Below are positions 1 through 35,889 of a stretch of 35,889 nt of DNA, in pieces; the first letter of the stretch is position 1; each line of letters opens with the position of its first letter. This DNA comes from a virus. The position numbers and the translations under genes are program-made. Below the pieces are notes generated by a model, which made no database searches, had not been told where the DNA came from, and saw only the letters and a list, made by a program, of their open reading frames with translations. The stretch is taken from positions 1 through 35,889 of IMG/VR virus record IMGVR_UViG_3300017917_002221; one strand, written 5' to 3'.

Positions 1-17
1 GCTGTGCTAATAACCCT

Positions 18-359
18 TTAAGCAAAAAGGTTAAACTTAGCGTCCCATAGTTTAATAAAGTCCGCTTCTACGTCCAAGCTCACGTAGTTGTCTCCCTGCA
101 TGCCTTGTTCACTGTAGTTCACAGCGTCACTAAGCTCGTGTGTAATTAAAAAGTCACGCAGTTCGTCTAAAAATTGCGTGTCTGTGTAAATTAGTCCGTC
201 CTTCTCAACGTCCCAGTCGTCTGTGTTAAAGTACACACACAGCTCGCCGTAGTCGCGTTCGTCTGTAGTCCAGCCCAGCTGCATGTCTGTAATACGCACA
301 GCCTTAGCTTTAGTGCTCCAGTAGCCATCGCCACAAGTGTTAAAAACAACGTTTTCCAT
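18..359 (-). CDS. hypothetical early phage protein (113 aa)
   Basis: I do not recognise this acidic 113-aa protein; it has no membrane segment or clear motif and is rich in Asp, Tyr and Trp. The start ATG at 359 was chosen because AAGGAG lies 6-9 nt upstream on the minus strand and a perfect sigma70 promoter (380-408) ends just before it. An upstream in-frame methionine at 380 would overlap the -10 box and is not used. It is the last gene of the leftward early block. Confidence 0.75.
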   Translation of the reverse strand: MENVVFNTCGDGYWSTKAKAVRITDMQLGWTTDERDYGELCVYFNTDDWDVEKDGLIYTDTQFLDELRDFLITHELSDAVNYSEQGMQGDNYVSLDVEADFIKLWDAKFNLFA

Positions 360-379
360 CTTTCGCTCCTTAAAAAACA

Positions 380-408
380 ATTATAACACAGTCTGCCCAA
401 AGTGTCAA
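380..408 (-). promoter_or_regulatory. consensus sigma70 promoter
   Basis: On the minus strand TTGACA (408-403) and TATAAT (385-380) are separated by exactly 17 nt. Both hexamers are perfect. It drives the gene ending at 18; the expected transcript start leaves a leader of about 15 nt holding AAGGAG. Confidence 0.9.
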
Positions 409-635
409 GCAACAAGCTGCACATTGTCTGTGCGCAGCAGCTGCTTTGCGTAGGCTATTGCTTTTGCAACTTCTGCGTCTGCATTAGCATAGTCCACAGC
501 GCAAATGTCTCCTGTTACATACGCTGCATTGCGTACTGTAATTTTATTGTGCTGGTCAAAACTAAACACAATGCGCAAGGTTTGTAGCTTTTTGTTTACT
601 GTAACTTTTGCAAGTAGTGTGCAGTTTGTTTGCAT
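405..635 (-). CDS. hypothetical early phage protein (76 aa)
   Basis: This is a 76-aa protein of unknown function. The N-terminal half is beta-prone (alternating hydrophobic and polar residues); the C-terminal half, with Ala-rich segments, looks helical. The ATG at 635 follows AGGAGCG on the minus strand, within a leader also seen before the genes at 1368 and 2130. It has its own sigma70 promoter at 667-695. Its stop overlaps the -35 box of the next leftward gene. Confidence 0.75.
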   Translation of the reverse strand: MQTNCTLLAKVTVNKKLQTLRIVFSFDQHNKITVRNAAYVTGDICAVDYANADAEVAKAIAYAKQLLRTDNVQLVA

Positions 636-666
636 TGTGCGCTCCTGTTTGTTTAACTTAGCCTAT

Positions 667-695
667 AGTATAGCGCAGGCAGTCCAAAATGTCAA
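667..695 (-). promoter_or_regulatory. sigma70 promoter for the gene at 405-635
   Basis: On the minus strand TTGACA (695-690), a 17-nt spacer and TATACT (672-667). The leader that follows contains TAGGCTAAGTTAAACAAA and AGGAGCG, shared with two other early leaders. Confidence 0.88.
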
Positions 696-744
696 GCATT
701 TGGACCCAAAGACCCTACAGGTTACTCGGGTATTTCTAGATTGG

Positions 745-773
745 TTGACAGTTTGGGTGGGTTTTGTTATACT
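745..773 (+). promoter_or_regulatory. sigma70 promoter for a short untranslated or micro-coding transcript
   Basis: TTGACA (745-750), 17-nt spacer, TATACT (768-773) on the plus strand. No gene of normal size follows; a terminator hairpin lies only about 70 nt downstream at 841-863, so the transcript would be roughly 85-90 nt. Confidence 0.8.
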
Positions 774-779
774 AACAAT

Positions 780-866
780 GTCGAACAAAGGGGGGTGGAC
801 GTGGAGGCTGGGCGCCGGATCTAGACAGTGATCAAATGAAAAACCCGGTTGACAGCCGGGTTTATT
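780..866 (+). ncRNA. candidate small RNA, copy A of a two-copy element
   Basis: The segment lies between a consensus promoter and a terminator-like hairpin. It contains TCGAAC (781-786), a G run, TGGACGTGGAGG (796-807) and GGCGCC (811-816). The same blocks in the same order follow another consensus promoter near 2634-2677. The sequence could also encode a micro-peptide: an ATG at 778 opens 17 codons, and GTG at 795 opens 9 codons. I favour a structured RNA, but coding cannot be excluded. Confidence 0.5.
838..866. terminator. bidirectional terminator
   Basis: AAACCCGG (841-848) pairs with CCGGGTTT (856-863) around a 7-nt loop. An A run on the left gives a T run on the minus strand, so it ends the leftward gene at 868-1131; the plus strand side has TTTATTCTT and would end the small transcript from 745. 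Confidence 0.8.
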
Positions 867-867
867 C

Positions 868-1131
868 TTACATGCTCCAGTAGGCTTCTGAGCTAGGGCT
901 ACAGTACCTGGGCGTGTCAAATCGTTCCATGTACTTGGCACCGCCCATCATGTTGACACGTTCTACCATAGTCTCATGGATTTCATAACGGAACCCCGCA
1001 CTCGTCCGCCAGGTATGCTTCACAGTATGCTCTAGCATGGAGAGGTTGTCAGTGTCATAGTCCTTGTAGAGCACCTGACGCTCGCCTGATTTGGTACGAG
1101 CATCCTTCTTGTAAACGATAACGGTATACAT
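868..1131 (-). CDS. hypothetical early phage protein (87 aa)
   Basis: This 87-aa protein has no recognised domain. The N-terminus (MYTVIVYKKD) is beta-prone and the C-terminus holds a YMERFDTPRYC stretch. The ATG at 1131 follows AAGGAG by 5 nt, and the Shine-Dalgarno overlaps the stop of the upstream gene at 1141-1368, so the two are probably co-transcribed from the promoter at 1399-1427. A strong terminator lies directly downstream. Confidence 0.78.
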   Translation of the reverse strand: MYTVIVYKKDARTKSGERQVLYKDYDTDNLSMLEHTVKHTWRTSAGFRYEIHETMVERVNMMGGAKYMERFDTPRYCSPSSEAYWSM

Positions 1132-1140
1132 AGGTTCTCC

Positions 1141-1368
1141 TTAGTCCAGTAGAGTCATATAAGCTTCAGGGTTCTTACGGCTGAACCAATCCAGGCCCCG
1201 ACGTACACCATCATAGTCCTGCATGAGCTCGCAGCCCTTGATGTAGTCGTAGACAGCCACTTCTTCAGGTTCAAGTACTGCCGTCTCACCTGAAAATGGG
1301 TTGGCCACTTCAACGGGCTCCTTGTCCAGGATCATAATGCCAGGGAAAAGTTCTTGTACAGTCTTCAT
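1141..1368 (-). CDS. conserved phage hypothetical protein (75 aa)
   Basis: A 75-aa acidic protein with the segments NPFSGE, AVYDYIKG and GLDWF. From memory, similar small proteins occur in many marine and freshwater phages, without known function. The ATG at 1368 is preceded by AGGAGCG on the minus strand, in the shared early leader. It is first gene of a two-gene unit with 868-1131. Confidence 0.8.
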   Translation of the reverse strand: MKTVQELFPGIMILDKEPVEVANPFSGETAVLEPEEVAVYDYIKGCELMQDYDGVRRGLDWFSRKNPEAYMTLLD

Positions 1369-1398
1369 CAGTTCGCTCCTTTTGTTAACTTAGCCTAC

Positions 1399-1427
1399 AG
1401 TATACACTCAAACGGCCTGGATGTCAA
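1399..1427 (-). promoter_or_regulatory. sigma70 promoter for genes 1368 to 868
   Basis: On the minus strand TTGACA (1427-1422), 17-nt spacer, TATACT (1404-1399). The leader contains TAGGCTAAGTTAACAAAAGG, nearly identical to that of the gene at 635. Confidence 0.88.
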
Positions 1428-2130
1428 TCACGCGGCGCACGAAGCCCGAAGTGTCCTTTTTAGCACGGCCCTTGGCCTTAAGCCCTGCAATAACACCCTT
1501 AGGGTCCAAAAAGCGCAGGTCAGTGTCATCAGCATTAATAACAGGGCGACCCATGTAAGTTTCGGGCAGCTTGTCAAACACCATAGCCACGTTCATACCT
1601 GCACTCACCGCCTTAGCCACATCAGCGTCGTTGCCGTCAGCAGCTGAGAACGTCAAGTGATAGTTCTTAATGTGGCCAACCTTGCGACCCAGGACCTTTG
1701 TATAGTCATAGAACTGTACATTGTCAAACATCTCAAACACGTTCTTGTCACTGCCTTTGAGCTTATACTTCTCCCAAGCCAAGTCACTAGTACCATTCAA
1801 ACGAAACACGGGCGTCAAACCCAAGCGACGAGCCTGCCGGATGCCCAAGTTGATGTCCTGCTCCAGCTGCTCCATAAAGGTGTCTCTGTCTGCAAAGAAT
1901 AGTTGAGTCTTGCGGATACGAGCCTGCTGGATCATATTGGTGTTCTCACCCTTCTTGAACATACCACCACGACCGGCAGTGTTAAGACATGCACTCGTGC
2001 AGCCAGCGGTGCGCTTGGGGCAAGTCTCTTTGCCTGACAATGTAGCAGGAGCAAGGTGCAGGATAAAGCTCAAATAGCCAAGCTTCGTGCCCTTTTGGAT
2101 CTTAGGATTTGCTGTGGAAAGTAATTTCAA
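1408..2130 (-). CDS. conserved phage protein of unknown function, TTG start (240 aa)
   Basis: This belongs to a family I recall from many phages (possibly DUF7227; not checked). Seen directly: an N-terminal KGTKLGY segment, a Cys-rich stretch with CPKRTAGCTSACLNTAGRG near residues 37-55, then FRLNGTSDLAWEK and FYDYTKVLGRK. The three or four cysteines could bind a metal. The start is a TTG at 2130: AAGGAGCG lies at the right distance and no ATG is available there. The leader matches those of genes 635 and 1368. Function is unknown; a nucleic-acid role would be a guess. Confidence 0.85.
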   Translation of the reverse strand: MKLLSTANPKIQKGTKLGYLSFILHLAPATLSGKETCPKRTAGCTSACLNTAGRGGMFKKGENTNMIQQARIRKTQLFFADRDTFMEQLEQDINLGIRQARRLGLTPVFRLNGTSDLAWEKYKLKGSDKNVFEMFDNVQFYDYTKVLGRKVGHIKNYHLTFSAADGNDADVAKAVSAGMNVAMVFDKLPETYMGRPVINADDTDLRFLDPKGVIAGLKAKGRAKKDTSGFVRRVIDIQAV

Positions 2131-2161
2131 AGTTCGCTCCTTTTTGTTTACTGTAGCCTAT

Positions 2162-2190
2162 ATTATAGCACCAAACTATAACCCAGTCAA
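2162..2190 (-). promoter_or_regulatory. sigma70 promoter for the gene at 1408-2130
   Basis: On the minus strand TTGACT (2190-2185), 17-nt spacer, TATAAT (2167-2162). The leader carries ATAGGCTACAGTAAACAAA and AAGGAGCG. Confidence 0.87.
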
Positions 2191-2198
2191 CCGAATGG

Positions 2199-2516
2199 TT
2201 ATAGGTACTGATCGTTCAGTTCTGGCTGATACAGTTTAACCAGCTCACGCTCGTAGGCATAAGCTTCTGCCCTGCCGCGGATCACTGTAATCACTTCATG
2301 CCGCCAGTCAGTCCAGTTACCCGCCTTAATGTACTGATAGAGCACCCAAGCCCTGTCCTCGTGCTTCGCTCTGCTGATATGCTTACGCCACCGCTCTTTG
2401 ACTGCCTTAACGATAGTGACAGAACCCTTACGGGTCAAGCCTATGTAAGTCTGCCCATTATGGGTAGCAGCGTAGATAACATAGTTTGAGTCTTTACGAG
2501 CAGTTCTTTTCGTCAT
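2199..2516 (-). CDS. GIY-YIG domain endonuclease
   Basis: The 105-aa protein starts with a nuclease core: VIYAATHNGQTYIGLT carries the two short blocks of the GIY-YIG fold (here VIY and YIG), followed by a spaced basic segment (KERWRKHISRAKH) and a conserved acidic residue in AYERELVKLYQ. Such small stand-alone nucleases are common in T4-like phages as homing or DNA-processing enzymes. The ATG at 2516 was preferred over a longer frame because the TATAAT box lies 6 nt upstream, so transcription should begin at the A of this ATG; no Shine-Dalgarno is present. Confidence 0.8.
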   Translation of the reverse strand: MTKRTARKDSNYVIYAATHNGQTYIGLTRKGSVTIVKAVKERWRKHISRAKHEDRAWVLYQYIKAGNWTDWRHEVITVIRGRAEAYAYERELVKLYQPELNDQYL

Positions 2517-2522
2517 GTCATA

Positions 2523-2551
2523 ATTATAGCATTTTGGACACCACCTGTCAA
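2523..2551 (-). promoter_or_regulatory. consensus sigma70 promoter giving a leaderless transcript
   Basis: On the minus strand TTGACA (2551-2546), 17-nt spacer, TATAAT (2528-2523), then 6 nt to the ATG at 2516. With the usual 6-7 nt discriminator the mRNA starts at or next to the start codon. Confidence 0.85.
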
Positions 2552-2592
2552 CCAAAAGACCCTACAGTCTAGTCAACTATTCCAGCCCAAAA

Positions 2593-2621
2593 TTGACACT
2601 CTGCCCAAAATGCCTTATAAT
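2593..2621 (+). promoter_or_regulatory. consensus sigma70 promoter upstream of element copy B
   Basis: TTGACA (2593-2598), 17-nt spacer, TATAAT (2616-2621): a perfect match. No gene on the plus strand follows for more than 800 nt, so the product is probably an RNA. Confidence 0.85.
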
Positions 2622-2627
2622 TTGGGC

Positions 2628-2765
2628 ATAGGTTCGAACTGCTATACAGGGGATGGACGTGGAGGGTGCGCGGCGCCTTTTAGGTTAGTTGGCGCTAACT
2701 AACCGTTGTATTCGAGCCACGACCTGGTTGACAAAAGGGTTATTGTTGTAAAAATACAACAACCC
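2628..2765 (+). ncRNA. candidate small RNA, copy B of the two-copy element
   Basis: Starting just after the promoter at 2593-2621 it has TCGAAC (2634-2639), GGGG (2649-2652), TGGACGTGGAGG (2654-2665) and GGCGCC (2672-2677), matching copy A near 781-816. It then has a hairpin with GGTTAGTT (2683-2690) pairing AACTAACC (2697-2704). A second hairpin at 2737-2765 (TTGTTGTA, AAAA loop, TACAACAA) may end it. A 11-codon frame from ATG 2653 exists, so a micro-peptide is an alternative. Confidence 0.45.
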
Positions 2766-2800
2766 TGTTGACAGTAAGGTTATTAAAGAAATGGAAAATG

Positions 2801-2835
2801 GTTTGGTGCGGGGGATTTTTCCTCTAGCACCAAAC
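2801..2835. other. long stable hairpin
   Basis: GTTTGGTGC (2801-2809) pairs with GCACCAAAC (2827-2835); the interior GGGGGA and TCCTCT also pair across a TTTT loop, giving about 15 base pairs with one bulged A. No T run follows on either strand, so it is not a standard terminator. It lies downstream of the leftward gene at 2857-3066. Confidence 0.7.
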
Positions 2836-2856
2836 AGGCCCCAGGCCTATATGAAC

Positions 2857-3066
2857 TTAGTACTTCTTTGAACGGTTCCTGGGCAAGGGTCTAGCAATAT
2901 ACACACAGGCATCCTCCTGATTATCAAACTGCTCATATTCACAACAGACATCGTTATATTTGAATATGTGCAGAGTATGTGTATTAAGACACACACTGAG
3001 ATATATGTTGTAGTCACTGCCAGTAACTGCTACATGTGCCAGGGGCTGTATAGTGTATTGCATCAT
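2857..3066 (-). CDS. hypothetical small phage protein (68-69 aa)
   Basis: Unknown function. The protein alternates beta-prone segments with a pair of cysteines (VCCEYEQF) and ends in a basic RNRSKKY tail. Two adjacent ATG codons (3066 and 3063) lie 1 and 4 nt after a TAAATA element on the minus strand, and no Shine-Dalgarno is visible, so the second ATG fits the late-promoter spacing seen elsewhere in the window. The gene is isolated in a largely non-coding region. Confidence 0.55.
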   Translation of the reverse strand: MMQYTIQPLAHVAVTGSDYNIYLSVCLNTHTLHIFKYNDVCCEYEQFDNQEDACVYIARPLPRNRSKKY

Positions 3067-3067
3067 A

Positions 3068-3073
3068 TATTTA
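3068..3073 (-). promoter_or_regulatory. late-promoter-like TAAATA element
   Basis: GTTAAATA on the minus strand ends 4 nt before ATG 3063. It fits the late element used in the right half but could be chance in an AT-rich stretch. Confidence 0.4.
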
Positions 3074-3158
3074 ACGGTCTTGAGTTCTTGATTATGTTAG
3101 TAGAATAAGCCGCCGTGTCCTAAGGTGTGAAATTGTGCAAGTAGAGTGCGTCAAAGTG

Positions 3159-3208
3159 TGATCTAGATCATGACACCTTTACTGTAGATGTCTACAAGCA
3201 AGGTGTCA
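3159..3208. repeat. palindrome and nested inverted repeat in the intergenic region
   Basis: TGATCTAGATCA (3159-3170) is a perfect 12-bp palindrome. It is followed directly by a 38-nt imperfect palindrome: TGACACCTT (3171-3179) with AAGGTGTCA (3200-3208) outside, and TGTAGA (3183-3188) with TCTACA (3191-3196) inside. Candidate protein-binding or origin-type site; no gene lies here. Confidence 0.65.
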
Positions 3209-3212
3209 GATT

Positions 3213-3253
3213 AGAAAAGTGCAGAAAAGTGTTGAATTGTGTGATAAAGTGTG
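3213..3253. repeat. iteron-like AAAGTGTG repeats
   Basis: AAAAGTGCAG, AAAAGTGTTG, AATTGTGTGA and TAAAGTGTGA follow each other at close to 10-nt spacing, one DNA helical turn. Related AAGGTGTGA and AAAGTGTGA copies lie upstream at about 3122 and 3153. Helically phased short repeats beside palindromes suggest a multi-site operator or an origin; this is inference. Confidence 0.45.
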
Positions 3254-3316
3254 ACGGATTCACGATTTAGAGTCAGATTCAAGGTCAACACGGTGCCGGC
3301 ATAGGGTTTTGAAAAA

Positions 3317-3344
3317 TTGACAAGGTGGTTAAAACGGGCATAGT
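3317..3344 (+). promoter_or_regulatory. possible sigma70 promoter before the hairpin trio
   Basis: A perfect TTGACA at 3317-3322 is followed after 16 nt by CATAGT (four of six matches to TATAAT). A transcript from here would carry the three conserved hairpins and the small genes at 3446 and 3809. Confidence 0.45.
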
Positions 3345-3369
3345 TAAAATGGTTACCCCCATTCTACAC

Positions 3370-3391
3370 ACTAGCAGCGGGGCCTCCTAGT
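3370..3391 (+). ncRNA. conserved-loop hairpin 1
   Basis: ACTAG (3370-3374) pairs with CTAGT (3387-3391) around the loop CAGCGGGGCCTC. The loop is shared with two later hairpins while the stem sequence differs, so pairing rather than sequence is kept. Confidence 0.6.
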
Positions 3392-3411
3392 ATACAGCCT
3401 ATACAGTAGAA

Positions 3412-3432
3412 CACAGCAGCGGGGTCTCTGTG
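3412..3432 (+). ncRNA. conserved-loop hairpin 2
   Basis: CACAG (3412-3416) pairs with CTGTG (3428-3432) around CAGCGGGGTCT. It lies 13 nt before the ATG of the small gene at 3446, where it could affect translation or RNA processing. Confidence 0.6.
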
Positions 3433-3445
3433 ATATATAGTGTAT

Positions 3446-3637
3446 ATGCTAGTCCAATGTTTCCGCTCAAACGATCCCGCCCGTTATGAACAGCTTTGGC
3501 AGTTAATATACAACAAGGGTTGGATGAGTGATCACATTACATATATGCTGTTCTACATTCCCTCAACGCATGTACCATTTGCGCTCACAATAGATCCCAC
3601 ACTTGTTGCCTGTCCAAGTGAAGATTGGTATGTATAG
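3446..3637 (+). CDS. hypothetical small phage protein (63 aa)
   Basis: An aromatic-rich 63-aa protein with no recognised domain, starting MLVQCFRSNDPARYEQLW. The ATG at 3446 is chosen over one at 3440; neither has a clear Shine-Dalgarno. It sits between conserved-loop hairpins 2 and 3, which may be part of the same transcript. It could be a chance frame; codon use and Trp content are like the neighbours. Confidence 0.5.
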   Translation: MLVQCFRSNDPARYEQLWQLIYNKGWMSDHITYMLFYIPSTHVPFALTIDPTLVACPSEDWYV

Positions 3638-3651
3638 CGTGTCGGCGTATA

Positions 3652-3672
3652 TACAGCAGCGGGGTCTCTGTG
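3652..3672 (+). ncRNA. conserved-loop hairpin 3
   Basis: TACAG (3652-3656) pairs with CTGTG (3668-3672), one pair being T-G, around CAGCGGGGTCT, the same loop as hairpin 2. It lies about 135 nt upstream of the gene at 3809. Confidence 0.6.
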
Positions 3673-3808
3673 CGTATAGGTTGCTCGTTAGCCATTTGTT
3701 TAGGCGCCGCCCATAACCTGAGCATATACTATACAGATAGTTCAATACGCTAGTCGCTGTTCTTACTAGCATATGGCAGTCGTATATAACTATAAGGATA
3801 CTCTAACT

Positions 3809-4003
3809 ATGAATGCTTTCACTGTATATAAGATATGTGAACATGAACATCGTCAGCTGTTGATTGTACAGCCCATGAAGGAATTAGACTTTCAAATATG
3901 TGTCTACAATGAGCACACTGGACAGACTCTTATGCGTTTAACTCAGCCCACACTAGCGGAGTTTGAGCGAGCTATTGCTGTTATGCGAGAGTCAGATGTT
4001 TAA
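3809..4003 (+). CDS. hypothetical small phage protein (64 aa)
   Basis: A 64-aa protein beginning MNAFTVYKICEHEHRQ and ending with a helical LAEFERAIAVMRESDV. The general plan (short beta strands then a C-terminal helix) resembles the protein at 2857-3066, but the similarity is too weak to claim kinship. ATG 3809 has AAGGA 10 nt upstream; an ATG at 3773 lacks one. It ends back to back with the leftward gene at 4004. Confidence 0.6.
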   Translation: MNAFTVYKICEHEHRQLLIVQPMKELDFQICVYNEHTGQTLMRLTQPTLAEFERAIAVMRESDV

Positions 4004-4234
4004 TTAGAAACGTGTGGGAAACTTACGTGTCTGTGTAAGCTGATTTAGGCGTTCGTGTAAGCGAGCAAATACTATGTTGTCCATGTAGTTTTTCTGTAGG
4101 ACTACATCAGCTAGTATACCCAGTGCCCAAGCAATGTGTTCTGCGTGTGTGTACTGAGGATTAACATCATGGCTTACTTTTAGTACGTTCTGTACTAGAT
4201 TAACAACTCTTGATTCATTACTGGGTGCGAGCAT
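4004..4234 (-). CDS. hypothetical phage protein (76 aa)
   Basis: A mostly helical 76-aa protein with HAEHIAWALGILADVV near its middle. No function recognised. The start overlaps the upstream gene (4218-4448) by 17 nt, which suggests translational coupling because no Shine-Dalgarno is evident. It is the second gene of a two-gene leftward unit. Confidence 0.65.
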   Translation of the reverse strand: MLAPSNESRVVNLVQNVLKVSHDVNPQYTHAEHIAWALGILADVVLQKNYMDNIVFARLHERLNQLTQTRKFPTRF

Positions 4235-4448
4235 AGAATTGGCTGTTGACCAATTGGATTCTTGGTTGCCAATCAGTCGCTCCTAACAGACGGTTTGTGT
4301 TACATTTGGCTGCAAATACTCCAGCCCATTGACGGGCTTCGCGCTCAGTAGTAGGTGCAGGACTCATCAAGTTAAGTTCACGCTGACTGTGATTCTTACT
4401 TGGACTGTAAGCTTCAATGATGTATTCTGGGATTAAGGGCATGGTCAT
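4218..4448 (-). CDS. conserved phage hypothetical protein (76 aa)
   Basis: A 76-aa protein with the segment AGVFAAKCNTNRLLGATDWQ; I recall similar ones in large aquatic phages, without function. ATG 4448 was chosen because AAAGGA precedes it by about 10 nt; upstream methionines in the same frame lie beyond a late-promoter element (4471-4476). It is followed by the overlapping gene at 4004. Confidence 0.72.
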   Translation of the reverse strand: MTMPLIPEYIIEAYSPSKNHSQRELNLMSPAPTTEREARQWAGVFAAKCNTNRLLGATDWQPRIQLVNSQFYARTQ

Positions 4449-4470
4449 AGTCTGTTTTCCTTTGTTTAGA

Positions 4471-4476
4471 TATTTA
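4471..4476 (-). promoter_or_regulatory. T4-type late promoter element
   Basis: GATAAATA on the minus strand, with a 22-nt leader containing AAAGGA before ATG 4448. Confidence 0.55.
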
Positions 4477-4487
4477 TCGCACCCAGA

Positions 4488-4518
4488 GTTTAGGCTGACG
4501 TTGTTCGTCGGGCTAAAC
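4488..4518. other. 13-bp hairpin in a divergent intergenic region
   Basis: GTTTAGGCTGACG (4488-4500) pairs with CGTCGGGCTAAAC (4506-4518), with one mismatch and one T-G pair, around the loop TTGTT. It lies between the leftward gene at 4448 and the rightward promoter at 4611. Confidence 0.65.
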
Positions 4519-4548
4519 GAATGGCCGTGACTACAAGGGCGCATCAAA

Positions 4549-4580
4549 AATTTTCGCGCACCGCTTTGCGGCAGAAAATT
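4549..4580. other. second hairpin in the same intergenic region
   Basis: AATTTTC (4549-4555) pairs with GAAAATT (4574-4580), with inner CCGC and GCGG (4561-4564, 4568-4571). Function unknown. Confidence 0.45.
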
Positions 4581-4610
4581 TGCGCTGAGCTTCGCTGGTG
4601 TTTTTGGCAC

Positions 4611-4639
4611 TTGACGCAACCAATTAGTTCTGTTATACT
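4611..4639 (+). promoter_or_regulatory. sigma70 promoter for the rightward small-gene array
   Basis: TTGACG (4611-4616), 17-nt spacer, TATACT (4634-4639). The expected start near 4646 excludes any gene start upstream and supports GTG 4671. Confidence 0.82.
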
Positions 4640-4670
4640 TGTGCATCGTCAACAGTTTCAGGAGTTAATC

Positions 4671-5048
4671 GTGGCAGAAGCCTATCAAGAAACTACAGTT
4701 TGGGCGGATCAGAAAGAGCCCATTAATCACACCTACTATTTGGACGGGGATCAGATGCTGGCTTATATTCGTTACGGCACCACAGAGCCCTTTTGGTTCC
4801 GGGCGCCCATACGTATATCGCGTAGTGGACGCAAGTTTCAGCGGGTGGATGCAGCCGCCTTTGAGAATAGTTTGGGTGGCTTATTTTTGAATTTGATACC
4901 CGAACCCAAGGATCCTGAAGTTGTGGAAGTAGCAGGTAGCAAGCCCGGTGTAGTCTATTTGGTTAATCATAAACAGGCGACCTGTACTTGCCCGGGCTAT
5001 ACCTATCGTGGTAGTTGTAAACATGTAAAGGAACTAGAGACTGCATGA
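4671..5048 (+). CDS. SWIM zinc-finger protein, GTG start
   Basis: The 125-aa protein ends in a SWIM-type motif: CTCPGYTYRGSCKH gives the C-x-C-x(n)-C-x-H ligand pattern near residues 104-117. SWIM fingers bind zinc and often nucleic acid or protein partners; the rest (GSKPGVVYLVNHKQ) matches the stretch that usually precedes it. GTG 4671 is chosen because CAGGAG lies 8 nt upstream and the promoter at 4611-4639 rules out a longer form. The stop overlaps the next start. Confidence 0.8.
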   Translation: MAEAYQETTVWADQKEPINHTYYLDGDQMLAYIRYGTTEPFWFRAPIRISRSGRKFQRVDAAAFENSLGGLFLNLIPEPKDPEVVEVAGSKPGVVYLVNHKQATCTCPGYTYRGSCKHVKELETA

Positions 5049-5269
5049 ACGAACGAATTTATGAACTGATTAGACTGAGTGCCGTTCCTGCTGATCAAGC
5101 AGAGGATTATGCTCTTGACAAAGGGTTAGTTGAGCCCACAGAAAAACTGGATGTGGCCCGGTTCGCCCAGTTGATTATCAAAGAAACCTTACAGGTTGCT
5201 CGTGCTGGTATTGAATATGGTGATGGCATGGAAGATGCTGTCTACAAATATTTCGGAGTTGAACTATGA
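5045..5269 (+). CDS. MNERI-family phage protein, copy 1 (74 aa)
   Basis: Starts MNERIYELI and ends KYFGVEL. From memory this belongs to a small family very common in large phages, often in several copies: a variable helix, then FAQLI.KE and a terminal HFGVE-like tail. Function unknown. The ATG overlaps the stop of the SWIM gene, and its own end overlaps copy 2, so the genes are translationally coupled. Confidence 0.8.
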   Translation: MNERIYELIRLSAVPADQAEDYALDKGLVEPTEKLDVARFAQLIIKETLQVARAGIEYGDGMEDAVYKYFGVEL

Positions 5270-5517
5270 ACGAACGAATTCGAGACTTGGCCATTACTGG
5301 TGGTATTTACGATTGTATATGCGATCCCTACGATAAACTAAAGAATGGTGACCCCTACAGTAGTGTCATGGTTGATTTGGAACGGTTCGCCGAGAAGATT
5401 GTCAGAGAATGTGCTGGATTATTTCTAAATGTGTATGTAGAAATTGAAACTGAACACGGGCACACTCCTGTTGTCGCGGCGGATTATATAAAGAAACATT
5501 TCGGAGTTGAACCATGA
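5266..5517 (+). CDS. MNERI-family phage protein, copy 2 (83 aa)
   Basis: Starts MNERIRDLA, has LERFAEKIVRECA in the middle and ends KKHFGVEP. It is a tandem paralogue of the gene at 5045-5269; the N-terminus, the FAxxI core and the FGVE tail are kept while the middle has diverged. Starts by an ATGA overlap with copy 1. Function unknown. Confidence 0.82.
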   Translation: MNERIRDLAITGGIYDCICDPYDKLKNGDPYSSVMVDLERFAEKIVRECAGLFLNVYVEIETEHGHTPVVAADYIKKHFGVEP

Positions 5518-5675
5518 CCCTACGTGAACTAATGGTGGAATACATCCTATTTGCTTTTGACGAACGAGAACTTATGGCACAGTTCAGCATCACTGAAGAG
5601 GAACTGGCTAACCTAGCGGACGTGGATCTATTGGAGATCTACGACACTACACTATTAACACCTATAGAGGAATAA
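5514..5675 (+). CDS. hypothetical small acidic protein (53 aa)
   Basis: A short acidic helical protein beginning MTLRELMVEY, with many Leu and Glu. It overlaps the previous stop (ATGA at 5514-5517), the same junction used across this operon, which supports it being real. Function unknown. Confidence 0.68.
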   Translation: MTLRELMVEYILFAFDERELMAQFSITEEELANLADVDLLEIYDTTLLTPIEE

Positions 5676-5677
5676 CT

Positions 5678-5851
5678 ATGCAGAAATTTTTATCTTGGTT
5701 TGAACAACATCGCAAGACCATTGGACTGACTGTGGGCAGTCTTAATGTACTAACAGGACTGTTGAACTTGGTAGCTGGCAATTGGGCCGGCGCTGTATTT
5801 TGGCTGATCCTAGGCGGTGCTATTATTTTGGATGCAAGGTACTTCAAATGA
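5678..5851 (+). CDS. hypothetical small membrane protein (57 aa)
   Basis: An N-terminal amphipathic part (MQKFLSWFEQHRKTIG) is followed by hydrophobic segments from about residue 17 to 52 (one long or two short membrane helices). It starts 2 nt after the previous stop and overlaps the macro-domain gene. Function unknown. Confidence 0.65.
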   Translation: MQKFLSWFEQHRKTIGLTVGSLNVLTGLLNLVAGNWAGAVFWLILGGAIILDARYFK

Positions 5852-6315
5852 ACATAGTCAAAGGCGATCTCTTGGCCATGGGTTGTGAAGGCCAACTGGA
5901 CATCATTGTACAGGGCTGTAACTGTTTCAATGTTATGGGCTCAGGCATTGCTCGTCAGATTAGGGATCAGTTTCCTGATGCTTGGCTGGCAGATCAAGAG
6001 ACCCTAGCAGGTGACCGCAACAAGCTGGGCAGATACACCGTGGGCATGTCAGGACGTTTGGTTATCCTCAATGCCTATACACAGTATACCACAGCCCGCT
6101 ACCCTGGTGAGGATGTATTTGAATACCGTGCCTTTGAAGAAGTCCTTGCACGTATCAGTGACCGCTTTGGACAGTGGCGTATTGGCCTACCCCTAATTGG
6201 CATGGGCTTGGCTGGCGGTGACCCTGAACGTATCCTACCCATGATCGAAAGCTTCGCCGAAAAGGTTGCACAGCAGGGCGGTTCTGTTACACTAGTGGAA
6301 TGGGATGGAAAGTAA
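5848..6315 (+). CDS. macro domain protein (ADP-ribose binding)
   Basis: The 155-aa protein is a single macro domain: MNIVKGDLLA at the start, then DIIVQGCNCFNVMGSGIA around residues 18-35 (the N-C-x-x-x-M-G-x-G-I-A loop), and IGLPLIGMGLAGGD near residues 112-125. Such domains bind ADP-ribose; the closest types remove the phosphate of ADP-ribose 1''-phosphate, a product of RNA repair, or reverse ADP-ribosylation. The exact substrate cannot be told from sequence. ATG 5848 overlaps the upstream stop. Confidence 0.85.
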   Translation: MNIVKGDLLAMGCEGQLDIIVQGCNCFNVMGSGIARQIRDQFPDAWLADQETLAGDRNKLGRYTVGMSGRLVILNAYTQYTTARYPGEDVFEYRAFEEVLARISDRFGQWRIGLPLIGMGLAGGDPERILPMIESFAEKVAQQGGSVTLVEWDGK

Positions 6316-6317
6316 CC

Positions 6318-6560
6318 GTGACAGTCAAAGAAACACCCGTTCATAAAGACAAACTTGGACGCGAAATACGCATTGGCGACTTTGTGGCCTTTCCACAGAG
6401 CAACAGTTTGAGTGTGGGCAAGATCACTAAGATTAACCCTAAAATGGTTAAGGTTCTGCTGTTGCCTAGAGCTAAGTCCGACTACAACAAATACCCAGAT
6501 GATGTTGTACGTTTGGAGGCAAGCGATATGACTTGGTATATGTTAAAAAATGGCCAATAA
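6318..6560 (+). CDS. conserved phage hypothetical protein (80 aa)
   Basis: A small beta-rich protein; KLGREIRIGDFVAFP and VGKITKINPKMVKV read like an SH3-like or KOW-type barrel seen in many phage genomes. Function unknown. The start is uncertain: GTG 6318 gives a protein beginning VTVKETPVH, while ATG 6300 would overlap the macro gene by 16 nt. It overlaps the next gene by 11 nt. Confidence 0.72.
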   Translation: MTVKETPVHKDKLGREIRIGDFVAFPQSNSLSVGKITKINPKMVKVLLLPRAKSDYNKYPDDVVRLEASDMTWYMLKNGQ

Positions 6561-6915
6561 CGATGTAGACAACTTTTTAGAGCGATACGAAGCACACGCA
6601 GGTCTCAGCGGGCATAAGATGTATGCTCGTAAGAGGCCTTTCAGCTTGATGGACTATTCGAGAAACGCCATGGATGCCTATCATGCAGAAGTGCAGTTTG
6701 AGCGTGAACCCTATGTGGAAATGTATATCCCACAGCATCGCTTTCAGGATCTAGTTGAACGTGACTTTTATTATACTAAAATGGCACGACAACAGGACTA
6801 TGCTACCAGCGTGGTCAATCAAATGGTAGCAGACGAAGTGGTGCGTAAAAATAACCCAGCAGTTGAAAAAGCCTGGCGCAACTATCAAATGCTGTTGGAA
6901 CTAGCAAGGAAATAA
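6550..6915 (+). CDS. phage protein with NPAVxKAW tail (121 aa)
   Basis: Mostly helical, unknown function. The last 20 residues (NPAVEKAWRNYQMLLELARK) match the ends of the proteins at 7005-7403 and 13279-13746. The shared end may be a docking helix for a common partner; this is inference. ATG 6550 lies inside the previous gene. Confidence 0.75.
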   Translation: MANNDVDNFLERYEAHAGLSGHKMYARKRPFSLMDYSRNAMDAYHAEVQFEREPYVEMYIPQHRFQDLVERDFYYTKMARQQDYATSVVNQMVADEVVRKNNPAVEKAWRNYQMLLELARK

Positions 6916-6916
6916 T

Positions 6917-7012
6917 ATGGACATTGAAATAGATGTATTAGTGGGTGGTGTGGCACTTATAGCCCTATTTGTAGCAGTCATGGTCAAGTGCTTTAGGAGT
7001 GATCGTGATTAA
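6917..7012 (+). CDS. tiny single-pass membrane protein (31 aa)
   Basis: Begins MDIEIDVLVGGVALIAL: an acidic N-terminus, about 18 hydrophobic residues and a short basic end (KCFRSDRD). Begins 1 nt after the previous stop and overlaps the next gene, which itself has AGGAG inside this frame. Function unknown; a small size makes the call moderate. Confidence 0.6.
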   Translation: MDIEIDVLVGGVALIALFVAVMVKCFRSDRD

Positions 7013-7403
7013 AGGTATTACGCAATCGGGCAGATACGTTACAGTATCAGGCGGACAAAGCACTAACTATATAAACAACTACAGTGGCGCACAGGGCGTG
7101 GGCAACCTACGTTTTAACACCACCAATCAGACCATGGAAGTCTACGATGGCAATGCGTGGCAACAGTTGAGCATGAGCTATGCCAGCATTGGTTTGAACT
7201 CAGAAGCAGAATCATTGTTGGATTGGGCACGTGAAGAACGCAATCGTCATTGGGCACGTGAAGCCAAAATGAAAAATAATCCAGCACTACGCAAGGCCTG
7301 GGAAGCTGTACAACGTGCCGAAGAAAACTTTGATTTGATCTACAAGTTTGTTGAGCACGACAATGAGTCAGCAGAATCCGAACAAGTCCAAAGCAGCCCT
7401 TGA
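7005..7403 (+). CDS. phage protein with fibre-like N-terminus and NPALxKAW tail (132 aa)
   Basis: The first half (GITQSGRYVTVSGG, then GVGNLRFNTTNQTMEVYDG followed by NAWQQL) resembles short repeats of phage tail-fibre and structural proteins. The second half is helical and carries KNNPALRKAWEAVQRAEENF, shared with the protein at 6550-6915. Start GTG 7005 has AGGAG 5 nt upstream; GTG 6999 is the alternative. Function unknown, possibly virion-associated. Confidence 0.75.
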   Translation: MIKGITQSGRYVTVSGGQSTNYINNYSGAQGVGNLRFNTTNQTMEVYDGNAWQQLSMSYASIGLNSEAESLLDWAREERNRHWAREAKMKNNPALRKAWEAVQRAEENFDLIYKFVEHDNESAESEQVQSSP

Positions 7404-7701
7404 TGAAGGCACACTGAAACTGCCGGGTGAAGTTGATCCAGACTTTGCCCGTGTGGTACAGGAGTATTTGGCCAACTTCAGCTACTACCGAATCCAAAAG
7501 AATCATGCCCAAAAAGAACAACTGTACCAATGGTGTGCAGATACCATGGGCGAGAAGTACAAGGACTGGTTCATACACGAAGGCGGCAAGTATGATAAGT
7601 GGTGGAGCGTAAACATACGTAGTCCAAAACATGCCACCCTCTTTGGCCTGCGCTGGAGCGATATCATAATCGAATCAGTTGACAGACGCAACAAAAGCTA
7701 A
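7363..7701 (+). CDS. LRWS-tail family phage protein (112 aa)
   Basis: Unknown function. The C-terminal part, KWWSVNIRSPKHATLFGL then RWSD, matches the tail seen in the cluster at 9170-11082. The ATG at 7363 overlaps the previous gene. The stop at 7699-7701 lies within the next promoter (7679-7707). Confidence 0.75.
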   Translation: MSQQNPNKSKAALDEGTLKLPGEVDPDFARVVQEYLANFSYYRIQKNHAQKEQLYQWCADTMGEKYKDWFIHEGGKYDKWWSVNIRSPKHATLFGLRWSDIIIESVDRRNKS

Positions 7702-7707
7702 TATACT
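7679..7707 (+). promoter_or_regulatory. sigma70 promoter inside the end of a gene
   Basis: TTGACA (7679-7684), 17-nt spacer, TATACT (7702-7707). It overlaps the last codons of the gene at 7363-7701 and serves the operon starting at 7736. Confidence 0.83.
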
Positions 7708-7735
7708 AGTGCTATCTTAATCTACTAGGATAGTC

Positions 7736-7963
7736 ATGTTCACTACAGCTAAACAACGCGATATACGAACTGTTCGTCAAGGCGACCCTCAGTTCATACT
7801 CACCGACGGATTCGTACAGTATCCCCGTGCAATGATTCATATCCTTCCCGAGTGTCCTCGAAATGTTCGTGAAACTCTTAATTGGGCAGTAGCACAAGGA
7901 TATGTTAAGTGTGTTGCACACGTTCAAGGAAAGGAACTGACATGGCAAAATCTAACAGCGTAA
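7736..7963 (+). CDS. conserved phage hypothetical protein (75 aa)
   Basis: A 75-aa protein starting MFTTAKQRDIRTVRQGD and ending with an aromatic QGKELTWQNLTA. Unknown function. ATG 7736 has AGGA 6-9 nt upstream and follows its own promoter. It overlaps the next gene by 22 nt. Confidence 0.75.
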   Translation: MFTTAKQRDIRTVRQGDPQFILTDGFVQYPRAMIHILPECPRNVRETLNWAVAQGYVKCVAHVQGKELTWQNLTA

Positions 7964-8118
7964 AAAGTTTCCGCAGTTGGCTGCAGGAACGTTGGATGGA
8001 GCATAAGGACGAGCTAGACGGCCTAGGCATCCAAGTGGACTACGATGTTCAGCACTATTTCAACAAATACAAGTATTGGCTCAAGCGTGAGTATCGCCAT
8101 GCCACAAGGAGAGCATAA
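7942..8118 (+). CDS. hypothetical small phage protein (58 aa)
   Basis: A basic, Trp-containing helical protein (MAKSNSVKSFRSWLQERW to REYRHATRRA). ATG 7942 has AAGGAA 6 nt upstream. Starts within the previous gene and ends on the A of the next ATG. Function unknown. Confidence 0.7.
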   Translation: MAKSNSVKSFRSWLQERWMEHKDELDGLGIQVDYDVQHYFNKYKYWLKREYRHATRRA

Positions 8119-8486
8119 TGGAAGCAGTATTAGTATTACTGGCGCTACTGTTTGTCAAGCATTGGTACATTGACTTTGTCAATCAAACCAACGAAGAAGT
8201 TCAGTGGAAGGGCACATACTTAGACTGGCGTGGAGTCAAGCATAGTCTTAAACACGGCATTGGCACAGCCATTGTTCTGTTTGCTGTGACTACGTTGGAG
8301 TTTGAAACAGCAGTTTTCTTTGGCGCATTGGATTTTATCTTCCACTATCACATTGACTGGGCTAAGATTAACATCAACAAAGAGAATAACTACACAGTAG
8401 AAACTCCTCAATTTTGGAAGTGGCTGGGTGCTGATCAATTGGCACACAACTTGACCTATCTATTGATTGTTTGGGCTATTATATGA
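8118..8486 (+). CDS. DUF3307-like integral membrane protein
   Basis: The 122-aa protein has about four hydrophobic helices with embedded His and Asp residues: KHWYIDFVNQ (residues 14-23), HSLKHGIGT, FGALDFIFHYHIDWAK and ADQLAHNLTY. This pattern fits DUF3307, a family of membrane proteins of unknown activity found in bacteria and phages. AAGGAG lies upstream of ATG 8118, which overlaps the previous stop. It may alter the host membrane; no direct evidence. Confidence 0.75.
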   Translation: MEAVLVLLALLFVKHWYIDFVNQTNEEVQWKGTYLDWRGVKHSLKHGIGTAIVLFAVTTLEFETAVFFGALDFIFHYHIDWAKININKENNYTVETPQFWKWLGADQLAHNLTYLLIVWAII

Positions 8487-8773
8487 TCAATCTAAGACTT
8501 GTTGTTGACAACCCTTGGTGGGGAGATCGATTTGATACCCTCTGGTACGGTTCAGGTACTACACCTTTTAAAAACAAATTCTGGGAAGCACAACTAATGA
8601 AGGACACTACCCTGCTGGGTCTGTGTCTAAGATTAAGTACACGATGTGACCATGCAGGCGTGGAGTTGGAATTTAGTTTGTTTGGCTATAGTTTTAATTT
8701 TAATTTTTATGACAACAGACATTGGAACTATGCAGAAGGCTGTTACTATGTCTACGACCAAGGAGCACAATAA
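8483..8773 (+). CDS. conserved phage hypothetical protein (96 aa)
   Basis: An aromatic-rich 96-aa protein: NPWWGDRFDTLWYGSG at the start, then LEFSLFGYSFNFNFYDNRHW. The alternating pattern suggests beta strands. I recall similar proteins in T4-like phages but no function. ATGA overlap with the membrane protein gene; ends on the A of the next ATG. Confidence 0.75.
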   Translation: MINLRLVVDNPWWGDRFDTLWYGSGTTPFKNKFWEAQLMKDTTLLGLCLRLSTRCDHAGVELEFSLFGYSFNFNFYDNRHWNYAEGCYYVYDQGAQ

Positions 8774-9195
8774 TGTTAGAATGTCTTATATTAGGTGATA
8801 GTATTGCTGTAGGCACACACCAGTTTAGACAGGAGTGTGTCAGCTACAGTCAAGGCGGTATCAACAGCCAGCAATGGAATAAAAAGTTTGGCGACAAAGT
8901 CTTGGCCAGCCCTGTGGTTATTATCAGCTTGGGCACTAACGATCATCACGGTGTCCATACATTTAAAGAGCTGAGCAAGATGCGAGCCAATGTAACCGCT
9001 GAACGTGTTTATTGGATCCTGCCGCCCTGCAACGATAAGTTCTGCAAGCCAGATGTCAATGATGTTGTAAAGATTATTGCCAACAGCAGAGGTGATACAG
9101 TTATATCAACAACTAAACTACAAAAGGATGCGATACATCCTAGTTGGAACGGTTACAAGGACTTGGCCAATGCGACCCGTAATACTGACCGCTGA
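8773..9195 (+). CDS. SGNH-fold hydrolase (small GDSL type)
   Basis: The 140-aa protein has LILGDSIAVG (Ser10, block I), IISLGTND (block III Asn) and DAIHPSWNGY (Asp and His of the catalytic pair), the set for an SGNH esterase or acetyl-hydrolase. It is shorter than the usual 200 aa and lacks a signal peptide. The substrate could be an acetylated polysaccharide or peptidoglycan; not determinable here. ATG 8773 has AGGAG 7 nt upstream. Confidence 0.8.
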   Translation: MLECLILGDSIAVGTHQFRQECVSYSQGGINSQQWNKKFGDKVLASPVVIISLGTNDHHGVHTFKELSKMRANVTAERVYWILPPCNDKFCKPDVNDVVKIIANSRGDTVISTTKLQKDAIHPSWNGYKDLANATRNTDR

Positions 9196-9442
9196 TCAAT
9201 GGAAGTCAATTCGTGAATCTCTACACGAAGAGCATCCAAAGACTGTATTCATGTTGCGCAGTAAGATGCGTAGTGTTCTAGGATTTACTGTTCGTGAACA
9301 CAAACAATGGATATCAAAGCCAGATGGTGGTTATACGGAATTTCAAATACATTTAGATTTTTACAGTGAGAACAAACGTACTATGTTCTTAATGAAGTTT
9401 AGTGAAGTGTTAGGAAACAAACAATGGAACAATGTAGTGTAG
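9170..9442 (+). CDS. LRWS-tail family phage protein (90 aa)
   Basis: First of the tandem small-gene cluster. Its end, KRTMFLMKFSEVL, is a variant of the F-x-[LIM]-[RK]-[WF]-S tail shared by the next genes. ATG 9170 with AAGGA 8 nt upstream is chosen over an upstream methionine at 9077. Function unknown. Confidence 0.72.
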   Translation: MRPVILTADQWKSIRESLHEEHPKTVFMLRSKMRSVLGFTVREHKQWISKPDGGYTEFQIHLDFYSENKRTMFLMKFSEVLGNKQWNNVV

Positions 9443-9723
9443 GACCTTTTAAACTACCAGGCATCGCTTTTGAAAAAGGCGAACTGCCTGAAGATCTCTT
9501 GCAGGAGATGCAGGCTTGGGCTAATGCTGAAGGTGTAGGCATGAGCATGACTGAACGTCTTTGGAGTTTTAAAAAAGAAGCACATAGGGAATGGTTCATT
9601 CTTCGTTGGAGTGACGACATTTCCAAACGTTGCAAAAAAGAACTACAATTAGAGCAAGATTTTGGCAAAGAGGTAGAAACTCTGTTTGGAAAATTAAACA
9701 TTCAAAAAGGCCCTAATGCTTAA
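9424..9723 (+). CDS. LRWS-tail family phage protein (99 aa)
   Basis: Contains LWSFKKEAHREWFILRWSDD near residues 46-65, the best form of the shared tail, followed here by a Lys/Glu-rich extension of about 35 residues. Overlaps both neighbours. Function unknown. Confidence 0.75.
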   Translation: MEQCSVGPFKLPGIAFEKGELPEDLLQEMQAWANAEGVGMSMTERLWSFKKEAHREWFILRWSDDISKRCKKELQLEQDFGKEVETLFGKLNIQKGPNA

Positions 9724-10012
9724 AAATAAATTGTCAGTAGATTGTTCTAGCGAACTGCACGAAGAGCTTGAAGCAGAACTAGCAAAGACTCTGCAAGAAG
9801 AAATTGATGCTGAAGTCATGCGAGAACTTCTTAAGGATGTAGGCTGGCACGAGGTTACACTACAGTGGATCATGACTCACGAACAAAGTCAGGAAGTTGA
9901 TGAGTGGGTTAGCCGCAAGACCAAAGGGAAGCACTGGACCAGAGGCCTAGTCTGGCTTTTTGAAAATGATACGGATGCTATGTGGTTTAGAATGAGATGG
10001 ATGTCTGCATGA
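9716..10012 (+). CDS. LRWS-tail family phage protein (98 aa)
   Basis: An acidic, helical first part (SSELHEELEAELAKTLQEE) and a C-terminus with WLFENDTDAMWFRMRW, a member of the shared-tail set. Overlaps the previous gene by 8 nt and the next by 4 nt. Function unknown. Confidence 0.75.
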   Translation: MLKNKLSVDCSSELHEELEAELAKTLQEEIDAEVMRELLKDVGWHEVTLQWIMTHEQSQEVDEWVSRKTKGKHWTRGLVWLFENDTDAMWFRMRWMSA

Positions 10013-10407
10013 GTACAATGCAACCTTGGCAGGAAGAACTACTAGAAGGCGTCATGCAAGGCCGCGAAATTAAACTAGCGATGTCTGGACGCAATGTAGG
10101 AAAAAGCATGTTCAGTCAACAGGCTATCGACCGTCTAATTAGAGACTTGAACAGTCGTCCAATTGAAAACCTAGTGTTAGGTACAGGCACGGTCTACGGA
10201 TCACGTTACTATACTGTTGAGCCTGTAGGAGGCAACTGGTTAGATATGGAACAATGGTGTATGCAAACATTCGGTGAAGGTAGTCGTGCGCTTTGGGGCG
10301 AGAAGACAGCACCGGAACCAGCCCGCCGTTGGTATGCTAACAATCGAAAGTTTTGGTTCCGTAATATTAAAGACCGCGACTGGTTTGTCATAAGGTGGAA
10401 CTCATAA
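10009..10407 (+). CDS. P-loop mini-protein, terminase-like N-terminus with LRWS-type tail
   Basis: Begins MSTMQPWQEELLEGVMQGRE and then KLAMSGRNVGKSMFSQQA: a PWQ segment just before a Walker A-like loop (GRNVGKS, residues 27-33) is the layout at the start of large terminase ATPases. The protein is only 132 aa, so the rest of the ATPase and the nuclease are absent. It ends RNIKDRDWFVIRWN, the tail of its neighbours. It may bind ATP or mimic terminase; both are inference. ATG 10009 overlaps the previous stop. Confidence 0.75.
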   Translation: MSTMQPWQEELLEGVMQGREIKLAMSGRNVGKSMFSQQAIDRLIRDLNSRPIENLVLGTGTVYGSRYYTVEPVGGNWLDMEQWCMQTFGEGSRALWGEKTAPEPARRWYANNRKFWFRNIKDRDWFVIRWNS

Positions 10408-10604
10408 TGATAATTGAAAAGGCGCCTTATTGGGAAACGATTATCGATCATTATTATGACAATATTCATTGGGAACAATCCTATGATGGCATTTACGATT
10501 GGTTAGAACAGGAATACACTATCACATCCAATACTGGTAGTACTGTATTACACTTCAAAGACGAAAAGAAAGCAACATTTTTTGTAATAAAGTTTAGCAC
10601 ATGA
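10407..10604 (+). CDS. LRWS-tail family phage protein (65 aa)
   Basis: A short member: MIIEKAPYWETIIDHYYDNI at the start, ending HFKDEKKATFFVIKFST, where the tail is FFVIKFS instead of WFxLRWS. TAATG junction with the previous gene. Function unknown. Confidence 0.72.
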   Translation: MIIEKAPYWETIIDHYYDNIHWEQSYDGIYDWLEQEYTITSNTGSTVLHFKDEKKATFFVIKFST

Positions 10605-10831
10605 TTACACAAGAACGAAAGAGCAAATACAAGTACAAAGTTATTTTTAGTCCTGCTCAAATAGACGATGAACACTGTGAGATAAAGGAATGGTGTACAA
10701 CTAACTTTGGTCCAGGCGGCCGTAGTAAAAAATATCGCTGGCGCTACGGATGGACTAACACTGACAATATCTACTATTTCAAAAGCGGCAAAGATGCTAT
10801 GATGTTTGCACTAAGGTGGAGTGATGTCTGA
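10601..10831 (+). CDS. LRWS-tail family phage protein (76 aa)
   Basis: Basic first part, central WCTTNFGPGGRSKKYRWRYG and the tail YYFKSGKDAMMFALRWSDV. The tail closely matches those of the genes at 7363 and 9716. ATGA junction with the previous gene. Function unknown. Confidence 0.75.
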   Translation: MITQERKSKYKYKVIFSPAQIDDEHCEIKEWCTTNFGPGGRSKKYRWRYGWTNTDNIYYFKSGKDAMMFALRWSDV

Positions 10832-10833
10832 TA

Positions 10834-11082
10834 ATGACTGATGACATAGAAGAGTTCCTCAGAGAACGTAATAGATACTGGGGTGCTATTCACGCCATGC
10901 GTCCAGAATACATGGAAGAATTCAAAGGTGACTACAGCATGACACGACCTGCTATACATTTCTGGGCAGAAGAAAAATACGGCTTTAGAATGGAAACTGA
11001 TGGTACTGGCAATTACACAGCTAATTATACTGTCACAGATCCTAAGAAGTTTATGTTGTTTCAAATAAAGTATTGGAAATGA
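10834..11082 (+). CDS. LRWS-tail family phage protein (82 aa)
   Basis: Divergent last member: VTDPKKFMLFQIKYWK replaces the tail (F-Q-I-K-Y-W). Central AIHFWAEEKYGFRMETDG parallels the W-containing segment of its neighbours. Starts 2 nt after the previous stop. Function unknown. Confidence 0.7.
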   Translation: MTDDIEEFLRERNRYWGAIHAMRPEYMEEFKGDYSMTRPAIHFWAEEKYGFRMETDGTGNYTANYTVTDPKKFMLFQIKYWK

Positions 11083-11357
11083 GAGATTTTATGATTCCTG
11101 CACCACCAGGATATAAATGGGAACCTATGAAAGTAACAGAAGTAATTACAAACGGTTGCGATTGTTATCCTTGGCACGAAGTATTTGCTTGGTGGCCTGT
11201 GAAAACAATTAGTGGAAAAATGATTTGGGGTAAGAAAGTATTCAAAAGAAAAGTTTGGTTAGTATGGGGAACTAGTTTTCATATGGAGCCAGAAGTACAA
11301 TATGCTTCAGCATTTGATTTAATTACGTATAGCGATGAAACTGGTCATAGAGTTTAG
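11079..11357 (+). CDS. conserved phage hypothetical protein (92 aa)
   Basis: A Trp-rich beta-type protein (GYKWEPMKVTEVITNG, then KVFKRKVWLVWGTSF). It lacks the shared tail of the genes before it. ATG 11079 overlaps the previous stop; ATG 11091 (MIPAPPGYKW) is a plausible alternative. Overlaps the next gene by 23 nt. Function unknown. Confidence 0.68.
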   Translation: MRDFMIPAPPGYKWEPMKVTEVITNGCDCYPWHEVFAWWPVKTISGKMIWGKKVFKRKVWLVWGTSFHMEPEVQYASAFDLITYSDETGHRV

Positions 11358-12390
11358 AGATACAACTGGACAAACTAGTCCATATACTGTAAAGTTTAAG
11401 ATAAAAGACACAGTCTTGGCACAGCACTGGACACGACTTTTCACACATAACTTTTTTGAAAATAGTCATCCAATAGAGAAAACATATTGTTTACAGCGTT
11501 GGCAATCTACATGGGAAACTAACTATGGAAGAAGCCTGCGGTATATCTGCAACAAACTCAATGAAAATATCAACATTGTAAATGAGTACATGACACCGTT
11601 GGGCTATACGCATATTAACTTACATTTTACTTTAGAAAAGATACAGTCTAAAGAATACAGACATATGATGAATGAACTGCATCATCATTTCGAAGTGTTA
11701 ATGGGACCAGCATGGAATGTCAGCGAATGGTATAAAAAGACACCCGATGATAGAAGTAGAACAGCCATACGGATGTTAAACAATCTATGTCACGAAATTG
11801 AAAATATTGTTTCCGGAATTAAACAGATCAATTATTTTAAACCATTTCAGATGTTAGGTCTAGATATACATCCTTCTTTATATATGACAGTAGGACTCAA
11901 CGGAGTAAACAGTCAGGGCCAGTACTTTTTAGACAAGCTCAAGGAAGAAGTTAGCTACAGTGGATTCCAAGACTTTCAAGAAACCACAAAGTGGGGAGAT
12001 GTTAGTCTGTACTATGCACAGATTGGAAAAACACATAGAGACGTCTACCACGATAACGATACGCATATACATCGAGAAAACATCAGCAGTCATAAAATTG
12101 TCACCGGTGAGTTTTGCGTTCATCTAAACCCGTTTGGTAATCGTCTCAGTCGATCATTTAAACGTTGGTGTAAAAAACACGACTTTGATTATAAAGACAA
12201 GACATTAGGTATTGGGTTTCCTGTTGTAGCTGAAATTATAAACCCAGAAAGTTCAAAGCGAGCACTTGAACAAAAACTTAGAAAATTAAATGATGTTTAT
12301 AGAATAAGTCTTGAAGACGATAGCGGACACACTATTAATTCAAGAACATTTGATTATACATGGCAAGAAGAAGAAAGTTGGAATAAATGA
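11335..12390 (+). CDS. conserved phage hypothetical protein (351 aa)
   Basis: The largest gene of this array, unrecognised. It is rich in His and aromatic residues: ELHHHFEVLMGPAW near residue 120, then HDNDTHIHRENISSHKIVTG and EFCVHLNPFG in the last third, which could form a metal site. No membrane segment or signal peptide. ATG 11335 overlaps the previous gene; the stop overlaps the nucleotidase gene (ATGA), suggesting co-expression. Confidence 0.75.
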   Translation: MKLVIEFRDTTGQTSPYTVKFKIKDTVLAQHWTRLFTHNFFENSHPIEKTYCLQRWQSTWETNYGRSLRYICNKLNENINIVNEYMTPLGYTHINLHFTLEKIQSKEYRHMMNELHHHFEVLMGPAWNVSEWYKKTPDDRSRTAIRMLNNLCHEIENIVSGIKQINYFKPFQMLGLDIHPSLYMTVGLNGVNSQGQYFLDKLKEEVSYSGFQDFQETTKWGDVSLYYAQIGKTHRDVYHDNDTHIHRENISSHKIVTGEFCVHLNPFGNRLSRSFKRWCKKHDFDYKDKTLGIGFPVVAEIINPESSKRALEQKLRKLNDVYRISLEDDSGHTINSRTFDYTWQEEESWNK

Positions 12391-12908
12391 AAATATACCT
12401 AGACATGGACGATGTAGTAGCCAACTGGCATGAAGCGGCACAAATATTCTTAAAGAGGCGCTGGGACCAATACGGTGAACGCATTCCTCAAGATGAGTGG
12501 AACAAATTAAAAAACTGGAGTAGATTCTATTTGGATCTACCGCTCAAGCCCGGCGCAATGGAATTAGTGCATTACTGTAAAGAGATGGTAGCTGAAGGCA
12601 AAGCCGACGAGTTATTCTTTTTAACAGCACTACCTCACGATTATAGTATGCCATATGCTGCACAAGACAAAGTCTGGTGGGCCAGCAAATACTTTCCAGG
12701 TATTCCTGTGTTCATTGGACCGTTTAGTCACGACAAGTGGCGTCATTGCTGTCCAGGAGATATACTGATAGATGACAGACATAGTAACTGTAGCGAATGG
12801 CGTAGTGCTGGCGGCCTAGCACACGAATACAGAACATGGGAACAATGTTTCCCATGGTTAGAGGAGATATTTAATGGCACTAAGCACAAGTCCAACACAA
12901 TTTCCTAA
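12387..12908 (+). CDS. HAD-fold 5'(3')-deoxyribonucleotidase-like phosphatase
   Basis: The 173-aa protein has the HAD motifs: YLDMDDVVANW (nucleophile Asp6 and Asp8), FFLTALP (motif II) and DILIDDRHSNCSEW (motif III Asp pair). Length and order fit the NT5C deoxyribonucleotidase group, which removes phosphate from deoxynucleoside monophosphates in nucleotide recycling. ATG 12387 overlaps the previous stop. Substrate is inferred from family. Confidence 0.83.
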   Translation: MKIYLDMDDVVANWHEAAQIFLKRRWDQYGERIPQDEWNKLKNWSRFYLDLPLKPGAMELVHYCKEMVAEGKADELFFLTALPHDYSMPYAAQDKVWWASKYFPGIPVFIGPFSHDKWRHCCPGDILIDDRHSNCSEWRSAGGLAHEYRTWEQCFPWLEEIFNGTKHKSNTIS

Positions 12909-13248
12909 CTTCAATATTAGAAAACGATTAGAAGTGAGTAAACATTTGGGAATGGACACAGAGAAACGATTACAACAATATCAAGTGTACGATGATAATG
13001 TTTACCAAAGGCGGGTAGTGCATAGATTCAGTATGGGCGATGTAGATGATGTTGAAATTTATATCGCCGGACCAATTTATGATTGGCAACAAACGGATCA
13101 TGGAAAATGGGTAATGAAACACGGGCGAGATCCGCAGTACCATGTCAATGCTGACCCAGTTACTTACGGATACCAAGTTATGATCACAGCACACATTACG
13201 CCCAAAAGATGGACGGAGTATGTGCTTAGGGGATGGTACACTGGTTGA
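12874..13248 (+). CDS. hypothetical phage protein (124 aa)
   Basis: A 124-aa protein with beta-prone stretches (DVEIYIAGPIYDWQ, YGYQVMITAHITPKRW). No family recognised. ATG 12874 has GAGGAG upstream and lies 35 nt inside the nucleotidase gene. A sigma70 promoter for the next gene begins right at its end. Confidence 0.7.
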   Translation: MALSTSPTQFPNFNIRKRLEVSKHLGMDTEKRLQQYQVYDDNVYQRRVVHRFSMGDVDDVEIYIAGPIYDWQQTDHGKWVMKHGRDPQYHVNADPVTYGYQVMITAHITPKRWTEYVLRGWYTG

Positions 13249-13273
13249 CTGACTATTATAGATACAGTATAAT
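13245..13273 (+). promoter_or_regulatory. sigma70 promoter giving a near-leaderless transcript
   Basis: TTGACT (13245-13250), 17-nt spacer, TATAAT (13268-13273), then 5 nt to ATG 13279. Transcription would start at or one base into the start codon. Confidence 0.85.
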
Positions 13274-13278
13274 TAGGC

Positions 13279-13746
13279 ATGAGCAAAACAATCTTCTACA
13301 AAAAAGTTGGTCGTCGCTATGTTCCTGTAGCAGAGTATGACAACGAGTATTTGGACAGCTTTCCAAAAGGCAACCATTTGGTTATGTGTTACCCTGGCGG
13401 GTCTAGCCGTAGGTTTAACATTGATCCTGCTTATGCGCCGATGATTGCAGCCGGCCGTGTTGCCGAAGATGCTATCAGCAAACACATTATGGAAACATCC
13501 AAATTGCGTGTTCCAGAACGTGATCGTAAACAACTTACAGAGGAACAACGCAACGCCTGGGAAGCATTCAGTAAAGCCATGGGCAAGGAAGTATATGCGC
13601 TCGAATATTGTTCTTATAGAGAAGCCGCCGAAGAAGGTGTCAAGGCTATGATGGACGAAGCAGAAAAACTTTTATCCAACCCTACAGTTCGTAAGAGCTT
13701 TGAAAAGTTCCTAATGATCTGTGAACTCACTAAGGAAAATAAATGA
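13279..13746 (+). CDS. phage protein with NPTVRKSF tail (155 aa)
   Basis: Helical C-terminal half; the end (NPTVRKSFEKFLMICELTKE) matches the NPAVxKAW tails of the genes at 6550 and 7005. The N-terminal half (TIFYKKVGRRYVPVAEYD) is beta-prone. There is no Shine-Dalgarno; the promoter lies 5 nt upstream. The stop overlaps the next ATG. Function unknown. Confidence 0.78.
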   Translation: MSKTIFYKKVGRRYVPVAEYDNEYLDSFPKGNHLVMCYPGGSSRRFNIDPAYAPMIAAGRVAEDAISKHIMETSKLRVPERDRKQLTEEQRNAWEAFSKAMGKEVYALEYCSYREAAEEGVKAMMDEAEKLLSNPTVRKSFEKFLMICELTKENK

Positions 13747-14003
13747 AAGACTTTTGGTTGTTTGTCAAATGGCAGTACGCAAAACTAGAATTTTGGCAAA
13801 AGGTGTTTCTGGTAAACTTTTTTGTGCTAGGGTTTACAGCCGCACGTACAGATGAAGTTTCAAAATATATCTTTATGTTTACAGTTATGGTACCATTTTT
13901 GTATATGATCAAGTGGTTCGTAATTGATTCGATTAGAGATAACTGGAAGAAGTTTAAAGAACAGAAAGCTAATCTGTTCAACACTATTAAGGAAGGAAAA
14001 TAA
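13743..14003 (+). CDS. hypothetical membrane protein (86 aa)
   Basis: Two hydrophobic helices (about residues 18-35 and 43-62: VFLVNFFVLGF, FMFTVMVPFLYMI) flanked by aromatic-basic ends; both termini probably cytoplasmic. ATGA overlap with the previous gene. Function unknown. Confidence 0.7.
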   Translation: MKDFWLFVKWQYAKLEFWQKVFLVNFFVLGFTAARTDEVSKYIFMFTVMVPFLYMIKWFVIDSIRDNWKKFKEQKANLFNTIKEGK

Positions 14004-14004
14004 A

Positions 14005-14211
14005 ATGCAAGTTAGAGTAACTGAAGATGCAGAAGAATTTGGTAAATGCGGTTGCGGCCGTAGCCCAACTGGTAAGTGTATTGGATTACACTCATTAAGC
14101 GAACAGCAATGGATCGAAGGTAAAACACAAATCCTTGCTAACATTGCCATGGGACGCGGGAAGATTGGTATTGAAAAGCCAGTAGGGGAGCCAGACGATG
14201 AAGTGGTTTGA
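14005..14211 (+). CDS. small CDGSH-like Cys-His motif protein (68 aa)
   Basis: Residues 15-29 read CGCGRSPTGKCIGLH: three Cys and one His in the order C-x-C...C-x3-H. This is close to the CDGSH iron-sulfur motif, but one residue shorter between Ser and the third Cys and without the D-G pair, so zinc binding is equally possible. AAGGAAA precedes ATG 14005. Similar small proteins occur in bacteria and phages. Confidence 0.68.
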   Translation: MQVRVTEDAEEFGKCGCGRSPTGKCIGLHSLSEQQWIEGKTQILANIAMGRGKIGIEKPVGEPDDEVV

Positions 14212-14524
14212 TCGTTGGCTTTATGGTAAAATTCGCGACATGTGGGATAACAAACACAAGTACGAAGAAGAAACAAAGTATGCAAATCAAATTATAGGAT
14301 CTAAAGGATTACAAATGGGAACAGCAATGGTAGAGCGCGGTCGTGCAGAAGGCGAAGATCGTATCAGTTTTGAGCTTAGTGCCGCTGTCGGTGGCCGCAT
14401 TCTAAATGTACGCAGATATCAGGAAAGGCTAGACAGGCATGAAAACCAAACCTATGTTATTCCCAGTGGAGAAGATGTAGGTGCTAGGGTGGCCAAAATT
14501 ATTAACTTGGAATTGATTAAATAA
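14198..14524 (+). CDS. conserved phage hypothetical protein (108 aa)
   Basis: Starts MKWFDRWLYGKIRDMWDN, a Trp-rich N-terminus I recall from T4-like phages; then a segment with SFELSAAVGGRILNVRRY. Unknown function. GGGGAG precedes ATG 14198; overlaps the previous gene by 14 nt. Confidence 0.75.
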   Translation: MKWFDRWLYGKIRDMWDNKHKYEEETKYANQIIGSKGLQMGTAMVERGRAEGEDRISFELSAAVGGRILNVRRYQERLDRHENQTYVIPSGEDVGARVAKIINLELIK

Positions 14525-14548
14525 CTTTACTCTATCAAGGAGACTAAA

Positions 14549-14908
14549 ATGGACTTTTTAGGTACGATAGTTATAGTAGCAATTTCGGTTTGGGCCGGAT
14601 GGCATTTCAGAGGCATAACTCTGCTGGCCAGATTTGCCAATGATCCGGACCACTTTATCAAACTGCTAGAGCAGATCAAAGAAATAAACAAAAAAGAAAA
14701 AACAGATCAAGACGAGCAGTCTTCTGGCACAGAGCTAAAAATTGAACGCCACGGTGATGTGCTTTACGCCTTTATCAAAGACACGGACCAATTTGTAGCA
14801 CAAGGTCCGGACTTGTCTAGTGTAATCGAACAAGCCCAAAAACGTTTCCCTGGCCGTAAGTTCTTTGGCTTAATTCCTCATGGCGATCCTGCCAAAGAGC
14901 TTGTATAA
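14549..14908 (+). CDS. membrane-anchored phage protein (119 aa)
   Basis: One N-terminal hydrophobic segment (residues 4-22, LGTIVIVAISVWAGW) followed by a charged linker and a compact domain with VLYAFIKDTDQFVAQG and RFPGRKFFGLIP. AAGGAG lies 6 nt before ATG 14549. Probably anchored in the inner membrane with the domain in the cytoplasm. Function unknown. Confidence 0.73.
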   Translation: MDFLGTIVIVAISVWAGWHFRGITLLARFANDPDHFIKLLEQIKEINKKEKTDQDEQSSGTELKIERHGDVLYAFIKDTDQFVAQGPDLSSVIEQAQKRFPGRKFFGLIPHGDPAKELV

Positions 14909-14928
14909 AACATCTAAATGTACTATAC

Positions 14929-14957
14929 TTGTTTTAGCTGTTTAATTACAGCATAAT
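14929..14957 (+). promoter_or_regulatory. sigma70 promoter with overlapping inverted repeat
   Basis: TTGTTT (14929-14934), 17-nt spacer, CATAAT (14952-14957). An inverted repeat GCTGT (14937-14941) and ACAGC (14948-14952) fills the spacer and touches the -10, a possible operator. Confidence 0.68.
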
Positions 14958-14978
14958 CTAATAAAAGAGGAAATTAAG

Positions 14979-15251
14979 ATGAAATTGTTTAATCCAGAAA
15001 CTAAGACTTACAAGGTTTTCAATGCACTTTACAACGGTGAAGCATTGACAGCATCGACCGCACAAAAGCGTTTTGGTGTCAAGAACCTAGCTGCTGAAGC
15101 AAGCCGCATCCGTGCAAATGGCTATGCTGTTTACGCAAACAGCCGCACAGCAGGTAACGGTGTTACTGTTACTGAGTATGTTATGGGTAAGCCTTCACGT
15201 GAAATCGTTGCTCTTGGCTACAAAGCTAAGGCAATGGGTATCACTCTCTAA
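14979..15251 (+). CDS. putative small winged-helix-like protein (90 aa)
   Basis: The 90-aa basic protein (YKVFNALYNGEALTASTAQK, then RFGVKNLAAEASRIRANGYA) reads like a helix-turn-helix: a helix, a turn, a putative recognition helix and a beta wing (VTVTEYVMGK). It is a stand-alone unit with its own promoter, a good Shine-Dalgarno (AGAGGAAA) and a strong terminator, so probably abundant. Could be a DNA-binding regulator or nucleoid-type protein; inference only. Confidence 0.72.
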   Translation: MKLFNPETKTYKVFNALYNGEALTASTAQKRFGVKNLAAEASRIRANGYAVYANSRTAGNGVTVTEYVMGKPSREIVALGYKAKAMGITL

Positions 15252-15260
15252 TTAAGAGAA

Positions 15261-15274
15261 GGTTAGGCCTAACC
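15261..15274. repeat. perfect 14-bp palindrome
   Basis: GGTTAGGCCTAACC lies between the stop of the gene at 14979-15251 and its terminator. No loop; may be a protein-binding site or stabilise the mRNA end. Confidence 0.7.
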
Positions 15275-15275
15275 A

Positions 15276-15304
15276 AAAAGCCCAGTACTCCTGGGCTTTT
15301 TTTA
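15276..15304 (+). terminator. strong rho-independent terminator
   Basis: AAAAGCCCAG (15276-15285) pairs with CTGGGCTTTT (15291-15300) around TACTC, and the T run continues to 15303. Ends the transcript of the gene at 14979-15251. Confidence 0.92.
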
Positions 15305-15314
15305 TAACTACAAT

Positions 15315-15605
15315 ATGATAGATAAAATTTTTAAACCTACTATAGATTGGATCAAAGATGATTGGCAGTCTCATCCTTTCCGCTTTTTTGTTGAGTGTCT
15401 TGCTTGGGCTATCAGTATCGGTTGTAGCATCACTATGGCCGCTACAGTACCCAATCCGCCGCTTCTGGTACTTTATCCTATTTGGATTGCTGGCTGTGCC
15501 ATGTATGCTTGGGCTGCTTATACTAGGAAATCGTTTGGGATGTTGGCTAACTACCTCTTGCTGACCACCATAGACACTATTGGATTAATTAGGATGCTGG
15601 CATGA
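15315..15605 (+). CDS. hypothetical membrane protein (96 aa)
   Basis: Three hydrophobic segments (about residues 24-43, 48-66 and 77-94) after an amphipathic start (MIDKIFKPTIDWIKDDW). Unknown function; similar three-helix proteins occur in aquatic T4-like phages. No Shine-Dalgarno; it lies directly after the terminator. The stop overlaps the next ATG. Confidence 0.72.
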   Translation: MIDKIFKPTIDWIKDDWQSHPFRFFVECLAWAISIGCSITMAATVPNPPLLVLYPIWIAGCAMYAWAAYTRKSFGMLANYLLLTTIDTIGLIRMLA

Positions 15606-15778
15606 AGTTAAATCAGTTATACAGCAGTTATAACGGAGTAATCTTTAAAATCAAAGGAGTCTACACCAAAGACGACGAAAGCGATCCTTGGGTAGATTAT
15701 GTAAACACACAGACAGGACAAGAATATTCTTGCAGACAAGAAGCCTTCTTGGCTCGATTTTCGAAACTGCCAGAATAA
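15602..15778 (+). CDS. hypothetical small phage protein (58 aa)
   Basis: A 58-aa beta-prone protein (MKLNQLYSSYNGVIFKIKGV, ending FLARFSKLPE). ATGA overlap with the membrane protein gene. Function unknown; size and context suggest it is real. Confidence 0.65.
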   Translation: MKLNQLYSSYNGVIFKIKGVYTKDDESDPWVDYVNTQTGQEYSCRQEAFLARFSKLPE

Positions 15779-15788
15779 AAAATAATCA

Positions 15789-16937
15789 ATGAGTGGTTGG
15801 AAAGATTATTACCAAGACATTTGCAAGGAATGGAATTATTCTCCTAGCCAAGATATAAACACAGGCTATGAAGATGTAATGGATCGTTTGATTGCCTGTT
15901 CAAAACAAGAATGGCTCAGTAGGGACGAACTAGGTCGACAGCAACTTCAGCAAGAAGTCTTTGATATCTATAGAAACAAAGATATACTACCAATATTCTA
16001 TTACAGCTCCTCTGGCTGTGAAGAAGAAATACGCACAGTTAATCAGCAACACACAGAAGTTCGCAACGGACGTATTAGTGTAGGTGCTACAGGCGGATTA
16101 AGTTTCTGTCGTTTTTGGTTTCCTAATATGCAAGAAGCTTATACATTGGGCGCCAAAAATGTTAGCCTAGACAGCAGATTTCACAACGATGCCAAATTAA
16201 AACGTGCAATCAAAATCTGTTACGAACACAGAGATGAAGGCGACAAAGCAGTCATTCCGCAAAACATTCGCCGTGCATTAGAGCTAGTAAACGGCGGCAC
16301 AATACAAAACTTTAAACCATTAAATGCCAAAGCCATTTGGGAATACATCTGTCCTACCATGTGGGGTCGTGTACTAGACTTTAGTAGTGGCTACGGTGGC
16401 CGCATGATTGGTGCTATGACTAGTAACATGCGATATCATTACACAGGCATAGATCCAAATACCAAAACATACAATGGATTAGTTGCTTTAGGCGACCTAA
16501 TAAATCAAACTGTAGGTACTACTTACGAAATGCATCATACAGTCAGTGAAGAGTTTGTTCCAGAGCCTAGTAGCTATGATGCAGCTTTTAGCAGTCCTCC
16601 TTATTTTAATCTAGAAACTTACTGTGACGAACCAACACAATGTATGGTCCGATGTGATAACATGGATGCGTGGTTTGAACTATACGTAGAACCTACGCTA
16701 AAGATGTTACACAAAGGACTGGACACGGGTGGAATCTACGCTGTCAACATAGCGGACTATCGTGTCAACAAAGATCAATTCAAAATTGTAGATCGTTGGT
16801 TAGAGCTGTCCAAAAAGTGTGGATTCGAATATCAAGAAACAGTCCAAATGATGCTGAATACCCGTCCGGGTGTAGGCAATGGAAAAATGAACAAAGTAGA
16901 AAAGTTCGAGGGCATATATATCTTTAAACGAGCTTGA
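15789..16937 (+). CDS. DNA amino-methyltransferase (SPPY type)
   Basis: The 382-aa protein has the AdoMet-binding loop VLDFSSGYGGR (residues 195-205, motif I) and the catalytic SSPPYFNLE (268-276, motif IV). Motif I before motif IV with an SPPY centre indicates an N4-cytosine or N6-adenine DNA methyltransferase. About 190 residues precede motif I and may hold target recognition. It may protect phage DNA from host restriction. No cognate endonuclease is adjacent; the DGQHR and HNH genes follow under a separate promoter. No Shine-Dalgarno is visible. Confidence 0.83.
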   Translation: MSGWKDYYQDICKEWNYSPSQDINTGYEDVMDRLIACSKQEWLSRDELGRQQLQQEVFDIYRNKDILPIFYYSSSGCEEEIRTVNQQHTEVRNGRISVGATGGLSFCRFWFPNMQEAYTLGAKNVSLDSRFHNDAKLKRAIKICYEHRDEGDKAVIPQNIRRALELVNGGTIQNFKPLNAKAIWEYICPTMWGRVLDFSSGYGGRMIGAMTSNMRYHYTGIDPNTKTYNGLVALGDLINQTVGTTYEMHHTVSEEFVPEPSSYDAAFSSPPYFNLETYCDEPTQCMVRCDNMDAWFELYVEPTLKMLHKGLDTGGIYAVNIADYRVNKDQFKIVDRWLELSKKCGFEYQETVQMMLNTRPGVGNGKMNKVEKFEGIYIFKRA

Positions 16938-16962
16938 CACTCGAACCGTTTTGTCGTATAAT
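16934..16962 (+). promoter_or_regulatory. perfect consensus sigma70 promoter
   Basis: TTGACA (16934-16939), 17-nt spacer, TATAAT (16957-16962). Its strength points to early transcription of the DGQHR and HNH genes. Confidence 0.9.
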
Positions 16963-16992
16963 TTAACTATTGTAACAACATAGAAAGTTCGT

Positions 16993-18129
16993 ATGACACA
17001 GATAGTCAAACCTCGTTCACACGCTGACATAGTAAATTCTCAATTTACCAAAAGTAAAAGTCATTATGTAAGTTTACCTGAACGTCTTAAAAATACAGTA
17101 GACGGTGTTGAATGGAAACAAGCTCTGCTGGCTGATGCTAAAGAATACTTTAAGGCTAGATTCCAAACACTGAAAAAATGGTCCAGCGTTACACTCTGTC
17201 GTAGCGAAATGGCTTTCATGTCTAAGATCGAAATTGACGTAACACTACAACGTCTTTTTGATATTGAACACGCCTGTAATATTATAGACCATTTTAAAAA
17301 TATTATGGTCATGCCTATCTGTGTATATGTAGACCCGGATCGTCCGGGCAAATACATCTGTTGGGACGGGCAGCATACTGCTATAGTACTATATATTATA
17401 GCCTGTGAAGTATTGGGCGAAGACATTGACAAAGTTAAAATTCCAATTGTAATCTATCCTAGTTCAATGAAAGCCGAAATGCGCGAGTGTTTTATTAACC
17501 TCAACGGCGAAGGCAAAAAGCAACTAGACAACATCGATAAGGTACACCAAAAGATCTACGGTGTTCGTACTGACGGTAGTACAAATCCTGAATGGGTATT
17601 GATTGAAGAAAAACAACAGGCACTGGAACAAAATGGAATCTTCCTAACACACCCTAAGTTTGGCGATACTGACCAACCAGGTGCGTATACTCGTTTAGAC
17701 GAGTTCCTTGACAATCACTATGAGTTGGCAATCACACAACAGTTTGCCAAACTGTTTAATAAAGTCTGTGGTGCAAGTCGTCCTGTACAGCCTAAGGAGA
17801 GTTGGATGTTCTACGAGTACCTGCGACTGTGTAAGGTCAGTAAAATTACAGTTGACGATGCTTACATCGTTGCCCTGTCTAGAAGTCTGCGTGTTCACAA
17901 AAACGATTTTAACGCAACTAAACTATTTGACCGAGCCAAGACCAGCTACCAGGAATGGTTCCGCCAGAACAAACCTAACCCAGACGGAACACTTTGGGGC
18001 ATTACCTACAGTGAACGTCCAATCGGCCTTACTTTTTTAATTGCACAGATTAAAAAGAATATGCCGGCTGGCTTTGCAGTTCCTAAGTACAACAGCAACT
18101 GGGCTCCGTTGTCTACAGATTTGTTCTAA
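16993..18129 (+). CDS. DGQHR-domain / ParB-like protein
   Basis: The 378-aa protein contains YICWDGQHTAIVLYI (residues 121-135) and later ECFINLNGEGKKQLDN, the hallmark pair of DGQHR-domain proteins (DndB-related and ParB/Srx-like fold). DndB-type proteins regulate DNA phosphorothioation; others are ParB-like nucleotide-binding proteins. Which applies is unknown. It starts at ATG 16993, about 30 nt after a perfect promoter, and is followed after 1 nt by an HNH gene, so the pair is probably an early host-takeover or DNA-processing unit. Confidence 0.72.
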   Translation: MTQIVKPRSHADIVNSQFTKSKSHYVSLPERLKNTVDGVEWKQALLADAKEYFKARFQTLKKWSSVTLCRSEMAFMSKIEIDVTLQRLFDIEHACNIIDHFKNIMVMPICVYVDPDRPGKYICWDGQHTAIVLYIIACEVLGEDIDKVKIPIVIYPSSMKAEMRECFINLNGEGKKQLDNIDKVHQKIYGVRTDGSTNPEWVLIEEKQQALEQNGIFLTHPKFGDTDQPGAYTRLDEFLDNHYELAITQQFAKLFNKVCGASRPVQPKESWMFYEYLRLCKVSKITVDDAYIVALSRSLRVHKNDFNATKLFDRAKTSYQEWFRQNKPNPDGTLWGITYSERPIGLTFLIAQIKKNMPAGFAVPKYNSNWAPLSTDLF

Positions 18130-18130
18130 T

Positions 18131-18613
18131 ATGAAACGAATTACTCTACTGACCAAAGCAGACCTTAAACGCAAGTCTGGTACAAAACTCAAAGAGCAAA
18201 TTGAACACAAGCTCACTTGCAAACTAGAGTTTTGTAACAAGCCCTTAACTATGTTTGAAGGTCCGGGTGCAAAACATCTCTGCGAAGAACATCAACTGCA
18301 ACAAAGAGAGTTTGGCGGTCCTGGACGCATTGATCGCCCTTGGACATTTAGCAGAGAGTGGGCTTGCCATTGGTGTGGATATAGTCCTAAAGACGATCCG
18401 TTCTTCGACAATCCCCCAATTCCGTTTGACAACGAAATACATAAAAATCAAGTAATGCGCAGCACACTAATCGGCGACCACTTGATTCGTAAAGTAGAAG
18501 GCGGAGGCCACGGTAAAGACAATGTACAGACATTGTGCCAGACTTGTAACAGCAAAAAGACTGCCTTGTTTAAAGACTTCGTAAAAACAAGCACAGAAGT
18601 AGCACCTCAATAA
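18131..18613 (+). CDS. HNH endonuclease (160 aa)
   Basis: Two zinc-type Cys pairs (CHWCGYSP and LCQTCNSKK) bracket GDHLIRKVEGGGHGKDNVQT, giving the H..N..H layout of HNH nucleases (DH, then N, then C-N-x-x-K). An N-terminal Cys region (CKLEFCNKP, CEEH) may bind another zinc. ATG 18131 directly follows the DGQHR gene; longer frames overlap it. Role (homing, restriction or host DNA cleavage) cannot be told. Confidence 0.82.
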   Translation: MKRITLLTKADLKRKSGTKLKEQIEHKLTCKLEFCNKPLTMFEGPGAKHLCEEHQLQQREFGGPGRIDRPWTFSREWACHWCGYSPKDDPFFDNPPIPFDNEIHKNQVMRSTLIGDHLIRKVEGGGHGKDNVQTLCQTCNSKKTALFKDFVKTSTEVAPQ

Positions 18614-18616
18614 ATA
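18611..18616 (+). promoter_or_regulatory. T4-type late promoter, leaderless spacing
   Basis: AATAAATA ends 5 nt before ATG 18622 (TAAATAGTTTCATG). In T4 the transcript starts about 6 nt past the element, that is at the A of ATG. The 14-nt string recurs identically at 21844-21857. Confidence 0.8.
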
Positions 18617-18621
18617 GTTTC

Positions 18622-19440
18622 ATGAAAGTCCTAGTAACAGGCCACGAAGGGTTCATTGGCAGGAATATGACTGCGTGGCTACATCAAGAAGAAGGTTGGC
18701 AAGTTGATGGGTGGGAATATGATCCTACAGACTTGCCCGATGTTTCAAATTACGATTGGGTAATACACCTAGGTGCTATTGCCGACATGACAGAAACAGA
18801 TGTAGATCTAGTTATGAAACAGAACTACGAGTTTAGTCAGTGGCTGTTTAACGAATGTAATCATCATGGAACACATTTACAATATGCCAGTTCAAGTTCA
18901 GTCTATGGAGACACCAAGGACTTTAGTGAACACGCTGCTTGTCATCCACAGACTCCTTATGCGTGGAGCAAGTATCTATTTGATCGGTGGGTGTTTCAAC
19001 AAAAGATTAGTATAATGGTGCAAGGGTTCCGTTACTTTAATGTATACGGAAAATGGATGCACTTAAGAGGCCGCAGAGCCAATGCCATACACAAGTGGCG
19101 CGAGCAGGCCCGCAAAGAAGGCAAAATTACTGTATGGGAGAACGCAGAACATATTCGTCGTGATTGGACTTGGGTAGGCGATGTATGCCGTCTTCACATT
19201 GACTTCATTAAACAAGTTAATGGATCTGGAATATGGAATGTTGGTAGCGGGCTTGCCCATAGCTTTTTAGACATTGCAGAAGAAATAGCAGAACAAGAAG
19301 GCGTTCCTATAGAATTTGTTTCCGTCCCTGAAGCAGAACTTACCCGCTTTAGACATGCAACTAAAGCAGATTTAACTAATCTTAAAGCTACTATTGGTAA
19401 ACGTAAATGGCTCAATGTATTTGAATTCCTAGCCCAGTAA
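18622..19440 (+). CDS. NAD-dependent nucleotide-sugar epimerase/dehydratase
   Basis: An extended short-chain dehydrogenase: VTGHEGFIG (residues 5-13, NAD-binding G-x-x-G-x-x-G), SSSSVYG (catalytic Ser area) and TPYAWSK (Tyr113, Lys117). RYFNVYGKW and RRDWTWVGDV resemble ADP-glyceromanno-heptose 6-epimerase and related sugar epimerases, so it may act on host LPS precursors. At 272 aa it is shorter than most (300+). It is late-expressed without a Shine-Dalgarno. Substrate unknown. Confidence 0.83.
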   Translation: MKVLVTGHEGFIGRNMTAWLHQEEGWQVDGWEYDPTDLPDVSNYDWVIHLGAIADMTETDVDLVMKQNYEFSQWLFNECNHHGTHLQYASSSSVYGDTKDFSEHAACHPQTPYAWSKYLFDRWVFQQKISIMVQGFRYFNVYGKWMHLRGRRANAIHKWREQARKEGKITVWENAEHIRRDWTWVGDVCRLHIDFIKQVNGSGIWNVGSGLAHSFLDIAEEIAEQEGVPIEFVSVPEAELTRFRHATKADLTNLKATIGKRKWLNVFEFLAQ

Positions 19441-19444
19441 TGCG

Positions 19445-19452
19445 TATAAATA
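19445..19452 (+). promoter_or_regulatory. T4-type late promoter TATAAATA
   Basis: Perfect TATAAATA followed by a 24-nt leader with GCAGGAG before ATG 19477. Confidence 0.85.
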
Positions 19453-19476
19453 TAATACTATCTGGGCAGGAGTATT

Positions 19477-20652
19477 ATGAGAGCAAAAGACATACTTAAT
19501 GAAGACTGGCAAAAAGTCAACAAGAGCGACAAAACAGACGGCATGAGTAGCAAGGCTGTAAAAGCCTATCGCAGAGAAAATCCAGGGTCTAAGCTAAAGA
19601 CAGCAGTAACTACCAAACCCAGCAAACTAAAGAAAGGATCTAAAAGCGCCAAGCGTCGCAAGAGCTTTTGTGCTAGAATGAGCGGAATGAAGAAAGCCCA
19701 TGCGAGTGCAAAAACCAAGCGAGATCCCGATAGTCCAATCAATAAAGCCCTGCGTCGTTGGAACTGCGAAAGTGTTGAGCAAAGTATTGAGCAGTTAGAA
19801 CAACAACTAAACGAAGCAAAGAAAAAGACTCTAAAGAACAGTAACCCATGTTGGAAGGGTTACCATCCTGTAGGCACAAAGAAGAAAGCTGGCCGTACAG
19901 TGCCTAACTGTGTTCCTAACGAAAGCATAGAAGAAGCTGCCAGTGCTGCACAACAGGCTGCTATTGCAATTTCAATGAAGAAAGCAGGCAAGAAACCTAA
20001 AAAAAAAGTAAGTGAAGATTATTGCGATTCTTGTGATAGTGTAATCACTAAACAACCGCATGTCTGTCCTGGTACAGAAACATCTATAAACGAATACGGT
20101 GATACAGCTAAAGGTCAGAAGATGTTAACCAAGGTTCAGAAACGTGCTGTAGATAGAGTAACTTCTAAAAAGGCAGACACTGATCCAGCATACGCAAAGA
20201 AAAATAAAGAAACTGCCGATCGTGCTTGGGACAGAATGTCGGATAAAGATGTGTCAGAAGGTAAGACACAAAAACAAGAACCCCCAAAGCCACGTAACTT
20301 CGTAGCTAAGAATGCAATCAATACTGGCGCAGGCGCACACAAAGATAAGAAGAAAGAACAAAAGCAAGGCAATGTTAAACACAAAGGCAAGATGATGGAT
20401 CTTGCTGAAATGGAAGAAGTGTTAGAACGTGCTAGTCGTCAATTATGCAAAAGCTCAAAGCCAGATGATGATTTAGGAGCCAGTAACTTAGCTTCCTGCA
20501 AGTCACAAGGTTACAGAGCTCGCGATGGCGAAAAAAGTCATTTAATTACTGCTGGCAAGCGTAAAGTAAGAGTTAAAGTAGGCGGGAAGAAGATCAAAGG
20601 AAAAAAGTACGGCGGACCTTTACCTGATTACGGAACACGCAAAGGTCAATAA
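19477..20652 (+). CDS. Lys-rich modular protein with capsid-tag-like N-terminus
   Basis: The 391-aa, strongly basic protein starts MRAKDILNED, a tag shared with other late proteins and ending in L-N-E like a T4 prohead-protease site. Then come short blocks seen in other phage proteins: YRRENPGSKLKTAVTTKP (31-48) and KSFCARMSGMKK (62-73; this part resembles DUF6321, from memory), NPCWKGYHPVGTKKK (123-137), a CDSC...C zinc-type stretch (183-197) and LGASNLASCKSQGYRARDG (333-351). It may bind DNA inside the capsid. Function is otherwise unknown. Confidence 0.78.
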   Translation: MRAKDILNEDWQKVNKSDKTDGMSSKAVKAYRRENPGSKLKTAVTTKPSKLKKGSKSAKRRKSFCARMSGMKKAHASAKTKRDPDSPINKALRRWNCESVEQSIEQLEQQLNEAKKKTLKNSNPCWKGYHPVGTKKKAGRTVPNCVPNESIEEAASAAQQAAIAISMKKAGKKPKKKVSEDYCDSCDSVITKQPHVCPGTETSINEYGDTAKGQKMLTKVQKRAVDRVTSKKADTDPAYAKKNKETADRAWDRMSDKDVSEGKTQKQEPPKPRNFVAKNAINTGAGAHKDKKKEQKQGNVKHKGKMMDLAEMEEVLERASRQLCKSSKPDDDLGASNLASCKSQGYRARDGEKSHLITAGKRKVRVKVGGKKIKGKKYGGPLPDYGTRKGQ

Positions 20653-21185
20653 TGCGCTACAAAGAATTTTCAGAAGCAGTTGGCTTAGATACTTTTATTA
20701 CCGGGCTTACCGGTAAATCAAATGTCGACCTATCAACATTTGGTTTAAACTTAACACCACCTAACACATCAACTCCTTTTGATAATAAAAATCTCCCAAC
20801 AGACAAAGATGTTAGAACAGATGTAAAAAGCGGATTGCCAGTTAACGGCCCAATTACCAGCGGGTTTGGTATGCGTAAACGAGGTATGCACTACGGCACA
20901 GACTTTGGTGTTCCAGTCGGCACTCCTATTGTTGCACCAGAAGACGGCGTAGTTTGGCAAGCAGGGTGGGGAGGCGATGCTGGTAATATGGTAGCAATCA
21001 ATTCTGGTAACGTTCAACACAAACTTATGCATCTAAGTCAAGTCAAAGTAAAGCCAGGCGAGAAAGTTAAGAAAGGCCAAGTAGTTGGATTAAGTGGCAA
21101 CACTGGGTACAGCACAGGTCCGCACTTGCATTGGTCAAAGTATGTTGCAGGTAAACCTGTTGACCCTATGAAAAACGTTGGATAA
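20652..21185 (+). CDS. M23 (LytM) peptidase with capsid-tag-like N-terminus
   Basis: Residues 66-177 form a complete M23 metallopeptidase: HYGTDFG (zinc ligands His80 and Asp84), KLMHLSQ (His127) and GPHLHWS (His158, His160). These enzymes cut peptidoglycan cross-links. The N-terminus MRYKEFSEA matches the late-protein tag, and there is no signal peptide, so it may be virion-borne. TAATG junction with the preceding gene; followed by a lysozyme-like gene. Confidence 0.87.
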   Translation: MRYKEFSEAVGLDTFITGLTGKSNVDLSTFGLNLTPPNTSTPFDNKNLPTDKDVRTDVKSGLPVNGPITSGFGMRKRGMHYGTDFGVPVGTPIVAPEDGVVWQAGWGGDAGNMVAINSGNVQHKLMHLSQVKVKPGEKVKKGQVVGLSGNTGYSTGPHLHWSKYVAGKPVDPMKNVG

Positions 21186-21188
21186 CTC

Positions 21189-21839
21189 ATGAGATTTCAA
21201 GAATTTAAAGAAGACTTAGACATTTTTATGAAACAACTGTTAGGTGTAGAACCTAGCGGCTTATCGGGATTTGGTCTTAAAAAGAAAGAACAACCTTCTA
21301 CACAACCTTCTACACAATCAGGCACAAAGAAACCAGCCGATGACAAGGCACCTCAAGACAAAGACTTTAATGTCAAGTTAAAAAAGGTTGCAGATGCGTT
21401 AGGTGTTGACGAAGCTCACTTAAGAAAAATTATTAAATTTGAAACTGCTGGCACATTTAGTCCTAGCTCACACGATCCATGGAATGTGTCTGTTGGCTTA
21501 ATTGGATTTACAGAAAGAACAGCTCGCGGTCTTGGAACTAGCAAAGCTGCTTTAGCTAAAATGACTGCTGTTGAACAGTTAGACTATGTTTATAAGTTTT
21601 ACAAAAAGAACGGCCTAAAGCCAGGAAGTGATGTAGGCACAATGTACATGTTAACTTTTATGCCAGCTTATGCGTATGCACCTGACAGTAAAGTGTTAGG
21701 TAAGAAAGGCGGCGGCATGTTAGACAATACTGGCTTGAGTATGCATAAAGTATGGGAACAAAATCCGGGCTTTGGAAAGAGCAAAGGTAAAACATATTTT
21801 ACTGTCGGTGATGTAAAATCTTTAATAAGAAGTCGTTAG
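21189..21839 (+). CDS. transglycosylase-like lysozyme with capsid-tag-like N-terminus
   Basis: After the tag (MRFQEFKED) and a linker with a repeated PSTQ, the region from residue 60 has IIKFETAGTF (probable catalytic Glu85), VGLIGFTERTARGLG and MTAVEQLDYVYKFY, the order seen in Slt-type and phage tail lysozymes. It would cleave glycan strands. Next to the M23 gene it gives a matched pair of peptidoglycan hydrolases. Starts 3 nt after the previous stop. Confidence 0.8.
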   Translation: MRFQEFKEDLDIFMKQLLGVEPSGLSGFGLKKKEQPSTQPSTQSGTKKPADDKAPQDKDFNVKLKKVADALGVDEAHLRKIIKFETAGTFSPSSHDPWNVSVGLIGFTERTARGLGTSKAALAKMTAVEQLDYVYKFYKKNGLKPGSDVGTMYMLTFMPAYAYAPDSKVLGKKGGGMLDNTGLSMHKVWEQNPGFGKSKGKTYFTVGDVKSLIRSR

Positions 21840-21841
21840 TC

Positions 21842-21849
21842 TATAAATA
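21842..21849 (+). promoter_or_regulatory. T4-type late promoter TATAAATA, leaderless spacing
   Basis: Perfect TATAAATA then GTTTC then ATG 21855. No Shine-Dalgarno is present in the transcript. Confidence 0.88.
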
Positions 21850-21854
21850 GTTTC

Positions 21855-22403
21855 ATGAACTTAGCTGGCAACATTTTAATCGCACCCCCTGCAATGAAAG
21901 GGAACTTTTGGCACAAGACTGTTATTATGATTACTGAACATCATAGTAGAGGAAGTGTTGGATTAGTACTAAACAAAAGAAGCAATCTTAGCATTGTTGA
22001 ATTTGCTGATCAATTAGGCTTTACAATTGATATTCCAGGATTTGTTTATATAGGCGGTCCAGTAAACACAAAAAGCCTTTGCCTATTACATACTACAGAT
22101 TGGATAAGCAAAAATACTCTGCAGGTAAGTGACACTTTCTGTCTTAGTTCGGCAGAAGATATATTGCCAAGACTGGCTATGGGCGACACTCCAGAACAGT
22201 GGAGATTGTTTTTAGGACTTTCAGGCTGGGCGCCTGGACAGTTAGTAGGAGAAATCAAAGGAACTCCGCCGTGGAACGAACAGCACAGTTGGTGTATAGC
22301 CAGCGCAGACGAAGAAACGGTTTTTGGTTCGGACGAAAAAGATCAATGGTGCAATGCCTTGGATCGTTCGGGCTTAGAATTTGCCCAAAATTTACTCGCA
22401 TAA
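21855..22403 (+). CDS. YqgE/AlgH family protein (UPF0301)
   Basis: The 182-aa protein matches bacterial YqgE over its length: NILIAPPAMKGNFWHKTVIM at the start, GSVGLVLNKR, FVYIGGPVN, LFLGLSGWAPGQL and PWNEQHSW. The family is widespread in Gram-negative bacteria, with no established biochemical role (AlgH was linked to alginate regulation). In a phage it is an unusual host-type acquisition. It is driven by a leaderless late promoter. Confidence 0.85.
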   Translation: MNLAGNILIAPPAMKGNFWHKTVIMITEHHSRGSVGLVLNKRSNLSIVEFADQLGFTIDIPGFVYIGGPVNTKSLCLLHTTDWISKNTLQVSDTFCLSSAEDILPRLAMGDTPEQWRLFLGLSGWAPGQLVGEIKGTPPWNEQHSWCIASADEETVFGSDEKDQWCNALDRSGLEFAQNLLA

Positions 22404-22408
22404 AAGAG

Positions 22409-22437
22409 TTGACATAAGTACAGTATGAGCTTATAAT
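22409..22437 (+). promoter_or_regulatory. perfect consensus sigma70 promoter
   Basis: TTGACA (22409-22414), 17-nt spacer, TATAAT (22432-22437), inside the late region. The -10 lies in a palindrome. Confidence 0.9.
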
Positions 22438-22445
22438 ATAAGCTC
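22427..22445. promoter_or_regulatory. palindromic operator candidate over the -10 box
   Basis: GAGCTTATA and TATAAGCTC flank a single A, a perfect 19-bp palindrome that covers the TATAAT. A dimeric repressor bound here would block the promoter for the HNH gene. Confidence 0.6.
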
Positions 22446-22484
22446 TTAGGTTGGGTCTGTAACACAATCGAAAAAGGAAGCAAC

Positions 22485-22997
22485 ATGTCAGACACTCTAG
22501 TCTTGAACGCTGATGGACAACCAGTCAGCTACCTACCATTGAGCACTATCAACTGGCAGGAAGCAATTCGTTACATGGTCTTAGACAAGGCCAATGTATT
22601 GTCTTGGCATGAGAATTGGATCGTTAGATCTGCACGTTGGGAAACACAAGTTCCTAGCGTTATCATGCTGCGAGACTACATGAAACCAAAACACGCCGTT
22701 CGCTTTAGCCGCGGCAACATTTACCTACGAGATGGCGGAACATGCCAATACTGTGGCACAGAAGTAGAACGTAAAGATTCTACTCTAGACCATGTTCACC
22801 CAATTTCAAAAGGTGGTAAAACTGTTTGGGAAAACTGTGTAACGGCCTGCGGTCCATGTAATGCTGACAAAGCTGACAAGACCCATACCCACAAGCCTAA
22901 AATCAAACCTTACAAGCCAGACTACTTCGAACTTGTAAATAAGCGTAAGAAGCAGGGCTTCTCAGTGAGGTTTGAAGAATGGTTACAGTATATTTAA
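22485..22997 (+). CDS. HNH endonuclease of the bacterial type (170 aa)
   Basis: The N-terminal half (LVLNADGQPVSYLPLSTINW) is the usual opening of this chromosomal-type HNH family. The nuclease lies at residues 80-130: CQYC zinc pair, LDHVHPISKGGKTVWEN and CGPCNADKAD. AAGGAAG precedes ATG 22485. Its sigma70 promoter with an operator-like palindrome suggests regulated early expression, unlike the late genes around it. The role may be host-DNA cleavage or genome processing. Confidence 0.85.
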   Translation: MSDTLVLNADGQPVSYLPLSTINWQEAIRYMVLDKANVLSWHENWIVRSARWETQVPSVIMLRDYMKPKHAVRFSRGNIYLRDGGTCQYCGTEVERKDSTLDHVHPISKGGKTVWENCVTACGPCNADKADKTHTHKPKIKPYKPDYFELVNKRKKQGFSVRFEEWLQYI

Positions 22998-23413
22998 AAC
23001 AGTGGTTTTGGAAAATCCTAGGCTTTTGTAGCCTAGGTATGGCGTATGTTGGTGTGGTAACACCCGGCATACCTTATAGTCCCTTTGTAGTCTTTGCGGC
23101 CTATTGCTTTGCCAAAGGTTCGCCTAGAATGCATGCCTGGTTATACAATCATAAATTGTTTGGTCCGTTTCTTACCAATTGGGGAGAGAAGCGAGTATTT
23201 CCACAGATGATGAAATACTTTATGTTGGCCATGATGAGTTTAAGTCTTGTACTGATGTACACGGGCGGTGTAAAACCTATCGGAATTATTAGTACCGCAA
23301 TATTCATGGCATTAGTGGCTATCTGGGCCTGGCGCTATCCTAGTTCAGTTGAAGAACACGATAGAAGAATTGCTGCTGGCCGTAAAGTAGGTTGGTTCAA
23401 CAATTCTGTATGA
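22979..23413 (+). CDS. YbaN family (DUF454) inner membrane protein
   Basis: The 144-aa protein has the family signature GMAYVGVVTPGIPYSPFVVF then AAYCFAKGSPRMHAWLYNH and FGPFLTNW, with four predicted membrane segments. YbaN proteins are found in many Proteobacteria; function unknown. The ATG 22979 lies 19 nt inside the HNH gene, with GAGG upstream. A second host-type gene close to YqgE. Confidence 0.82.
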   Translation: MVTVYLKQWFWKILGFCSLGMAYVGVVTPGIPYSPFVVFAAYCFAKGSPRMHAWLYNHKLFGPFLTNWGEKRVFPQMMKYFMLAMMSLSLVLMYTGGVKPIGIISTAIFMALVAIWAWRYPSSVEEHDRRIAAGRKVGWFNNSV

Positions 23414-24123
23414 AATTGCTTGAGCTTGAAAATAGAAATGGCGAGCTTTGGAGTGGAGGTGATACTCCTAGCAAATTTGAGCGCAACTTGTCACTACAGT
23501 CCGCCGACTGGTTGTGGCGTACCAAGGAAGTAAAATACACACTGAACAAACAGAAGTATCGTGCTCCTGAGTGGGATGCTGTTGACTGGGCAAACAGTAT
23601 TATCTTCTTTGGCGACAGCATGGTCTACGGTGTGGGAGCCAGTGATGAGGATACCGTTGCACATCAGCTAAGTCTGCAAATGGGCTGTCCAGTAATTAAT
23701 CTTGGACAAGGAGAAGTTGGTTTAGGATTCTACTGGGGCAACGCCATTATCCTACGCGAGCACAATATTAAACCTAAGGCAGTCTGTTTTGTATGGCCTG
23801 ATAGGATTAGACAATGCGAATACCTATCAGACGTAAAAACAATCAATTACGGTCCGTGGAATTACGAGAAAAGTTGGATGTTGCCTTTAGCCACACACAA
23901 CAAACACAACTATCATTGGGCTAAATTTATGGTGCGCAATCTGCGTCTATTGTGGGCAGATGTTCCTATTGCAGAAGGAACATGGTACGACAGTATGAGT
24001 TGGACAGGCGCACCTTTACTACCATTTGATGACTACAGCAGAGACATGGAACACGCTGGCCCAGAAAGCTACAAATTAAGTGCCAGTATTTTTACCAGTC
24101 AGTTACACGGATTAGTTCGATAA
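23410..24123 (+). CDS. SGNH-fold hydrolase-like protein (237 aa)
   Basis: Residues 65-75 (IFFGDSMVYGV) give SGNH block I with Ser70; INLGQGEVG (96-104) is the block II-type glycine; FVWPDR takes the place of the usual G-x-N-D. No clear D-x-x-H is visible at the C-terminus, so activity is uncertain. ATGA overlap with the DUF454 gene. Similar proteins are common in large aquatic phages, possibly acting on surface sugars. Confidence 0.72.
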   Translation: MKLLELENRNGELWSGGDTPSKFERNLSLQSADWLWRTKEVKYTLNKQKYRAPEWDAVDWANSIIFFGDSMVYGVGASDEDTVAHQLSLQMGCPVINLGQGEVGLGFYWGNAIILREHNIKPKAVCFVWPDRIRQCEYLSDVKTINYGPWNYEKSWMLPLATHNKHNYHWAKFMVRNLRLLWADVPIAEGTWYDSMSWTGAPLLPFDDYSRDMEHAGPESYKLSASIFTSQLHGLVR

Positions 24124-24126
24124 ATA
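24119..24126 (+). promoter_or_regulatory. T4-type late promoter
   Basis: GATAAATA with a 22-nt leader holding GGAG before ATG 24149. Confidence 0.75.
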
Positions 24127-24148
24127 CTCTGTTAACATGGAGTATTAA

Positions 24149-24586
24149 ATGAAAAGATTACTTGCGTTTGTGTTGTTTACTATTTCTACAGTAGCTCTAG
24201 CACAAAAAACACCACAGGGCGTTACATATGACGCACAAATTATAAGGGTAAATGACGGCGACACAGTAGTAATCAGTGCGCCGTTTCTTCCTAAACCGCT
24301 CAAGCCAGAACTTGCAGTTAGAATATTCGGAGTCGACACTCCAGAAAAAGGATTTAGAGCTCAGTGTCCAAGTGAAGACCAACGAGGTCAAGCTGCCACA
24401 GCTTTCACCAAAAATGCAGTGGCTACAACCCAAAAGCATCAAGTTACACTCTACGGGTGGGACAAGTTCGGCGGTCGTGTATTGGGAGACATCATTCTAA
24501 ATGGTGTAAGTCTACGAGCTGAATTAATTCGTAACGGATTCGCCCGAGAGTATTTTGGCGATGCAAAACAAAGCTGGTGTCAGTAA
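24149..24586 (+). CDS. secreted thermonuclease-like protein (SNase fold)
   Basis: An N-terminal signal peptide (MKRLLAFVLFTISTVALA, cleavage near residue 18) precedes an SNase domain: IIRVNDGDTVVI (Asp36, Asp38), VRIFGVDTPEKG (Arg58, Asp63, Glu66) and GWDKFGGRVLGDI. These residues match the calcium and catalytic site of staphylococcal nuclease. It should act in the periplasm on DNA or RNA, perhaps against competing phage DNA or for nucleotide salvage. GGAG precedes the ATG; late promoter upstream. Confidence 0.87.
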   Translation: MKRLLAFVLFTISTVALAQKTPQGVTYDAQIIRVNDGDTVVISAPFLPKPLKPELAVRIFGVDTPEKGFRAQCPSEDQRGQAATAFTKNAVATTQKHQVTLYGWDKFGGRVLGDIILNGVSLRAELIRNGFAREYFGDAKQSWCQ

Positions 24587-24663
24587 TGAATCCAAATGAT
24601 TATCCAGTTTACCCAGAGGATGATGGATATGACCGTCCGAGAAACCCTTACAGCCCTCATTAA
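24586..24663 (+). CDS. possible 25-aa peptide
   Basis: A TAATG junction with the nuclease gene opens a 25-codon frame rich in Pro, Asp and Tyr. It overlaps the 24629-24805 gene in another frame. The only support is its coupling position, so it may be chance. Confidence 0.3.
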   Translation: MNPNDYPVYPEDDGYDRPRNPYSPH

Positions 24664-24805
24664 AAATTTTATTGCTGGTTTTGCCATGTACAGCATCAGC
24701 ATGAGCCTTGCCTACGGAGGATATGTAGGTCAAGACTACAGCGATTGGTGTGACCCTAGATATTGCTGCCCACCGAAACCAGAGACATTAAATGCGAGCG
24801 AATGA
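24629..24805 (+). CDS. small membrane protein with Cys-rich end (58 aa)
   Basis: One hydrophobic helix (about residues 11-30: FIAGFAMYSISMSLAYGG) then WCDPRYCCPP, a cluster of three cysteines. The ATG at 24629 has AGAGG 9 nt upstream. Ends within the next gene. Function unknown; could be a periplasm-facing small protein. Confidence 0.58.
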   Translation: MTVRETLTALIKNFIAGFAMYSISMSLAYGGYVGQDYSDWCDPRYCCPPKPETLNASE

Positions 24806-26138
24806 ATTTACACCTGGAAATAAAGATCTTATCATCTTTGATATAGATGATACGTTACTACACACAACTGCTAAGATTAAAGTTGTGGATGCTAATGGTC
24901 GTGTGGTTAGGGAATTAACCAATCAAGAATTTAATAATTACAACCTACAACCAGGTGAGCAGTTTGACTTTGGTGAGTTCCGCAATGCAGAAAAGTTCCG
25001 CCAAGAAAGCAAACCAATTGTTCCTATGGTACGCAAGCTCAAAACAATATTGAGCCATGCTGGCAATGCTAAAGTTATTATGTTAACTGCTCGTGCAGAC
25101 TTCGACGATAAAGAGACATTCTTGCAGACATTCAAAGACTTGGGCATTGACATGAGTCGTGTCCATGTGCATCGTGCTGGTAACTTGCCTGGAAACGAAT
25201 CTCCAGCTTATAAAAAAGCTATATGGGTGCGCAAATACTTAAACACTAAACAGTACGGACATGTAAGGTTATACGATGATAGTATGAGCAACCTTCGTGT
25301 GTTTAAGGATCTCAAAAACGAATACCCGCAAGTTGACTTCCGTGCTATCTATGTCGGACCTACGGGTTCAACACAAGTTATAGAAAATCAAGACGACGAA
25401 ATACATAACTATGAAAAACTAGACAGCATTCTAAAAGAACTTGCAGATCTAGTAGTCAAAGGTCAACGTAAAGACTCTGACAAATTCGGAATGGTAGCAG
25501 CCGCAGTATTAGACAATGACAACAATCTAGTTAAAGGTATAAACTTGCCAGCACCAAACGGTAAACGTCGTCATGCAGAACGTGTTGCCATTGACAGATA
25601 CGTAGAACAGTACGGAGAGATTCCGGCCGGCAGTATTATTATTACAACATGTAGTCCCTGTAGTGAACACATGGACGAGCGTTACGGCGAAGACTGTACA
25701 GAACTTATCAACCAGCACGGTGTTAAAAAAGTCTATGCAGGTTATATGGATCCTACACAGGAAGAAGAGCATAGAGATTTTAATATAATGGAAACTGAAA
25801 ATAGTTCTATTAGGAGTATGTGCAAAGAGTTTGCTGATACTTTTTTACACCTAAGAGAGTCTCGCAAATTAAAAAAACGAAAAGTTCGAAAAGCCGCATA
25901 CGGTCCTGGACCGTTTGGTATGTACGGAACTGATGCAGGATATAGCGGTGATGGCGGCGTCGGCGAAAACTTTGCAGATGGACGTAATCCGCAGGACAAA
26001 GGCGATAGCAAACGCCACGGAGTTCCTACAAAAGCCAGTGTAAGCACACTACGCAAAGTAGCCAAACAAGGTGGCCGCAAGGGACAGTTAGCACATTGGA
26101 TGGCAAATATGAAAGCCGGGAGGGCTAAGAAGAAATGA
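24792..26138 (+). CDS. HAD phosphatase and RibD/CMP-type deaminase fusion with capsid-tag-like N-terminus
   Basis: Three parts in 448 aa. Residues 1-6 (MRANEF) are a weak form of the late tag. Residues 12-190 are a HAD domain: IIFDIDDTLLHTT (Asp17, Asp19), VIMLTAR (95-101) and YDDSMSNLRVF (161-171). Residues 230-330 form a zinc deaminase: HAE (261-263), CSPC (287-290) and Cys302, followed by VYAGYMDPTQ, an arrangement close to RibD. The end (from 355) is basic with GRKGQLAHWMANMKAG. Substrates are unknown; nucleotide or base modification is likely. Overlaps the next gene. Confidence 0.78.
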   Translation: MRANEFTPGNKDLIIFDIDDTLLHTTAKIKVVDANGRVVRELTNQEFNNYNLQPGEQFDFGEFRNAEKFRQESKPIVPMVRKLKTILSHAGNAKVIMLTARADFDDKETFLQTFKDLGIDMSRVHVHRAGNLPGNESPAYKKAIWVRKYLNTKQYGHVRLYDDSMSNLRVFKDLKNEYPQVDFRAIYVGPTGSTQVIENQDDEIHNYEKLDSILKELADLVVKGQRKDSDKFGMVAAAVLDNDNNLVKGINLPAPNGKRRHAERVAIDRYVEQYGEIPAGSIIITTCSPCSEHMDERYGEDCTELINQHGVKKVYAGYMDPTQEEEHRDFNIMETENSSIRSMCKEFADTFLHLRESRKLKKRKVRKAAYGPGPFGMYGTDAGYSGDGGVGENFADGRNPQDKGDSKRHGVPTKASVSTLRKVAKQGGRKGQLAHWMANMKAGRAKKK

Positions 26139-26518
26139 AAAATTTATTATTAGTACTTACAGTTGTAGGATTAACAGGCTGCTCAACTATTAAAGATTGG
26201 ATTCCTGTTCGCTGGGATGCAAACCATAGTCAATCAATAACAACAATTCAACAGACAACTCGTAACTTTGATTGCAAAGCAGACATTGCACAGCAGGCTC
26301 GAGACCTAGCACAAAAAGTAGAATGGTTTGAAATATATGCTAAAAGCAAACCAACTAGAGACGTTATTGCTCCAGCAGGTAAAATGAGTGATTCTGTAAA
26401 AGAACTAGTAGACAGAACTAGTAAAGGACCAGTTAGTCCAACCTACTGTGAAATTAAGAAAAAGATTTTAATACAACAGGCAGATATGTTAGCACATACT
26501 GTTCAAGGGAGATTTTAA
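26135..26518 (+). CDS. small lipoprotein (127 aa)
   Basis: A lipoprotein signal peptide with lipobox LTGC (Cys16) after a hydrophobic stretch; the mature part is soluble and mostly helical, with two more cysteines (Cys in NFDCKAD and TYCEIKK). It should be anchored in the outer or inner membrane facing the periplasm. An outer spanin is possible, but it is longer than most and no inner spanin is identified here. ATGA overlap with the fusion gene. Confidence 0.75.
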   Translation: MKNLLLVLTVVGLTGCSTIKDWIPVRWDANHSQSITTIQQTTRNFDCKADIAQQARDLAQKVEWFEIYAKSKPTRDVIAPAGKMSDSVKELVDRTSKGPVSPTYCEIKKKILIQQADMLAHTVQGRF

Positions 26519-26755
26519 ATGCAAGATAGTTTGTTACAATTAGCAGGATGTGGTTTACCTTGGGCAGAGACCCGTGCTCAAATGGCACTACAGATCGCTG
26601 AAGCAAATCAAAAAGGCGAAATCACAGCTGAAGAAGCTTTTGCATTATTGCAAGACTTAGTTAACACTGACAAGCTGAACGAAGAAGCTACAAATGCTGA
26701 AGCTCGTGCAATGCTAGTTATCGGAATAACTCATATAGCTCAAATGCTTGTTTAA
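26519..26755 (+). CDS. hypothetical helical protein (78 aa)
   Basis: A 78-aa acidic, fully helical protein ([20 protein letters not shown]). It begins right after the lipoprotein stop. Its last 38 nt overlap the end of the leftward 5-aminolevulinate synthase gene, so the two transcripts converge here. Function unknown. Confidence 0.7.
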
Positions 26756-27929
26756 GAGCATTAACTAGATCTTCAATCATACCGTCGTCGTGGTATGGAG
26801 TAGGAGCAAATCGTAAACGTTCTGTTCCTACATCAACTGTTGGATAGTTGATTGGTTGAACATAGATGCTATGCTCATTCAACAAGTAATCGCTAATTGC
26901 TTTACATTTTTTAGCGTCACCAATTAATACAGGAACTATGTGGGTAGTACTGCAATCCATAACAGGAATTCCTACTTTAGATAATTCTTGTTTTAATTTA
27001 TTAGCTCTGTCCTGATGGCGTTCTCTAACTTCACCATGCTCTTTTAAAAACTTAATTGCTGCCAGTGCCCCTGAACAAGTTACAGGACTCATACTAGTTG
27101 TAAAGATAAAACCAGCAGCAATGCTACGAATGGCATCTGCCACAATTTTATCACAGGCAATATAGCCTCCTTGTGTTCCGTAGGCTTTGCCTAATGTTCC
27201 ATTAATGATATCAATTTGATCTTCAAGCCCTAGTTCTTCAACTTTACCAGCGCCTGTTGGACCATATAGACCTACGGCGTGAACTTCGTCGATGTAGGTT
27301 ACAGCTTTATACTTTTTGGCTAATCGACAAATTTCTTTCATAGGACTGACATCTCCGTCCATGCTGTATACACTTTCAAAAACAATACAGGGTGTATTAC
27401 CTTGTGCAAAACTAATCTTAAGTTTCTGTTCTAGATCTTCTAAGTCGTTGTGTTTAAACACAACTTTCTTAGCACGACTGTGTTGTATACCAACAATCAT
27501 ACTGTTATGATTATTACTGTCACTAATGTACTCGATGTTAGGAATAATTTTAGCTAGAGCTATTAGTGTCCACTCGTTAGCAACATACGCACTACTGAAT
27601 AGTAAGGCCTTTTCTTTCTTGTGTAAACTGGCTAATTCGTATTCCAGAGCCACGTGATAATGACTAGTTCCGCCAATATTGCGTGTTCCTCCTGAGCCGC
27701 TACCTGTATGGTCTAAGGCTGTATGCATAGCATCAATTACTACTTTATGTTGGCCCATGCCCAGGTAATCGTTACTACACCAGTTTACAATGTTCTTAAT
27801 ATTATAAGGCCCATACCAAATGGCCTTAGGAAACTTGCCATTTTCACGTACAATGTCGTTAAACACACGGTATTTGCCGTTTTCTTTAAGTTCTGCTATT
27901 AGCTTTTCAAATGGTTCTTTGTTTATCAT
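26718..27929 (-). CDS. hemA: 5-aminolevulinate synthase (ALAS)
   Basis: A full-length (403 aa) pyridoxal-phosphate enzyme that condenses glycine and succinyl-CoA to 5-aminolevulinate, the first step of the Shemin pathway to heme. Diagnostic segments: GKYRVFNDI (Arg21), [12 protein letters not shown] (50-61), [17 protein letters not shown] (76-92), [19 protein letters not shown] (Asp214, His217), NGTLGKAYG (Lys248, the PLP lysine) and [10 protein letters not shown]...[11 protein letters not shown]. All key residues are present. Start ATG 27929 is chosen because a TAAATA element lies 7 nt upstream; the frame extends further but out of the transcript. It is the only leftward gene between 4448 and 30744. 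Confidence 0.93.
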
Positions 27930-27936
27930 AGTGACG

Positions 27937-27942
27937 TATTTA
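27937..27942 (-). promoter_or_regulatory. late promoter element for the ALAS gene
   Basis: GTTAAATA on the minus strand, 7 nt before ATG 27929, with no Shine-Dalgarno. It is divergent from the element at 27947. Confidence 0.65.
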
Positions 27943-27946
27943 ACAC

Positions 27947-27952
27947 TAAATA
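27947..27952 (+). promoter_or_regulatory. T4-type late promoter element
   Basis: CTAAATATAGG with ACAGGA in a 19-nt leader before ATG 27972. Confidence 0.65.
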
Positions 27953-27971
27953 TAGGATACAGGAAAAAAAC

Positions 27972-28334
27972 ATGAGAATCCAAGATATCATACGCGGCTT
28001 TATTGACATGATTGATCAAAGTCAACGTCCGCAAGAACCAGAACAAGTGACTACAGTTGTTGTAGCACATCCTACAGCAACTATTGATGAGCCAGAAGAT
28101 GCTAGTCCGCTTACACACGCAGGCGACGACATCCGTAGATTTAAACAAATTGTTGATCTTGCAGACAACGACGGTGTTGAACCTTACGGAAACACACCTA
28201 AAGAAAAGTACGCAGATATCGATAGTGTAACTTGCGATGCTGGCGGTGGAATGCAAGCACCTAAACATCCTGCAGACATTCGAGTACAGCATCCAAGTAT
28301 GTATCCTGGACATCAACATAAGGTAGGAGAGTAA
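27972..28334 (+). CDS. late protein with capsid-tag-like N-terminus (120 aa)
   Basis: Begins [10 protein letters not shown], matching the tag of other late proteins. The rest is Pro/Asp/His-rich with little structure ([19 protein letters not shown], ending [14 protein letters not shown]). Probably a virion or head-internal protein. Ends 1 nt before the next gene. Confidence 0.72.
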
Positions 28335-28335
28335 T

Positions 28336-28596
28336 ATGTCAGCTAACGGAATTGCTCACTTAACAACAAGACAAGATAGACAAGAAGCTAAACTAACAAT
28401 CGCAGAAGCCAAACGTCAAGGTAAAACTGTTGCTCGAGACGGGACTATTACAGGAAGTTTAGACAGCACTAAACCCTACTACAGAGAAAACAATGTATTG
28501 GATATAGATTTATTGTCAGCAAAGTATGTAGGCAACACCGCAGTAGATGATGGCGCTCCTTTAGAACCACATCGTCCATGGACACCCCAACCTTAA
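28336..28596 (+). CDS. conserved phage hypothetical protein (86 aa)
   Basis: Helical start ([18 protein letters not shown]) and an extended end ([20 protein letters not shown]). I recall related proteins next to structural genes in T4-like aquatic phages. Function unknown. GGAGAG precedes the ATG. Confidence 0.75.
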
Positions 28597-28602
28597 TATA
28601 CT

Positions 28603-29907
28603 ATGGGCGTACAACAACCTAATTCAACAAACTACAGCCATCCGCACGAAAGTCACTTGCTTGACTTGCATAATGCGATGGACTATAACAGTCTAGGACA
28701 ACCTGTTTTAAGAACTACTTCAGGTGCCGCCCCTACATCTAACGATGCATTTGGTAGGCTACGTGTTAGTAATCCGTTAACTTTATTTGATAGCTTTCAT
28801 CGCTATAACGACAATGGTAAAATTAACACATATACCAGCGGAACAGCCAGTGCTACACAGAATTCAAATGCAGGCCTAATTGAATGTACTGTTGGTACGG
28901 CCAGTGGAGATAAAGTATATAGAGAAAGCAGTCGTGTGTTTGCCTACCAACCTGGAAAGAGTCTTCAAATACTAACAACATTTTGCATGGCACCAGGTAA
29001 AACAAATCTGCGTCAACGCATAGGATACTTTGATACGGCTAACGGTGTGTTCTTAGAACAAGACGGTACGCAGTTAAGTTTTAGAGTACGTAGTTCAACT
29101 ACAGGATCAATTGTTTATGAAACAGCCAATCAAGCAGATTGGAATGTTGATCCTTTAAACGGTACAGGTATATCAGCAAAAACACTTGATATTACCAAAG
29201 CACAAATTTTATTTTTTGATATAGAGTGGTTGGGTGTTGGCAGCGTTCGTTGCGGATTTGTTATCGACGGTGAATTTGTTTTAGCACATATATTTCACCA
29301 TGCAAATCGTACAACAGGAACCTACATGACTACTGCCTGTTTGCCTATACGAATGGAATTAGAAAACACCGGAGCTACAGCAAGTTCAAGTACTTATAAA
29401 CAAATCTGTTCGACTGTCATCAGTGAAGGCGGATATGCCTTAACAGGCCGCCCATTAAGTATTGGACATAGATTAAATGCCGCATACAGTTTAACGGATC
29501 CAAACATAGTTTACCCTATCTTTACTATGAGATTAAAAAGCACAAGATTGGGAGGTATTGTATTACCTAAGAACTACAGCGTTGGCCTAACAGGTAACAA
29601 CAATTTTAGGTTTATGATTGTTATAGGCGGAGTTACTTCAGGAGGCACTTGGGTTGATGCTGGAGCAGACAGTTCAGTAGAATATAATTTAACTGCTACA
29701 AGCATTACAGGCGGGCGTATTGCAGAATGGAAACAGATTATAGGTAGCAACCAGTTCGCTGGAGTTGCTGATGTCGCAGATCCATTTGCGTATCAATTAG
29801 AACGTAACACATTTACAAGTACTGCTACTGAACTGTCTATATGCTTAACAACTAGCGGTAATAACGTAGCTGTCTATGGTGCAGCGAACTGGGAAGAAAT
29901 CACTTAA
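28603..29907 (+). CDS. virion structural protein of the FGRLRVS type (434 aa)
   Basis: Residues 43-62 read APTSNDAFGRLRVSNPLTLF, a motif of large structural proteins in T4-like cyanophages and relatives. The rest is beta-rich and Thr/Ser/Gly-rich (TYTSGTASATQNSNAGLIEC), with no catalytic motif. It is probably a capsid-exterior, neck or fibre protein. An AT-rich TTAATATA element lies 2 nt upstream of ATG 28603, and there is no Shine-Dalgarno. Exact virion position unknown. Confidence 0.82.
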   Translation: MGVQQPNSTNYSHPHESHLLDLHNAMDYNSLGQPVLRTTSGAAPTSNDAFGRLRVSNPLTLFDSFHRYNDNGKINTYTSGTASATQNSNAGLIECTVGTASGDKVYRESSRVFAYQPGKSLQILTTFCMAPGKTNLRQRIGYFDTANGVFLEQDGTQLSFRVRSSTTGSIVYETANQADWNVDPLNGTGISAKTLDITKAQILFFDIEWLGVGSVRCGFVIDGEFVLAHIFHHANRTTGTYMTTACLPIRMELENTGATASSSTYKQICSTVISEGGYALTGRPLSIGHRLNAAYSLTDPNIVYPIFTMRLKSTRLGGIVLPKNYSVGLTGNNNFRFMIVIGGVTSGGTWVDAGADSSVEYNLTATSITGGRIAEWKQIIGSNQFAGVADVADPFAYQLERNTFTSTATELSICLTTSGNNVAVYGAANWEEIT

Positions 29908-29910
29908 ATA
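29905..29910 (+). promoter_or_regulatory. T4-type late promoter element
   Basis: CTTAAATA ends 7 nt before ATG 29918; no Shine-Dalgarno. Confidence 0.68.
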
Positions 29911-29917
29911 CAACACT

Positions 29918-30244
29918 ATGAAAATAACTGATTTATTAAACGAAACTCCAATAGACATGACAGGCGATCCTAACGATCCTATGATTTACGGACATGCTAA
30001 AGCCAACCCAATGAGTCTAAAAGGACGCATCATGCAAGCCCGCGCTCAATTAAAGGATCTAGCAGAACGTGCAGAGTCTAATGAATTATCAGTTTGGGAA
30101 GGGATTGTTCGCGATGCCAAAGGCGGCATGTTCATGGGCTTGGAACAGAACTTAGAACAGATTCGTCACGGTATTGAAGAGTTAGCGGCAAAACGTAAGA
30201 AAGGCGGAGTTCAAAGTCGTGGCATTGATAGGAATATAGGATGA
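29918..30244 (+). CDS. late protein with capsid-tag-like N-terminus (108 aa)
   Basis: Begins MKITDLLNET, where L-N-E fits a prohead-protease site. Then MTGDPNDPMIYGHAKANPMS and GGMFMGLEQNLEQIRHGIEE, which I recall as conserved in T4-like phages. Function unknown; head-internal is plausible. ATG 29918 is chosen because the promoter ends 7 nt upstream. Overlaps the next gene by 4 nt. Confidence 0.75.
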   Translation: MKITDLLNETPIDMTGDPNDPMIYGHAKANPMSLKGRIMQARAQLKDLAERAESNELSVWEGIVRDAKGGMFMGLEQNLEQIRHGIEELAAKRKKGGVQSRGIDRNIG

Positions 30245-30645
30245 AGGTCAAAGAATTATTAACCGAAGGCCTAGGTCGCAAAGACACTTATAAGATCCTG
30301 CTTGACTTTATCAAGTTTGCCGCAGAACATTTGGAGCTGGATAGTCTTCCAAAGTTTGAATTTAAGTTTGATACCAAGCGTAGCTTGGAACATCATAGTT
30401 TTGGCGGGTACGGTAGTGAACACATTAATATCACTGTAGTTAATCGCCATATCATGGATGTCTGCCGAACATTGGCACATGAGCTTGTCCACTACAAACA
30501 AGATCTAAATCACGAACTAGACGGCGATGATCCTGGAGCAACTGGCAGTCCACAGGAAAATGAAGCAAATGCAGAAGCTGCGGTAATAATGCGCAACTGG
30601 GGCAAACGACATCCAGAACTTTTTGATAGAGAAAGTATTGTATAA
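30241..30645 (+). CDS. zinc metallopeptidase-like protein with capsid-tag-like N-terminus
   Basis: MKVKELLTEG is the clearest tag in the window, with L-T-E. The domain has TLAHELVHYKQD (HExxH zinc site, residues 79-90) and ENEANAEA (a downstream Glu ligand), the layout of small gluzincin-type peptidases seen in T4-like phages. It may process head or host proteins. A terminator follows. The substrate is unknown. Confidence 0.78.
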   Translation: MKVKELLTEGLGRKDTYKILLDFIKFAAEHLELDSLPKFEFKFDTKRSLEHHSFGGYGSEHINITVVNRHIMDVCRTLAHELVHYKQDLNHELDGDDPGATGSPQENEANAEAAVIMRNWGKRHPELFDRESIV

Positions 30646-30650
30646 AAGAA

Positions 30651-30680
30651 AAAGCACCCGAAGGTGCTTTTCTTATTTTT
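30651..30680. terminator. bidirectional terminator between convergent genes
   Basis: AAAGCACC (30651-30658) pairs with GGTGCTTT (30663-30670) around CGAA. A-rich on the left and T-rich on the right, so it can end the gene at 30645 and the leftward gene ending at 30744. Confidence 0.88.
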
Positions 30681-30743
30681 ATAGTATCAATCTACTCATA
30701 CCCAATGGGTGATAATAAACCGTTTAGGTTATAATATCAATAA

Positions 30744-31010
30744 TTACTTCTTTACGCCAGCATTTACAAAACCGTACATTTTTTCAGCTGTTTCTAACAC
30801 TTTGTCAAGACCTGGAAATTGTGGCATTTCAACTGTGCTAACAATCTGTCCAGTTTTTTCATCACGTTTGGCTGACATTTCCCAACCTTGGAATTTGACG
30901 CTGTATTCGCTTTGAACAAGATCTTTAGCCATTGCTAGAATGTCTGTACGTATTTCGTAGCCGTTCTTGTTAAACTTAACTTCTGGTAGTTTTGGTGCAA
31001 AATCGGACAT
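30744..31010 (-). CDS. hypothetical protein paired with the phasin-like gene (88 aa)
   Basis: A mixed alpha/beta protein (FNKNGYEIRTDILAMAKDLV, then MPQFPGLDKVLETAEKMYGF). Unknown function. It starts 2 nt after the phasin-like gene with AAGGGG upstream and shares its promoter, so the products likely work together. Ends 64 nt from the terminator. Confidence 0.78.
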   Translation of the reverse strand: MSDFAPKLPEVKFNKNGYEIRTDILAMAKDLVQSEYSVKFQGWEMSAKRDEKTGQIVSTVEMPQFPGLDKVLETAEKMYGFVNAGVKK

Positions 31011-31012
31011 GT

Positions 31013-31231
31013 TTAGGCCCCTTTCTTAGAGTAAACTGAATCACTCACGCCTTTGAAGGCAAGTTGAGCAAGGCTCAAACTAGTTTGATAAGAATTTTTA
31101 ATAAATTTGGCATTCGCCTCAGTTAGCTTAACTAACTCTGTTTGAATTTTCTTATCTGCAACGTAAGTTTCTACGAAAGATTTCTGAGCACCTTGAACGG
31201 TGTCAACGATTGTGTCAAATGATGTAAACAT
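31013..31231 (-). CDS. phasin-like small protein (72 aa)
   Basis: Starts MFTSFDTIVDTVQGAQKSF, and continues with an amphipathic helix with regular Ala, Leu and Lys (AKFIKNSYQTSLSLAQLAF). This resembles the helical core of phasins, which coat polyhydroxybutyrate granules, but it is much shorter than the usual 150-190 aa. The assignment is by pattern only. Strong AAGGAG; the leader has a hairpin. Confidence 0.55.
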   Translation of the reverse strand: MFTSFDTIVDTVQGAQKSFVETYVADKKIQTELVKLTEANAKFIKNSYQTSLSLAQLAFKGVSDSVYSKKGA

Positions 31232-31263
31232 ATTTTTCTCCTTGTGTGTATGTTTGTGTTGTT

Positions 31264-31284
31264 ACAATGTCTTTACAACATTGT
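31264..31284 (-). other. hairpin in the leader of the phasin-like gene
   Basis: ACAATGT (31264-31270) pairs with ACATTGT (31278-31284). It sits in the 5' leader about 35 nt before the ATG and may stabilise the mRNA. Confidence 0.6.
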
Positions 31285-31287
31285 AGT

Positions 31288-31316
31288 ATTATATATCTCT
31301 TTTAGATAAAAATCAA
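31288..31316 (-). promoter_or_regulatory. sigma70 promoter of the phasin-like operon
   Basis: On the minus strand TTGATT (31316-31311), 17-nt spacer, TATAAT (31293-31288). Suggests early or constitutive expression in the midst of late genes. Confidence 0.78.
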
Positions 31317-31892
31317 CTATTTCTTGAACTTTTTTATTCGTTCTTTGATAATTTTAACTACTGGTTCTGCCAATACAACTTCGTAGTGATTGTAATCCAC
31401 TTCTATCAACTCCATATCTTCATGATGTTTCTGACTAGCTACAGTAACAACTCCGTCGTTGTGAGCAAGCATGAAAGGACTTTGACCTTTGACCGTTACA
31501 ACATTAGTCCAAGGGTGCCGGATTTTAATCTTATCTGCTTGTTTAAAAGCCCAACTATTAGGACCAATATCACGCATCAATCTGCTGAAAGGTAAAAAGT
31601 ATTTGGCATACTCGGCTACTTCAGCACCTCCATAAGGAGTACTTAGTGTAACCGCTCCTAACACTTGTTTGGGCAAAATGTTAGCAATATGTAAACTATA
31701 AATGCCACCCAAACTATGTGCTACAAATGCAATGTCATCTACAGTAGATAGTTGTTCAAGCATGTCTTTTAGGTTGTTTTCAAACCCATTACGACTATCA
31801 TAATTGATGTCTATGCCCTCACCCAACTTACTTCTAATGTAGTTAAAACTTTCACTGGTAGCACTGGCTCCGTGAATATAAACTAATTTCAT
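31317..31892 (-). CDS. alpha/beta hydrolase
   Basis: The 191-aa protein has VYIHGAS (oxyanion hole, residues 4-10), FVAHSLGG (Ser60 nucleophile), HNDGVVT (Asp146) and NHYEVV (His169): a complete catalytic triad. No signal peptide, so cytoplasmic. It could be an esterase, lipase or PHB-type depolymerase; the substrate is open. Start ATG 31892 lies 4 nt after TAAATA on the minus strand, with no Shine-Dalgarno. Confidence 0.83.
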   Translation of the reverse strand: MKLVYIHGASATSESFNYIRSKLGEGIDINYDSRNGFENNLKDMLEQLSTVDDIAFVAHSLGGIYSLHIANILPKQVLGAVTLSTPYGGAEVAEYAKYFLPFSRLMRDIGPNSWAFKQADKIKIRHPWTNVVTVKGQSPFMLAHNDGVVTVASQKHHEDMELIEVDYNHYEVVLAEPVVKIIKERIKKFKK

Positions 31893-31896
31893 CAGA

Positions 31897-31902
31897 TATT
31901 TA
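31897..31902 (-). promoter_or_regulatory. late promoter element, leaderless spacing
   Basis: AAATAAATATCTGATG on the minus strand: the element ends 4 nt before ATG 31892. Confidence 0.72.
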
Positions 31903-31904
31903 TT

Positions 31905-32006
31905 TTAATAATATCCGCCGTTTCTATAGCCTTTACGAGTTCTGTATTCGTGTAATGATTCCGAACAAGCAATCAAGAACTTCCACACTGATTTAATAAT
32001 TTTCAT
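31905..32006 (-). CDS. small basic protein (33 aa)
   Basis: MKIIKSVWKFLIACSESLHE, then a basic aromatic end (YRTRKGYRNGGYY). Starts by ATGA overlap with the gene at 32003-32182, and its end abuts the next promoter. A tail of this kind recurs in large phages, from memory. Function unknown. Confidence 0.6.
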   Translation of the reverse strand: MKIIKSVWKFLIACSESLHEYRTRKGYRNGGYY

Positions 32007-32182
32007 AGTCCTTTCCCCCAAAATTGTGTATCATACTCGCGCTGCCAATGTTCTACTTCAGCTGCATTAGTTGGGCGTTTGCTTGTGATATATTGTTCTA
32101 AGCGTGTTTGATAATGTTGCTTAGGAAACATTTCTGCTAGTCGTTCTAACAACGATAGCATTTTTGTTGATAATTTATTCAT
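32003..32182 (-). CDS. hypothetical small protein (59 aa)
   Basis: Helical and basic (MNKLSTKMLSLLERLAEMFP), with EHWQREYDTQFWGKGL at its end. ATG 32182 has AGAGGA 7-8 nt upstream and is preferred over the longer frame from 32212. Function unknown. Confidence 0.68.
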   Translation of the reverse strand: MNKLSTKMLSLLERLAEMFPKQHYQTRLEQYITSKRPTNAAEVEHWQREYDTQFWGKGL

Positions 32183-32230
32183 TTTACTATCCTCTGTAAG
32201 TGTGTGTAGCAACTCATGGTTTCTACTGAG

Positions 32231-32236
32231 TATTTA
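32231..32236 (-). promoter_or_regulatory. late promoter element
   Basis: CTAAATACTC on the minus strand, 48 nt upstream of ATG 32182, with AGAGGA in the leader. Confidence 0.55.
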
Positions 32237-32276
32237 GTTCAGGTTGATAATTCCAAAATAATATTGTAACATGCAA

Positions 32277-32282
32277 TAAATA
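32277..32282 (+). promoter_or_regulatory. T4-type late promoter element
   Basis: AATAAATA at 32275-32282. An ATG at 32284 is only 1 nt past it and would be outside the transcript, which supports ATG 32302. Confidence 0.7.
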
Positions 32283-32301
32283 CATGTGGAAAAACACTAT
32301 T

Positions 32302-32559
32302 ATGCGAAAGAGTACCAGATCAATATTACAAGAACTTTCGGACTTAGGAATCAGTAGGGATACTGACCTAGTGATAGAAAGTCGCGGCAGCAACTTAATA
32401 CAAAGCGCCATTAATCTGCTTACATTAATCAAAGAAAACTATGATATTGAAACAGCAGCTGAACTAGAGCGCCGTTTTATTAACAGTATCAAAGCAGGCG
32501 ATGCTACCAAGTTCAAACGCGGTATTAAGCGCATTCAGGAATCTAAAGACAATGGCTGA
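32302..32559 (+). CDS. conserved late phage protein, possible tag (85 aa)
   Basis: Starts MRKSTRSILQEL (L-Q-E fits a prohead-protease site), then ESRGSNLIQSAINLLTLIKE and a helical end; I recall the same core in T4-like cyanophages. ATG 32302 is preferred to ATG 32284, which is too close to the promoter. Overlaps the next gene by 8 nt. Function unknown. Confidence 0.75.
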   Translation: MRKSTRSILQELSDLGISRDTDLVIESRGSNLIQSAINLLTLIKENYDIETAAELERRFINSIKAGDATKFKRGIKRIQESKDNG

Positions 32560-33340
32560 AAAAGGCAGTAAGATATTTCCAGACACAGTGCCGTTTCAAA
32601 AGAAACATGCTGACGAACTAAGAGCTAAAATGAACAAGTACCTAGCTAAACTAGGACTTACTGCTGTGGGTGTTGGATCAACAAGCGATCCTGATAGAGA
32701 CCCAGAAGAGTTGGCCAGCGATTTAGACAACATGGTTGATCTTGATGATATCATAGAAAAACTTAATGTACAAGTAAATCCAGCTGATAAAAAAGATACT
32801 ATTGAAAAAGCTGCCCGTAAAGCCCTATCAGATGCAATACAAAGCATGGGCTTACAAACAAGCCAAGCAGGTGTTAACGTGTTTGTACGTTTGCCCTACG
32901 GCCCAAATGCACATCAAGTTGACCTGGAATGTATACGCAAAGTAGGCAAAGTACAACGCTATCATCAACACCGTATTCCACGTGGTAGTCCATTTAAAGG
33001 TGTAAGCAAACAGCTAATGATTGCCAGTCTTGCCAAACAAAAAGGCTATGTATACAGCGCATGGGAAGGACTCTATGCTCGAACACCCGAAAACAAAAAA
33101 GGCGAATTAGTTGCTGATGACTGGGACGAAATGGCCAAGGTTTTATTAGGTCCTAGAGCCGATGGAAACAATCTAGCCAGCGTAGAAGCTATTATGAAAA
33201 GTCTTCCAGCAGATCAAGCTCAAGCACTACTGGCACATGTACGTCAAGACAAAAACTGGGTTGAAAAACAACGCCAAGCAGTTGCTGAAAATAACAGTAT
33301 AAACTGGTTCAAAAACATCTATCAAAAAATAGGTCTATAA
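32552..33340 (+). CDS. nucleotidyltransferase-like protein (262 aa)
   Basis: Residues 36-59 (TAVGVGSTSDPDRDPEELAS, then DLDN) hold a G-S...S-D-x-D arrangement, and HQVDLECI a possible third acid, like the polymerase-beta nucleotidyltransferase fold. Later YVYSAWEGLYARTPENKKGE is conserved in phage relatives. Activity is not certain: the spacing from G-S to the acids is unusually long. ATG 32552 overlaps the previous gene. Confidence 0.65.
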   Translation: MAEKGSKIFPDTVPFQKKHADELRAKMNKYLAKLGLTAVGVGSTSDPDRDPEELASDLDNMVDLDDIIEKLNVQVNPADKKDTIEKAARKALSDAIQSMGLQTSQAGVNVFVRLPYGPNAHQVDLECIRKVGKVQRYHQHRIPRGSPFKGVSKQLMIASLAKQKGYVYSAWEGLYARTPENKKGELVADDWDEMAKVLLGPRADGNNLASVEAIMKSLPADQAQALLAHVRQDKNWVEKQRQAVAENNSINWFKNIYQKIGL

Positions 33341-33362
33341 GCCCATTTTTTATTAACCAAAC

Positions 33363-33368
33363 TAAATA
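33363..33368 (+). promoter_or_regulatory. T4-type late promoter element
   Basis: ACTAAATACATA followed by a 57-nt leader with a hairpin and AGAGGAG before ATG 33426. Confidence 0.75.
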
Positions 33369-33379
33369 CATATACAAAG

Positions 33380-33397
33380 CTCACAGAGTAGTGAGCG
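33380..33397 (+). other. leader hairpin
   Basis: GCTCAC and GTGAGC pair around AGAGTA in the leader of the gene at 33426; probably protects a highly translated mRNA. Confidence 0.6.
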
Positions 33398-33425
33398 TTG
33401 ATAAGCATATAAGAGGAGAAAAATT

Positions 33426-33821
33426 ATGCCATCATTAGTCGGATCAACAGTCGCAGCAAACTATTTAAAAGCTGCTCCATCAACACAATTCGGTACACGT
33501 CAGTTAACATTCTTAAAGGTTACTGCCGTTCACAGCGCCGCAGCCGTTGATTTTAGCGCAACTTATACTGCCAGCAACAGCACATTTTCTAAAGCTGTTC
33601 GTGCAATTCAGAATTTTGCTGAATTATATGCAGTTGGCACACCTGACGCAACAGGTTTCATTGTTATCATCGCCGATGACACTAAAAATGGTGCAGAAGC
33701 TAACAGCAACGTTCAAGCAACTACTTACGGTGCAATGGAAGCTGCTATCAAAGCAGCAATTGAAGCAGACACATCTGCTACAGTTGCAGAATTAACATTT
33801 GACGGCGTAGCAATTAGCTAA
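33426..33821 (+). CDS. abundant late protein, probably structural (131 aa)
   Basis: An Ala/Thr/Ser-rich 131-aa protein (MPSLVGSTVAANYLKAAPST; later FAELYAVGTPDATGFIVIIA), beta-prone with a helical end. It is a single transcription unit with late promoter, leader hairpin, the best Shine-Dalgarno of the region (AGAGGAG) and a strong terminator, which suggests high expression such as a capsid decoration or tail protein. No family recognised. Confidence 0.75.
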   Translation: MPSLVGSTVAANYLKAAPSTQFGTRQLTFLKVTAVHSAAAVDFSATYTASNSTFSKAVRAIQNFAELYAVGTPDATGFIVIIADDTKNGAEANSNVQATTYGAMEAAIKAAIEADTSATVAELTFDGVAIS

Positions 33822-33846
33822 TTCTCAACGGGATGGGAAGCAAATC

Positions 33847-33869
33847 AGGACTCTTCGGAGTCCTTTTTT
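33847..33869 (+). terminator. rho-independent terminator
   Basis: AGGACTC (33847-33853) pairs with GAGTCCT (33858-33864) around TTCG, followed by TTTTT. Confidence 0.92.
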
Positions 33870-33876
33870 GTTGATG

Positions 33877-33882
33877 TAAATA
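33877..33882 (+). promoter_or_regulatory. late promoter element, leaderless spacing
   Basis: GTAAATATAGGCATGG: the element ends 5 nt before ATG 33888. Confidence 0.75.
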
Positions 33883-33887
33883 TAGGC

Positions 33888-34289
33888 ATGGAATATAAGC
33901 TCTATACTACTATTGACATTACTAATACTGGTCAGTACAGATCAGAGGCTGGTAAAGAACATTTGCGCTGGAAAGAACAAAACTTTCAGACAATGCTATT
34001 AACACTGGGTATAAGAGGTAATGTTTCATACTCACAAAAACCATCAGTAACAGAAGTTAAAGGTAGTTTAGTTGGTTTTGAAACTGACGAAATTATTCGT
34101 GTATGGCGGTTTGATTTTATAACCGAACGAGATCAGTTGTTTGAAAAAAATAATAATCCAATTGGTCACCTGATTGATGACTTTGACGGAATTCCCTACA
34201 TCAGCGGGTTAGACGAATGTATGGAGCAAAACTATGATGTCTTTGTTACTGAAGGTCCTGCCCGTAATATTATTTTTTTCAAAAAATAA
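33888..34289 (+). CDS. conserved phage hypothetical protein (133 aa)
   Basis: A compact alpha/beta protein (MEYKLYTTIDITNTGQYRSE, then RWKEQNFQTMLLTLGIRGNV, ending EGPARNIIFFKK). I recall homologues in T4-like aquatic phages, without function. Leaderless late promoter; no Shine-Dalgarno. Confidence 0.77.
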   Translation: MEYKLYTTIDITNTGQYRSEAGKEHLRWKEQNFQTMLLTLGIRGNVSYSQKPSVTEVKGSLVGFETDEIIRVWRFDFITERDQLFEKNNNPIGHLIDDFDGIPYISGLDECMEQNYDVFVTEGPARNIIFFKK

Positions 34290-34295
34290 TAAATA
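34290..34295 (+). promoter_or_regulatory. T4-type late promoter element
   Basis: AATAAATA right after the previous stop; a leader of about 85 nt with a hairpin and AGAGG precedes ATG 34387. Confidence 0.65.
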
Positions 34296-34345
34296 ATTCA
34301 TAGAGGCTCCAACTAGTTCCAGTTATTTAGGCTATTAATACTACA

Positions 34346-34362
34346 CCAAACAACGTGTTTGG
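34346..34362 (+). other. leader hairpin
   Basis: CCAAACA and TGTTTGG pair around ACG in the leader of the gene at 34387. Confidence 0.62.
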
Positions 34363-34386
34363 ACACATTAATTAGAGGATGCCTGG

Positions 34387-34788
34387 ATGGCCACAAAAGA
34401 AGCTGTAGCGCAATTAGCAACACTGCCAGAGCGAGTAAGTGTTCTAGAAACTAAAGTTGAACATATCGATGACAAACTAGTAGATCTTAAAGCTGATGTC
34501 AAAGAAATGCATGACTGTTTAGACCGCACCAGAGATATCTTAGATGGAAAACTTGACCAAATGTTGGACGAGTATCGCATCAATAGAGACAAGTTTTATG
34601 AGCATGCCAATAAGCTCAACACAGAACAGACTGCACAGCACAACGAACTCGCAGCTAAATTATCAGAGTTAGAAAAGGTCAAGCACAAATTCATGTTGTA
34701 CGCCATGGCCGGAATGGCTTTCATTGCAGGAGCAGGATGGGTTGGACATCCTAATTTAGGCACCATACTAAAATTTCTAGGACTCTAA
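34387..34788 (+). CDS. coiled-coil protein with C-terminal membrane segment (133 aa)
   Basis: Heptad-like helices from residue 10 to about 100 (VSVLETKVEHIDDKLVDLKA) are followed by one hydrophobic stretch (KFMLYAMAGMAFIAGAGW, about 101-118) near the C-terminus. This plan occurs in phage holin-associated and membrane proteins; a lysis role is possible but unproved. AGAGG lies 8 nt before ATG 34387. Confidence 0.73.
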   Translation: MATKEAVAQLATLPERVSVLETKVEHIDDKLVDLKADVKEMHDCLDRTRDILDGKLDQMLDEYRINRDKFYEHANKLNTEQTAQHNELAAKLSELEKVKHKFMLYAMAGMAFIAGAGWVGHPNLGTILKFLGL

Positions 34789-34794
34789 ATCTGT

Positions 34795-34800
34795 TAAATA
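34795..34800 (+). promoter_or_regulatory. late promoter element, leaderless spacing
   Basis: GTTAAATACAGAATG: the element ends 4 nt before ATG 34805. Confidence 0.75.
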
Positions 34801-34804
34801 CAGA

Positions 34805-35500
34805 ATGAAAGTTCAAGAATTATCTGTAGATCCAATAACACATAACAAAGAGCTCAACCCAAAGTTATGGGAAAATAATCGCCTCATTCCTGAAATAAGA
34901 CACAGGTTGTTGGTTATTGCCAAACACTTTGCCGAGTATCTTAATGTTGAACGACTAAACTTAAAAGATATCACCATAAGCGGTAGCAACGCCAGTTATG
35001 GATACAGTGATAGCAGCGACTTAGACCTGCATCTTGTAGCAGTTGTTGACGGTCCAGAAAAAGCTGAATTATATGATGCTAAAAAGAACGTCTACAATTC
35101 AAAATATAACATTACAATCAAAGACATAGATGTTGAATTATATGTACAGGATTACAAACAGAAACATCACTCTGCTGGCATCTATAGTGTACTAAATGAT
35201 AAGTGGCTCAGTGAACCTAAACCTGGCGCACCTAAAGCTACTGCTAAAGAAGTTAAAAGTAAAGCCCGCAACTATGCTGCTAAGATTAATCAAGCACTTA
35301 AACAAGATGATTTAGAAAAAGCCAAAGAGACCATGGGCAACTTACGCAGATTACGCCAAGCAGGCTTAGAAACAGGCGGCGAACATAGTGTAGAAAATCT
35401 TGCTTTTAAGCTACTAAGAGCTAGAGGGCAAATTGATAAATTGCGTAAATATATAGATAAACTAGAAAGTGCTAAGTTAAGCATTGAGGATCAATCATGA
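34805..35500 (+). CDS. nucleotidyltransferase with capsid-tag-like N-terminus
   Basis: Residues 59-75 (SGSNASYGYSDSSDLDL) give the G-S-x(n)-S-D-L-D catalytic pair of polymerase-beta-type nucleotidyltransferases, and KDIDVELYVQD the third Asp. The tag MKVQELSVD starts the protein. The C-terminal half (residues 140-231) is helical and basic. Such enzymes add nucleotides to RNA, proteins or small molecules; if packaged, it could modify a host target early, as T4 Alt does by ADP-ribosylation. Overlaps the next gene. Confidence 0.8.
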   Translation: MKVQELSVDPITHNKELNPKLWENNRLIPEIRHRLLVIAKHFAEYLNVERLNLKDITISGSNASYGYSDSSDLDLHLVAVVDGPEKAELYDAKKNVYNSKYNITIKDIDVELYVQDYKQKHHSAGIYSVLNDKWLSEPKPGAPKATAKEVKSKARNYAAKINQALKQDDLEKAKETMGNLRRLRQAGLETGGEHSVENLAFKLLRARGQIDKLRKYIDKLESAKLSIEDQS

Positions 35501-35889
35501 AAGTCAAACAGGTTGTAGAACACAAAAAAGGTTTTAAGGCTAAAAAGTACGCTCGCAAGCCTAAATCCTACATTGAGCCAGTAAAACCACAAGCACCTGT
35601 GTCCCCAGAGGAACAGCGCAAACAGCAGATCAAAGAAGGTATGGAGCGTGTTTACAGTGATTGGCTTAACAGCGAAAACGCACCTACAGATGACGATGCT
35701 GGTGATAACGATGCTGTGTTTATGAAAGCCCTGCACTTTTTAGACGGTAGAACTAAACGCCCAGACATTGAATACTTTGCACACAAACTAGCCCATATGT
35801 ATCACCAATCTGGAGACCCAGATGATGTAGATATGGAAGAAGAAATGCCAGGGCAAGTAGTTGGAAAAGTTTCTCAGGTAAAGCCTGAC
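35497..35889 (+). CDS. late phage protein, partial (runs off the window)
   Basis: At least 131 aa, open at the right edge. Starts MKVKQVVEHKKGFKAKKYAR, a tag-like and very basic N-terminus, then a Pro-rich stretch and a more acidic region with DNDAVFMKALHFL and a final DDVDMEEEMP. ATGA overlap with the nucleotidyltransferase gene. Function unknown; head-internal is plausible. Confidence 0.72.
   Translation, partial: MKVKQVVEHKKGFKAKKYARKPKSYIEPVKPQAPVSPEEQRKQQIKEGMERVYSDWLNSENAPTDDDAGDNDAVFMKALHFLDGRTKRPDIEYFAHKLAHMYHQSGDPDDVDMEEEMPGQVVGKVSQVKPD

Follow-up and report, generated by a model that had tools for sequence, protein, structure and literature searches.

The ALAS gene and its surroundings

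The window (the whole stretch of DNA analysed, a virus record of 35,889 bases taken from end to end) encodes a 5-aminolevulinate synthase (ALAS), which forms the first precursor of heme, amid phage genes in a phage genome. The gene and those around it are as follows.

26135–26518 (+), lipoprotein-like gene, 127 amino acids; spanin-like by inspection only, and conserved beside the 78-amino acid gene
26519–26755 (+), 78-amino acid gene, tail to tail with ALAS, with a 38-base overlap
26718–27929 (−), ALAS (valaS), 403 amino acids, complete; assigned from models, PDB matches and residues
27972–28334 (+), divergent neighbour of ALAS, 120 amino acids, with an SD-like purine tract
28603–29907 (+), virion structural protein (phrog_1645)
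30744–31010 (−), 88-amino acid gene of a leftward island
31013–31231 (−), 72-amino acid gene of the same island
31317–31892 (−), alpha/beta hydrolase of the same island, with its own TAAATA 10 nt ahead of the ATG

The nearby phrog_1645 protein places ALAS within the structural gene region. The 78-amino acid gene is among the commonest conserved neighbours of ALAS in related phages, and many related contigs have the same neighbours, with ALAS again leftward with respect to them. The original prediction described ALAS as a lone leftward gene, which is accurate locally but not for the window overall, as the three genes of the island also run leftward ~3 kb away. In nearly all relatives having these island genes, their direction is the same as that of ALAS. 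The island is widely kept in related phages, and its 72-amino acid protein looks phasin-like by eye, with no Pfam match. No tRNAs were found in the 35,889 bases.

Several other genes on the plus strand of the window deserve mention. An AlgH-like (DUF179) gene in the late region (21855–22403) is conserved in many relatives, and the protein encoded at 24792–26138 combines an N-terminal HAD/polynucleotide kinase-like part with a deaminase zinc-binding domain. A homologue of the gene at 22979–23413 lies close behind ALAS, on the same strand, in phage-like contigs binned in metagenome-assembled genomes (MAGs; L082, L084, L085, and L088).

The ALAS open reading frame is free of stops over its 403 codons. 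Its product scores 578.7 bits against the ALAS equivalog model TIGR01821 (cut-off 338.6), and the closest solved structures are ALAS chains (7x98, the top score, and 2bwn from Rhodobacter capsulatus; E ≤1e-126), which align with it over almost the full length. All 17 catalytic and substrate positions compared are identical to those of R. capsulatus ALAS (R21, N53, T82, N84, I85, S136, D137, H141, E185, S189, D214, V216, H217, T245, K248, T364, and R373). These include the PLP lysine, the glycine-carboxylate arginine, and the succinyl-CoA residues (K248, R373, R21, T82, N84, and I85). The same 17 positions are invariant across 124 viral ALAS sequences, save for one gap. M1 is the sole possible start ahead of the substrate residue R21, and it aligns with the N-terminus of the R. 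capsulatus enzyme. Compared with its nearest relative (L001, 95% identical), the gene has a dN of 0.036 and a dS of 1.33; this low dN relative to dS, together with the unbroken reading frame, indicates an intact gene under strong purifying selection.

Two other accounts of the gene were weighed. As ALAS shares a superfamily with the other alpha-oxoamine synthases, and the protein has weaker matches to models of these, it might instead be an enzyme of the Kbl, BioF, or serine palmitoyltransferase type. Each such model is, however, matched below its own cut-off (BioF, 320.9 bits against 426; the two glycine C-acetyltransferase (Kbl) models, 314.6 against 460 and 264.3 against 493; serine palmitoyltransferase, well under), whereas the ALAS cut-off is exceeded by 240 bits. 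R21, T82, N84, and I85 are residues of ALAS, and in the tree the protein groups with ALAS and away from the Kbl-type outgroup. We regard this account as having a negligible chance of being correct, and a Kbl or BioF identity was dropped on the combined grounds of models, residues, and tree. The other account holds that ALAS was acquired recently, as a passenger that plays no part in infection, and it draws on some related phage loci that lack ALAS at the same place (L193). A clean, intact site without ALAS was sought among the related loci and none was found; the 78-amino acid neighbour occurs without ALAS only in the distant loci L193 and L194, the first of which has a different setting. Against a recent passenger stand the strong purifying selection on the gene and the fact that many divergent contigs have kept its orientation, its neighbours, and its promoter, which leave this account very improbable.

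The window gene is a real, complete, and, as judged from its sequence, very probably functional ALAS carried by a phage. The original prediction of a complete and likely functional ALAS is borne out by the model score, the residues, and the signs of selection, and its proposed refutation, a grouping with Kbl or AONS enzymes, was sought with models and tree and did not appear. Activity itself has been shown by others for a relative: the valaS of phage CB_2 complemented an Escherichia coli ALA auxotroph, and its enzyme activity was assayed (Wegner et al., Nat Commun; PMC11480375).

Probable late-promoter elements and their spacing

TAAATA elements of the T4 late type occur at the following places in the window.

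18611–18616 (+), close-spaced late element, 11 nt ahead of 18622 (epimerase)
21844–21849 (+), close-spaced late element, TATAAATAGTTTC-ATG, 11 nt ahead of 21855 (AlgH-like gene)
27937–27942 (−), TAAATA late element for ALAS, 13 nt ahead of the ATG
27947–27952 (+), second TAAATA, standing back to back with that of ALAS, 25 nt ahead of the gene at 27972
31897–31902 (−), close-spaced late element, 10 nt from the alpha/beta hydrolase start
33877 and 34795, close-spaced TAAATA elements, 10–11 nt ahead of the start codons of genes of no assigned function

ALAS and its divergent neighbour are separated by a gap of 42 bp (27930–27971), within which the two opposed TAAATA elements stand ten bases apart, the plus-strand one facing the neighbour. 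On the minus strand, the sequence ahead of ALAS is GTTAAATACGTCACTATG. The late-type element attributed to ALAS by the original prediction is therefore present, and it is also conserved: of 75 distinct upstream regions from viral ALAS genes, 56 carry TAAATA 11–14 nt ahead of the ATG, as compared with an expectation of 1% per region from a first-order Markov control. These 75 regions are related and hence not independent, and their flanking bases vary while the position of the element stays. A TATAAATA-like box, the mark of a T4-type late promoter, is present upstream of late genes. A scan for sigma-70 promoters gave no informative site for ALAS.

We surveyed the spacing of TAAATA ahead of ATG codons in 64 related loci (~1 Mb). 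The distances fall into two peaks, one at −10 to −14 (228 matches) and the other at approximately −22 to −34, with only three matches at −15 to −18. Control hexamers not overlapping TAAATA had no such two-peak pattern in the same 64 loci. Collapsed by gene, the close class (10–14 nt) comprises 200 starts in 33 protein families and the far class (22–34 nt) 143 starts in 32 families. The close class has ALAS as its most numerous family, with 51 of the 200 starts. An SD-like trimer precedes 129 of the 143 far-spaced starts as against 16 of the 200 close-spaced ones, a scarcity that is partly built in, since the late element at a close-spaced start takes up most of the SD region. The proportions are reversed in 50-kb stretches of T4 (1 close-spaced and 20 far-spaced TAAATA) and S-PM2 (0 and 14, respectively); HTVC008M has too few matches for its class to be judged.

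In T4, the late promoter box lies about one helical turn ahead of the transcription start (PMC2988020). At this distance, the ALAS transcript is predicted to start within ~3 nt of the ATG, and near-leaderless late mRNAs are predicted likewise for the other genes of the close class. Expression of ALAS would then be late in infection, and we infer that it benefits the phage. The T4-like nature of this group is supported by Gp23 in three related virus records, two of which also have a gp55-like protein; a search of 11 related virus records, many of them fragmentary, with the HTVC008M gp55 gave matches in two.

TAAATA near the ATG might alternatively be no promoter at all but AT-rich sequence ahead of a start codon, with ALAS translated from a longer transcript begun upstream. 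AT-rich sequence is generally favourable to the start of translation. What this alternative leaves unexplained is the sharp spacing of TAAATA with its gap at −15 to −18, a peak of a kind that the non-overlapping control hexamers do not produce. In addition, the opposed element serves the neighbouring gene, and a longer ALAS leader would be antisense to that neighbour. We therefore consider this alternative unlikely, though far less so than the two discussed above, and favour a pair of late promoters in the gap.

Origin, spread, and associated genes

Phage ALAS was described in 2024 as valaS, found alone, in a three-gene cassette, or as a broken cassette whose hemO and pcyA/X lie elsewhere (PMC11480375), and the window gene belongs to this published type. 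Of the earlier characterization of such genes as known but rare, the first part stands and the second does not. A profile-derived scan confirmed at least 571 ALAS relatives in IMG/VR stretches, and the gene is common in freshwater and aquatic virus contigs. No record in an annotated phage collection was more than 60% identical to the window ALAS; the matches there were distant superfamily members only, several of them in records resembling bacterial DNA. With the window gene, a published auxiliary metabolic gene is confirmed and seen to be widespread in freshwater phages.

Phage ALAS forms one clade in two trees, of 94 and 44 sequences, and this clade includes the ALAS genes on phage-like contigs binned in MAGs. 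The chromosomal ALAS of SAR11 (Pelagibacteraceae) is sister to this clade in both trees, with starred support; one of the SAR11 genes adjoins hemN, with a ubiM-type gene beside it, on a chromosomal contig. At the position of R. capsulatus H342, which serves heme feedback, all but two of 124 phage sequences have lysine or arginine. Both SAR11 sequences have lysine here, and none of the alphaproteobacterial MAG sequences compared has histidine. Given this distribution, the phages probably acquired their ALAS from the donor with the feedback histidine already missing, so that its absence would be no adaptation of their own.

The original prediction also stated that neither heme oxygenase nor bilin reductase lies next to ALAS. 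This is correct for the window, in which we found no heme oxygenase in all 35,889 bases and no bilin reductase among the larger open reading frames scanned. Among related records and genomes, heme oxygenase occurs in 18 of 30 and bilin reductase in 17 of 31, and in virus records that have both, the two are close to each other. By coordinates, the hemO-pcyA/X cassette lies ~29 kb upstream of ALAS in three close relatives (G002, G003, and G006), and a bilin reductase lies ~31 kb upstream in a fourth genome (G031). A cassette placed as in these relatives would fall at ~57 kb in window coordinates. Their absence from the window is probably explained by the record ending before that position.

A phage-clade ALAS also occurs among bacterial chromosomal genes (L083, 6001–7188) in the Neisseriaceae bacterium PsAf, a symbiont of the louse Polyplax serrata (PMC9376444). 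It is 69–71% identical to the phage enzymes, and the same stretch holds pdxA, lptD, amgK, a patatin gene, and an efflux gene. The PsAf sequence groups with the phage core (support 100/99) on a long branch, and its exclusion from the phage clade yielded p = 0.057 in an AU test. In the draft PsAf assembly, no HemA or HemL scored above cut-off, and HemB and ferrochelatase are present. HemA was found in 57 of 61 family members searched, none of which other than PsAf had an ALAS-like match beyond the superfamily level of 28–36%; in three other genomes of the family, neither HemA nor ALAS was found. Given these three genomes and the draft state of the assembly, we regard HemA and HemL as only possibly lost from PsAf. 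The simplest reading of these sequences is that the gene was transferred from a phage and then took over the first step of heme synthesis. If so, PsAf would be a bacterium that relies on a phage-type enzyme for this step. Our literature search found no paper on a phage-derived ALAS in an endosymbiont.

Interpretation and comparison with known systems

We consider it quite likely that the window gene is a valaS, borne as an auxiliary metabolic gene by freshwater T4-like myoviruses, with a SAR11-like ancestor and a bidirectional late promoter. Its ancestor would have come from a SAR11-like (Pelagibacteraceae) chromosome, and ALAS would by now have become established in a large clade of these viruses. 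A T4-type late RNA polymerase would, at a late stage of infection, read the two opposed TAAATA elements in the gap at 27930–27971, yielding rightward an SD-led mRNA for the neighbouring gene and leftward an almost leaderless ALAS mRNA. In relatives, the hemO-pcyA/X pair elsewhere in the genome could convert heme to bilin. A broader proposal, that PsAf captured phage ALAS for the first step of its heme pathway and that phage ALAS belongs to a near-leaderless class of T4-type late genes, served here by a bidirectional promoter, is put forward more tentatively, with a probability slightly short of even.

Among known systems, bacterial ALAS (R. capsulatus, PDB 2bwn) has all 17 checked residues in common with the window enzyme and differs in that the latter has lysine at the position of His342 and no C-terminal cysteine. 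The published valaS (PMC11480375) and the window gene are alike in normal length and intact active site, and both lack the histidine and cysteine of heme feedback. The abstract, results, and discussion of that description contain no bidirectional close-spaced late promoter. The promoter architecture with its near-leaderless gene class, the SAR11 origin and SAR11-like lack of the feedback histidine, and a bacterium apparently using a phage-type enzyme are testable additions to the published account.

As for transcription, phage transcripts are often leaderless, as remarked in PMC5312081, and such mRNAs begin at or close to their start codon, as predicted for ALAS. The prediction made here differs from those cases in extending to an entire class of late genes of the T4 type; in the literature searched, of which coverage was partial, we found no description of leaderless late genes in T4-like phages. 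The placement of the TAAATA core resembles that of T4-type late promoters (gp55/gp33/gp45; PMC2988020), with the start expected about one helical turn downstream. The late element of T4 and S-PM2 mostly lies at least 20 nt before the ATG, whereas the phage group of the window has a large class at 10–14 nt.
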